Shown here piece after piece: positions 1-64,000 of a stretch of 64,000 nt of DNA (the stretch's first letter is position 1; every line of letters starts with the position of its first letter). Both the position numbers and the translations under genes were made by a program. The notes beneath the pieces were generated by a model that was not told the DNA's origin, did not search any database, and worked only from the letters and a program-made list of their open reading frames with translations. Source of the stretch: Yamagishiella unicocca (taxonomy: Eukaryota; Chlorophyta; Chlorophyceae; Chlamydomonadales; Volvocaceae). Where the stretch lies: positions 248,001 to 312,000 of the forward strand of contig BDSL01000102.1 in the NCBI GenBank assembly GCA_003116995.1, read 5' to 3'.

Positions 1-525
1 ACGGCCCACCGACTGCCGTACCGCCGGCGTGGTGTCGATCCCCCTTCATAACGCCAGATAACGCTGGCATTCTCAGTCCATTCTCTCCTCGCTCAATTCG
101 CACGTGCAGACTCTCGTATCAGCAGGTGGTCAGTAAAAGGTTCACGAAGCGCGGCAGCTGAAGTCACGCCTCGAAACGCCAGCGGGCCTGCGCGAACCCA
201 CACTAACATGCCGCTTTCTTCAGCAGCCCACACCTGGTCACACTTCCACGCAATTACTGGGGATGGGCGGACCTGGCTGGCCCTGGTTCAGACCCCCCCC
301 CGGTTATCTACAAACTCACATCCTGCCTATCTGCCCTCCGCCCATGACGCCAAGTGCTCAACACTCCTTTCGGCCCATCGATCGCAGCCTCGGCCCAAAA
401 TGCTGTTAGACACACACCTTCGCGACCATCGAGCCCCAGTCAGCCCCAGCCAATCAGTCATCACGAGCTCACGACGCGAGGAAACCCACCACACGCTGCC
501 ACCCCAGCGTCCCTTCCTTGACCGG
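1..525. other. 3' flank of the CbbY-like gene
   Basis: No gene seen. No minus-strand TGTAA was found here, so the poly(A) site of the CbbY-like gene may lie outside the window or use a variant signal. Confidence 0.45.
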
Positions 526-3500
526 CTAGACGCCCAGCGTGGAGCCGTAGGGGCTGGGTGCCCAAGAGATGTGGCACATGCCCTGGTCCAGGTCGATGTC
601 TGGCACCACCTCGCAGCCGTCGTCGTCGCAGAGCTGCGAGAAGATGTCGTTGATGGACACCTGCGACCGCAGCGGCAGGCAGGGCGCGGAGGAGCGGGAG
701 GAGCGGGAGGGACGGGAGGAGCGGCGACGGACATGCAGCCGTTCGTAAGGGTGTGGCGTGTGAATGAGCGTGCAGCCGGAAAGGATTGGGCAGTGCCATG
801 GAGCACTACCGGCCACCCCACGGCACCGCTGGTGCTCTTCCAGCTAACTAGCGCCTCCCCAACACCCCAAACCCGCCCACCTGGTACAGCGGCCCCTTGA
901 GCGTCTCTACGACCGCCGCCGCGCCCTCGGCGCAGAAGTCTACGCTGGCGGTGGAGGCGGTGGGCGTGATGATGCACTTCATGCCCGCGCCCACAGCGGC
1001 GCGCAGCCCCACCTGCGTGGCAGGCAGGCGGCCGGGGGGGCAGGTGGGCAGACACGGTGCGTTGGCTTAGCGGGGCGGATTAGGGTGCAGTGAGCGGTGC
1101 TGAGCAGATAGCTCTCACCGACAACTTCGCCGCAGCCCCTGCGACCATAAGCACCGGCATCCCAAACCTGTGCTGCAAGGGTCCCCCGCCGCAGCGCCAC
1201 ATCTGATTTGCTACACCGCCTACTCTTCTTCCCCACCCACCCACCAGTGAGTGGCGGAAGAAGTGTTCTAAAAGGTTTTCCTTCGTACACGGGTTTTCCT
1301 TGCAACCTACCAGTGAGTCCTCGATCACCACGCAGCGCTCCGCCGGGATGCCCAGCCGCTCACGTGCTGCAGCGAGGTGGCCGGGCAGCAGCCGCACCAG
1401 CAGCAGCAGGCGTTGGTGCTTTAGTCTGGTATTAGACGCGGCGGCCAACAGCAGCAGGCGTGGGTTGTCTGTCGTGACTTGGGTGGCGCACCGACAGCAC
1501 CCAGCCCAAGAAAGCCCCCGGCTTTGGAGGGACAGAGCAGCGGCCCCCGAGCACGCGAGCAGGCATTACGCACCCGCTCAGTGGATAACATCGCTGGAAG
1601 CCCCCAGGCTTGGGATCGAACCTCGACAAGTGCCAAATGCCAAACAAGCTTCGGTGCTCACCCATGTTGTAGATCAGCGGGTCGGGCTTCTTCTTTGTCA
1701 CGTCATCGCCCGCCAAGATGACGTCGAACCTGCGGATGGGCGCGCAGCGGGAGGGTGGAGGGCGGGACGGCGCGTGCGTGTGGACTGTACCCTCGGCACC
1801 CCAACATACGGTACAACGCTCCGGCCCCTTCCCATCCCCAACATGCACCAGCGCCCTGCGCTCAACAGCCGGCAGGCAGCACCAGCTCCGAGACCGGGTG
1901 TCACGCAGCCCACTCGCCTCGCCAGTCGTTCCGGCCCCACCACGGAGTTGACGACCTTGTCGAAGCCCGCCCGCGTGGCCGCGGAGCAAATGCACATGGC
2001 CACGTCATCACGCGCCAGGCCCTCATCCATCAGCTCCAGCACACCTACGGCCCCCAACACACACCGGCAAGGAAGCCGCTGGTAGCCCGAACGAACGAAC
2101 GACATGGCGGGTGTACACCTGAGAGTGCCGCAGGCACATGCTGCAGGGATGACGCGTTACAGAGATGCAAAATAAGAGTGTTTCATTTACATGCACCATC
2201 TGCGCCGTCATGCCCCACTGCGATGCCTGCTGCGCAGTCCCGCCGACAGCCTCGCCGCCCCTCCCTCGCCGCAGCCGCCAACCCGCAGTCCGCACCTGGC
2301 CGCGCCTCCGCCGCTGTCTCCACGATCACCTTGTAGTGGTCCGTCTTGCAGTCCTGGGTGAGGCACGCAGCACGCGCGGTGGCAACATCAGTTCGCACTG
2401 CGCGACATGCCACCACACGACGCGCTGCGCTCCTTTCAGCCACTCGCAGACCTCCCTCCAACCCGACCTCCACCCAACCCGACCTCCCAGAAGTTGCGTT
2501 TCTGCCCGCGAGCCTGCCTCCTACGAGCACCCCTTCCACAGGGCACCCCTTCGTCCATTCGCTCAACACATCCGCCCTCATGCTAATTGGGGCCCCCGCC
2601 CCCGCACCTGCCGACCTACGGGTTTCCTCGCGTACCCGCCCCCCACCTGCAGATCGTCCACCAGCTTGTTCTTGGCCTCCTCCGTGGTAGGAGCCGGGCC
2701 GTTGATGGAGGCGGGCCAGCCGTTGTTGTTGAAGTGGTACTTCATCTTGGGCTTGCCGCCGCCGACGGTGTTTTGCAAGATGTCCTGCGGGCCGGTGGTG
2801 GCCGGGGGGCGGACGGAGGAGCTGCCGAGCCTGAGAGGAACACCCTGACAGGCCTGGCCGACCGCCAGCGTGGCGCCATGTTATCTATATGGCGTGAAAC
2901 TGCCCGCCTGCTTTGTCCCTCCCCCCCTGGAGCCCGGGGCGTCGGTCATTGGGTGGGCGGGGGTTCCCTAAAGGGTATATGAATACGTAGCTTTATGAAC
3001 TTTACATAGTAAAGCTACGTACCGCCTGCCGCCGCTGCTGCCCGTGGCAAGCCTAGCTCACTGGCTAACGGAATTTGACCCACGCCGCCGCCTGCCGCCA
3101 TTTCTGAAGGCAGCGGTGAACCAGCCCATTTGTCCAGGGTCCCTGAGCTGTGGACCAGACCACCTATCAGGCTTTCTGCGCTTCAAATAGGACTGAAGCG
3201 CTGCCACATGCCGTTACTGGAACGGCCTCAGACTGTCCGTGCCTGGTAAGTGGAGGCCCTTCGCAGCACCGTGGCTCCCCACCCTCAAAGGGCCCCCACC
3301 CTCGCCGGGTGGAGGCCCCACTCCCACTACGCCCTCTTCTTCGGGAAGACCCTTCCTGTTAACCGTCCCCTGATCTCCCGCCATCCTCTCACCGTCTAAA
3401 CCCTTCCCCTCCACCCGCCAACCCTCACATAGTATTCGGTGCTCCACACGAGAGGAGTACCGTCGATGGTGCACTTGAAGGCGTCAAAGGCGGCATTGTA

Positions 3501-3811
3501 TGCCTTCCTGTGCAGCTCCTCGGTCTCCACAATGACGCCATCGCAGCTACAATTGAAGTGTGCAAGCGATGTCATACCGTGTGGAGAGATATGCAGCCCA
3601 TCTTAACTACTCACTCGAATAGAAGGGCGGACGTATACTGCTTTGTTCCGGCTGCCTTTGCGACGATCGAACGGCGCGCAGGTGTGGCCCGGGGGCTGGA
3701 GAACGCCTGGACACGAGGCCGCGCCTGCTGCCTCAGCGCGACGACGGTGTGCGATGCCTTGCGACCGCCGCCAACGAGGGCGCCTCCACGGTAGCCTAAG
3801 AGGGTCGCCAT
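526..3811 (-). CDS. Plastid CbbY-like HAD-superfamily phosphatase
   Basis: Multi-exon gene read from 3811 down to a TGA at 526. Exon 1 (3811-3615) encodes a Ser/Arg/Ala-rich leader typical of a chloroplast transit peptide, ending ALLF. A GTGAGT donor joins it in phase to exon 2 at 3546, giving the HAD motif I DCDGVIVETEE. Later exons carry the cap region VGGGKPKMKYHFNNNGW, motif II in MCICSAATRAGF, motif III in AGDDVTKKKPDPLIYN and motif IV in CVVIEDSLVG. The C-terminus ends in an acidic stretch and SPYGSTLGV. All HAD catalytic motifs are present, so it should be an active sugar-phosphate phosphatase acting in the plastid stroma. Layout matches the plant CbbY-like subfamily that includes Arabidopsis At4g39970; the substrate is not shown by sequence. 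Internal exon borders were not all fixed. Confidence 0.9.
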
Positions 3812-4459
3812 CGGTCGCGTTTAGACTGCGGATGTTCTGTAAAATGCACGTATACGGATTATAACTAGGCTAGGAAGAGGAAAGCGAGAAGATAACAACA
3901 CAACAAGGCTGACCCACAAATCGCAGAGGGCGGTCATACCATGGCCCTCCGGCCGTACATAATTCGGTATCCAAGACTTCAACACGCAGCAGTTTGACTT
4001 CAGGTTAGAACCTCGTTCACAGTATTAGGAGATAAATAATCGTACCTCTGGTAACCAGTTTGCGGAATTGACCGAACCCATGGATTGCCCGGTGAAGAAG
4101 GTGTACCGGTATGCAGTCGCTGGAATATCTTAACACTAACAACGATTCCTTGGACCACGTGTCGGAGCACCGCCTCGCTCTCACGGGCTACCGGTTCCGG
4201 CCGTTCAGGGAGGCGCCGCTCGGGAATGACTTACCGCCTCCATCGGCAAACGCAGGGCCCTCTGACGCTGCCTACATCATTCGTGCTGACTTCAATAGCG
4301 TGAAAGGTTACCATCTGCTGATGAGGACGCACCACGACGACCCTGACGTTACACGTAGATATGCCCGGGTATTGATTGTTCCGGACGATAGTTCAACAGC
4401 ACGGATACACATCAGGCGAAGGCGGATTGCCGCGCAGAAAAAGTAGCGGAATGTTAAAA
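3812..4459. other. Intergenic, 5' flank of the CbbY-like gene
   Basis: Lies between the start of the CbbY-like gene and the poly(A) signal of the RIB72-like gene. A 111-codon plus-strand frame (4111-4446) is present but has no recognisable family, splice or signal support. It probably holds the CbbY-like promoter; no clear TATA box was seen. Confidence 0.5.
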
Positions 4460-4464
4460 TTACA
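4460..4464 (-). terminator. TGTAA polyadenylation signal of the RIB72-like gene
   Basis: TGTAA on the minus strand 130 nt after the stop codon, the normal green-algal polyadenylation motif. Confidence 0.55.
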
Positions 4465-4593
4465 CCGTGCACTGGAAGCAGCGCAGCCAAGTGTCCCCCA
4501 CAGTTGAGGGCGTTATGTACCGTTCTGCCCACCCCAAACCCTGATGTACGGTTCTGCCCACCCAAAAGCCCATTATGCTTCTATGTACTTCCT

Positions 4594-7500
4594 TCAGCGC
4601 CTCTGAAAGGAAGCGGTGTGGCCCACCCCTCCAATAGCCATATTTGTCGTTTGCCACAGTGATGTCGGCTGCTTCATACCGGCTGTCAGGTAGGTGCCAC
4701 TTCCCGCATTACTCCGCTGCGCGCCGTTCCAGCTCACATTCGGTGTATCTTGCGTGGATCCTCCCGCTTTGTTCGGTTGCAAGCCGTCCCAGCTCATGTT
4801 TGGCGTGCTCGCTGTGGGGGCTCCCGCCATGCTCGATTGCGAGCTGTTCCAGCCCACGCTCGGGGCATCTCGCATGGCATCCCCCGGCTTGCTTGGCTGA
4901 GAGCCATTCCAGCTCACGTTTGGCGTTTCCCGCGCTGCGACACCAGACTGCGTGGCGGTCCAGCTCACATTCGGCGTATCCCGTGCCGCAACGTCGGACT
5001 GCGTGGCGGTCCAGCTCACGTTCGGCGTATCGCGCGTGGGCACTCCCGGCATGCTCGCCTGCGAGCCTTTCCAGCTCTTGAGCGACGCATCTCGCAAGTA
5101 CTGCCGGTCGTCACTGCCCAGCTCACTTTGTGCGGACTGCCACTGGCTGTCGGCTTTGTGTTGATAAGGCGGCACCGCAGGCACGTCCACGCGGGGGTAA
5201 CCTGGTGTGGGACCCAGTCCCCGGTATCCTGGATCGCTGGCTGCGGCTGCTGCACCGCGTTTCAGTACCACCAGACCGCCAGGGTGCGGGCCCCAGTCTA
5301 CTCGCCGATGCGGCGGCCAGGCGCCGGCCCGTAGGCCTGGCGCCGGGAAGGGCACCGGCGGAGCCGAGGGGCCGGACTGTGGCGGTGGCGCCTCCGGTGC
5401 CTGATCAACGCCCGGGAAGCAGGGTGGTGGACAGTGGCAGTGGGTCAGCATGTCATGGGAGACGGCAGGCGTATGTGAGGGGCGGGGCCGGATTGCTGAA
5501 GTGAGCGCGTGGCGGAACGGCGGGGCTCTGGAATCGAGAAAATGTCCTTCAGTTAGGCCAAGAAATATTGTAGGGGTACACCGGAGCGGCCGCCAGCCCG
5601 TTCCAGCAGCCCTTTGCCCACCACCCTGCGTATGTCGCACACAGACGCACCTGCACCTGCGGCGGCTCCTGCACTGGCGGAGGCGGCGCCAAACGCAGTG
5701 CCGCCAGCAGCTGCCCAACCAGCAGGCCCTGCCGGTCGGCCCCGAGATGCCGCACCAGCGTCGTCACCTCGTGCGGGCTCAGGTCGGAGCCCAGAGCCGC
5801 CAGCAGCGCCTAGGGGCGGGGAGATCACGACAGCGATGTCAACACGGCAGCTACGGCTGCAGGCAGATGTCACACGGCCACTAGCTGATGCGGGGCATCG
5901 GGCTCAGCACCCAAAATCAAAGTACTGGTAAGGAAGGTGCTGGATACGCTAATGAAGCCAGGACATGTAGGCGTGTAAACGTATACCTCGGCTCATATAC
6001 CTCGGCCCTATCGCTGGATTGGGCGTGCAACCTCGCAGCGTGTCCTAGGACCCGGCCCTTGCTCCTTTCCCATCCCATCCCTGCAGCCGGCCAGCGAAGC
6101 AAGCAGGCACTCACGTGCAGCTGGTACTTGTCCACGTAGCCGGAGCCTTGCAAGTCAGCTGCCAGTAGGGCGGCCCGCAGGCGGTCGGGCAGCTCATCCG
6201 GATACAGGGCCAGCCAGGTCTTCAATTTACCCAGCGCCTGGCGGAGAGGTAGCAAGGGAGGCGGTTGGGTGTGCTGTGCGCTGGTAGGAACGCAGTCGCG
6301 CCCTCCGTATACGCACAGCGGACCTGTTCCCGAGCTCCGCGCATTCCCAAACTTGCGCGGTCCATGATCATCCTGCCCACCCACCAGCACCCACCCGCTC
6401 ATAGTCCGCCCAGGGGAACCGGTAGCTCGTCCGCTCCATGTAGAGCAGCGTGGAGGCGTCCGCGTCCAGAAGCTGGAAACCCCGACCGAACACCTCCAGC
6501 ACTGCCCCCACCTGCAAGGCGGCGGCGGGCTCAGGCAGGTCGGTGCAGAGGGGGTGGACAGGCTAAGGGCGCCGCTGCGGACGGCAGTGCCGACGCATAC
6601 CCAGCGCTGGAGGTAAAGCCACGGCCAGGGCCACGCAGCTACCGTCTCATACGGCAGCCCATGTAAATCCAACCGCGCCAGGACCTCTCTGCCCCCTTGC
6701 CTGCATGTCCGTTTCCGCGAACTGCTGCCCCGTGGTGGGGTTCTGCACACGGGTGCGCTCCAGGAAGGTGCCCTGGTCCATGCCGCTATTCTCGCGCTTA
6801 GGCTCCCAGACCGCCAGCGTGCGGTCCAGCAGGTGGAACGACAGGATGAACCTGGGGACATGAGGGCGGTGACGTGGTGCCGCGCCAAGGAGCGGAGCGC
6901 AAAATGGCTGGCGTGGATGAAATAGCCGCGAGGTCAATACCACAGGGCATCTCCTTCAGTGTCAGGCGATGTGCCCGATGGTTCTACGTTCTGGTCTGGA
7001 ACCCGCTGTAGCAGTTACTACTACAGGGCAACAACTACAATTGTCACTACAGGGTGTGGACGAGCGCAGTTGCGGCTTCCACGTCTGGCACGTCCTCCCG
7101 CCATCCCTCCCTCCCTGACTCGCCCTGTGCTGGCGACAAGCGCCCATCTACCCACCCACCTGCGCTCCGCGTCGTGCGGCCCCACCAGCGGCCGCCCCGG
7201 CCCCAGCGGCACCATGACCGCCTCGAAGCGCAGCACCTTGTTCCAGTTCTCCAGGTAGTCCGTGTACGACCGCGTCACGGCCCGCGGCACCAGGTGCAGG
7301 ACGTTCTGGAGGCTGTCCTCCTCGCTGCCGATGCCGGAGGTGTTCGGAGGGATGTTCAACGGCGGCCGCTTGGGGCCCAGTGGGTCAAAGTCCACCTGGG
7401 GTTTGGAGTTGGCGGCCACCCGGTGCGTGTCTATCGTGATGAAGGGCACTGGCTGGTGAATTGATCAGGGCACTGGCTGATGGGTTCACCAGGGCACTGG

Positions 7501-10496
7501 CTGATGAGTTCATCAGGGCCAATGCTCGCTCCCACAACCGGCCATGGATCAACTCCTAACAACCGGCAACCGCGAACCGCACCTGGATCGGAGTGAGCTG
7601 CTCCTCGGTGATGCCCGGCGCGTTATCCCTCAGCCAGGTCCGCGTCGGCTCGTCACACTCGTACAGCACAAGCGGCCTGCCGTACACGTTGATCGTGGCG
7701 CCCAGGACCAGGTCGCGCCAGTCGTAGTACTCGATGGCCAGCAGCCGCCGGGTGCCGGGCGACATGGGCCGCCCGTCTGCGTACACATGTACAGAGGGAC
7801 GAGGGCGTCAGCGAGGATGCGGAAATATCCAACAGGGAGGCAAGACGCCAGGAGGCAAGCCGTGGCAGCAGCCTTGTCGCCCCACAAATAACAGAGGAAC
7901 CCCACCCCACCCGACTTACGAACGGGCGGCACCGTCTTGGGCAGGCGGCTGCGGCTCAGCAGCAGAGGGAAGGGGTCGCGGCCGCTGTTGCGCCGCGCCA
8001 CCTCGCGCACCTCCACCGTTCCATCCGCCACGTGGTAGCAAAAGGAGAACGCCAGGATCTCGCCGAAAGTGACCGCGGTGTTGTCCCAGGCGGCCAGGAA
8101 GCGCAGCACCGCGTTGTCCCGCGCCTCCACCTCCGCGGGCAGCCGCACCGGGCACACCTCGAAGACGGCGGAGGGGCCGCGCGGCGAGGCGCGCATGCCG
8201 TCCTCGTCCGGGTCTTGCGGCAGAGGCGGCCCGCCGCCTGGCGACGTGGTGGCGGCTGCCCTCCCTCGAGCCGGGGGCTGACCGTGCAGGCGGGCGCGGG
8301 AGGCATCTAGGGCCTGCCGGGTGGAACGCAGCCGGGCATGGAGGTTTTTCTTGCAGAGGCATGGAGGGAGGGTTTCAGCTACGTGTCACGCAGGCGCACC
8401 TTGCGGTGCTGGTTGTACGCGCCCTCCGGGTAGGGCTCGTCCGGCGGCTGCTCCTGGCCGTTCTCAGTGTAGAAGACCCGGGTTGGCCCGTCAGCTGACG
8501 CCAGTCGGTACGTGCGGCGGTACAGCGTGATGCTCCCTCCGACGCGCAGGTCGGGCCAGCGCAGAGGAGAGCCGTCCTCCTTAATGGCGCTGCGGCGGCA
8601 GCGATGAGGCCAAGCATGTGGTCTAGTTAGTGCCCTCTCTTCCGGAGTTCGGGGGGGCTGAGGCTTCGTTAGACCTCAACCAGCGCAATACCCCAGGCGC
8701 GTGTCGAGCTATAGGGTGGGCGCTTACCAGTGCCGCTTGAGCAATGTCCCCTGTCATGATACCACGCGGTGCGCGGAGAGACGGACAACACCACGTCAGC
8801 CGCACCGCAGTCCACCCGGCGCCAACACGGGGCATTGGACACATGCGGGGACGGACGGGTCGAGGGGAGGCAACAAAAGCTGAGCGCCCAGGGCAGCGGA
8901 AAAGCTCGAAAGCCGTTGATGCGCGGGTGTAAGGAGTGGTGCACGTGCAGTGCGTTGGAGGCCGACCAAGGTACCGCACCGCAGGCAAGGCGTTACAAAG
9001 CACGCGGTTGTGCATGAACATAAAGGGCAGTGAAGATTCCTACAGTGCAGCATTGCACTCGTAGAGATGTTAGTGACCGAATTATTTAGTGATGGGGCTC
9101 AGGGCACCGCAGTTTCCATGACGCCAGACGCGGCCGTTGACGGTTTTCACGCCGTTGCTGTCGGCACGTGCGCACCCGCCGTGCGCGCCAGGTTCATAGC
9201 AAAACCGCCCCTTAAGCTCGTCGGCTGTTCCCAACGCCGCGCTGACCTCCTTGGGACATGGCCAACAACCTCCCGTCACCATTCCCTCAATCCCTCCCCC
9301 CCGCAGGGGCTCCAAGTTACACGGATATCACCAACCTGTGGCATTCCGCTGTTCAGCTCCCGTATCTCCCCAATTTCCACCTGGTCGTTTTCCAGGTAGT
9401 ACCTGCGGTTGGATGGATTGACAGCCTACAGTCGGCAAACACGAACAACCACGCCTCAACCCGCCCCCCCAACGGTCGCCCGGTCCCATGTGCCCTGGTC
9501 CCGTGTGCACCGCGCCTGGTCCCGTCCCGATCACCGCGCCCCGGGTCCCCTGTTCACCGCACCTAACCTCCATGACCACCTGTTGCAAGGCCCCCTTGCA
9601 AAGCCATCATAACAGCCCCACGGCGCCTAGCAAGCGCAACCTGCTCAGCAAGCGCAACCTGCTCGCACCTGATGGCCACTTTGCGCACCCTCCAGGACTC
9701 CAGAGGGCTGTTCGGCACCTCCTCGTCGAAGTAACCACCGAAGCTGAGGACCTAGTACCGGGCCGTGACACCGTGAAATGTGACATGGTATCCATGGGGT
9801 TACTTCCAGGCACGTTAGGCAGGATCCAGTGAGAGGCCATGGGACGCCAGATGACACCACGACTGCGCTTAGGCGAAAAACACCATAGTGCGCTTTGCTA
9901 TTGGCGCTTGAGGGGCCCAGTTGTCCATGTCCTGCCTAAACGTAGTCGTCCCGCCTCCCGCCTACCTTACGGTCGTAGGCGATCCAGTTTGGCACCCGGC
10001 CTGGCCGCCCACTGCTGCCCGGCTCCACGAATTGTTCCCGCTGCGCTGGCGGGCGCGCTCCCTCATGCAGAGCAAATGGTGGTACTGGCCCAACATCCTG
10101 GACGCGTCCACCCCACTTGTAGGAGCGGTTTAGAGGATTTACTGCTTCCTGTCCCCAGGGAAACGTAAGAGGCGTCGTGGGGTGCTGGATTAGGTGCTCG
10201 ATTAGAATGGTGTCCTGGTGCAGGTTGGCTACAGGTAACTGGGTTCAGGCAAACCTGGACAGCGTACTCGGTTTTCGAGCGTCAGAATCTGATCTTCTTA
10301 GGTCGGGTGCGTTGCCAAGATGGTATGCCGCGCTTAGCAGCGTGATGCGCACGCGCTGTGCTCTTCAACCCCGCGCCCAGAGCCGTCCCCACGCCTATCT
10401 CAAGTTAATATGGATTTTACTCACAACGTCCTCGGCAATTGGGTAACCGTTGATGTACCGCAAAGTTTGCCCCTTCGGCTTTGGCCCCATCTGCAT
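4594..10496 (-). CDS. RIB72: RIB72/EFHC-type ciliary doublet protein with Trp-repeat tail
   Basis: Starts at 10496 with MQMGPKPKGQTLRYINGYP and is spliced through many exons to a TGA at 4594. Three DM10 domains are visible. The first includes PNWIAYDRK, VLSFGGYFDEEVP and YYLENDQVEIGEI (10100-8400). The second includes VREVARRNSGRDPFPLLL and LVLYECDEPTRTW (8200-7560). The third includes NKVLRFEAVMVPLG and WEPKRENSGMDQGTF (7450-6400). An EF-hand-like loop, ADLQGSGYVDKYQLH (about 6130), and a second EF region (about 5760) follow. This is the order of EFHC1 and Chlamydomonas RIB72, microtubule inner proteins of ciliary doublets. The C-terminus is unusual: a Pro-rich stretch and about seven 17-20-residue repeats with core TPNVSW, as described separately. 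Orthology to RIB72 rather than a paralog is inferred. Confidence 0.88.
4680..5112 (-). repeat. Coding tandem repeat, TPNVSW units in RIB72-like tail
   Basis: About seven in-frame repeats of 17-20 residues, each with a Trp in a core resembling DTPNVSWNGSQ and a small/polar linker. The frame is open across the whole stretch and the repeats vary at synonymous and non-synonymous positions, so they look translated rather than satellite noise. Confidence 0.75.
6955..7024 (+). mobile_element. Solo LINE-like 3' tail inside a RIB72 intron
   Basis: Diverged copy of the tail repeat found in the 42.5-55 kb array. It shares blocks such as TTCAGTGTCAGGCGATG, GCCCGATGGTTCTAC and GGTCTGGAACCC. It is antisense to the host gene and lies between two DM10-3 exons, so it should be removed by splicing. 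Confidence 0.65.
7447..7522. repeat. Three-copy 27-bp tandem repeat
   Basis: Three copies of a unit beginning AGGGCACTGGCTGATG in a RIB72 intron. The last copy has a short internal dyad (CTGATGAG and TTCATCAG). Confidence 0.7.
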
Positions 10497-11219
10497 GTGA
10501 CATCGGCAGCTCTGGGGTCGGCGAATAGTAGAGAATACCTCAAGTGGCCCTGCAGTGGCCTCCGCTGATCCATTTCATTTTCCCGTTGTTAGCGAACACG
10601 CACCGTTGCTTGTAAATTGACGCCCGGAAGGTTCGGCAGAGGGGGGCCATTCTGCCGATGCTCATCGCTACTGTAACCCGCAGCCCTTCTCATCTTAAAG
10701 AATGCGAGCTCTTGTACACCGGTATACGATGACTGCCAGGTGACAGTTTTGCACGGATAGGGCAAAGGCTACAGCCTACGTCTGCGATAAGCTATTTGGA
10801 CAGATAGACGCCTTCCTACTATGAATTGCTGTTACATAAGCAGTTACTCTGTGTTCCTTTCAGAGTAGCAATAACAATAAACCAGTCAACGACACTTTGA
10901 CTTTACGTCATACGACGGAAGTTGGTTAGACGGGCCTATGTATCAGGCAAGGCAGAACCAGCCGCGGACTAGTGTCTAAGGTACATAAGCATAGAAATTA
11001 CATCTCTCATGTAGAAACAACAACCCTGATGCCTTGTGTCACATCAGAGTCGCGTACACTCGGCCACCTGCACGCTGCGGAACTCGGCGGAACCGACTGC
11101 CGAAACGTATCATGCTCACATGGGATAGTCCGATTCAACTCACGGAGCCTATTTATGTGACTGTAATCCTTCAGATGGCACCCCATGTGGCGTGGCATGT
11201 CACGGCGCAGGGCGGCTGA
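10497..11219. other. Intergenic, mTERF 3' flank and RIB72 5' flank
   Basis: No protein gene seen. It contains a minus-strand TGTAA at 10998-11002, a plausible mTERF poly(A) signal, and the upstream region of the RIB72-like start at 10496. Confidence 0.55.
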
Positions 11220-12979
11220 TCAAATGGACTCCAGCACATACTTCACGATGGTTTCTGGCGGAGTTTCAGTGTATTGCAGGTACTCGACGATCTTGCGCAG
11301 GTTAGCGTTCACATCCAGCCCAAGGAGCGAGGGCCGGCTTATAACAGCCGCCGCTACGTTGCTCACGCCGATACTCGTCAGGTAGTCCCAAAATGGCTGA
11401 AGCCGGTCGGACACGCTGTAGCTTAGGAGTGGTGGATGGCCGCTTATGACCTGTAGGGCCGGTCAGGGGTGGGGTCAGGTTTCACACGGTTTCATTCAGT
11501 ACAACGGATGAGGTCGGTTCTAGGCGGCCAGAACCAACTCTCTTGGGCCTACGGCTCGTATGGAATTTGCTTGAGCGAAGGTGCCCACTCCATAGAACAA
11601 AGTAAACATAATGTGTAAGATAACCGCCCGTTCATACACCATGTTTCACACGGGGATAGCCAGTGTTTACTGAATCCTGTTCGCCTGTCCTTGAGGATGC
11701 TCGTGTGGAAAGGCAGCCCGTTCCTTTTAATGCTCCTCGGTACAGCATGATCACAACTAAGTTCTCTCTCCATCGCACCTTGGCTACGTCTCCCACAGAC
11801 ACTCCCCGCGACAGAAGGAAGTCGACAACGGGCTTCATGTCCGCGTCAACGTCCAGCTTGCGTGCCTGCATGCGAATGAGGCTTTACTGTCCTGTTTCTC
11901 ATGTTTAGGTTAGTATTCCCTCGAACAAAGAAGTGCTATGACCACCTCGCAGTTAGCGCTTACACTGGCATTCCTGGTACGGCGGCCATCCCCGTATGAG
12001 AGGAACAGCGAGTCGGGGTTCATGGCGATGTCCAGCACCCGGGCCACCTCAGCCTGCCAAATGGCGACCCAGAAGTACGCAGCGCAGTGAATGAAATGTT
12101 GTAGGCGGATCGATACGTTTTGCTGGCAGGCACGTTCGGCTTGATCGGCCACCCTGCCAAATGTTGCTATCCGCATCTGCCCGAGACTGAACGACTCGCC
12201 CACCAACCTGGTTGGTAAAGCCTATTGTTTTCAGGTAGGCGGCACCGTTTAGGTAGGCGGGGTCCACAGTGGGCTTGCCGGCAAGGCCTGTAAAGGATAT
12301 CAGTGGAACAGCAAGCGTGGAGCAGAAACTAAGGAAAGAGCCGGATAGCCCCAGCAGCTCTCCAAATCCCATCGTTTGATCCCAAGACGTGGGTGTCGTC
12401 AATCTCCTTTGTCCAAGCCGGATTTGCGCCCCCCGCAAAGGATGGCAATGGCGGGCTGTGTGACCACACACACGAAGGGCGCTAACGTACGCGATGCCTT
12501 CCGTGACCATGGCAGCAGCACATGGGAGGGAAATAAACACCTGGGTAGTGCGGGGCGGGCGGAGACGGCTATAGGGACCCTGAGCACAAACCCACAAACC
12601 CCGTGCGCACAGCACTTCCATACGAGGAAGGGGCGTCCTCAAGACAGGGTAGACAAGTTGTCCCCGGTGATATTACGCAGCATGGGGAGTTGGACAGTGG
12701 TATGACCGGGCCAGTCCGACACGACGTGCTAGTGTCGGGACAGGTCGGGACCAACGGGTTCAGAGCCTGTCGGAAACCCAGTAAATTGCATAGCTTCGTA
12801 CCTTGCTTAAGTTGGCCCAGAGCCTCCTTCACGCCCGCTTTGCCTGACGCGCTGCTGTGTGCTATCGGCATGCGGCGGCCGTGGACGCGAACCGCAGGCC
12901 GTGGCGAAGGGCTCGCGCAGGGCCGGCTTCCTGTAGCCACTTGCAGGCGTCCTAACATCATAGCTGCAAGCTGCAACAA
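11220..12979 (-). CDS. mTERF-family organellar nucleic-acid-binding protein
   Basis: Starts at 12979 with MLQLAAMMLGRLQVATG, a leader rich in Arg, Ser and Ala that suits organelle import. Exon 1 (12979-12802) joins in phase to 12287-12208, giving AYLNGAAYLKTIGFTNQ, then to an exon starting at 12053 (AEVARVLDIAMNPDSLFLS). Later exons contain ARKLDVDADMKPVVDFLLSR, and the last encodes WDYLTSIGVSN, VISRPSLLGLDVN and the C-terminus YVLESI. The recurring pattern of about 30 residues, with Leu/Val helices and a Pro-containing turn, is the mTERF repeat. Family members bind plastid or mitochondrial DNA or RNA to control transcription or RNA maturation; the target here is unknown. One junction near 11900 was not resolved. 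Head to head with SmB. Confidence 0.85.
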
Positions 12980-13349
12980 GACGCTCTATAAGGAGAGGTA
13001 AGTCTGTTATTTCCGTTCTCAAAAGCAAAAGAAGGAGCCTTGTGTAGAAATAGGGCAGAGAAGCAATACGAAATACCTTGCAATGGGAGTGCCCGAAGCG
13101 TAATTTCTTGCCGTGTGCGCTCTCTTACAGCGGTTCTTGTGGAGTACGGCTTGGGCCCTTGGGCCAGCAGCAGCACGAGAGCAGATGGGCAGTTGCTGCT
13201 CTCATCAAATACTACTTTACATTTAACGCATGGGGCCCCTGCAACTTGCACCTGTTAACCCCACAAGGAAATTGTTTCACCTTTCCACGGCTTGGACCCA
13301 AGCCTAATTTTTCGCCCCTTCGGGGCCGTGGCTCTGACGTTTAGGAAAG
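12980..13349. promoter_or_regulatory. Shared 5' region, mTERF / SmB
   Basis: A 370-bp gap between two divergent start codons, so it must hold both promoters and 5' UTRs. No TATA box was identified. Confidence 0.5.
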
Positions 13350-15740
13350 ATGGCGCTTTCACGGACATCAAAGCTTCTTCAGTATATCAACTTTCGTGAG
13401 TGGCGCGCTTGGCGGGGCATGGGGAGGCCTCATGGCTCTCTCTTCGGCACCTTACGTTCTATTGAATGCATCCACGCAGGAATGCGTGTCACATTGGTGG
13501 ACAGCAGGCAGATTGTTGGCAGGTGCGTTCTGTGCGAAGGTTAGGCGGCGATCGCGAGTCAGCGCGCCCTTGTGTCGTCTCTGTATTTCTACGTTCCCGC
13601 AAATCCTTCTCACAATGAACGCAGGTTCATGGCTTTCGACCGCCATATGAACCTGGTGCTGGGTGATTCGGAAGAGTTCCGCCGCCTGCCACCCAAGAAG
13701 GGCAAGTCGGAAGAGGAGGTAAGGTGGCCTTGTCTCTCCCAGGATGTCGACTCGGTTTCATGATCACTCCATGCCGATTAAATGCAGCGCGAGGAGCGAC
13801 GCGTTCTGGGCCTGGTGCTGCTGCGCGGGGAGGAGATTGTTTCGCTCACCATCGAGGGGCCGCCACCCAATGAGGACATGAGGACCGAGAGGTCACAAGC
13901 TGCAGGGGTGAGTGGATTATGTGTCTGATCTGCGAAAGCACCAAGCTACTCTTCTGAGCGGCGGTTAGGAACCGGTCTCGGTGTTTGTACAATCGCTGAG
14001 CGCACGGACTGACGCCACCTCATCCTACGACTGTACTGCAGGGCGGCCCTGGGGTTGGGAGAGCCGTGGGGCGTGGCATGCCTGCCGCGGCACCTGGTCA
14101 AGCACCTGCGGTATGCTGGGGTGCGACTGTACGCGGCCGGGGCACTTGTCTCGCGACCACGATCTGAACATGAACATTATGTTGTCTGAGCATGGTCCTA
14201 CGGACGTGACAGCGTTCCGCACGTATGAATATTGCCGCAAAGTTAATATTGGCTTGGCGCCCAAGTGCTGGACGAGCAGCGCACAGCTGATGGCTGGGTT
14301 GGGGGTTTTCCCATAGCTGCGCATCCCTTCGTTTTACACATAGTTCTGACAGGTTTCCAAATGGTGCAACAGGGTTTGGCCGGCCCCGCCCGTGGCGTCG
14401 GTGGTCCCGCTCCTGGCATGATGATGCCGCGGCCGCAGCTGTCGGCGGCCCCTGTGCCCCGACCCGGGGGTCCCCCGCCGGGTATGCCACCGCCTAGGCC
14501 TGGCATGCCGCCGCCCGGGATGCCCCCGCCCGGGATGCCGCCGCCGCGACCGGGGATGCCGCCGCCCCCTGGAAGTAAGTTGATGAGGGCTTCGGACCAC
14601 TGCACAGGGTCGGATTGTTCAGGCTGCTGAACATGTTTTGTCGGCACGTACGATCAGGCAACATTGACGTGGAGTTCCTTCGTTACCGCATTGGGCTAGG
14701 GATTAAGGCGCAAGCCTGGTACAGGAGCTGTTCTAACATGCTCCTGTTGCCTAGCGCTCAAGCCAGCACGAGCTGAGGCGCATCTCTCCACCCGGTCTGA
14801 TTGGCTCTTCCCTTGCAGTGCCGCCACCAGGCATGATGGGCCCGCCGGGCGGTATGGGACCGCCGGGTATGGGACCGCCGAGGCCCGGAAGTGAGTTGGG
14901 CCGGGAGCGGGGGAAACACGTGTATTAGGGCTGTGGGTCTTCCGCCATAGACCGGGTCTTCCGCCGTCTTCCGCCGTTCCTTCCCTAGCCTGGAGCAAGC
15001 GACACAACACCGCGTCAAGGTTGCCGCCAAAGCCCGGCCGCCGTAGCAGCAATAGCAACGCTGGCCATCCCATCCCAGCGCGAGGGGGCGGTTTTTCGTG
15101 ATTTGCCGCTAACAGCGATTATTTGTTGGTTGCCTGGCGGCCGACAGTCGGCTGCCGCCGCGCACACGACCAGGGATGGTTTTCCGCTTTGGAGCACTGC
15201 AACGGTTCCTTGCCGTCGCCAGTGGCGGAATGACGGAGGGCCCTGCCTCGCGTGTTGCCCCCTTGCAGTGCCACCGCCGCCCGGGATGCCCATGGGCATG
15301 CCGGGTATGCCCCCCGGTATGCCCCCGGGTATGCAGCCACGACCGGGCATGATGCCACCGCCCGGCATGCCGCCGGGCATGGGGCCGCCGGGCATGGGAC
15401 CGCCGGGCATGGGACCGCCAGGCATGGGACCGCCGGGCATGGGACCGCCAGGCATGGGACCGCCGGGCATGGGACCGCCGAGGCCCGGAAGTAAGTAGCT
15501 CCGAGGGCAAGTTGGGCGGCATTAGGATTCTGCTGACTCGACAGCGTGTAACGTGTCCTGATCCCCTTTCCACTGAACCACCGAAGTGTGCAGCTGCGCC
15601 CGCTGTTGAACTGCTAGCGCCGGCCCAGCCGCCAGTACCTGACCCCCCGCCGCTCCCCGTGTCTGGCCCTTGCAGTGCCGCCACCGGGCATGCCGCCGCC
15701 GGGGATGCCGCCGCCGGGCATGCGCCCGCCGGGCCAGTGA
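13350..15740 (+). CDS. SmB: Spliceosomal Sm protein B/B'
   Basis: Nine exons fit in phase: 13350-13395, 13480-13522, 13625-13718, 13788-13907, 14042-14110, 14373-14574, 14819-14890, 15269-15490 and 15676-15740, giving 310 aa. The start reads [20 protein letters not shown]. Sm motif 1 is in DSRQIVGRF and [11 protein letters not shown], and Sm motif 2 is in [21 protein letters not shown] Gly/Arg segment and a long PPGM/PRPGM tail follow, as in animal and plant SmB, whose Pro-rich tail binds splicing partners. It belongs to the heptameric Sm ring on U1, U2, U4 and U5 snRNAs in the nucleus. Exons 7 and 8 are symmetric (phase 1-1) and look duplicated. A TGTAA lies at 16629. Confidence 0.96.
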
Positions 15741-16628
15741 TCCGGCAGCATGAGCCGCCACGGTGATGGTGATGGCGTATGATGACTGCCTGCTGGAAAC
15801 AGCAGATCGGTGTTCGTCCGGAGCTCGCGGGGGAGTGCGCGAGGTGCTGCTGGAGGGGGCGGTGGCCGGTCCGCAAGCCGCCACCCGGCTGCTGTGTTTT
15901 CCCGGCACGATCGGCGGCTTGTTGGCGACTTGCTGCTGACACGGAAGGCAGCAAGCTTTCCGCCAGCGTGCTGTCTTCCGAGCCTCCTACTTAGCTGGTT
16001 GCATGGGGTATGCCCGTCATGGAGCTGTCCGTCATGGAGCTGCCAACTGGGTCCTCCCGCGCGGGGTTGCAGCTCGCAGGTCCGGGATGCCGCAGCGGAG
16101 TGGCGTGGTCACCCTCACGCTGGATTGGGCGTTACGGCCCGGGTTGGAAGCTTGCACGCTGTGGGGGTTGCGGGCTCGCGGTACATCTCGCTTGGCACGT
16201 GGGTTGTGTGGCTGCGGACGCCAGGGGGGCTTGTTGCGATCCTGTGCGACAGCTGCACGCCACGGGAGCGGTTGCAGGGGGGTTGGATGGGCGGCCGGCG
16301 CAAAGTGCATTGTTGTGCATGTCTGTGATTCTGCTTGGTGGTAAGACCTACCTGGCTCGCAGTCGTGCAGGCACGTTACAAGGGGCGCTGGCTGTGCTTT
16401 TTGGAAGGTGTTGATTTCCTTTGCCTGGGGGGTCGTCTTGGGTTTTTGGGAGGCCTGGCATGATGCAGACGAGTATTGGGACATTCGGACTAAGCTGTTT
16501 TGGCAAGCTTTTTTCAGCTTTGTGTGTGTCTTGTTTCCTGAAGTGAAAGCCTCAGCGGGCACTGAACTACCTGCAGCTGCTCTCCTGCACGGAGTTTGAG
16601 CCAGCCGGGACGGCTCATCACACCGAAT

Positions 16629-16633
16629 TGTAA
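16629..16633 (+). terminator. TGTAA polyadenylation signal of SmB
   Basis: First good TGTAA about 890 nt after the SmB stop codon, implying a long 3' UTR. Confidence 0.45.
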
Positions 16634-16639
16634 TTTTTC

Positions 16640-17135
16640 TCCATTAACGCCCGCAGTGCGCGTAGGTATCCCATGATGATAGTGCCTATATTCATGTATT
16701 AAGGGTAACTTATAATGGCGGGGTATTTCCGCGGGCGTGCATCACGATTGTGCATGCGCTTGAGGTTAGAGGTAGGGCCGTACCTGCCACTCGCTGTTCA
16801 TTAAGTAATATGATAGGTGTCACACGGTAAAAACAGTAACTGTAGGACGCAAGACGCCGAGCCTTTCGGACTTAACTCACCGACCGTCCTTGGAGTCTTG
16901 AGCAAAAGGCACTGTCAATCCATCTTAGTGTACACAACTCCCAAACATAGCATAATGCAAGATCGTTGAGCCTATCTAGTGATCCGATTATTTCGCTTGG
17001 ACAAGGGTGGCCATAATGCGCTTAAAGGTTCGACATACTTGGTCGGAAGACGGGCATTCCTGTTGGCTGGTGGACATCCCACAAACTCAAAGCCACATTT
17101 GATGCTGTTGACGATCGCGCTCTCGTTGCCTCGCG
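16640..17135. other. Intergenic, SmB to 469-aa gene
   Basis: Lower-GC stretch without a supported gene or repeat. It should contain the promoter of the gene starting at 17136. Confidence 0.5.
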
Positions 17136-20100
17136 ATGTCGCAGGTACAAATGTCGGCCATGGGCAGCGGCTTGACGGTGGAAGAAACAATCGACCTATA
17201 CTGTGGGGAGGGAGAGCAGATTTTGCAATGGATCGGATACGCTGCCTGCTCTCGGTTGGCGTACAAGCGAGGTGGGTCGACGACGTCGGGCGTGTGAAAG
17301 GCAGGGTTGGCGGGACCCTCCACTCCTGGTATTGACCAAGTAGGCACCTAGCCCATCACGCATCCAGTGCTGGTTACGTTGATGCTGTTCAAGCCCCCCT
17401 CCCGGGGGCTCCTTACACACTTGCACAACCACAACCTCGCCTCCACCCTTCGGCTACAACAGAAGACACGCTGCTGTAGGTCTACTTAGTGCTGCACGTG
17501 CAGCCCTTTGACCGACTCATGTCACCCTCTTCCGTGGCCCTAGGCGCCTGAGACGTCAGCCAGTCCATGTTTACCCTGGCCCCTGGGATACCTGTATATC
17601 CCGCCAGCCCCCCACCAGCCCCCCCAACAGCGCCCCCAACAGCGCCCCACTGAACCGAGTTAGAAGCACACCGCAGCCCTGGTGACCATGTCAGGCGCAC
17701 GCCACTCGCCGTGCCCCATCCGTGGCGTCTCTGGCAGCCAGCGGCGAGGCCTAGGGGGCCGAATGCCGTACCAGCAAACGCACCAGTCGTCGTACCGCGT
17801 CTTGCGGGTGCATCGTGCCGTATCACACCTCGTTTCCGACACACACTGTCAGCACAACCCCCCCGCGCCGTACGGCGTATCAAGCCGCGACGCGGCCCTG
17901 CTGGTCGCCGGGCTATACCAGTGCGTGAGGTGGTGGCGGGGTGTGGGCCCCCGAGCCTTCCTGCGCCCCCACAAAAACATGCCCCATCCCCCAAAACACA
18001 CGCCCCACCCCCATAAACACATGCCCCACCCCTACAGGTGAGGTGTACGGCCGCTACGTTCCGCAATCCGTCAACAACAAGGACGGCCAGCCGCTGGATG
18101 TGGACATTGTGATCAACGAGATCTTCAACGACGGCGACGAGCTGTTCATCGAGTTCAGCAACGGACCCGTGCCGTACAAAGTCAGGTACGACTACCCGAC
18201 GCCGCGGTGTGCGCTGGTGGTGGCTGGCGGTGGCCCTCGAGGCGACGCGCCGTCATCGTCTGACCCAACCCGCTCCTCCCGGGCCCCACACCTCCCGCCC
18301 GTGTCGTGTACCCTCCCCGGCCGCTCCCGCAGCGCCCGCTGCTGCCACCCACCCTGCCGGCCTCCCTCCCTCCCCACCTCATCCCCCACCTTATGTAATA
18401 CTTCACCTCATCCGCCGCCCCTGCCTCGACCGCCATGCCCCCAGGTGGGAGGGCCGGCCCCGGACGCCGCCCTTCCGGTGGGGCGACGGAGCGGAGGTGC
18501 TGCCCCCCCACGACACCTGGCTGCGGGAGCTGGACCTCAAGGTGGGACGCGGGGGAAGGGGGGTGCATGGCCTGCGCCCACGTGACCCTCTTCGCCCTCA
18601 CCCCCCTGCCCCGCCCTGCCGGTCCCCGCCACCGCCCTCCCGCCACCGCCCTCCCGCCACCGCCCTCCCGCCACCGCCCTCCCCCCCACAGGCCGAGGGC
18701 CTGGGTGCGCTCATCGAGCCCGACCTGCTGCGAGCTGATGCCGGGGTGGCGGAGAAGGATCTGGAGAAGGTTAAGGCGCTGCTGGTGCAGTACGCGGGTG
18801 CGTGGGGGTGGCGAGGAAACCCGTGGGGAAGGGCTGGGGTTTTAGGGTTTCGTGCCATTCCACGGCCTGTCCACCCACCTTTCCCCCTCCCCGAACCCAA
18901 CGACCCAACCCCACCGCCCCTGGCCCCCCACTCCACTTCAAATCCCACCCCGCACACCCCAGGTGCCGTCCAGATGATGTTCCTGCTCCAGAGCGCCGAC
19001 GGCTCCACCAACTCCACCACCAGCGGCGAGCAGCTAGGGAACCTGACGCTGCCGCAGTTCCGATCCGCTATGGCGGCGGCCAAGGTCATCACGCCGCGTT
19101 TCCCCCCCGAGCGGGTGGACGAGATCTTCACATCTGTGGCGACCGCGGAGACAACCCTCGCGCGCAAGGTGGGGCTTTGGGGGTTTCGGAGCGCGGGAGC
19201 TCAGGGGTGCGGGGTTTTCGGAGCGCGGAGGCCCGCGCACAGAGCTTGGCCCCTGTGCTCGCGCCCTTGTTCCCTCCTGCTCATCATCTGCGCTCCCTCC
19301 CTCCCTCCCCTCCCCTCCCCCGACCCACGGGTTTTCCTGTCGTACCCCTTCCTCGCCAGGTGGAGGCCAAGTCCGGTGTGTCCACATTCGACCTGCTGGA
19401 CTTCATGTTGGCGCTGGTCCACCTGGCGGCACACCGCTACGCCACGGAGAACCCCAGCCAGGCGGCTTACAACCACCTCAGCATAAAGGTAGTTGGCGCC
19501 ACGTGGCCCTCCTAACCGTCTCCAACTACCGACCGCGATCCCACAACTACGCCTGCTGGCAAACTAGCTGGCTGGCTGGCTGGCTGCCACTCGCCCCGCC
19601 TAAGGGGTTGGCCCGATTTTCTGGGTTGCGGTTGTAGGTTTAACGACCAACCAACCACTTTCCTGCCCGGCGTGTTGCCGCAGGTGACGGCGCTGTTCCG
19701 GGAGTGTTTCGCGGCCTCAACGTTCCCGGAGCTGCAGCGCCGCCTGGAGCGCTTCTCGCCCGCCACCAACAACTCCAACGCCATGCTGCTGCTGCGCAAG
19801 GGTCGCAAGTGGGTGCGCGGCGCAAGTGCTCCAGGGAGGGGAAAAGGGGAGGCATGGTGAAGCCACAGCGCAAGAGGCCAGGAGGGGCGACCCGCGCGCG
19901 CAGCCCAACCTGACAACACCCCTCCTGTCCCCTGCCCCCCGGCAATCTCCCCCCCATCTATCCTGTCTTTCTCGCGTCAACGGTTTTCACGCCACTCCCC
20001 CCTCCACGCACACGCCAGGCTGACGGAGCAGACCCTGGACAGCTGCCAGCTGAAGCGCACCCGAGGCGCCCCGGTGCGGGTGGACCTGCGCTGGCTGTGC

Positions 20101-20846
20101 AACCACCTGGCCAAGTGGGCCATGCTGGGGAGGGAGTTCAACCTACAGGTGAGGGGAGGATGGCATAAAGACCCGGGGCAACCACCCGGTTCACAACGTG
20201 ATGTGGGGCAGTAAACGGTAATCCGCGGGGGGGGGGGACAAGGAGGCGCGAGAGGCACGGGGGGGGGAAGAGACTGCACACTGCAGGTCCCGGGAGCGGT
20301 GCGACGGGCAGGTCTGGCATGTCCTCACCTCACCCCACGCACCTTACAAGCCTCGAACCCCCCCCCCGCCCCCGGCCGTGGATTCGTGGATATACTTTAC
20401 CCCCATGCGCCAACTATCCTGTCCCGTTGCGTAATACGGTTTTTATACAACCCCCCCGCCCCCGGCCGTGGATTCGTGGATATACTTTACCCGCCCCCCC
20501 CCAACGCCCCCAGGAGCTGGCTCTCATCGCTGTGTTCGCCAAGCAGCGCAGCACGGACCCGGAGACGTTCGTGCTGCATCCCCAGCCGCTGGAGTACGAC
20601 TACGACCAGTTCGAGCGGCTGCTGCTGGGGGCCGCATGGACCACCTTCAACAACCGCAAGAAGGCGGCGCCGGGCGGCGGAGGCGGAGGGGGCGGAGGCG
20701 GCGCGGGCGCGGACGGCGGAGGCGGCTTTGAAGAGTTCCTGGGAGAGACCCTGGACAACGTGTACAAGCGGGCGGGGGTGCTGGTGCCGGTGGCCGTTCA
20801 CGAGGACGCGGACGATGACGACGGACACGGGCCGGGCCGCGGCTGA
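17136..20846 (+). CDS. Conserved-looking 469-aa protein, function unknown
   Basis: Nine exons join in consistent phase: 17136-17271, 18038-18185, 18445-18541, 18692-18797, 18963-19168, 19360-19488, 19684-19808, 20019-20148 and 20514-20846. The start is MSQVQMSAMGSGLTVEETID. Acidic beta-type segments follow (DIVINEIFNDGDELFIEFSN). A helical stretch with LTLPQFRSAMAAAKV, PPERVDEIFTSV and STFDLLDFMLAL resembles the EF-hand-like/p25-alpha pattern common in algal ciliary proteins. It ends in a Gly-rich insert and an acidic tail. There is no signal peptide or membrane segment. I do not recognise the family; a ciliary or cytoskeletal role is only a guess from the p25-like pattern. Confidence 0.8.
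20361..20492. repeat. Direct repeat of about 41 bp in the last intron
   Basis: The block containing GGCCGTGGATTCGTGGATAT occurs at about 20361-20402 and 20450-20492. The second copy ends about 20 bp before the acceptor of the final exon. Confidence 0.8.
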
Positions 20847-21328
20847 GGGGCGGGGGCCTGAGGGGCGGCGGGGGCCCTTAGGGTGTGCGCGCAGAGAATG
20901 CGTGGTACGGTAATTATGGTTTCGGAGGCCAGAGGGTGGAGGGGAAGGAAGGGGACTGGGTAGGTGGGTGCGGTGGTGTACTGTGGGTTAGGAAGCTGGG
21001 CAGGGGCGGTAGGGGCGGAAGCACTGCCGATACGGCGGCTGGGGTGGCGCGTTGGCGCGGCGTGTGGGAGGCGGACTAGGGTGGGGCCGGGGGCTGGGCA
21101 CGGCACGGGTGGGTGGGTGGGCTGCACGTGATCAGCATGTTTTCGTTTCTTTTGTGACAAATGGTGCAGGCGATGCGGGACAAGTTCGTTGGGAAACGAG
21201 GGCGCCAGCGGAAAATGCGGGCGGCGGGTGTCAGTCAGCTCGTTGCGTTACGTCGGGGCACTCCGCAGCTCGCGCTCCAGTTTTTTGCTGTCCTCGAATA
21301 TGTTTGTCTCCAGCATGAATAGAGTGCA

Positions 21329-21333
21329 TGTAA
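21329..21333 (+). terminator. TGTAA polyadenylation signal of the 469-aa gene
   Basis: TGTAA 480 nt after the stop. The rest of 20847-21822 shows no gene and should be 3' UTR plus the promoter of the next gene. Confidence 0.45.
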
Positions 21334-21822
21334 CTGCATTACAGTGCCTTCTCGAGCTTTCCTTTCCGTTCCGTCCTCACCCGCAGGTGACCCGCGGGCC
21401 AACCGACATGCAGACTTGTGCGCAACGTGACGCACTTATTACCTGTACAGTTACTGTGTGCTCGTAGCTTTCGGGTTCTGAGGGTGCCCGACGAATCTGC
21501 TAGTGTTTTCGCAACTCCCAAGTAAACCCCCGCACGCCAAATGAGGCGCGTATCCTCTTTGAAGGCGCAAGTATTAGACCTTCAAAATCCGTACCTAACG
21601 CGACCAATTTTAGCTTGACCCGCGTTGCCAACCGTGCGCTCGGCCACGGCGACCACACGATTTCTGGTCAGCTCTGGTCGGTAGGTTTAAGTACACATAA
21701 CATCCATTGGGAAACAATTTGGGCGTCAGGCGTTTACATTCATACCAGGAAGACACCAGAAACTACTCCTAACGACGTCGCATCGCACGTATCGTTCGGC
21801 TTTCAACCCCAACTGAGGGCAA

Positions 21823-24800
21823 ATGGCACTACTCCAGCGCAAAGCGATGGGTTCCCTCAAAAGCAGCATAGCGTTCACGCATAGACGCGTCGGTGCTGCT
21901 TCCAGGCGCGCTGTGATGGGACGTCCCTTGAGTGGGCCAGCCGCAGAGCCTTCCTGCAGCACCTGCCCATACCGAGTCTCTGGACCAGCAAGAGGAGGAG
22001 TTGCTTGTAGCAGTAAGGACGACTCCAAGGAGGGCTCGACGAAAAGCTCTGGTGATTTTACCATCCTGCTGGCCATGGGGGGTGAGCTTAAGGATGACGC
22101 TGATGATGGCGCACCGCCGTCGAATTCGTGCGCCGTATGTGGGAGCTGCTACTGGGCGCTATGCGTCTGAGTTGCCCATAGGCCGAGCTTTACATCGTTC
22201 CTCTCTGCTGTTCGCCTGTCGATTTCAATCACACGTCACACGGCACCATGAGTGGTGCGAAAGCCGCCAGATGTCATGCTAAATAACGCGTTGCTTATAA
22301 TTCTCACCTCCTGTCGACTCGTATGCCGTACCAACCGGCAAGCCCAGTCCCGATACCTCATCAGGTCATTACCGCCTACATCCTGAACGACCCTCCACAG
22401 TTTTCCGCAACCCCACCCCCGCTTCTAAATCTGCTCGCAGCGCTCGTCTTGGCGGGCGCAGCTACCGTGGCGTATCCCTTGATTGAAGAGCCGCTGGAGG
22501 TCAGTGGTCCTGGCTGCCAGGCGCGAGCCACCCCGCGGACCCGTTGCCGCATGATTTATGCGAAGGCCATGCGCCTTGTCGTGCATCGCGCAAGGGATGG
22601 GAGGCGCTCCGTTCGTCCACAGCCGACCGCCAGCTTCAGTCGGAGCTGGGGACCACATCTGCCGCCCATCACGTCCACGGACATACTTTGCATCCGTTCC
22701 GTTCCGGCCCGGCCCGGCCCATTCACTTAGCGCACAGCCGCATCCTGCTGCCCCGGTTGCGTTGACATTCGCCCGCCCTCCGCCCCTTCGACGACAGGAT
22801 CTAATTTACTCGGCCGATGTTCTATCTGGCGTGGGAGGCTTTGGGCCCGGTGGGTGGGGCGCCTGGGAGGGAAAGTGCAGGAACGCGTGTGTGAAGTAGA
22901 AAACAGGTTTCTCGGTGAAGACCGGTGTGGGTTGGCTGGGGACGGGGCTCAAATGGTTGGCTGCCTCACGCTCGGGTGCTTGCGTCGGGTGGTTGTGTGG
23001 AGTGTTGACCGTGCGAAGGCTCTGCAGCCTCCGAGTGAAAGGAACCTTTGCCTTCGCCGCCCGGGTGCGCGGCGCGAGCTGAATAGGATACAGAAGGGGG
23101 TCAGGAGGGGCTACAGAGCCAGCAGCAGTTCAAGCGATACCGCGAATATTCGCCTGGTAGCCCACCGCCACCACCACCACCACCACCACCACCACCACCA
23201 CCACCACCACCACCACCACCACCACCACCACCACCACCACCACCACCACCACCACCACCACCACCACCACCACCACCACCACCACCACCACCACCACCAC
23301 CACCACTCGCCCAACTGCTCCGCGTGCCTTTATGTCCGCAGTGGATGCATTTGCGGGGCTGCTGTGGGGCCTGTCGCTCTTCTACGCCTCACCGCTGCAA
23401 CAGCTGCTGTTGTTCCTGGGCAAGATTGAAACAGAGCGCCCCAGCGACTGGATCATCATGAACCTAGCTCGCGGGCCGTTGGGCCTCAAGTGAGTGTCCT
23501 GATCAGGCCACTGCGGCGTCACGTGGGGCCACGGCTCCAGGGGAGGTGGCCTCCGCCTGCGAGGAGGCTCCAGGGGGGGTGGCTCGCTAGGGGAGGCCTG
23601 AGGCGGCAGAGTGGAATCCCGGGCCGCGATGTCCGATCAGTGGTCGGTTTCCCCACCAGTCGCCACCGGCTTGCACCCACCATCGCCGTCGCTCCCTTCC
23701 TCCCTCCCTACCCTCTGCCGCAGCATTCTGGACGTCAACGAGGCGCCCGCCTGGCTGACGTACTTCGCGGCGGGGACGTGCCTGCTCACTGGGATGGGTG
23801 TCAGCTTCGTATTACAGGTGTGTGCTGCAGGCGGGATCGTGTGGGGTGGGGTGGTGTGGGGTTGCAAGGACAACCCGGTGTGGGGTGGGGTGGGGTGGGG
23901 TGGGGTGGGGTCTGCAGACTCCCACCGTTCTCCGGCATCGGCATGTAACCTAAAGGCAACGTGGTCATGAGGCTCCTGGCCCGCATCCACACCGCACCTG
24001 CCGCGCTCGGCGAACGCAGGCGGGCTTGGGAGACAGCATCTGGGCGCTGAGCACGGGCACCGGCGCCTGCCTGGCGGCCGGGGTGTACGAGGTGGGGCGA
24101 CCGACACGGCTGAACCTGGAGGAGACGCAGCAGCTGGACAAGCAGTGGCAGGACTTCGGTGAGACGGGCGGAGGGGTGTCGTACTCCATCCCGCTCGCGC
24201 CTACCTCCCTGCAGCCACCCTCCCCGCCATCACCACCACCCCACACCCACGTGTCCTCGTCCTTCTCTTCCCGCTCCTTGCCCGGCCTGTGCTGTCCTGC
24301 CCGCACTCACACCCTGTGCTGTCCTGCCGGCACTTCACACCCTGTGCTGTCCTGCCCGCACTTCACACCCTGTGCTGTCCTGCCCGCACTTCACACCCTG
24401 TGCTGTCCTGCCCGCACCCCCCACCCTGTGCTGTCCTGCCCGCACTTCACCTGTGCTGTCCTGCCCGCACTTCACACCCTGTGCTGTCCTGCCCGCACCC
24501 CCACCCTGTCCTTACCACACCCGCACCCGCACTGCGCAGTCGTCTTCGCCAACGGCCGTCTGGTGCGTTCGGGTCGCTGCCATGAGAGCGAGGTGGTGGC
24601 GGCCTTTCGCAAGGAGCTGCCGCGCTACCGCTCGCAGGAGGCGCTGTCCGACCTGGTGCTCCGAGACCTCATCCGCAACTGGCACCCGGACGCGGACCGC
24701 ACCCCCAACGGATACTACCGGAACCTGTCTCTCACGGCGCGGGTCAACGCGTTCACGGGTCGGGTGGAGGGAGGCAGCGCTGCGTCGGCGCCGGTGGGGG

Positions 24801-24907
24801 CGGCGGGCAGCAGCGTGGAGGAGGCGGCGGTGGGTGACGGCGGTGGTCAGGAGGCGATGCAGCAGCAGCCGGAGGTGGTATCGTCGGTGCGGTCCGGGGC
24901 TCAGTGA
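21823..24907 (+). CDS. Predicted plastid membrane protein, unknown family (403 aa)
   Basis: Seven exons fit in phase: 21823-22081, 22348-22499, 22798-22849, 23342-23489, 23724-23817, 24020-24158 and 24540-24907. The start MALLQRKAMGSLKSSIAFTH opens an Arg/Ser/Ala-rich presequence suited to chloroplast import. Three hydrophobic stretches follow: NLLAALVLAGAATVAYPLI, an AGLLWGLSLFYASPLQQLLL helix, and YFAAGTCLLTGMGVSFVLQ. The soluble C-terminal half contains SGRCHESEVVAAF, LRDLIRNWHPDADR and NGYYRNLSL and ends in a low-complexity Glu/Gln/Ala tail. I recall no named family with this signature, so no function is assigned. The introns hold several expanded repeats. A TGTAA follows at 25298. Confidence 0.8.
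23162..23306. repeat. (CCA)n trinucleotide microsatellite, about 46 units
   Basis: Nearly pure CCA/CAC repeat of about 145 bp in intron 3 of the plastid membrane protein gene, ending about 35 bp before the 3' splice site. The poly-His reading in one frame is a by-product; that frame is not used by the gene. Confidence 0.97.
23846..23911. repeat. GGGGT-rich tract
   Basis: Repeated GGGGT units in intron 5, enough G-runs for a G-quadruplex on the sense strand. Confidence 0.75.
24283..24530. repeat. 27-28-bp minisatellite, about nine copies
   Basis: Tandem units built on CCTGTGCTGTCCTGCCCGCA fill intron 6 of the plastid membrane protein gene almost to the acceptor. Confidence 0.92.
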
Positions 24908-25297
24908 GGGGTGAGGGGTGAGGGTGCTAGGGCGTGGGGAGGGTGGGTGCCTGGAAGGGACGGAGGAGTACGACGGCTTGGCAGGGCTAGGGCGCGGGCG
25001 CGGGGGAGGGTGAGGGGGAAGCTGCGGGTGCTGCAGACCTACGGCTTTCTATTAGGAGCAGCTGCCAAGCAGGGTTTTGGGGTGAAAGATAGGAGCGAGC
25101 CGCGTTGGTCCCTTGAAGAGGGTGTCATGTCGCGGATGTCAGCCAGGGGCAGCTGGCCGCAGAGGTAGACGCGGAGTGTGCGGTGCTCGGGAGCAACCGG
25201 CATGGTGTGCGAGCTGGCGGCAGGAGGCAGGTGCTAGCGGCGCCGCAACTTTCTTGCTGTACCAACGGTTTTGAGGACGGTTAGTATATTTCCGTAC

Positions 25298-25302
25298 TGT
25301 AA
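25298..25302 (+). terminator. TGTAA polyadenylation signal
   Basis: TGTAA 390 nt after the stop of the plastid membrane protein gene. Confidence 0.45.
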
Positions 25303-25423
25303 CTGCAGCCGTACCCTCATGCCACCCTCATACCGTTGCTCACCAAGCGGTGGGTCCAGTCAAGGTTCGCTGCTCGCTGGGAAGCCAGGGCTCTCCCAAG
25401 CTAGGGTCCTCCCAGACAGCAGT

Positions 25424-25516
25424 GTGAGCTGTCCCGTTAACACCAAGTGAATTTGCAGACCGTTATAGCATGAGCTGTCACGTTAACACCAAGTGAATTT
25501 GCAGGCCGTTATAGCT
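25424..25516. repeat. Tandem duplication of about 46 bp
   Basis: Two adjacent copies containing GTTAACACCAAGTGAATTTG, differing at a few bases, in intergenic DNA. Confidence 0.9.
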
Positions 25517-26261
25517 CGGGCTTCAAACAGCGTCCCCATGTCGTGGGCTCTGGTTGTGGGGGCTTGCTACAGCATCATAATGTGCACAGCATTATCAAAT
25601 GCATCTCCGCCAGCCCTTCGTCCAGGTTCGCCGCGCCGCCCGCCCGCAGCCTCGAGCCCGCAACCTCGTACTGCACATCCTACCCGTGTCCAACCAGCCC
25701 GTAACCCAACCCGTGTCCAATCGCATCCCCGCTGCAGCGGACTCGACACCCATGTCACAGCTAAACATGTAACCCTGAACCCCAGACGCTCCCCACTGTT
25801 GTCTTATGGCTGTGTGTGCTGCTCGCGCGGGCGCCTCGGGGGAACTTAGTAAGCTCCCTCAGGACTGAGATACGACGATCGTGAGTCAGGGAGTGCTCCG
25901 TTGCTAATGGGATCATCTGTGTGTTGTCGTGACGGAGTGTTTGGTCTGAATTACACTCTCAAGGGCTGCTTAGAGAGCCAAAAGAAAGCCCGAGCCGCCT
26001 TCCAGCGCTCCTTAAGACCCCGCCAAAAGGGGTGCTTGCCGTACATCCTCAAGATGCGGTCCTAAATAAATGCGCTCCAACGAAGATGCTCCGAGCAGGA
26101 GCGATCCATCCTCGATGGCTAGGCACAGAAACGGCCTGCCATGACACAAATATGACACAAATACTACGTTAACGCTCGCTGGCGCGTCGCCCTCAGTCCG
26201 CGCTTCCATCGGCGGTCGCTGACATAGCTATCAGGCACCGCCAGGCACGCAACCAGGGACC

Positions 26262-26463
26262 AAGTCCGCACCAGGATTCAGGATCCAGTCCGTACCAGAA
26301 CTCGGATCCAGTCCTGCACCAGGACTCAGATCCAGTCCGCACCAGGACTCGGATCCAGTCCGCACCAGGACTCAGGATCCAGTCCGCCCCAGGACTCAGG
26401 ATCCAGTCCGCACCAGGACTCGGATCCAGTCCGCACCAGGACCCAGGATCCAGTCCAGCAGGG
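26262..26463. repeat. 23-25-bp minisatellite, about eight copies
   Basis: Imperfect tandem units of GGATCCAGTCCGCACCAGGA plus CTC/CTCA, so BamHI sites recur. The overlapping minus-strand frame is a repeat artefact. Confidence 0.93.
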
Positions 26464-28589
26464 CGAGGTGGGGCGCAATGGGCACCCCAGCACAGCCCAT
26501 GGCCCAACCATCATGACGCTCTCCTAGACACCAGCGCTCACCGCCGGTTGCACGACCCGGGCCTTCAGTTGCTGGTTGGGTGTCGCTCTGAAGGTGGAGC
26601 AAGCGCCTCCAGGCACCATCGGATTCACCCCCCCTGGACCCGAGTGATCCGGGACGTCGCAATCAGCAACATCGCGGCAAACCAACACCGTTCATCACAG
26701 TTACTTGCTTAGTTTAGTAACATGCTCCTGCATAATGGATCGACATTTTGCGGCGCACGCCCAACAGGATCCTCGACTTCTGAAAATTTAACCAACGCTT
26801 CGTAACGCTAACACAGGGTTAGACGAATGTACGCACGATAAGGACAACACAGTGTACTTGTATTCTCGATGGCATAAGATATGGAAAGAGGCGAAGCATA
26901 CGATCTGATTGCACCAGCTCCCTACTCTGAAGAGCGGCCGCAGTCGGCCCTGCTTACGGAAGCCCTAATCACCATGCGTATCAGAAGGGTGGCGTTCCAG
27001 CGACCCAAATTATTTTTCAACGCCCCCCCCCACCCGCGAGCTACGAGGCAAAGCGGACGTCAAGGACGCCCCGAAGCGGCCAAAACCGGGAGACGGACGC
27101 CACGACCAAAGCTTGAGCAAATAAGCATGTCGCGCAAGCTGCATGGCCCCACAATATCGAAGACAGGTCCTAATTAAAGCAAGGGTGGTCGCAACCGCTG
27201 GGCTGCTACGTACGACTATATAACCCATCGATGTGCTCTGCTCGACCGCCAAAGAAAGGGCCACCAAATGCCTCGGCATGAGGGGTCAGGGGAGGGGGGC
27301 CCGGCTCACCCGCCGTGCTGTATGCTGTGTCGCAGCCAGAAACGGAGCCGGTACTCCCGATATCCGATTCGATCCCGAGCACTCCCCGCCGTTCCGCCGC
27401 TGGTGCTTGGCGGCGTCCTGCCACACTGCGGTTGCCGACAAGCTACCCGCTGGGTGCCGCTGCCCGTACATACACTGCGGGTGGCCTGCCAACGCTGCGC
27501 ACCACGTCACCTCCCACCCTGCCTTCCTCATCCACTGATTCCCAAGCAATGCGCGGGCATCTAGCTGTTTCCAGCCGAAGCGCTTGCACAACTCAACACG
27601 ACGAGGCTTGCGGGCGTGAACCAGCCTTCCCCCTCCCAATGCCAGGACGGCCCTCGCCTGCACAGCGACAAAAGATATGAATCTATGCTCGACTATTTAT
27701 CAGCACACCCCCACGCACCCCCACAAACACAGCATTCTTTCGAAATAATCGCGTTGACAGTTCTTCATGATGCGATGACAAATGCGCCTTGATGAAAGCT
27801 GCTGCGTTCGCGCTTCCCCTTAACAAGTGATCATCGAGCCCCTGCGGTGCCGCACGCATTACTACCTGTATGCTCCGTGTAACCATCCAGGCCTGCGAGA
27901 AGGCCCCTGTTTACTCGCCAATGCTGCTGATAATGGCATCCGTTGCAAGCCAGCACACAGCGCACAGCTTGGAACCATAACCATAACACTTTATCTACGC
28001 ACGCTCACTTCGCAATTCGACACCATCGAAACGCACCCCAAAACCCTAGACCTGCGCAACGCCACATTTCATCTCACCTCTCTCCTCCCCGTCACCGCTC
28101 TCTTCCTGCCAGCAGGTCCCCAACAGCACATCCGCTGCCGCCCCAGCCAGTATCCCCTAACGCTCACTGCAGGTTGACATTTACGTTAGGCTGGAACCCG
28201 AAGACGTTCATCTCAGGACACCCCTCCCTCCCTGCCTGCCTTCCAAGAGACAGGCAGCGGCACCACCCCGCGCACGCGCAAGCAAGTTCAGCCGCTGGCG
28301 CGGTGGCGCCTCCCTGCCTAGCTGGCCGACAGGTTCCCACCACAGTGTCTGTCCTCCGTGGCTCGGCTCGGCTGCTGTCGGCTGTAACCTTCCCGTCAAC
28401 GAGCCACGTCCCCACGCAGCACATCGTCCTGGGGGGCCGGGCGGGGAGGGGCGAGCGCATCAGGCGGGGCCGCCGAGCAGGGCCTCCGCACTAGCAGGGC
28501 CTCCGGGTTGTGTTTAGGCGGGGTACGAGGGCGGGGCCGCCTGGGCTGTCAGTGGGTCACGTGACGTGTCGCGCATTGACGCCGTACAA

Positions 28590-29718
28590 TCACCGCTCCT
28601 CCTGGACCGGGGCCCAGTCGCTGGTCTGCCCCTGGGCCGCCTCCAACGCAATCCCCTTCCCCCCGGACTGCACACTAGGCCTCACCCTTGCCCCGCTCTA
28701 AGGGGCTACGGCGGCTGAGTGACACATGTCGCGGCATCGCCTCCCGTTCAGGGATGCAGGCACGGTGATTGCTGAGGTGATTGCTGAGGACCGCCGTAAG
28801 CCAGCCCCCCAGCGCAACTCGTGACCTCTGAAGGGGCCCAGGCACGAGTGCGTGCCCCCAGGTGCCGTTGCCATGTTGCCCATTATTGGCGTAGCTCAAG
28901 AGCACCAATAATACTCAGTCCATTTTACGGTCTGACAAGTTCCCGCCGTACGGGGGATTCCGGAGCCCTTTCCTCCCCCGGCCTCGCGCTCCCGGGGCAA
29001 CTTGGCTTTATCGCGAGCCGCCCGACGAGCCTCCCGCATTCAGAGTACGATAAGCAAGTTCTCACCAGGTCGTAGCCGTAGGATTTGAGCAGTTGGTCGG
29101 CGCGGTCGGGCCGCATTCGACCATCGCTCAACGCCTGGTCAATATGGCCCAGCATTTCAGAGTGTACGTTCGCTGGTTGGACTGGTTCACCCCACGCACG
29201 GCTGTCGTCATCGTCCACAGCAAAGGGAAACTCGCAACCTGAACTGAAGGCCGTGACTGTGAGGTTGAGGTTTTCGACGCTTGAGGGCTGAAAAAAAGGA
29301 ACGGGTGCAATGCCCTCGGCTGGCGCCCTATAACTTGTCGTGAGGGTTTTAGGGTGGCGCACGGCCACGCAATTGCTAGGACGGCGAGCTACAGGCGACG
29401 CTTCATGGTGCAAGTGTGCCTGTGGCTTGCTCACCGGCCGAAACGAGGCCTGTAGACGCGGAATGGGGAAGTCGTTGCGAATGAGGGTTGAAGCAGAAGG
29501 CAGGCAATGCGCAAGAGCCTATAAAGCGGCAAGCTTACTGTTGCAGCCAACGCTCCTCGGCCCCTGTGAGCGATGTTCGCAGGAGCTGCCAGGTGCTTTG
29601 TGCGAAGAAATTCTGTCGTCAATATGAAAGAGGCCCCGATGGTAAACAAGGCTATGAGCAAAATGCAAGCGGCCAATACAACCGTAAGGGTATGAGTCTC
29701 AGCCAAGTCCATTGTCAC
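28590..29718 (-). CDS. Single-pass membrane protein, divergent paralog 1 (203 aa)
   Basis: Three exons with phase-0 introns: 29718-29539, 29419-29066 and 28667-28590. Exon 1 gives MTMDLAETHTLTVVLAAC and a hydrophobic segment running through LIALFTIGASFIL, so one N-terminal membrane anchor is expected. Exon 2 is a polar, low-complexity linker ending in the conserved block EMLGHIDQALSDGRMRPDRA followed by DQLLKSYGYDL, which stops exactly at the donor. Exon 3 encodes a 25-residue tail ending WAPVQEER. The same order, intron phases and conserved block occur in the plus-strand gene 213 bp away. No known family is recognised and no function is proposed. Confidence 0.68.
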
Positions 29719-29931
29719 TGTACAAAACTATTTGTACCGTCGCATCGGTACAAGCTATTGAAGCGAACATGATGGCCGCAGTGTTGAAACCGTATTCGTC
29801 AGGAATATTCCGTACAAGTACCTGATTGCATGTACGTTGCGTGAACTGCTCCCACAGTCGATACAACAACCATGTGGATGTTTGCTTAAAAGCGTGCAGC
29901 TTGCATTATATATTTTTCAGGGAATGATACC
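29719..29931. promoter_or_regulatory. Shared 213-bp region between divergent membrane-protein paralogs
   Basis: Contains GTAC-rich short motifs (TTTGTACCG, CGGTACAAG, CCGTACAAG) and TATATATTTTTCAG at 29906-29920 just before the plus-strand ATG. The last could be a TATA box or the 3' end of a 5'-UTR intron. Confidence 0.5.
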
Positions 29932-31157
29932 ATGGATGAAGATGATGTAGAAGCGAGTTTATGGTTGAAGGCAGGGCTCGTCTCTGTAGGCGTGTGCGCA
30001 TGCGTAATGACAGTCTTACTTATAGCAAAATTTCAGCGCATCCAAAAGCAAGCCGCCTCAGTCGCGGAGCGGACGCTCCAAGGGGCAACAGTTGACACAG
30101 TGAGTGCGCATGCAAACGCATCAGACAAGTCGCTTCGTTTGCGGTTTGGAGGAAACGAAGCTCCTCTATTTTGTCGTCATCAGCATACCCTGTCGGGCCA
30201 CTTTCCGCAGGCAAACACCACGCAATATCGGCCTCTCAGCCACGCTAACTCGCGTTTACCTCAAGAGTACCATAGCTCCAGATCAGGAACCGCTGTTGGT
30301 AGTCCTGGAACAAGCTCAGCGGGCTCGCCCCTACACGGAAGTCTGGGAGAACGAAATGCCACCGTGATGCCGCTTGACGATGAAATGCTGGTCAGGATTG
30401 AGCGTGCGTTGAGCAATGGCCGGATTCAGCCTGATGGGGCCACCAAGCTACTGAAGGCATATGGCCTAAACCTGGTAAGCGGGTGGAGTGCTTGGGACGA
30501 GGCTGCGTTCGGTGGTCAGTGTTTGTATACGCGCCGTGAGCATATGGAAGCCAGGGAAAGCCTTACAAACAGGGGGCCAGAGCCCCAAGGCTGGGCGAGT
30601 ATTAGGGTTTGCGGTTGCGGTAGGTCAATGCTCCCCTATCAAAGCTCCCCTGTCCAAGCTCCCCTTGGATGATCAGGAGAGCGTACCATGCACTGCATGT
30701 CATATCATGCGCACAGCTTCCGGAGTCCGCCCGCGCTGGATGAAGGCAAGATCCCCTCCGCTGCCCCCGTCCTGTCCTGTCCTGTCATGCGCCCGTTAGC
30801 GGGCCAAGCTGTTAGGAAACAGCGGGTCCTTTGAACAACCACAACAGCTAGCCCCGGAGGGGAAAGGTTACGACCAGCAACGGCTGAGCCTACACGTGGT
30901 TTTCAGTGTCCTGCGGCGTCATTCGCATAGCATCATAATCATGATTTAGCATGCTACGTTATTTTTAGTTGATTGTAAATGTACATAGCTGTACTACGAT
31001 TGATCCCACGCGTAACTTCCGCCCACAGCCACTCTGCTCAGATGCCTTGTTCCCAACGTGCAGCGCCGAATCATCCCAACCCACTCCGCAGGAGCTGCTT
31101 CTGGGCGAAAAGGTTGCCGTTGCCGGCAGCAGGGAAACCTGCGATCCAGCGCGCTAG
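29932..31157 (+). CDS. Single-pass membrane protein, divergent paralog 2 (186 aa)
   Basis: Three exons with phase-0 introns: 29932-30099, 30211-30474 and 31029-31157. The ATG lies in a good context (ACCATGG). After an acidic N-terminus (MDEDDVEASLW) comes one hydrophobic helix (VSVGVCACVMTVLLI) and a basic stop-transfer stretch (KFQRIQKQ). Exon 2 is Ser/Gly-rich and ends in the conserved block DEMLVRIERALSNGRIQPDG plus TKLLKAYGLNL, directly at a GTAAGC donor. The 42-residue tail ends ETCDPAR. A TGTAA lies at 31246. The homology to the minus-strand neighbour covers layout, intron phase and about 33 residues of the conserved block. Function unknown. Confidence 0.7.
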
Positions 31158-31245
31158 TAATGTGCAGCATGGGATTTCCGGTGGGGCTCCACAGCACAGA
31201 GGCTGGCGGGGAAGGCACGCGTGGCGTGAGTGTATGTGTTTGTTA

Positions 31246-31250
31246 TGTAA
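31246..31250 (+). terminator. TGTAA polyadenylation signal of paralog 2
   Basis: TGTAA 89 nt after the stop codon. Confidence 0.5.
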
Positions 31251-33224
31251 GAGTGCTGCCCCGGGAAGGGCGCACCAGTTGTATGTATTATCGTGTTTCG
31301 CCGGAGCGTCGCAAGCCCGGAATGTCGCGGGTCTTGTCTAATGGGAAGTGGCGCGTGTAAGTGTGTTGGCGCGAATAAAAAGAGGTTATTTCCTCGTGCG
31401 TGGTTGCTTTGAACCGCAGAGTAAAATTATCATCATTAATGTGGGTGTCCATTGCAAGTTCTTCGTGTTGCAGCGAACGCTCATGCGGTCCTCTTCCTCA
31501 ATTGCAGCGGCGAAAAGGAGTAGTGGTGCATGAACGTCTTGGCGGCGGTGGGTGCCGCCACCACGTCATTGCCGCCCTGTTGGTCCCTCCAAGTAGGTGA
31601 CGGTGTTACGTGGTGCGGCTGTGGGGCATCTTAGGGTAGCCAGGCGATTGCGGTAGTAACAAAAATATGTTCCGCCATCTGCAACGATGATTAGGTGACG
31701 TTCTGCATTCCATCTTGGGCGTGGTTCCACTGACCGGGCGAAGGCGAGGCCTGCCATCGCTGCTATTTTTCAGCATATGCGCGGACGCTGGAGTGTCCTG
31801 CTAAAGCATGATGGGTTAACAAAGTGCGCGTCCGATGCGATCCTAAAGGAGGGTACCGTAATGGTCACATGGGTGTGGGAGCTGGCCCGACCTGGGCCGC
31901 CGAAGATTTGGCAGATGGCTGCGGCGCTGTGGTTAATGAGGCTGATGGCGGGCGGCAGCAACTCCAGTAAGGGGCTTGCGGTTGTGGACCGTTCCTTCCA
32001 CGAGGCAGCGCTTGCAGGGCGTGGCAGCAGGGGCCCAGACGTGCAAAAGGCCGGGAGCCCGAAAGGGTGACCCCATGACGGCACTGCTGTTTCCGCACCG
32101 GGCTGGTCGAGCGCGCCGGCCTGGCATTACCTAGTCATGGCAAACATGTGCAATTACTGCCGTCGAAGTGGGCGAACTGTTAGAGGTTGAGAGGCTAGCC
32201 CGGCGGCATATCAAGGCGTCGCGATGCGTGCGATGTAGGAGGCGGTGCCTTGGAGGGGCCACATGGCTTCGTTCGGCTGGCTGGGCTCGTCCCAGGGCCT
32301 CCCGGCTCGTAGGTGCGGCTTTTCAGTGCTATCTTTCTTTTCCTCGGAGGCCGTTCCGTGCTTCCGTCCCTAGCTGATGCCTCAAGCTGATCCGCGCGAC
32401 CCAACGAGCGTGGAGCAAGCTTCAAGGGGGGGCCCACCTCGTGTATGTGCTGAAGGGCGTCGCCCCTCCCTGGTGTACTTTCTGCATCGCTGATCGATGG
32501 GGCTGGAAGCTGGCGGGTGTCGTCGGTGTGGGTGTGCTGCAGCTTGAGATTGAAGCCTAGTTGAGAGATGAGTGCTGGGGGTCTGACGCGACGCGACAGC
32601 GGCTTGGTCGCCTCGACCATCCAAGAGCAGTTACGCGCCAACGTCAGGCTGTGACAACGAGTTTGCAGGTAACCCTGATGCAAGGATGGTTGCGTTGAGG
32701 GGCGATCAGGCAACCATGACAGCCGATGGTGCTGGTTGAACTTCCGCCTTGGTGGGGAAGGGGCCGGCTTAAAGCCCGGCTTTGCTGCTGTAGCGCGGCA
32801 GGCCTTGCAAGCAGCAGACGCGACTTTGCGGGGCACACATGCAGTGTCACTTTATAACGGTACCATCCTCTGCAGTGTCACTTCATAACGGTACCATCCT
32901 CCAGCTGCCGGGTGTGAAAGGCGGCGGCGCCCGAACGCTGTGGTGCTGACGAACTGCTTTTGAGTAAATTGACACCCCTGACTTCTCCCTCTGAATGCGG
33001 CAGTCGCCAGCGCCAAGGGCAATTTCACCCTAGACAAAACACCTCGCTGACACTCGGGCCTGCCGGAAGCCCCACGGGTGAGTGGCGCCACAACTTGACC
33101 AAACACCCATTGAAGTTACCTCCATAACTACAGCCAGAACGTCCCGCCACCTGATATGTACATTCTCCACCCGCCACCCGCCATCCAGTGGCCGTGAGAG
33201 AGGGCCACATTGGCGTTGCAACCG
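31251..33224. other. Intergenic, convergent 3' ends of paralog 2 and PIBF1
   Basis: No gene with solid support. A 213-codon minus-strand frame (32836-32195) starts with a basic, transit-like leader but shows no known family and no consistent codon pattern. A tandem duplication lies at about 32845-32902. Confidence 0.45.
32845..32902. repeat. 31-bp tandem duplication
   Basis: Two adjacent copies containing ATAACGGTACCATCCTC, differing by one base (TTTATAACGG against TTCATAACGG). Confidence 0.9.
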
Positions 33225-36200
33225 CTACCGGCGCTGCGGCTGCTGCTGCAGCAGCGGCGACGGCAGTGGTGGCGCCGGTGGCAGCCCTCCCTCCCCGATG
33301 ATTGTCGTGCTGCTGAAAGGGTGCGCCGGCTTCCGCGCGGCCGCCGCCATGGCTGCCGCCTGCTGCACCTGCGGAGCAGGTAGGACAGGAGCACTGGAGG
33401 GTCACTGCTGACTCGGCTGCCACGTGTACGATGGCGTATGCCGGGATGGATCACGATGTGAATTGCGAAGACGACGAGGACGCTTCCGAGGCCCCACGAC
33501 GCTTCATATGCGGCTGGGCGTCGTCCCTCACCCCAGCCGTGCGGTGTGCCTGCCCTCCCTCTTCCTCGAAACTCCACCCACCTGCGGTAGGCCCCCCGCC
33601 AGCGCCTTGACCACCACCGCCTTCATGCCCTCCAGCGCCTGCCGCTGTGCCAGCAGACCGTCCAGGTCACCCCGCAGTGCGTCTCGTTCCGCCTGCGAGC
33701 CAAGGCAGGCCAGGTATGGAAGGCGACTCCGCAGCGTCAAGGGCGGAGCGGAGCGGTCCATTGGCGCCAGGAGGGGGCTGCGGCTTGCTGCCGGCATGAA
33801 TCTTGCGCGCAGGGCTGCAACTCGTACCGTTGTACGCGTCCAGTGAAGGTGCTTGCTACTGCTACTTCTCCAGCAGCCGGGCAACGTCAGTTGCCTTCCA
33901 CCACCCACGCGTGAAATCCACGTGCGGTCACCAATACATCGTAACTAGGGCGCGAACTTCCCCACCTCCCACGTACCGCCAGCGCCTCCGCCTCGTGACT
34001 GCGCGCCGTGAGGGCCACCTGCGGGTGACCGGTGTGCGAAGAAGCGGAGGACGGGGAGGGGCGCCTTCACTGCGGCGTCACGGAAGCCAGGCAGGGTGCG
34101 CAGGCGAGCGCCTGTGCAGCTCAGCCCGGGCTCCAAGTGCCGTGCTGAAGGCGCATAGCGAGCCCCACAACCGCCCACAACTACGTGCTTTGGGGTGGCG
34201 GCCCCTTCTGAGATCCGGTCGTGCTGGCAGCCGCACCTGCAGCGCCGCCATCTTCGTCTCCGCTTGCGACGCGCGCAGCTTGACCGCCTCCAGCTCCTAC
34301 GTGATTGCAACATGGAGGTTCGGGGCTGGACACTGGAGCGCAGATCGGCCGCAAGAGTGGGTGAGTCGCGCGCATCGCAGAGCGGCCTCGACATTGGGGG
34401 CGGTGGCTGGCTTGGTGGAGCCGGGTGTGTGCGGATTGAACACTCGTGTACTACGCACCAGCGCACCGAGCCTGTCCCGAAAAGCATGCGAGCAGCATTC
34501 TGCACCCAAACGCCCTACCACTCCACCTCCAGCAAGGCTTTAAGCCTCACATACCTCCAGCAAGAAGGCGTGCGGCTGCGATGCGAGCCGGAGGCTGTCA
34601 TGCGCCGACGCCAGGCGGCCGCTGAGGTGCTCCACCTCACGGGCCAGGGCGTCTCGCTCCTGCAACAGGATCAAAGTCCGGCATCAAAGATCAGGATCAA
34701 GATCCGGCACCAAAGATCAGGATCAAGGCCAGGCATCAAGGATCAGGATCAGCGTCATGCGCATGCGACCGGCAGTACCGACTCAAACGGAGCAAGAGGT
34801 CAATCGGCGGAGTGGAGTGCGGCTGCTGGGAAACCAAGGGGCAGCCGCGTGGGGATAACGTCCGGAGCCCCCCGACCTACCTGCTTCAGCAGCACCAAGT
34901 CAATCTGCAAGTGTAAGGGAACCGAACATGTGGAAGCGAAGCCGTCAGGACAGGTCGCACCTCGACCAGCTTATTGGACGTAACAGCCCAGCATGGGGGC
35001 ACAGGAGGCACGCTGCCGCCCCATGCCTAGCACGAGCGAAGGCCCGACCGCACACGACTTCCTGAGCAGGGCAGCCCGGCATGTGGCGAAAGCACCGGCC
35101 CCCTCCCATCCAGCACTCGCCTGCAACCTCGTGGGCGCAGCGCTGGTGGCGCCCTCTGCGGCTGCCGTTGCACCATCTGCCTTTGCGTAGGCCCCTGACG
35201 CCACCACTTCGGCCGCTGCTGTTAGCGCCTTGTTGAGGTGCGAATTGTGGTCCACCTAGCAAGGAAAGGAAGGGAGTCAGGTGTCGATACAAACGCCGCT
35301 CCGTGACAGTCAGTTGCCCGCCGCACCCTGTGTCCTAACACCGCCCGCGAGTGGCGAGTGACCTCCTCACCTCAAGTGACCGGTACTTGTCCATCAGCAC
35401 GCCCAGCTTATCCTGAAGCAGCTCGTTCTGCATGGGGAGATCAGCCCGTCGAGTGGATGATGGCTGGTGGGTGTAAAAAGGCTACAAGGACAGGGACGGG
35501 GGGTTGTGCGGCAGCGCTGGTCGCTCATGCCGGCGGACACCCACCTGCCAGGTGGTCATCCCTCACCCCTCCCGCAACGTGACGAACACGCCTATCCAAC
35601 GCTGCCCCAATCAGTGCGGAACCCGGCCTCCCGCCCCTCCCCCTCCCCCGCTGCGTGAGGTCCACCTGCATGCCGGTTCGGCCGACCAGCTGCTCCTTCT
35701 CCGCCACCACCACCTGGCGACGTGAGAGGCACAGGGTTGGGCACGTGCGTGTGAGGAGCATGCGAGGGGAGTCGAAAGGAGCGGCACGGCGTCACCTGGA
35801 CCGGTATGCCAGCCAGCAACGAGCCTCACGACAGGCAGCCCTTGCGGCACCCACCTTAAAGTGGCTCAGCTCGAAGGACCGCTGCTTCAACTCGGTCTGT
35901 AGCGCCACAACCTGTCAGGAGTACGGCAATTGGAGGACGAGGCACCCTGGCGTTTGGATTCGCGGTATCACTCAGGTGCAGATGTGTCGAGCGATGGCTC
36001 TCTCCCTTGGGTCCTAAGCCCGGTTGTCTACTACTACAGCGCCTCCCACAAGCGGAGCTGGCAGCCTTGATCGCCCCCACGCCCCACTGCTCTCCTGGCT
36101 GTGGCCAGCACATGTCACCAGAAAGTGCAGACAGCCACTCTGCCTCACTCCGCCGCCTCCTGACGTTCTGCCCAGCGTGCAGACCCCCAGCTGCTGCTAC

Positions 36201-39200
36201 CCCGCCCCCACCCACCTGCTGCTCCAGCCGCCTGGTTATCTCCGCATGCGTCAGCGTGGTCTTCTCGTGCAGCGACTGCAGCTCCGCCAGTGCCCCCTTG
36301 GCGCGGAGGGCGTCCTCCTGGGCCGCGTCGCGCAGCTCGCGGAGCAGCCGGGCCTCTCGCTCGTAAGCCTCTGCAGGCGGAGGCCAGGCGGGGGTGTGTG
36401 TGCAAGGGAGGCAGGCGGAGGCCGGGCGGGGGGGTGCAAGGAAGGCAGGCGGCGTGTGGGTACATGCCATGGAAGGCGCCTGCAACTGCTACGGCAGGAA
36501 AACTTCCGTTCAGCCACAGCCGGGTCGTCAGGCGCCCGACCGCAGCCGAGGTTGATGCTACGCGGTGCACCACCTCCCACTTGCGAATCATGGGCGGGTT
36601 CGGTTCCCGGGTAGGTGCGACTGTGATCTATATAAGCCCGCTTCACGCACTGTTCAACTCCTAGTCGCTTTGGCAGCGTTGCGTGCAGTGCTGCCCCGTT
36701 GGCCCCCGACCCCAACCTATCTGCTCACCGGCTGTCTCTATCCGTATCTTCTCCAGGTCCGCGTGTGTTCGTTCCTGCGGGGGGCCCGGCAGCGGCAGCA
36801 ACTGGGACGAGCTCCTGCCGCGCTGCCGGCAGCGGGAGCCTTCTACGAGGCTTATCGGTGCAACCCACGGTGGTCAATGGATGTGTCGCATGGTCGCTGC
36901 TCCAGCGTCAGTGATTCTGCCGATATCCCAGACGTGAGCACTGGGCCAGTGCGGCAGTGCCGTACCTGCAGAGATGCCAGCTCCTTTTGAAGCCGTACTT
37001 CCTCGTTCCGCCCCTGCGGCGGTGGCGGAGGCATTGTTATAAAGTGAGCAGAGATGGCGAACGGGCGGCCAGTCACTGGGGCAGAGTACACTGGCAGGAA
37101 GGTCGCTGGATCACAGGCCACTGCGACGGCCAGCCCAGCATGACCTCGTTGCTTGCGAGGCGTTGCCGTGTTTTTTTCACTACAAGGCCGAGTCACTGCC
37201 AGCAGTGCCGTGCCCCCCAAACAATTCCTTCTGTCCACATGCCTGAAAACGCACCTTGAGGGTTTCAGCGGCCATCAGCTTCTCGAACAGGTCATTCTGC
37301 GACCGTGTGCGAACAGAAAGCGCTTAGCTGGGGTGTTAGCTGGTGGCATCTCAGGGCGTTGCTTTTGAGCTGGCTGCCCCCGCGAGTGACGCGGGCGCTC
37401 CGGCCCGCCTGCGGCTGGCAAACGTCGCACCTTGTGCCGTGAGAGCTCGCCAATCTTCTTTTCGCGCAACTCCAGCTCCGCCTCCATCTTGCGCTGCTGG
37501 TCGGTCAGGAAGTCCACCTGCGGAGGTTATGGACGATTGCGGGCTGAGCACGGGGGGGGACAGCCTGCTCCTGCAACCCGCCGCTACCGGCACACCAACC
37601 TGCTTGGTCAGGTAGGCCTTATCCATCATGAGCATCTCGAACGTGTGCTCCTTCTGTGTCGCATACGCGCGGTCATTAGCGGCCTGGGACTCCAGCTTCC
37701 TGGCATATGGAAATGGGGCGCGGCCTTCGGTTAGCGGGCGATGTGTGAAACAAAATGTACGGGGTTAGGATGGCACGCCACGTAAGCTGGATGACGAGTG
37801 AGTGTCGAAAGCCAGTACGCCGACCCTCCTGCACAGCCCTCTCTTCTTGACCCCTGGCCCCCTCGTCGTCCTTCGTCTCCGGAATCCCTCCTCCCCCAGC
37901 CCCCGTCCCGCAACTGCCCAGCGCGTGGCGCCTAACGGACCACCTACTTGAAGGTGGCCTCCACCACCGCCAGACGCTGATTCTCCGCCACGGTGGCGTC
38001 CAGCTTGGCCCGCAGCTCGTCGTACATCGCCCCCTTGGCGCTGCTCAGCTGCGCCGAAACCATTGCGGACTCCAGCTCCGAAGCCAGTCGGTCTATGCGC
38101 GCCTGCATGCCCTCCGTCACCAGCGCCAGGTCCTTCTCTCGCTCCGCCAGCGCCGCACCGTTGCGCGCCGCTTCGGACCGAGACCGCGCCGCCGCCTCGT
38201 CCGCGCGCGCAGACGTCTCGCGCGCCGCCGCCAGCGCGCTGCGCAGCAGGTCTGACTCGCTCCGCGCCTCAACCAGCGCCTCGTGCACCGCGATTCGAAC
38301 CTGCGTGCGGTTTGCAGCGACATACCGCCGCAGCACGATGAACGAGCGCGACAGAAGAATGGTGCCCGGCCTGTACCGCCTACCCTTGCTTGCTACCGAT
38401 AGAGCTGTCAATGCGAATCCTGCGCGACCCACATCGACCATGGCACACCGCATGCGCTCCCGTTGCAACGCCGCGCGGACAGCGCGCCGCCTCGCCCCGC
38501 CTGGGCCTGGTGCTGGCACGCCTCACCTCGTCCAGCGAAGTGCGCGCCTCCCGTGGCAGCAGGCGGAGCTCCTGGTAGGCGGCGTCGGAGACTCGCAGGT
38601 CTGCCAGCTGCGCTCGGAAGTCCTCGAGGCGCAGCCGCAGCAGCGGCGCGGCGGCCTCAAGCTCCTGCTGCCGAGCGGCAAGCTCACGGACGGTACCCGC
38701 CAGGTGGGCCTGGCGTGGGAATTCGATTGGATGGGCGCGACCCAGAGGGTTGGCATGTTGATGCTGTGGCGCGTGGACGGATGCACGGGTGCGGCTATGA
38801 TCTGATGATAAATGGTACCCATTTCTGGGATATCAAGTCAGGAGGCCATGAGGCACGTGCTAAAGGCTATCCTCCCCTTTCGGCCCGACACGCCTAACCG
38901 AGATTGCAAAGCTCCTCAACTACCGCCCAGTGCGTGCCTGCAGCTCAGCGACCTCCGCGTTCTTGCGCGCCATGGCCTCCGAGAACGCCGACTGCAGCGT
39001 CTGGTTCTCGGCCATGAGCGCCATCACCTTCCGCTCGAGCACAGCTGCCCGTTCTGCGCTGGCCGCTGCTGCGTAGTTGCGCTTTGGGTGAGGCGACCGT
39101 GTGGGACGGCGTGAAGGGGTTGTGTCGAGTGACGACATGGAGGGAGCGACAGAGTCACTGTCCTCGGGCAGCAGGGCCTCGCTGATCGAAAGCCCTGTGA

Positions 39201-39426
39201 AAGCATCCGTGCTGTCCGATGCGCCGCCGAAGCTGCTGGCGCTCCCAGGCGTGCTGGCAATAGCCGCAGCCGCACGCCTCGCACCGGCCAAGGCGGCAAG
39301 GTCCTCAGCTTCGTCCTCGCTTGCAGCTGCCTGCAGGAGCCCCGAGTCGTCGCCGGGTACGCCATCGTCGTCCTGGTCTAGCTGCTTGAGCAGCCGCTGT
39401 ATCTTGCTCTTCACCTTCGCCGCCAT
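33225..39426 (-). CDS. PIBF1: PIBF1/CEP90-like centriolar satellite coiled-coil protein
   Basis: Starts at 39426 with MAAKVKSKIQRLLKQLDQD. An acidic low-complexity stretch and then almost continuous coiled coil follow across more than ten exons. Diagnostic segments are the pair LRLEDFRAQLADLRVSDAAY and QELRLLPREARTSLDEV, which match the conserved PIBF1 block of helix plus the EEQY-like turn. Near the C-terminus, LRGDLDGLLAQRQALEGMK matches the last conserved helix of PIBF1. Other exons include AYEREARLLRELRDAAQED, TELKQRSFELSHFK, NELLQDKLGVLMDKYRSLE and ERDALAREVEHLSGRLASA. PIBF1/CEP90 works at centriolar satellites and distal appendages in ciliogenesis. The last exon, ending LLQQQPQRR, is a likely but less certain choice. 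Exon borders are approximate. Confidence 0.85.
34667..34755. repeat. Three-copy repeat of about 28 bp in a PIBF1 intron
   Basis: Tandem units containing CATCAAAGATCAGGATCAAG-like sequence between two coiled-coil exons. Confidence 0.8.
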
Positions 39427-39847
39427 TCATATAGGTTGCGTCAAGGACCAAGTAATAATCCTCTCGCAGAAGGGAGGCGCGTTGCTGGACGGCAACGCGG
39501 GTCTGATTGCATGTTGGGTTGGGTTGACCTTTGATACAGTTATAAGGAAATAGGTTGGTCTTAAGGCAGAAGCATAGCGTTGTCACAAGACTCTAGGCGT
39601 GCAGCAATATTGCACGCTGGCAGCGTCTGTCTTCCTTGTCTTTTGCATTCGTGCCGTACGTTTATGCATGCCAACCAAGACGGGTCATGAACTCCGCATC
39701 ACATTAGGATTGCTCCTTGTAATATTTGTAGCATACCGACTTTGCTGTCTCATTTTGCTACCGTGGACATACTTGTCTGCACAGATCTTTCGCGGCATCT
39801 ACCTCTCGTAAAGCCCCCCGCCGCGGGCGGGCAAGCGGCCCGCCGCA
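39427..39847. promoter_or_regulatory. Shared 5' region, PIBF1 / PBD1
   Basis: A 421-bp gap between divergent start codons of a centriolar gene and a proteasome gene. It must contain both promoters; no TATA box was identified. Confidence 0.5.
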
Positions 39848-41458
39848 ATGGACTTCTTCGTTGGCATCAAGGGGAAGGACTTCGTTATGGTGTGCAGCGA
39901 CACGTCGGCTGTCCACTCAATTATTAGTATCAAGCAGGATGAGGACAAGATCGTGCCTATCGACGACCACAAGGTCTTCTGCATTGCCGGCGAGGCAGGC
40001 GATCGTGTCAACTTTAGCGAGTTTATCATCGCAAACGTGAAGCTTTACGCGCTTCGAAACGGCACTGAGCTTAACACCAAGTCCATCGCAAACTACACGC
40101 GTGGCGAGCTGGCAACAGCTTTGAGAAGCGTGAGTGGTACTGGCACCGGAACTCAGTTGTGTCAATGGGCTGGGTACTTGCAGGCGCGCAGGTTGGAGTC
40201 CCACTTGGGGGAGGGTGCCGGAGTTGCCCTGCAGTGAGGATGGCTGCATGCTTTTAAGGGGCGTAATATGCCATGTATACGGATCAAGGGATGAGGGTGA
40301 GGGGTTTGCAGTAGAGTCGTGGACCGGCAGGTCTGTACGGCAGGGTCAGATGCAGAGTTTACGGGGTAGAACACTCTACACGGATACATTTCAACATCTC
40401 CGCAGGCTGAGAGTGTAGTGGCTGGGTTAGCTGCTTTAGGATAGCGTTGTCTACGGCGTAAGGACATTCCTGCATCCACATGTCCAGCGTGAAGGTATTG
40501 CGGCCTCGAAACAGTCAGTAGCGAGGGTTGGGCATCAGGATTACCAGCAAGTTGCACAACTGCTTGTACGGTGGTAGCGACCGTCAGCGACCTACCCTGA
40601 TTGTAACACCCCGTAACCTGTTAGTGCCAGCACATGTAACCTCCTTGCTGCAACGTTGCCTGCGGCGTTGCGCCACCGCAGTCGCCTTGTCACTGCAACT
40701 TGCTCCTGGCCGGGTACGACAAGGAAGCTGGTGCGTCACTGTACTGGCTGGACTACCTCGCCACGCTCAACAAGGTCAACACGGGAGGCACAGGATACGG
40801 TAAGTCTGGGGGCGGTCACAAGGGTATGGGGGCAAATGCAACGCTATAGATGCGAGCCATGACAAGCTTCCTGGCATCAATGTCCGGGCAAGGCAAATGC
40901 AATATTTCTCACTAGTGCGCCGTAAGGCGCACAGGAACGAGTGCGATGGCTGGCCGTGGTTAACTCGCACATTGCTTGGGCGGCCAGGCTGTATCCCCCA
41001 AATGCGTGGAATGGTCCGGGGCCATACCACTCAGGGAACATGCGGCGGCCTTATTGGGCGCTGTACGTGTGAGTGACGTGTCGATCGGGTTCATGAGGGT
41101 ATATGGAGGGTCTTAATCGAGTGCACATGCGGTTAGGGGTGTGGATGGAAGGGATACATGAAGTTGCACCGGTTTCGCGTAGCATTTGTATTCATAACGC
41201 ACGCAATGCCTGTTTCCGAGTCTCGTGCTGCAACCCAACTTCCTCCCGACCATGGCGCTGCAAACCCGCCCGTCAGGCTCGTACTTCACGTTGTCGCTTT
41301 TCGACAAGATGTGGCACCCCGAGCTGACGGTAGATGAGGCGGTGGCAATGATCGATGCCGGCATCGTGGAGATCAAGAAGCGCCTGGTGGTGGCGCCGCC
41401 GCACTACATCATCAAGATCATCGACAAGGACGGAGTCCGCGTGGTTAAGTCCGTGTAA
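39848..41458 (+). CDS. PBD1: 20S proteasome subunit beta-4 (beta type-2)
   Basis: Three exons fit in phase: 39848-40129, 40682-40799 and 41277-41458, giving 193 aa. The protein starts MDFFVGIKGKDFVMVCSDTS without a propeptide and without the catalytic Thr-1, as expected for this non-catalytic beta subunit. Conserved stretches are IAGEAGDRVNFSEFI, NYTRGELATALR, LLLAGYDKEAGASLYW, GYGSYFTLSLFDKMW and RLVVAPPHYIIKIIDKDG. The subunit sits in the inner beta ring of the 20S core particle in cytosol and nucleus. Length is normal for the family. A TGTAA lies at 41837. Confidence 0.97.
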
Positions 41459-41836
41459 AGAAAGGCTTAGGAGGCTGTAGATGGTAGTAGCGGACGGGGT
41501 GGTCGCGGATGGTCGGCGTATCGCAGGTTGGGTTCAGCGCTGGTGTTGAGGGCGTGTTACGGCGCATGCACGCATGACGACTGACTACTGAGTGCTAAGC
41601 AGTATGCAGCAACCTCCGGTTCACGGGGTGGTCCAGGTGTTCGGCTTTGTGTACGATCACTTGAAGGGTGTCAATACGAGTCGTCGCGTCGTGTACGGAT
41701 GTTTAAGGAGGATGACGCGAAGGTAGCGCGCGCCTGGCCTTGTAGGGGAGGCAGCGACACGATGGTTTGAGAGTGGGTGCGGTAGCAAGCGCAGCTGGGT
41801 GGGCACGTGACAGTGCACGCGTGTGTGCGCTGATTC

Positions 41837-41841
41837 TGTAA
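41837..41841 (+). terminator. TGTAA polyadenylation signal of PBD1
   Basis: TGTAA about 380 nt after the PBD1 stop. 41842-42240 shows no gene; it contains a short repeated GAATTCGGTGGCA motif near 41970. Confidence 0.45.
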
Positions 41842-42241
41842 CACCATGTTTCCCATATGGCCAGATGCTCGATCGCAATGTTAATGACACGGTACGGGAC
41901 TTGCGCCCTGCAACTTAACCCATGGTTAGTGGCCATGGTAAAACGTATGTTAAGAGACGGTGGTGTTCGAATTCGGTGGCATACTGCCACTGGAATTCGG
42001 TGGCAACGATACTGCCATTACAGAATCGTTGTCGAGCCGCCGCTGCTGCGCGGATCACGCAATGTGTCCATCAGGAAGTGTATCACGACAGCCTGCATGG
42101 GAAGCTTGATCGATCCAGGGTTGTATGGGTGGCCAAGTTACAGGCAACGGGTAATTGTGTTGGGTGTCTCTTCAACCTGTCCCGTGGTCCGTCGAGGCGG
42201 GCCACAAAAAGGGACGTCGACCACGGCGAAGGTCGCTGTCC

Positions 42242-42329
42242 TGACACAGTGCGTGGTTGACACAGTGTAGTCACTTAGCTATCGTCATGGTTCTAAGTGA
42301 CTACACTGTGTCAATCACGCACTGTGTCA
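42242..42329. repeat. 37-bp inverted repeat with 14-nt loop
   Basis: Arms 42242-42278 and 42293-42329 are complementary at 36 of 37 positions, and the mismatch can form a G-U pair in one RNA strand. The arms end CACTTAG and begin CTAAGTG. It could be a hairpin RNA precursor or a small MITE. No target-site duplication was recognised. Confidence 0.9.
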
Positions 42330-42527
42330 CTGCATACGAGGATTGCCGTTGCCAGGACTGTGTCGCGACATCACAAACGACGAGCCGCAATATGTATCAG
42401 GAGGCCGACGAAGTGACGTTAAGTGCTGGCTTATCCGGCATGGGGGCCGGCCAATGAAGCGGCCCAATTTAAGCCACCGGAGCCTATGACAGCTATCCAC
42501 CTCACAATGTAGGCACACAGACCAATA

Positions 42528-42600
42528 GTAACTGTTGCAGTGGGCCCCAGACCGGAAGGCTGTTGCAATTGGGCGCATCGCCAGCGACGCTGAAAAAGAC
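42528..42600 (-). mobile_element. LINE/SINE-like 3' tail, unit A1
   Basis: Read on the minus strand, it shares GTCTTTTTCAG, GGCGATGCGCCC and GGTCTG(G) blocks with the tail of the LINE fragment at 45671-45737. It lies about 370 bp downstream of tRNA-Tyr in the same orientation. Related copies lie at 46478-46543, 47812-47877, 51106-51171 and 52440-52505. Confidence 0.6.
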
Positions 42601-42973
42601 GCAGGAACGAGGAAACATCAGTCGGCCAAGCTACGGCAAACGACCAGCAACCCCGAGCAGAGAACAAACAGCAGCAGCAGCAGCCTCCCAGGGGGAAGTA
42701 GCCGAAATGTCCCCTCATGAGTACTACCAACTGCAGCAGGCTGCAGCCCAACCCCCTTATTCATGGAGGGCAGGTATGGGCCACTATGCGGAATAGACTG
42801 CGGGATCAGCTAACCCTGTGGCATGTGCGATTTATCACACCTGCATAACAACAAGGTCGCACCAGCAATATGCCATACCAGCAGGCTTGGGGCCACCCAG
42901 CATGGCGCTCGGTTACCAAGAAGGTCCCCATGGCACCCAGGAACCTTAACATTACCTCAGCTTGCAGCTGATG

Positions 42974-43060
42974 TCCTCTCAGCCCGGATCGAACGGGCGA
43001 CCTAAGGATGTCAGTGTTAACCATTACAGTCCTTCGCTCTTCCAGCTGAGCTATGAGAGG
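42974..43060 (-). tRNA. tRNA-Tyr (GTA) with intron, unit A1
   Basis: Acceptor CCTCTCA pairs with TGAGAGG. It has a D arm (TAGCTCAGCTGG), an anticodon stem AAGGA/TCCTT and a loop CTGTAA interrupted after position 37 by a 14-nt intron. T arm GCCCG-TTCGATC-CGGGC. C1-G72 is the eukaryotic tyrosine identity pair. No T4 run follows for about 370 nt. Confidence 0.95.
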
Positions 43061-43061
43061 A

Positions 43062-43133
43062 TATCGAGACCAGGTTTCGATCCTGGGACCTCGGGGTTAT
43101 GAGCCCCGCACGCTTCCGCTGCGCCATCTCGAT
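43062..43133 (-). tRNA. Initiator tRNA-Met (CAT), unit A1
   Basis: 72-nt tRNA. Acceptor ATCGAGA pairs with TCTCGAT (A1-U72), the anticodon stem ends in three G-C pairs around CTCATAA, and the T loop is ATCGAAA. These are hallmarks of a cytosolic initiator. One nucleotide (43061) separates its 3' end from tRNA-Tyr, so a dicistronic transcript is likely. Confidence 0.96.
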
Positions 43134-43224
43134 CGCTGTACGACAAGACTAATGACGGATTTACGTCGTACAGATTTGTACGGCGAGCCGGCAAGGGGCC
43201 AAGCATGGGCCACCAAAGGAGCTG

Positions 43225-43375
43225 TTGAGAAGGGGGCAACGGGCTGTGGGTGGGGGCTGAGGTGGAAGAGGGGATGTTGGGCTGTGGGGCAGGGCAGGGG
43301 CCGTGGGGCAAAGGGCCCCTGTGGGGCAAGGGGCTGTTGGGAAAGGGCCTGTTGGGAAGATCGGAAGAAGGGCTG
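43225..43375. repeat. G-rich degenerate repeat upstream of the tRNAs
   Basis: Runs such as GTGGGGCAAAGGGCCCCTG and GGGCCTGTTGGGAA recur, with many GGG/GGGG tracts. Copies occur in all five units (for example 47324-47475 and 48472-48622). The overlapping Pro- or Gly-rich frames are by-products. Confidence 0.8.
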
Positions 43376-43958
43376 CGGGGAGCGATCCATAGGAGCATTG
43401 TCAGTGCGTCAGCACATTGCCAGTGCATCAGCATAGTCCTACCCGCATGCACCACGGATTGTGTTTGTTACAGCTTTGACGGGCGATGAATGCACCGGGT
43501 CGCCGACCTACCCGAGTGGCCAGTCACAGCATTAAGGGGCTGAGCAACAAAACCGCGGCCTCAACGGTGATGACGACTGCCACACCATGTCAGCACCCGA
43601 GCAGGGACCCCCGCAGGCAAATGTGCACCCCCGCGCCTTGGCCGCTGGCACGTCGTGGAAATTGGGCCGACAGTACTGCCTGCCCAGAGGAAGAATGCGA
43701 ATGGACCCCCAACTCTTGAAGCCCAAAATACGGGGTGTTGAGGGTGTTGTTGCCACCTACTCGCCGCTCCATATATAACCCTGAAAGGTGCCGTGAATAT
43801 TCTTCACCAGCACATGGTTCACCACCTCACCACCCTCAAATACGTTATTTGTGCACATCAGCGTTAAATATCTTCGATTATCGTGTGTCGCCACATGCAA
43901 ATAGCTCGGCAAAAGTGGTGTTGAACCTTTCGACCACCAGCTAGACAAAATCGCCCTG

Positions 43959-44083
43959 GTTGTTGTAACGGTTTCAGTGGGTTCCAGACCAAAAGGTAAA
44001 ACCATCGGGCACATCGCCGGACACTGAGGCGCCCGATGGTTCTACCTCTTGGTCTGGAACCCACTGTAATCGTTACAACAACA
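43959..44083. mobile_element. Palindromic pair of LINE-like tails (copy in A2 at 49206-49330)
   Basis: Two tail copies face each other around a 20-nt spacer, so about 50 bp on each side form an inverted repeat ending in GTTGTTGTAAC / GTTACAACAAC. It could be a MITE-like fold-back element or a product of twin insertion. Confidence 0.75.
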
Positions 44084-44160
44084 ACAATGATTCGGTGGGA
44101 CAGGGTTACAGGGACCCAAAGTCAAATAGTTTCCCCAAGACGGAGGAGACAGAGACCCTG

Positions 44161-44779
44161 GTTGTTGTAATCGTTACAGTGGGCTCCAGACCTTAAAAGG
44201 TAGAGCCATCGGGCGCATCGCCTGACACTGAAAAAGACAAGGAAAGCAGAGAAAACCAACGGTTCCGAAAGACAAACCACCCAGAGCCTCACAACCGAGA
44301 GCCCAGAGGAAACAGCAAGCACCAATACACAGGGGGAGGTTGCGCTGATGGCTCCCCTGCACATGGCCACATGTATCCCAAGCAGACCCCCGAATGGAGA
44401 GACAGCAGCACGCCTCGGCAACACAATCGGATAACTCCCCCCCCAAGATCCCGAAAACGTCCCACACCCGAAACGGGCCGATGCCCATAGCGAGACGGGA
44501 AGAAACAATGGTACGTAATACCATCAACCAGTTGAGGTCAACACCAACAGCAGTCTCTAGAAAAAGGCAGACCGGCAACACGCCCGAATGGCTGAGCCGT
44601 GGCGCAACCTTCGCCTGCAATACGGAAACCACTTCAGTATGCAACGCCAGGTAGCTTTGCAGGACTTGCGTAGGCTGCGTACTGGCACCGGCTGCGGCAT
44701 GCGCGAGAGACACCAGAGCCGACGAAGCTGTGTCGGCGAAAGCTACCAGAGTCCAGAGAAATGCTGAAAGAAGACCACC
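44161..44779 (-). mobile_element. 619-bp insertion present only in unit A1
   Basis: A1 and A2 are otherwise collinear; A2 reads ACCCTGGTATTGTACC across the empty point. The left end of the extra DNA is exactly the tail terminus TTGTTGTAATCG, so it looks like a truncated minus-oriented element whose 3' end lies at 44161. No clear target-site duplication. Confidence 0.65.
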
Positions 44780-44843
44780 GTATTGTACCGTACATTGTGT
44801 TCACATGCCCGGCTTACAACTGCTGGGGCCCAGGCTTCCAATT

Positions 44844-45736
44844 CTCACATGCAGACGGCAGCAGCAGCCCCCTGTGGGTGCGGTGCGCCGGCTGGTGCGT
44901 CTCCAGGGGCGGGTACCCCCCGCCTACACCACTTTTGGTTCTGCCCGGTGGCTCAAACAGTGATTGCCCAACTCGAGACCCAGCTCGGTGCAGGGGTGAC
45001 ACGGGCGCAAGTTTGGTTGGTGCAAGCACCTCCCGGGGTGCAGTCCTGCGTCTGGGATGTAGTAGTCCTGGCGGCTATTACGGCCATGGAGGTGGGGCGC
45101 CGGTTTATGGCCGCGGCCTTGAAAAGGGCGGCTGCTGGTGGTCCCCCTCTTACTCCGGGTAGCGGTCTTCTGGATCGTGCCGTTCGCCGTGGGGTGGTGG
45201 AGTTTTGGGCCCTGCTGAGGGGCTTTGCTGCGCTGGGGCTTCCCCAGAAAGGCTGGGATGCAGTGGGGCCTCGGCATCCTTTCTTGCGGGTTGTTCTCAG
45301 TCGCCTCGTGTGCGGGGGACCGGCTGAGGTACTGGTGGATTCGTGATCGGCCTGAGTTGTCTTGGGGAGCGGGGTTTCCTGTGCTTCATACTTTCCGGCT
45401 CTATAGGCGTGTTGAGCCCTGTTTGGGATCCGTGCCTTATGGGATGAGAGGTGGCTGGTTCCGATGTTTTGCATCGTTGCGGCGCTTCACTGGTTCGTCG
45501 GGTGATGGGTTGTTAGGTTGGTTGGTGGCCAGTTCCTGATAGGGGAGCCTCTAGTGCAAATTCCCCCTGGGGTGCTGGCTGCTGCTCAGTGTGCTTACAA
45601 CCTGTCGCTTTGGTGTTCTGGTGGTTTGCCTTTGTTCCGGTGCATGTCGGTCTTTGTTTCCTCCGTCTTTTTCAGTGTCAGGCGATGCGCCCGATGGTTC
45701 TACCTCTTGGTCTGGAACCCACTGTAATCGTTACAA
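44844..45736 (+). mobile_element. 5'-truncated LINE-like fragment with CCAAT duplication, unit A1
   Basis: Flanked by CCAAT at 44839-44843 and 45737-45741. It encodes, within 44783-45346, a C-terminal piece with a Cys/His pattern (PCGCG, then LHHFWFCPVAQ) like the zinc-knuckle end of LINE reverse transcriptases. It ends in the tail TTTTCAGTGTCAGGCGATG ... CGTTACAA. No catalytic reverse transcriptase domain remains. Confidence 0.6.
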
Positions 45737-46915
45737 CCAATGATGTCACGACTCCCAACCGAAAAACACAAAATGACCAAGAGCGCTGCGGCGAGCATGC
45801 ATTGGCAAAGAGAGTCAACAGAGGGTACCTGCCGTACAACGGCTGCGCAGCGGCGTACGCTCGTCCACACGGTGGCTAGATCGACGGCCACCGCCGCCGC
45901 AACACTCCCACCAAGGTCCCTCGTGCGCTTCTTGCGCCAGCACATAGTACATCTCACGAACCAATTAATGTCACCGTCCGCAGTGATACCACCAAAGAAT
46001 GCTGTGCGCTCAACTTGAATACACCGTAGCCTGCAGTGCCTGCGCCTGCCCCTGGTCGCAGCAGCCCCAACCAAGCCGTCGCTCGCTGTCGCTGGGAGTG
46101 GCCGTCCCTTGGCCCCCCGGCTGCTGCTGGGAAGGCAACATGCACACCGCCTGCCTCCCGGCAATGTACACCCTTAGCTCCCTGCTCCGCCCGCCTCCCT
46201 CAGCTGCGGCTGCGCAGCGGCTTGGTTGCACGCGTTTGACTGCACCCCACACCCCACAGCGCGAACTCCATGTAAGGCCACCACGAGCGGCGGCATGGTG
46301 AGTGTGTGGGCAGCCAACAGGAGGGCCGACCTGCAAAGTAAGCTGGCGCTCAGGGGGTGAGGCGGCCCTCCCACAATGCAGCGCACGTGCGGGCCTCCTC
46401 GCTCCCGGCCCGTGTTGCTGTGCTGCCTGCTCACCGAATGGACGGTGGCGTGGCGGAGCGCACCCACACGCCACAACAGTAACTGTTGCAGTGGGCCGGA
46501 AGGTAGAGCAATTGGGCGCATCGCCAGCGACGCTGAAAGAGACGCAGGAACGAAGAAAAACCAGTCGACCAAGCTACGACAAACGACCAGCAACCCCGAG
46601 CAGAGAACAAACAGCAGTAGCAGCCTCCCAGGGGGAAGTAGCCGAAATGTCCCCTCATCAGGATTACACCAATTGCAGCAGGCTGCAGCCCAACCCCCTT
46701 ATTCATGGAGGCCAGGTATGGGCCACTATGCGGAATAGACTGCGGGATCAGCTAACCCTGTGGCATGTGCGATATATCACACCTGCATAACAACAAGGTC
46801 GCTCCAGCAATATGCCATAACAGCAGGCTTGGGGCCACCCAGCATGGCGCTCGGTTACCAAGAAGGTCCCCATGGCGCCCAGGAACCTTAACATTACCTC
46901 AGCTTGCAGCTGATG

Positions 46916-47002
46916 TCCTCTCAGCCCGGATCGAACGGGCGACCTAAGGATGTCAGTGTTAACCATTACAGTCCTTCGCTCTTCCAGCTGAGCTATGAGA
47001 GG
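46916..47002 (-). tRNA. tRNA-Tyr (GTA) with intron, unit B1
   Basis: Same 87-nt gene as in unit A1, with the same 14-nt intron and cloverleaf stems. Confidence 0.95.
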
Positions 47003-47003
47003 A

Positions 47004-47075
47004 TATCGAGACCAGGTTTCGATCCTGGGACCTCGGGGTTATGAGCCCCGCACGCTTCCGCTGCGCCATCTCGAT
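47004..47075 (-). tRNA. Initiator tRNA-Met (CAT), unit B1
   Basis: Same 72-nt initiator, one nucleotide upstream of tRNA-Tyr. A poly(A)-tailed insertion lies 76 bp upstream. Confidence 0.95.
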
Positions 47076-47150
47076 CGCTGTACGACATGACTAATGACGG
47101 ATTTACGTCGTACAGATTTGTACGGCGAGCCGGCAAGGGGCCAAGCATGG

Positions 47151-47303
47151 ATTTTTTTTTTAATGGGCACTTGTGGGCAAGTAGGTTTGTGGTTGAACCT
47201 GCTGGTCGAGGTTGTCGTTGATGGGGGTGGAGATACAGAGCTTATGACACGGTCAGGTGTCGTACCCCAGCGTCGGGGTCCTGTAACGCAAGGAATTTTC
47301 AAA
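47151..47303 (-). mobile_element. 153-bp poly(A)-tailed insertion in unit B1
   Basis: Absent from A1 and A2 at the same site. It is flanked by ATGG on both sides (47147-47150 and 47304-47307). The minus strand ends in ten A, as expected for a retroposed short element. The copy in B2 is at 51779-51931. Confidence 0.65.
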
Positions 47304-48220
47304 ATGGGCCACCAAAGGAGCTGTTGAGAAGGGGGCAACGGGCTGTGGGTGGGGGCTGAGGTGGAAGAGGGGATGTTGGGCTGTGGGGCAGGGCAGGGGC
47401 CGTGGGGCAAAGGGCCCCTGTGGGGCAAGGGGCTGTTGGGAAAGGGCCTGTTGGGAAGATCGGAAGAAGGGCTGCGGGGAGCGATCCATAGGAGCATTGT
47501 CAGTGTGTCAGCACATTGCCAGTGCATCAGCATAGTCCTACCCGCATGCACCACGGATTGTGTGTGTGCGCCACCCACCACAGCCCCACGACGCGCACTC
47601 CATGTAAGGCCACCACGAGCGGCAGCACAGTGAGAGTGCGGGCAGCCAACAGGACGGCCGACCTGCAAAAGTACGCTGGCGCTCAAGGGGGAGCGATGGC
47701 CCTCCCGCAATGCAGCGCACGTGTGGGCCTCCTCGCTCCCGGCCCGTGTTGCTGTGCTGCCTGCTCACCGTATGGACGGTGGCGTGGTGGAGCGCACCCA
47801 CACGCCACAACAGTAACTGTTGCAGTGGGCCGGAAGGTAGAGCAATTGGGCGCATCACCAGCGACGCTGAAAAAGACACAGGAACGAGGAAACATCAGTC
47901 GGCCAAGCTATGGCAAACGACCAGCAACCCCGAGCAGAGAACAAACAGCAGCAGTAGCAGCCTCCCAGGGGGAAGTAGCCGAAATGTCCCCTCATGAGTA
48001 CTACACCAACTGCAGCAGGCTGCAGCCCAACCTCTCAGTCATGGAGGCTAGGAATGGGCCACTATGCGGAATTTACTGCAGGACCAGCTGTCACTGTGGC
48101 ACCTGCGATTTATTGCATCTGCATAACAACAAGGTCGCTCCAGCAATATGCCATAACAGCAGGCCTGGGGCCACCCATGACGCCCAGGAACCTTAACATT
48201 ACCTCAGCTTGCAGCTGATG

Positions 48221-48307
48221 TCCTCTCAGCCCGGATCGAACGGGCGACCTAAGGATGTCAGTGTTAACCATTACAGTCCTTCGCTCTTCCAGCTGAGCTA
48301 TGAGAGG
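48221..48307 (-). tRNA. tRNA-Tyr (GTA) with intron, unit A2
   Basis: Same gene and intron as in unit A1, at an offset of 5247. Confidence 0.95.
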
Positions 48308-48308
48308 A

Positions 48309-48380
48309 TATCGAGACCAGGTTTCGATCCTGGGACCTCGGGGTTATGAGCCCCGCACGCTTCCGCTGCGCCATCTCGAT
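48309..48380 (-). tRNA. Initiator tRNA-Met (CAT), unit A2
   Basis: Same initiator sequence and 1-nt spacing as in unit A1. Confidence 0.95.
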
Positions 48381-49471
48381 CGCTGTACGACAAGACTAAT
48401 GACGGATTTACGTCGTACAGATTTGTACGGCGAGCCGGCAAGGGGCCAAGCATGGGCCACCAAAGGAGCTGTTGAGAAGGGGGCAACGGGCTGTGGGTGG
48501 GGGCTGAGGTGGAAGAGGGGATGTTGGGCTGTGGGGCAGGGCAGGGGCCGTGGGGCAAAGGGCCCCTGTGGGGCAAGGGGCTGTTGGGAAAGGGCCTGTT
48601 GGGAAGATCGGAAGAAGGGCTGCGGGGAGCGATCCATAGGAGCATTGTCAGTGCGTCAGCACATTGCCAGTGCATCAGCATAGTCCTACCCGCATGCACC
48701 ACGGATTGTGTTTGTTACAGCTTTGACGGGCGATGAATGCACCGGGTCGCCGACCTACCCGAGTGGCCAGTCACAGCATTAAGGGGCTGAGCAACAAAAC
48801 CGCGGCCTCAACGGTGATGACGACTGCCACACCATGTCAGCACCCGAGCAGGGACCCCCGCAGGCAAATGTGCACCCCCGCGCCTTGGCCGCTGGCACGT
48901 CGTGGAAATTGGGCCGACAGTACTGCCTGCCCAGAGGAAGAATGCGAATGGACCCCCAACTCTTGAAGCCCAAAATACGGGGTGTTGAGGGTGTTGTTGC
49001 CACCTACTCGCCGCTCCATATATAACCCTGAAAGGTGCCGTGAATATTCTTCACCAGCACATGGTTCACCACCTCACCACCCTCAAATACGTTATTTGTG
49101 CACATCAGCGTTAAATATCTTCGATTATCGTGTGTCGCCACATGCAAATAGCTCGGCAAAAGTGGTGTTGAACCTTTCGACCACCAGCTAGACAAAATCG
49201 CCCTGGTTGTTGTAACGGTTTCAGTGGGTTCCAGACCAAAAGGTAAAACCATCGGGCACATCGCCGGACACTGAGGCGCCCGATGGTTCTACCTCTTGGT
49301 CTGGAACCCACTGTAATCGTTACAACAACAACAATGATTCGGTGGGACAGGGTTACAGGGACCCAAAGTCAAATAGTTTCCCCAAGACGGAGGAGACAGA
49401 GACCCTGGTATTGTACCGTACATTGTGTTCACATGCCCGGCTTACAACTGCTGGGGCCCAGGCTTCCAATT

Positions 49472-50364
49472 CTCACATGCAGACGGCAGCAGCAGCCCCC
49501 TGTGGGTGCGGTGCGCCGGCTGGTGCGTCTCCAGGGGCGGGTACCCCCCGCCTACACCACTTTTGGTTCTGCCCGGTGGCTCAAACAGTGATTGCCCAAC
49601 TCGAGACCCAGCTCGGTGCAGGGGTGACACGGGCGCAAGTTTGGTTGGTGCAAGCACCTCCCGGGGTGCAGTCCTGCGTCTGGGATGTAGTAGTCCTGGC
49701 GGCTATTACGGCCATGGAGGTGGGGCGCCGGTTTATGGCCGCGGCCTTGAAAAGGGCGGCTGCTGGTGGTCCCCCTCTTACTCCGGGTAGCGGTCTTCTG
49801 GATCGTGCCGTTCGCCGTGGGGTGGTGGAGTTTTGGGCCCTGCTGAGGGGCTTTGCTGCGCTGGGGCTTCCCCAGAAAGGCTGGGATGCAGTGGGGCCTC
49901 GGCATCCTTTCTTGCGGGTTGTTCTCAGTCGCCTCGTGTGCGGGGGACCGGCTGAGGTACTGGTGGATTCGTGATCGGCCTGAGTTGTCTTGGGGAGCGG
50001 GGTTTCCTGTGCTTCATACTTTCCGGCTCTATAGGCGTGTTGAGCCCTGTTTGGGATCCGTGCCTTATGGGATGAGAGGTGGCTGGTTCCGATGTTTTGC
50101 ATCGTTGCGGCGCTTCACTGGTTCGTCGGGTGATGGGTTGTTAGGTTGGTTGGTGGCCAGTTCCTGATAGGGGAGCCTCTAGTGCAAATTCCCCCTGGGG
50201 TGCTGGCTGCTGCTCAGTGTGCTTACAACCTGTCGCTTTGGTGTTCTGGTGGTTTGCCTTTGTTCCGGTGCATGTCGGTCTTTGTTTCCTCCGTCTTTTT
50301 CAGTGTCAGGCGATGCGCCCGATGGTTCTACCTCTTGGTCTGGAACCCACTGTAATCGTTACAA
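49472..50364 (+). mobile_element. LINE-like fragment, copy in unit A2
   Basis: Same fragment at an offset of 4628, duplicated together with unit A rather than inserted separately. Confidence 0.6.
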
Positions 50365-51543
50365 CCAATGATGTCACGACTCCCAACCGAAAAACACAAA
50401 ATGACCAAGAGCGCTGCGGCGAGCATGCATTGGCAAAGAGAGTCAACAGAGGGTACCTGCCGTACAACGGCTGCGCAGCGGCGTACGCTCGTCCACACGG
50501 TGGCTAGATCGACGGCCACCGCCGCCGCAACACTCCCACCAAGGTCCCTCGTGCGCTTCTTGCGCCAGCACATAGTACATCTCACGAACCAATTAATGTC
50601 ACCGTCCGCAGTGATACCACCAAAGAATGCTGTGCGCTCAACTTGAATACACCGTAGCCTGCAGTGCCTGCGCCTGCCCCTGGTCGCAGCAGCCCCAACC
50701 AAGCCGTCGCTCGCTGTCGCTGGGAGTGGCCGTCCCTTGGCCCCCCGGCTGCTGCTGGGAAGGCAACATGCACACCGCCTGCCTCCCGGCAATGTACACC
50801 CTTAGCTCCCTGCTCCGCCCGCCTCCCTCAGCTGCGGCTGCGCAGCGGCTTGGTTGCACGCGTTTGACTGCACCCCACACCCCACAGCGCGAACTCCATG
50901 TAAGGCCACCACGAGCGGCGGCATGGTGAGTGTGTGGGCAGCCAACAGGAGGGCCGACCTGCAAAGTAAGCTGGCGCTCAGGGGGTGAGGCGGCCCTCCC
51001 ACAATGCAGCGCACGTGCGGGCCTCCTCGCTCCCGGCCCGTGTTGCTGTGCTGCCTGCTCACCGAATGGACGGTGGCGTGGCGGAGCGCACCCACACGCC
51101 ACAACAGTAACTGTTGCAGTGGGCCGGAAGGTAGAGCAATTGGGCGCATCGCCAGCGACGCTGAAAGAGACGCAGGAACGAAGAAAAACCAGTCGACCAA
51201 GCTACGACAAACGACCAGCAACCCCGAGCAGAGAACAAACAGCAGTAGCAGCCTCCCAGGGGGAAGTAGCCGAAATGTCCCCTCATCAGGATTACACCAA
51301 TTGCAGCAGGCTGCAGCCCAACCCCCTTATTCATGGAGGCCAGGTATGGGCCACTATGCGGAATAGACTGCGGGATCAGCTAACCCTGTGGCATGTGCGA
51401 TATATCACACCTGCATAACAACAAGGTCGCTCCAGCAATATGCCATAACAGCAGGCTTGGGGCCACCCAGCATGGCGCTCGGTTACCAAGAAGGTCCCCA
51501 TGGCGCCCAGGAACCTTAACATTACCTCAGCTTGCAGCTGATG

Positions 51544-51630
51544 TCCTCTCAGCCCGGATCGAACGGGCGACCTAAGGATGTCAGTGTTAACCATTACAGT
51601 CCTTCGCTCTTCCAGCTGAGCTATGAGAGG
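51544..51630 (-). tRNA. tRNA-Tyr (GTA) with intron, unit B2
   Basis: Copy of the B1 gene at an offset of 4628. Confidence 0.95.
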
Positions 51631-51631
51631 A

Positions 51632-51703
51632 TATCGAGACCAGGTTTCGATCCTGGGACCTCGGGGTTATGAGCCCCGCACGCTTCCGCTGCGCCATCTC
51701 GAT
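51632..51703 (-). tRNA. Initiator tRNA-Met (CAT), unit B2
   Basis: Copy of the B1 initiator at an offset of 4628. Confidence 0.95.
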
Positions 51704-52848
51704 CGCTGTACGACATGACTAATGACGGATTTACGTCGTACAGATTTGTACGGCGAGCCGGCAAGGGGCCAAGCATGGATTTTTTTTTTAATGGGCACTT
51801 GTGGGCAAGTAGGTTTGTGGTTGAACCTGCTGGTCGAGGTTGTCGTTGATGGGGGTGGAGATACAGAGCTTATGACACGGTCAGGTGTCGTACCCCAGCG
51901 TCGGGGTCCTGTAACGCAAGGAATTTTCAAAATGGGCCACCAAAGGAGCTGTTGAGAAGGGGGCAACGGGCTGTGGGTGGGGGCTGAGGTGGAAGAGGGG
52001 ATGTTGGGCTGTGGGGCAGGGCAGGGGCCGTGGGGCAAAGGGCCCCTGTGGGGCAAGGGGCTGTTGGGAAAGGGCCTGTTGGGAAGATCGGAAGAAGGGC
52101 TGCGGGGAGCGATCCATAGGAGCATTGTCAGTGTGTCAGCACATTGCCAGTGCATCAGCATAGTCCTACCCGCATGCACCACGGATTGTGTGTGTGCGCC
52201 ACCCACCACAGCCCCACGACGCGCACTCCATGTAAGGCCACCACGAGCGGCAGCACAGTGAGAGTGCGGGCAGCCAACAGGACGGCCGACCTGCAAAAGT
52301 ACGCTGGCGCTCAAGGGGGAGCGATGGCCCTCCCGCAATGCAGCGCACGTGTGGGCCTCCTCGCTCCCGGCCCGTGTTGCTGTGCTGCCTGCTCACCGTA
52401 TGGACGGTGGCGTGGTGGAGCGCACCCACACGCCACAACAGTAACTGTTGCAGTGGGCCGGAAGGTAGAGCAATTGGGCGCATCACCAGCGACGCTGAAA
52501 AAGACACAGGAACGAGGAAACATCAGTCGGCCAAGCTATGGCAAACGACCAGCAACCCCGAGCAGAGAACAAACAGCAGCAGTAGCAGCCTCCCAGGGGG
52601 AAGTAGCCGAAATGTCCCCTCATGAGTACTACACCAACTGCAGCAGGCTGCAGCCCAACCTCTCAGTCATGGAGGCTAGGAATGGGCCACTATGCGGAAT
52701 TTACTGCAGGACCAGCTGTCACTGTGGCACCTGCGATTTATTGCATCTGCATAACAACAAGGTCGCTCCAGCAATATGCCATAACAGCAGGCCTGGGGCC
52801 ACCCATGACGCCCAGGAACCTTAACATTACCTCAGCTTGCAGCTGATG

Positions 52849-52935
52849 TCCTCTCAGCCCGGATCGAACGGGCGACCTAAGGATGTCAGTGTTAACCATT
52901 ACAGTCCTTCGCTCTTCCAGCTGAGCTATGAGAGG
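52849..52935 (-). tRNA. tRNA-Tyr (GTA) with intron, unit C
   Basis: Fifth copy. Stems and intron are intact although the rest of unit C is diverged. Confidence 0.95.
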
Positions 52936-52936
52936 A

Positions 52937-53008
52937 TATCGAGACCAGGTTTCGATCCTGGGACCTCGGGGTTATGAGCCCCGCACGCTTCCGCTGCGCC
53001 ATCTCGAT
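52937..53008 (-). tRNA. Initiator tRNA-Met (CAT), unit C
   Basis: Fifth copy, intact, with the same 1-nt spacing. Confidence 0.95.
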
Positions 53009-53083
53009 CGCTGTACGACATGACTAATGACGGATTTACGTCGTACAGATTTGTACGGCGAGCCGGCAAGGGGCCAAGCATGG

Positions 53084-53430
53084 GCGGGTGATGGGCAGTG
53101 CTTTCCCGCCGGGATAAGGGCGGGTGCCGCCTGTCGTGCGGCCACTGTAACGCGGTCTCTCTCTCTCTCTCTCCTTTGCTGGTTCGAGATACGAGTGGTG
53201 CGGGTGATGGGCAGGTGAGCCAATGGGGGCTTTTGTGGTGGTTTTGACGCGTAAGGGTGGCCTGCATGGGGCCGTGTCCTGCCGTCGCTTGTGCTGACTT
53301 TGCATGATGCTGTTTGCCTGCTGTTGCCCGTACCCGACCTTGGTTCCGTGTCTCTTCCGCAGTGCTTTCCCGCCGGGATAAGGGCGGGTGCCGCCTGTCG
53401 TGCGGCCACTGTAACGCGGTCTCTCTCTCT
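53084..53430. mobile_element. Insertion with 72-bp direct terminal repeats, unit C
   Basis: Occupies the same insertion point as in B1. Direct repeats at 53095-53166 and 53359-53430 share GCAGTGCTTTCCCGCC and a (TC)n end around a 192-bp middle. It resembles a miniature LTR element (TRIM) but lacks a visible primer-binding site. Confidence 0.5.
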
Positions 53431-54970
53431 TTGGGCCACCAAAGGAGCTGTTGAGAAGGGGGCAACGGGCTGTGGGTGGGGGCTGAGGTGGAAGAGGGGA
53501 TGTTGGGCTGTGGGGCAGGGCAGGGGCCGTGGGGCAAAGGGCCCCTGTGAGGCAAGGGGCTGTTGGGAAAGGGCTTGTTGGGAAGATCGGAAGAAGGGAT
53601 GCGGGGAGTGATCCGTAGGAGCATTGTCAGTGCGTCAGCATAGTCCTACCCGTATGCACCACGGATTGTGTGTGTTTGTTACAGCTTTGAGGGGCGACGA
53701 ATGCAACGGGTTGCCGACGTACCTGAGTGGGCAGTCATAGCATCACGAGGCTCAGCAACAAAGCCACGGCCTCAACGGTGATGACGACTACCACACCATG
53801 TCAGCCCCCGAGCAGGGATCCCCGCAAGCAAATGTGCACCCCCGCGCCATGGCCCCTGGCGTGTCACAAAAATTGGGCCTACAGTAGCGCCTGCTCAGAG
53901 TTAAAGGGTGCGAACGGACCCCCAACTCTTGAAGCCCCAAATACGGGGTGTTGTTGCCACCGCACTCACCGCTCCATAACCCTGAAAGATGCCGCGAGTA
54001 TTCTTCACCAGCACATGGTTCGCCACCCTCAAATACATTCTTTGTGCACATCAGCGTTGAACATCTTCGATTATCGTGTTTCGCCACATGCAAATAGCTC
54101 GGCAAAAGTGGTGTTGAATCTTTCGGCCGCGAGCTCGACAAAATCGACCTGGTATTGTACCCTACATTGCGTTCACATGCCCGGCCTACAACTGCTGGGG
54201 CCCAGGCTTCCAATACCAATGATGTCACGACTTCCAACCAAGAAACACAAAATGACCAAGCGCGCTGCGGCGAGCATGCAATGGCAAAGAGAGTCAACAG
54301 AGGGTACCTGCCGTACAACGGCTGCGCAGCGGCAGACGCTCGTCCACACGGTGACTAGATCGACGGCCACCGCCGCCGCAACGCTCCCACCAAAGTCCCT
54401 CGTGCGCTTCTTGCGCCAGCACATAGTACATCTCACGACCCAATTAATGTCACCGTCCACAATGATACCACCAAAGAATGCTGTGCGATCAACTTGAATA
54501 CACCGTAGCCTGCAGTGCCTGCGCCTGCCCCCGCACGCAGCAGCCCCCACCAAGCCAGCGCTCGCTGTCGCTGGGAATGGCCGTCCCTCGGCCCCCGGCT
54601 GCTGCTGGGAAGGCAACATGCACACCGCCTGCCTCCCGACAATGTACACCCTTAGCGCCCTGCTCCGCCCGCCTCCCTCAGCTGCGGCTGCGCAGTGGCT
54701 TGGTTGCACGCGGTTGACCGCACCCCGGGCGCCACCCACCACAGCCCCACAGCGCGCACTTCGTGTAAGGCCACCACGAGCGGCGGCATGGTGAGAGTGT
54801 GGGCAGCCACCAGGAGGGCCGACCTGCAAAGTACGCTGGCGCTCAGGGGGTGAGGCGGCCCTCCCACAGTGCAGCGCACGTATGGGCCTCCTCGCTCCCG
54901 GCCCGCGTTGCTGTGCTGCCTGCTCACCATATGGACGGTGGCGTGGCGGAGCGCACCCACACGCCACAAC

Positions 54971-55272
54971 ATCATGCATCTAATGTACACAAGGGCGCGC
55001 AACCGCTATCAACCGCTATCAACAGTTTTATTACCGGTAACAGGACGTCTGCGCAAACCAACCCAGGCAAAGCTCAGGATGTTTTTTCTCTCCTAGGACC
55101 TCCCTCTTGTCGTGTGGGGTGTCTCAAATTTCCTCCCTTTTTCGGTTCAACGGTTTACTCTCTGACCCCCCTCCCTTCTCCTAAACGGATTTTCCTCGCA
55201 TCCACGGGTCTTCCTCGAAACCCTCCCTTGCGAACCCTCAACTGCGCGGCTCCCCCTCAGCTGCGCGGCCCC
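54971..55272. other. Unique DNA between array and PTP-like gene
   Basis: No gene seen; 3' flank of the minus-strand gene ending at 55273. Confidence 0.5.
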
Positions 55273-57282
55273 TCAGTCTACCGGGTCCCAGTGCGGCATG
55301 TTCTCCGGGTACGCGTCTATGAGGTACTTCACCAGGCTGGCGGTGGACACGGTGAGGGCGGCCACAGTGGCGTCCCACTGCGCCGCGCCGTCGGGGGAGG
55401 ACAGGTCGGGGGAGGCGATGTCCACCACCGCCTTGCTGGCCTGGGGACGGGCCAGGCGGGGAGGAGGGTGCAGGCCGGAGGGGATGAGAGGGAGGGGGGT
55501 GCAGACCGGAGGGGATGAGAGGGAGGGGGGTGCAGAAAGGGGGGGATGAGAGGGAGGGGGTGCAGAAAAGGGGGGATGAGAGGGAGGGGGTGCAGAAAGG
55601 AGGGGATGAGAGGGAGTTCGAGGGAAACGCGTGGATGTCCGAAAAAACGGGAGGGAGGGGGTTTGATAAGAAAAATCCGCGAATCCACCGTCTTGGGGTG
55701 CAGAAAGGAGGGGATGAGAGGGAGGGCCGGCCGTGCCGGCGGCAGTGAAACGAGACGTGGCGCCAGCCGCACCCCAAGACAGCGCCGAGATCCAGGGCAG
55801 CGGCTTTGATGCGTCGCACCCACCAATTCACCGATGCCAACCCATTAGCCAGACCTGCAATCCTGGCCCTCTGGCTCCCGCCCCAGCTGCCCCTTCCGCT
55901 CCTCCCCCCCGCCCCGTGCGCACTTTGAGGCCCCCCACCCCCTCCTTGAGCAGGAACGACAGCTGCGCCGGCAGGAGCGCAAAGCCCCCTCGGCGGGTCA
56001 GCACCGCATCGGACTCGTAGTGGCTGAAGGTGGTCAGCAGGCAGACCTTCTGCGGAGGGGTGAGAGGAGGGGTGAGAGGAGGGGTGAACGCGAGGGGTGA
56101 GAGGAGGGGTGAGAGGAGGGGTGAGCGGAAAGCCGGGGCCCGGGGTGTGCTCAAGCAGCTAGCGATAAGGGCTGCACCGCATCCTTGCAACACCGGGCCC
56201 CGCACCATGTTATTGTCCTACTCCTCTTGCATTCGCGGGCTTCCTCACCTCCCCCTACCCCGGCAGCCCCCGCACCTCCAGGTAGTAGTCGCGGTCGGGC
56301 CCGGGCAGGTGCTCCGAAGCCACCACCTGCTGGATCTCCTCCAGGATCTGCGAGTCCAGCGCCATCACCAGGTCGTACCGGTCCAGATCCTCGAGCTCGA
56401 ACGGCTCGGCGGGGCGGGTGAAGTATCGCGGCAGGATCTCCAGGTTGCTGGCGCCCCGCATGAGGGCGGTGAGCTTGGAGATGGAGTTGATGTCGCGCGG
56501 GCCGCCCACGGCCACGCCACACGTCCAGGGGTAGAGGGCCCTGACGAGGGGAACGAGGGGCGGGAAGGAAAACGGGTGGGAGGAGGGGAAGGATTGGGTG
56601 GCGGCGATGGCATTAGGTGAGGCGAGGTGAGCGGAAGTGAGCGGAGGTGAGCGGAGGGACGGGGAGGCAGCAGCCTTACTTGGGAAAGCGGCCTGCTGGC
56701 CACCCGTTCGGCAGCCCCTCCCCTGCCCTCCCCACCGCCACTCCTACAGCAGGCGTAGGTATGCGTACCTGCCATACCCATTCCACTCGGCACACCTCTC
56801 GAACAAGCCCGCCGCCAGGCGCGCTCGAACCGTGTCCGTGCGGTCAACCTGCACAGGGCGTTCCGCGGTTCCGGAACAGGGCCGGGCGCCGGTCAAGCCT
56901 ACTGCGCGGTTCCGCAGACTTGGGCACCAAGCGCGCGCCTGAGCAGTATAGCATGAACAAGTGCATACATGAGTACTTGGCAGATTGGGCTAGGAACACT
57001 TACGAAGAGAACTTGCAGGTGATACCGACTCCAGGAAACGCTGGGCCACAAATGCGCTAAGCTTTTGCCAGGAACGGCAATATTTGCAGCCACCGAGCCC
57101 ACAGGCTGGATCTTGTCAGGTTCGGGGCTGGCAGCGGCCGCTGCTCGAATGCACGCAACACCTCGGGCAGCGCTCCTTCGCCGCGGCCACACGGGCTGCG
57201 CTGGTAAGCATCGAGGGCTACTACTTGCGACACTAGGACAGCTGCAATGTGAAAGAACCGACATGGCGAACGTGCCGCGCAC
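55273..57282 (-). CDS. Plastid-targeted LMW-PTP-fold protein lacking the catalytic Cys
   Basis: Five exons fit in phase: 57282-57004, 56848-56769, 56540-56276, 56049-55924 and 55440-55273, giving 305 aa. The first 60 or so residues (MRGTFAMSVLSHCSCPSVAS onward) look like a transit peptide. The fold signature then follows: VLFVDRTDTVRARLAAGLF where active enzymes have VLFVC(X)5R, then INSISKLTALMRGASNLEIL, LDRYDLVMALDSQILEEIQ and a C-terminal SPDLSSPDGAAQW where the DP loop lies. The P-loop Cys is replaced by Asp and the CX5R pattern is gone, so phosphatase activity is unlikely; a binding or scaffold role is inferred. Confidence 0.8.
55470..55720. repeat. GGGGATGAGAGGGAGG minisatellite
   Basis: About seven purine-rich units of roughly 30 bp in the last intron of the PTP-like gene, interrupted once by a GTGGATGTCCGAAAAA motif. 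A related GTGAGAGGAGGG repeat lies at 56055-56130. Confidence 0.9.
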
Positions 57283-57895
57283 TGGCGCGGGAACGCTGTG
57301 GAAAGGAACTCCCGGGACTATCCTCTATATTTGAACCAGTAACCTAGAGACGAAGTTGCGAGCTCTGATGTTGCAGAGTGGTGGAGTGCATGACCGTAAA
57401 CAGGCGATTGTCGCTCCGACAGTTGTCAAGGGTAAGAAGCCAGGCCAGCAGACCTGGTGGTCAAACAATCACCAATTTGTAGTAATATATAACCGTCAGA
57501 GGTAAGCGATGTGCGAAAGTCAGCGGCCTTTGGGCTTCTCGCGACCGACTTAATTACCCGACGTCATGCCGTGGTGACGACAGGCCAAACAACAAACTGA
57601 CTTCACGCCCCTTTATACAAATTCCTGCTAACGTACATTTTCCCATTAACACCGTACCGTCTACAACATAGTAACACAAAATGCCCCCAAACCCTAAGTC
57701 CAGAGCCTTGCACATTTGACAGGCCTGCACCGACGAAACTTAAATTCAACGCCTAACCCGAAATCATACATTTTCCTAACATTTAATTTACCTGCTGAAG
57801 CACGCAGCTCCCCGCGTCCGCGAAACACCGCACCTGCACCATCTACGCGTCCTCATGCCTGTCGCGCGCTTGCGCCCTCATCCCCTGGCTTGCAA
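57283..57895. other. Intergenic, PTP-like 5' flank and GST 3' flank
   Basis: Lower-GC DNA with no supported gene; contains the promoter of the PTP-like gene. Confidence 0.5.
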
Positions 57896-60800
57896 TCAGG
57901 CCGCCACCACCGCTGTACCCAGGCTCTGGCCACCAGCACCATCGGCGCTGCGCATGTGGCACACGTCCTGCAACGCCGAGCTGCCGCGCCCCGCCGGCCG
58001 GTCCAGCTGCAGGTCTGCCGCGGTGGGGCCCGCCGCCACGATACCCCCCGGGTTGAGCGGGAAGAGGCTGCGGAAGTACGACATCCGCGCCGTGTCCAGG
58101 TCTAACGTGTCGCTGACCTGCTCGGGGACGTGGACATGTTCACATTTGTAAGCTCTTTGGCATGCTAACGTACTCGTACCAGCTTGTGCATACGAAATCG
58201 TGAGTGTGTAAGGAGGCGCGCGTATGCGCGTGTGTGTGCGTGTGTTTACTTGCGTGTGTGTGTGCGTGTGTAATTGTGGAGAGTGGGGGCGGGGCGGGTA
58301 AGAGTCCGTTGGGGCCGTGTGGCAAGGACACCGCCGTTGGACTGCGTTGCAAAGCAGGGCAGGCAGGCGCCGTGTGTCACACCTGGACACGGGAGGACAC
58401 GGGAGTCAGGATGTCAGCTGCTACTTGTACCGCAGCTCTTTTGTGCGGGCAGCACCCACCCACCCACCTGCGGGCAGCACCCACCCACCCACGGGCCTTC
58501 CTCGAAACCCACCCACCTGCACCAGCGACCCGGGAACCTTGAGCTGCCAGATGTCCCGGGCCCACGCCGCCAGGGCCGGGTAGTCGCCGCCACTGCCTGT
58601 GGGCCCGCTGCCGAAGATGCGGCGGCGGCTGCACTTGAACAGCGGGCCGTACATGGAGTCCAGCCGGATGACGGTGGGGTACAACCACACGTCACTCTCC
58701 GTCAGCCTGGCGGGTGGCAGGGCGCGGCAGGGGGCGGCAGGGGGCAGCAGGGGTGGACGGGTTAGGGGGTCTGACCTGGGCTGGGGCTGGGCGGGCACTG
58801 GGCTGAGCCGTCCGGAGAAGCTCGAATAGTTGTGAGCCCCCACTAGGGCCCAACACGTACCGGGTACGATTACGCGCTCTAGCCGGGGCGCCTGCAACGC
58901 CCGGCCCTCCGGGCACGAACCCCACCCAACCCGCCGCACGCTGCTCCCGCCCGGCGGCCCCCGGGTGCGGTGCCCCTTCCCTCCCTCCAGCCCTCACCTG
59001 TCCCCTAGCAGGAACCTCGTCGATCCCAGCCTCGCCTCCATCTCGTCCAGTGCTGACCACAGCTCCGCCTGGGAGCAGGGACGCCAGGGCACAGCCATAC
59101 GTCCACTGCCGTCACAACCACCTCATGCTGACAACCAACAACCGACAACGACAACACCACCAGCAATGACAGCGATAACAGAGGGACACGAAATCACCAC
59201 CAACAGAACCGCTGGCGGACACAGCGGGATAACCCCACGGCAACCAACACGGCGCGAACCCCCACAACCAATGTCGTACCTGTACGGCGTCGTACGCTTC
59301 CTGAGTGGTCGCAAAGCCGGAACGGTAAACACCGTTGTTGATGGCCGAGTAGATCTGGGGCCGGGAGGAGTGGAGGAGTGAGGAGCGAGGGGTAGAGGGA
59401 AGTTGCGGATCCATCCTGCGCCCTCTCATGTCCCTCGTAATCCAGCAAAGCTGGATCCTTGTAAAACTATAAGTTGTAGTTTGTCCACTAGCATCCAGTA
59501 GCATCCAACACCAGAGTCTGCCGCGGGTTTCCTGGAAGCCCTGCACCACCCCTCTCAACCCCTCAGCTCTCTAATCCCCCTCGACCCCCTCACCCGGTCA
59601 TTCAGTTTGTCGATCTGCCCCGCCAGCTGCTGCGGCCGCAGCTCCACTCCCGTGCAGCCCGGCAGGTGCATCACGTCCAGGCTCCGGACGATGTCGGAGC
59701 TCTCGTTGCAGACAGCCACCCGCCGCAGACGGTCCACCAGCAGCGGCGCCGTGCAGCGACCGCGGAACCCCGGCTGGCAGGTGTCGTACACCTGCCTGCG
59801 CGGCGCGGCAGGCCCCACGCGAATGAGGAGAGCAGGGTGGTGTGAGCACCCCGGGGCTTGCACTCCGAAGGCCCCCACAGCGCCTAGCAGTTGAGATCCG
59901 CCGTACGCCATCCCCTCCCCACCGCCCCTCCCTCAGCCCACCTACCCACCACAAGTCTTGCGCCCCGAATATCGGATCCGGATCCGCGGATCCAAACACC
60001 CAGCCCCCTCGACGTGCGCGTGTGGGGTCGTCCTCCAGCCGAGTGATCGTCACGTGCTGGCGCGGCGACCTGCCCGCCGTGAGGGCCCCCCCTGGAGCCG
60101 CCATGAGGTGCCCCCGCAGCACCGCCGCCAGCGCCACTCGGTGGCACCAGGGGCAGGCGTTACCCAGATACAGGTGATAGCGGCCTGACTCGGACTGCGG
60201 AGGGGCGGGGCCGGGGGGAGGGGTTATGCAGGGGGGGGAGCCCCGATTTCACCGTATTACCCCCGATACGCAACGGGCCGAAAAGGAAGGCAGCGAGTGG
60301 CGAGCGTGTGGCCCTGCGCTGTCGTGGGTTGCAAGGAAAAGCCGTGTACGAAAGGGAAACCCGTGTACGAAAGGAAAACCGTGGGGTGGAGGTGGCACAC
60401 CCGGGGCGCTCAGCTGGCGGGAGGGAGGGAGGGAGGGCTTCCTGAAAGGGGGGCCGAGTAGGTGGGAGTGGTGGAGGCGTGTTTAACGCGGGCGGGCTGG
60501 GGTACAGAGGTAGGGCTGGGGTAGGGTGGTGCAGCCACCAGGGTCGGCTCACCGGGAACTGCTCATCCCCACCAGGGTCGGCTCACCGGGAACTGCTCAT
60601 CCCCTATCCGGCCACTGAAGGCGTACTGCGGCCTGCTGTACTGCCCCCCACGTGTCTGCGGTGCCATCTCCTGCATCATGGCCTGCCAGGCGAGCCGCCA
60701 GCCCTGCTTCACACCTGCAGGGCCGGGCAGGGTAGAGGCGGGGGTTCGAGGGAAACCCGTGGATGTCCGAAAAAAATCGTTTAAAGCAGAAGTTTTGAGA

Positions 60801-61954
60801 TGCATGCGGGAGAACTGGGTTGGGGATACGAAAGCCGAAGGTCGTAATATGACCTTTGGCGGCTAAGCTATATCGGCTACGGCGAGACGAAAGGAAGCGA
60901 GGACCCCGCGCGACGCACGTAAACTTTTCGCAGAACCGGTTTTGGGCGCTAGCAGGAGAACTGTGGGAGTTGGTGCGCTATGGGAGAGCGGACATCGCGG
61001 TCCGGTCCCAGTCCCAGTCCTAGTCGGAGTCCCAGTCCCGACCCGCCCGAATACCGACCAGATGCGTGAGGAAGCCGGTCATTACCAGAGAAGGTCCGCG
61101 GTCGTCCAGGAGAGGAGGCCGAAGCCGCGCCGCGCCGCCATGGGGGACGCGAAAGCCCAGACGCAGGTCCCGACGCCCGCAGACAAGAACGCAACGACTA
61201 GCAAAAAACTACCAGAACAGAGGCCCAACCCAGCGGCGGAACTCACCTGACCAGGGCCCAGAGCGGGTGGGGAAGGCGGTCGACGCGAAGCATGCGGGCA
61301 AGGGGCAGCAGGGGGCGTTAGGAACAACATCCAGGCGCGGGGGGGGGCGGGGCGGGGCGGGGGTACAGCAGCTCGTGTTGAGGAGGTTGATTGCGTCGGG
61401 CAGGGTGCGCGGACGGCACGAGGCTGTGGCCGCGGCAAGCCGCCCCCCGTGTGCTTGTGCAGGGCCACAACGAAACCAGTATCCTGATAATCAGGTGCGC
61501 CAAGACCGCTAACTCGAATAAGTAAAGCACCTCAATAATTATGCAGCCCTAGCCTTCCAGCTGCCGGCCGCCTGCCCCGCAACCATTCTGTATCATCGTG
61601 CGTGTCCCCTCTTCCAGCACCCGGCCGCCACCCACCGCTCACAAGCTGCCCCTGAGGCACCACTTTGTTGGCCCACTCCAGCAGCGAGATGCCCTTGTTG
61701 ACGGCAGGTCCAGGCGGGGCAGGAGGCGTTGACCGTCCCGCGGAATGGGCAACCAGCCCAAGGGTGTCGACGCGTGCGGCCGATGCTCGCCTCGGCGCGC
61801 CCGGCATGGGCGTTTGGCGCATCGAGCGGCCAGGTGTGCCTCCATCGTTAATTGCTCGCGCATGTTGCTGCCCAGCTGATGCCACTGACCATCGCTGCGG
61901 CAGCATTACTTGTCCGGTAGTTGCAAAGGGTCCTGGACGTTTAATGCTGTTCAC
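57896..61954 (-). CDS. Xi-class glutathione transferase (glutathionyl-hydroquinone reductase)
   Basis: Multi-exon gene from 61954 to a TGA at 57896. Exon 1 (61954-61636) encodes a possible transit peptide and LLEWANKVVPQGQLVSG. Exon 2 (60714-60587) gives KQGWRLAWQAMMQEMAPQ and the PQYAFSGRIGDEQFP segment. Exon 3 starts at 60194 and carries RYHLYLGNACPWCHRVALA with the catalytic Cys in CPWC. Later exons give FRGRCTAPLLVDRL, CNESSDIVRSLDV, AINNGVYRSGFATTQEAYDA, LTESDVWLYPTVIRLD and YFRSLFPLNPGGIVAAGP. All are hallmarks of the ECM4/YqjG (Xi) class, which reduces glutathionyl-hydroquinones with glutathione. The tail after VAAGP is about 45 residues of low complexity. Confidence 0.93.
58204..58271. 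repeat. (GT)n-rich microsatellite
   Basis: Imperfect GTGTGTGCGTGTGT tract in a GST intron. Confidence 0.85.
60537..60604. repeat. 34-bp tandem duplication covering a splice donor
   Basis: Two exact copies (60537-60570 and 60571-60604) duplicate the end of GST exon 2 with its GTGAGC donor. Only the exon-proximal donor at 60586 keeps the frame; using the second would add a stop codon. Confidence 0.9.
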
Positions 61955-62291
61955 GTATGCCTCTGTACGAGCTTGTGATCGGCATAAATTTTATGGATTT
62001 GGGGTGTGTTGGGTTGGGGTACACATGGAAAAGCGTACTGTACCCATGCATCCTGAGCTGACGTTGGCATTGAGACAAGTACGGTTAACTTCTAACCATG
62101 GCTACCTATGGAATACCTGCAGACCGTTAAGTATTGATATCCTAGCCTTAAAGCCGGCGTATGAGTTGACGCTGTCACTGCCACGTCGGGCTCGCGACGT
62201 CGATTGTCAAACCCCAGACCTACTTGCAACCTGCGCTCCCTGAGCATGTGATCCCGTCCCTACAAGCGATTTTCAATTTATCACAGCATTC
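61955..62291. promoter_or_regulatory. Shared 5' region, GST / lipase
   Basis: A 337-bp gap between divergent start codons. No TATA box was recognised. Confidence 0.5.
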
Positions 62292-63874
62292 ATGGCTTCT
62301 GGCGCACGGCGGCGTCCGCTGCCGAGCCAGCTCCATCGCCTGCTGGTGCTGGTTGCGCTGGCGCCCTTCTTCACAGATGGCGTACTGGCGCTGCGGCTTA
62401 TCTCCTTAGGCCGGATACGGGCAAAGCGGGGCGCGGATGCAAGCGATGGCGTCCTGCGCGAGGTCCTGTCACCGCAGTCGACCCTGTACTCACGCATCGC
62501 AGCCGGGCAGGTAGCGCTCGCTGGCGGCTCCAATTCCGCACCCTTATTAGCGACAGGTTCATCATCAAAGGTAGAACGGGTCTCCGCAGAAGGTGCTGAC
62601 GCAGCTTGTCTTCGCGACCCCGGCCTTGCCACGGTCTTCTCCTCGGAAGCAGCTCGCAGGCTCCCACGCCTCGCCCAAGACCCTAGCGTGCAGCTCGAAC
62701 CTGGGCCAGGGGGACACCCTCAGCATGACAGCGGCCAAAGCACTGAAGCTGGCGGCCACGGCCTCGACACCAGCGACCTCCCGCTCCAACACCAACAGCG
62801 GCAGCAGCAGCTGAGCGCTGCCGACCCACCCCCGCCCGAGTTCAACGTCGATGAGGCACGGGTCGCGGGTCAGCTCGCGTCCATCGCCTATTGCAGCCAC
62901 CCAGACCTGCTAGCGGCGTGGAACTGCAGCCGCTGCGTGGACGTGCCGGGGTTCGTATCGCACCGGGTGGTGTACGACTCGGTCTGGGACCTGGCAGCCT
63001 ACGCCGGGTACTACGCGCCGTGGAACGCGGTGGTGCTTTCCTTTCGGGGTACGGACTCGTCCAACTGGGGCCAGTGGGCGGAGAACATGCGGGCGTGGCG
63101 CACCGATCACATGTACCCGGTGCCGGACTTCCCGCACGCGCTCATCCACGCGGGGTTCTACACGCTGTGGACCGGCAGCACGCTGCAGGCCACCTTTGCG
63201 GAGGCGGTTTCGGAGCTGATGACGCTGCACCCCACGGCGCGCATGGTGGCGATCGGGCACTCCATGGGCGGCGCGCTGGCCCAGCTGGCGGCTCTGGAGT
63301 TCAAACTGGCGTACAATGGGACGAGCGCGACGGTGTACACGTTTGGGTCGCCGCGGGTGGGCAACCTGGCGTACCAGCAGGTGGGCGCGTGTGTGTGTGT
63401 GTTTTGGTTGGGCGGGTGGGAGCGAGGGGGAGCGTGGGGGAACGTGCTGAAGGGTCGGGAGGGGGAGCTTGAGAATGGGGGAAAAGAGGTGCGGAGAGAC
63501 AAGTGGGGTTACGATTCCAATCTCCATACCCCCTCCCCCTCCCTCCCGGCCCCCTGCCCGGGCGCCCTCGGCTCCCGCAGCTCTTCAACTCCTTCGTGGA
63601 CGTCTCATGGCGCTTCACGCACAACCGCGACATCGTGCCCAGCGTGCCGCTGCAGCTGATGGGCTTCCAGCACGTGGCGCGCGAGGTGTGGGAGGTGGAC
63701 GTGGAGGACCCGGGGGGCTCGGGCGGGGTGGAGCGCAAGCTGCTGCTGTGCGACGCCACCGGCGAGGACCCCTCCTGCCACAACTCCGCCTGCTACCTGG
63801 GGCTGTGCACCAGCATCGCGGACCACCTGTCGTACCTGGGGCTGCATATGTACCAGGACAGCGACGAGTGCTGA
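62292..63874 (+). CDS. Secreted class-3 (fungal-type) lipase
   Basis: Two exons, 62292-63380 and 63581-63874 (phase 0), encode 460 aa. An N-terminal signal peptide is visible (basic start, then LLVLVALAPFFTDGVLA). A variable Gln-rich region precedes the lipase domain: VAGQLASIAYCSHPDLLA, VVLSFRGTDSSNWGQW (oxyanion Thr/Asp region), the nucleophile elbow IGHSMGGALAQLAAL, TFGSPRVGNLAYQQ, the catalytic Asp in HNRDIVPSVP and the catalytic His in DHLSYLG. The Ser-Asp-His triad is complete. Several Cys in the C-terminus suit a disulfide-bonded secreted enzyme. It should hydrolyse acylglycerols or galactolipids outside the cytosol; the substrate is not shown. Confidence 0.94.
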
Positions 63875-64000
63875 GCAGGGACGAGGGGGGGAGGAGGGGG
63901 CAGGGCCGTGCGGGGGCGGGAGCGCTGGGAGAGGGCAGACGAGCGACTGACTGAGGGTTTGAGGGTGTGAATGGTGGAGCCGGACCCAGGGGGCTGAGCT
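63875..64000 (+). other. Lipase 3' UTR, window end
   Basis: Purine-rich G/A tract after the lipase stop. No TGTAA before the window ends. Confidence 0.5.

What the first reader, a model, noticed from the sequence alone, without database searches (positions are those of the whole stretch)
42974..53008. Five dicistronic tRNA-iMet/tRNA-Tyr genes with a 1-nt spacer
Five times in 10 kb an initiator tRNA-Met is followed on the same strand, after one nucleotide, by an intron-containing tRNA-Tyr. All five pairs keep every stem, the initiator hallmarks (A1-U72, three G-C pairs, ATCGAAA loop) and the Tyr intron, even in diverged unit C. That suggests selection or very recent spread. One-nucleotide spacing means the iMet 3' end and Tyr 5' end must be made by cuts at almost the same bond. 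Co-transcribed tRNA clusters are known in Chlamydomonas; this pairing and amplification is, to my knowledge, unusual.
Basis: partly seen in the sequence, partly recalled or inferred. Interest (0 to 1): 0.8.

Follow-up and report, generated by a model that had tools for sequence, protein, structure and literature searches.

The report
Tandem array of paired tRNA genes
A green alga carries five copies of a start-methionine tRNA gene fused almost end to end with a tyrosine tRNA gene, and they are best read as one recently copied pair in a genome that has other tightly packed and tandemly repeated tRNA genes.

Summary
Observation confirmed: five identical 160-nt minus-strand blocks, each an initiator tRNA-Met (72 nt), one T, and an intron-containing tRNA-Tyr (87 nt), at the stated places. 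They are one tandem array, not five independent events: units B/C and D/E are a near-perfect 4,628-bp duplication. The same genome (unnamed volvocine-type alga) has at least eight other loci with same-strand tRNA pairs at 0-11 nt, a second iMet-Tyr array, and arrays of at least 16 Lys and 29 Asn-like genes. Best reading: a Pol III dicistronic tRNA unit amplified by unequal exchange. Selection is not shown: near-identity also covers neighbouring non-gene DNA. Two repeat families found upstream of tRNA genes here inserted at nearly the same place, about 72-77 nt upstream of the iMet, which suggests Pol III factors bind there. Against an ordinary unit: no T4 terminator for 346-376 nt after Tyr, whereas 7 of 8 other pairs examined have one within 29 nt. 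Co-transcription is inferred; no RNA data were available. Known kind, with two side leads.

The parts
43062..43133 (-). unit A initiator tRNA-Met(CAT), 72 nt
42974..43060 (-). unit A tRNA-Tyr(GTA), 87 nt with a 14-nt intron; spacer to iMet is the single base 43061
47004..47075 (-). unit B iMet
46916..47002 (-). unit B Tyr
48309..48380 (-). unit C iMet
48221..48307 (-). unit C Tyr
51632..51703 (-). unit D iMet
51544..51630 (-). unit D Tyr
52937..53008 (-). unit E iMet
52849..52935 (-). unit E Tyr
43136..43173 (.). inverted repeat CTGTACGAC/GTCGTACAG just upstream of iMet, present in all five units; holds the 8-mer GTCGTACA/TGTACGAC twice
42523..42740 (-). terminal segment of a dispersed repeat family, about 200-233 nt downstream of Tyr; in all units; left edge of the repeated core
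44772..53085 (.). near-perfect tandem duplication: 44772-48457 repeated at 49400-53085 (99.9%), 4,628-bp offset, carrying units B+C and D+E
53086..53431 (.). repeat element inserted about 73-77 nt upstream of unit E iMet, with 72-nt direct repeats at 53095-53166 and 53359-53430; edges approximate
47151..47307 (.). second repeat element (A-run at its iMet-proximal end) inserted about 72-75 nt upstream of unit B iMet; copied in unit D at about 51779-51935; edges approximate
53432..54971 (.). diverged copy of the inter-gene part of the repeat unit without the tRNA core; right edge of the array

Best explanation
The locus is a tandem array of a dicistronic RNA polymerase III transcription unit. 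Pol III factors assemble on the iMet gene, the polymerase reads through the one-nucleotide spacer into Tyr, and the dimeric precursor is cut at the Tyr 5' end by RNase P. That leaves the iMet with a one-base trailer, removed by tRNase Z or an exonuclease before CCA is added; Tyr is spliced separately. The pair arose once, by apposition of an iMet and a Tyr gene, and was then multiplied by tandem duplication and unequal exchange, with repeat insertions upstream of the iMet along the way. SHOWN: the gene pairs, their identity, the repeat structure, the insertions. INFERRED: transcription, the dimeric precursor, the order of cuts, the route of duplication.
For: Both genes are intact, with covariance-model scores like those of other copies in the genome. 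The iMet is identical, 72 of 72, to 10 of the 12 other iMet copies compared. No T4 lies in the 160-nt block, so initiation at iMet should read into Tyr. The genome has other pairs: Cys-0-Arg, Lys-2-Gly (two loci), Ala-6-Ser, Thr-5-Ser, Ile-5-Thr, Thr-11-Thr, Asn with a second tRNA about 4 nt away. Two unrelated repeat inserts (units B/D and E) sit at nearly the same site 72-77 nt upstream of iMet, while A and C are uninterrupted. The same two families lie upstream of the nearest tRNA in 27 of 27 and 5 of 5 hits in held loci; 22 of 22 for the first when three upstream-only fetches are dropped; seven held loci without a detected tRNA gave no hit of either family. Tandem history: 4,628-bp duplication and mosaic divergence.
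Against: No T4+ within 376, 355, 346, 355 and 346 nt downstream of Tyr in units A-E, whereas 7 of 8 other pairs examined have one within 29 nt, so a canonical short dimeric precursor is not predicted. No transcript data. Tyr looks able to use its own internal promoter, so separate initiation is not excluded. Another array of this genome contains decayed copies (C8 array: one Tyr with its anticodon changed, one iMet with a base change, two Ile genes one base short), so amplified copies need not be active.
Confidence: 0.72

Rival explanations
1. Surplus array: the pairs are recent redundant copies that are silent or weakly transcribed, as in the silenced Ser/Tyr cluster of Arabidopsis, and contribute little tRNA.
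For: No nearby T4 terminator; recent duplication; at least 12 iMet and 10 Tyr copies lie elsewhere in the genome; a comparable array has decayed members. The Arabidopsis cluster is silenced in most tissues (PMC12308677, start of abstract in the listing).
Against: All ten genes are intact, and the upstream repeat insertions look like integration at Pol III-bound genes.
Confidence: 0.3
2. Each tRNA is transcribed on its own from its internal promoter; the 1-nt spacing is a by-product of how the pair arose.
For: Both genes keep standard tRNA sequences where the internal promoter lies (sequences; promoter role recalled).
Against: The upstream binding region of Tyr would lie inside iMet, and no T4 separates the two, so iMet transcripts should run into Tyr anyway.
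Confidence: 0.15
3. The pair is cargo of a mobile element whose end lies about 200-233 nt downstream of Tyr.
For: A dispersed repeat end (41 matches including the five here, 389 candidates) abuts the core in all five units and marks its left edge.
Against: Pattern searches of the window for that end gave plus-strand matches only (one search gave none at all), so no inverted partner was seen. The pair was found at full length and 100% identity only in this array (5 of 21 matches).
Confidence: 0.08
4. Part of the array (units D/E) is an assembly artefact.
For: The B/C and D/E blocks differ at only 4 of 3,686 sites; read depth could not be checked.
Against: A single-base difference at 48393 and the insert found only upstream of unit E mark the copies.
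Confidence: 0.12

Closest known systems
Dimeric pre-tRNA Ser-Met of Schizosaccharomyces pombe (PMC4234475, passages seen)
   Same: two different tRNAs in one dimeric precursor, one of them methionine (that it is the initiator is recalled), the other with an intron; the cut makes the 5' end of the second tRNA
   Different: Met is the second gene there and the first here; a several-base trailer lies between the two there (spacer length recalled as 7 nt), one base here; RNase MRP is implicated there, whereas a single protein-only RNase P serves nucleus and organelles in Chlamydomonas reinhardtii (PMC10941002, passage seen)
Tandem Tyr-Tyr-Ser array of Arabidopsis chromosome 1 (PMC12652284, passages; PMC12308677, start of abstract)
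   Same: tandem repetition of a heterotypic unit that includes tRNA-Tyr
   Different: 27 units there, five here; no near-zero spacer is mentioned in what was seen
tRNA clusters of Chlamydomonas and Volvox (PMC2888827, passages; PMC12652284, section 3.5)
   Same: 41% (Volvox carteri) and 56% (C. reinhardtii) of tDNAs within 1 kb of another; repeated clusters of two to five isotypes in 'Cre'
   Different: the exact iMet-T-Tyr unit was not in the passages seen; supplementary tables could not be read and Cognat et al. 2008 (recalled as the main study of C. reinhardtii tRNA genes) is not held

Membership tests
dicistronic (dimeric) nuclear tRNA genes | two tRNA genes on one strand with a short spacer and no terminator between them | tested here: met
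   1-nt spacer; no T4 in the 160-nt block
dicistronic (dimeric) nuclear tRNA genes | a common precursor RNA | not testable with these tools
   no expression data
dicistronic (dimeric) nuclear tRNA genes | Pol III terminator (T4 or more) soon after the second gene (usual, not strictly defining) | tested here: not met
   first T4+ at 346-376 nt in the five units; 7 of 8 other pairs within 29 nt
tandem heterotypic tRNA gene array | head-to-tail repetition of a unit with fixed order of different isotypes | tested here: met
cytosolic initiator tRNA-Met | A1-U72, G-C run in anticodon stem, A54/A60 T-loop (features recalled) | tested here: met
   drawing; identical to 10 of 12 other iMet copies
tRNA-Tyr | C1-G72, A73, GTA anticodon, intron after position 37 (features recalled) | tested here: met
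tRNA-derived SINE or mobile cargo | dispersed copies of the pair in the genome | tested here: not met
   of 21 matches only the five array copies cover the whole pair at 100%; the six C8 units match at 71-72% with a longer spacer

The most novel reading that the evidence does not exclude
This lineage has a class of near-zero-spacer tRNA operons with their own upstream element: the 8-mer GTCGTACA, an inverted repeat here, lies in the 60 nt upstream of 4 of 9 tight pairs against 1 of 31 other genes and 0 of 10 further single genes. At these operons one cut, or two nearly coincident cuts, makes the 3' end of one tRNA and the 5' end of the next.
Probability: 0.15. Interest if true: 0.55.

Novelty: new member of a known kind. 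Interest (0 to 1): 0.35.

Why it matters
Spacers of 0 or 1 nt raise the question of how RNase P and tRNase Z share a junction in a nucleus that, if it is like that of Chlamydomonas, uses a protein-only RNase P; the Cys/Arg pair with no spacer on C24 is an even cleaner test than the pair in the window. The array also holds two insertions 72-77 nt upstream of a Pol III gene beside uninterrupted copies, useful for asking how repeats find tRNA genes in green algae. The five-fold amplification itself is ordinary for this genome.

Tried and rejected
Selection on the pairs: not accepted, because the near-identical tract extends beyond the genes. One search printed an expectation from a hand-entered 3 in 411; recounting its own table gives 4 in 386 (or 3 in 377 if the tract ends at the first variable base), and one search has the corrected figures (P 0.19 or 0.28). 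The last part (a check of where units stop matching) failed with an error; insertion places rest. Transposon cargo: searches gave no minus-strand match. Pseudogene reading: not supported by scores. Folding the 160-nt dimer was uninformative (z -1.51; the lowest-energy fold keeps both acceptor stems but not a full iMet cloverleaf). Pfam on three open frames around the array: nothing. The GTCGTACA lead was noticed after the fact in the window and the C31 pair; one gene per cluster or array was kept and the rest dropped; a permutation over the best 8-mer gives 0.013. One search added ten Ser genes, all without a detected upstream tRNA and without the 8-mer, several with nearly the same upstream sequence, so no new tight pair tested it. 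T-runs: at C65 only the last Gly of the cluster was counted (T4 at 5 nt); the Gly genes followed by further tRNAs have theirs at 170 and 166 nt; the C20 pair had no T4 in the 45 nt held. Notes give 3/411 and about 33 Asn copies; the right figures are 4/386 and 29. Paper searches; no listing showed an iMet-Tyr pair with a 1-nt spacer, but most subscription papers and all supplements were out of reach.
Full report
WHAT IS THERE. Five minus-strand blocks of 160 nt, identical to each other, each hold an initiator tRNA-Met of 72 nt, a single T, and a tRNA-Tyr of 87 nt with a 14-nt intron. The window is part of an unnamed 133-Mb genome in 1,415 contigs. The nine best relatives of a lipase-like frame at 62292-63659, at 52-63% identity, are from Volvox, Pleodorina, Chlamydomonas, Astrephomene, Edaphochlamys and Gonium, so this is a volvocine-type green alga; the species was not identified.

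HOW THE ARRAY IS BUILT. Start-to-start spacings of the core are 3942, 1305, 3323 and 1305. The block 44772-48457, with units B and C, recurs at 49400-53085 with 4 differences in 3,686 sites, three of them adjacent at the edge. A and C are identical over 75 plus 954 aligned sites upstream of the genes, yet differ at 34 of 411 downstream sites. B and C differ at 50 of 590 sites further downstream, 1 of 47 in the first 72 downstream positions (which also hold part of a 31-nt gap), 0 of 160 in the genes and 1 of 75 upstream; A and B differ at 2 of 264 in the next shared upstream stretch. The first variable base lies 39 nt downstream of Tyr. So the near-identical tract is wider than the genes. At the tract's own rate, 4 in 386 non-gene sites, 1.66 changes are expected in 160 nt and none is seen with probability 0.19; at the downstream rate of 35 in 418 the probability would be 1.5e-6. 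Exchange or conversion with a breakpoint just downstream of Tyr explains this without selection, though selection is not excluded. To the right, 53432-54971 is a diverged copy of the inter-gene part without the tRNA core.

THE GENOME AROUND IT. Searching the genome with the pair gives 21 matches: the five pairs here; six units on contig C8 where iMet and Tyr are 45 nt apart and an Ile gene precedes them; six further iMet and four further Tyr places. Other same-strand pairs: Cys-0-Arg on C24, Lys-2-Gly on C65 and C20, Ala-6-Ser on C31, Thr-5-Ser on C116, Ile-5-Thr on C61, Thr-11-Thr on C5, and Asn with a second tRNA of unsure identity about 4 nt away on C8. Arrays: 16 Lys genes on C132, 29 Asn-like matches on C148 and 6 on C308, and a Phe/Pro/Cys array on C12. 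All are lower bounds, since only the best candidates are scored (63 of 3,122, 40 of 99). The C8 array shows decay: one Tyr has its anticodon changed, one iMet a base change and two Ile genes are a base short.

SIGNS OF ACTIVITY AND AGAINST IT. For: units B/D and unit E each carry a different insertion at nearly the same place, 72-77 nt upstream of the iMet, while A and C are uninterrupted. The element in E has 72-nt direct repeats and is abundant (66 matches); the one in B/D ends in a run of A and is also abundant (41 matches). In the loci held here the first family has 27 hits, all upstream of the nearest tRNA and 25 of 27 in the opposite orientation to it. Dropping three loci fetched with upstream sequence only leaves 22 of 22, of which 13 lie within 150 nt. 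Hits are not all independent: some loci hold two or three, and some hits are as short as 17-20 nt. The second family has 5 of 5 upstream, two of them the window's own duplicates. Seven held loci without a detected tRNA gave no hit of either family. The loci were mostly fetched because they hold tRNAs, so closeness to tRNA genes is partly by construction; the upstream bias is not. Repeats that aim at the neighbourhood of Pol III genes are known elsewhere (yeast Ty1 and Ty3, Dictyostelium TRE5: recalled), and such aim usually needs bound Pol III factors (recalled). Against: the first run of four T downstream of Tyr is at 376, 355, 346, 355 and 346 nt in units A-E, in the dispersed repeat end, while 7 of 8 other tight pairs have one within 29 nt; the eighth, on C20, has none in the 45 nt held. 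Some single genes here also lack a near T-run. Many yeast tRNA genes are read through past their terminators and functional terminators can lie far downstream (PMC4937561, abstract and passages).

HOW IT MOST LIKELY WORKS. Pol III starting at iMet meets no T4 before Tyr, so a dimer is expected whenever iMet is transcribed. Cutting at the Tyr 5' end, probably by a protein-only RNase P like the single one that serves nucleus and organelles in C. reinhardtii (PMC10941002, passage), leaves iMet with one extra base. These steps are inferred. In S. pombe a dimeric Ser-Met precursor is known and RNase MRP cuts it to a mature Met 5' end (PMC4234475, passages).

COMPARISON AND NOVELTY. Clustered tDNAs make up 41% in Volvox carteri and 56% in C. 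reinhardtii (PMC2888827, passages), and repeated clusters of two to five isotypes are reported for Ath, Cre and Cpu (PMC12652284, section 3.5). The window adds a member with a 1-nt spacer. The GTCGTACA lead (4 of 9 tight pairs against 1 of 31 others; 0 of 10 more single genes) was found after looking and needs a full genome count.

Noticed in passing
window 53095-53430 and 47167-47300: Two abundant repeat families whose hits in the held loci all lie upstream of the nearest tRNA gene (27 of 27 and 5 of 5; 13 of 22 usable hits of the first within 150 nt) and nearly all in the opposite orientation: probable tRNA-targeting elements.
   Followed up: partly
window 43136-43173 and the same place in units B-E; L026, L054, L067: 8-mer GTCGTACA/TGTACGAC shortly upstream of tight tRNA pairs (4 of 9) and rarely of other genes (1 of 31, then 0 of 10); post hoc.
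   Followed up: partly
L025 1553-1710 (contig C24): tRNA-Cys and tRNA-Arg(CCG) abut with no spacer by Rfam bounds, with a T-run 9 nt after Arg.
   Followed up: partly
contig C148 41818-62071: 29 matches to a tRNA-Asn query at 96% identity, mostly at about 655-bp spacing.
   Followed up: no
L011 7963-8076 and the same place in other C8 units: The 114-nt gap between Ile and iMet holds what looks by eye like the 3' half of another tRNA (a T-arm-like hairpin), not scored by Rfam or ARAGORN.
   Followed up: no
window 44164-45737: A repeat with inverted termini of about 80 nt and no Pfam hit in its 187-aa frame; its ends resemble the repeat end downstream of Tyr.
   Followed up: partly
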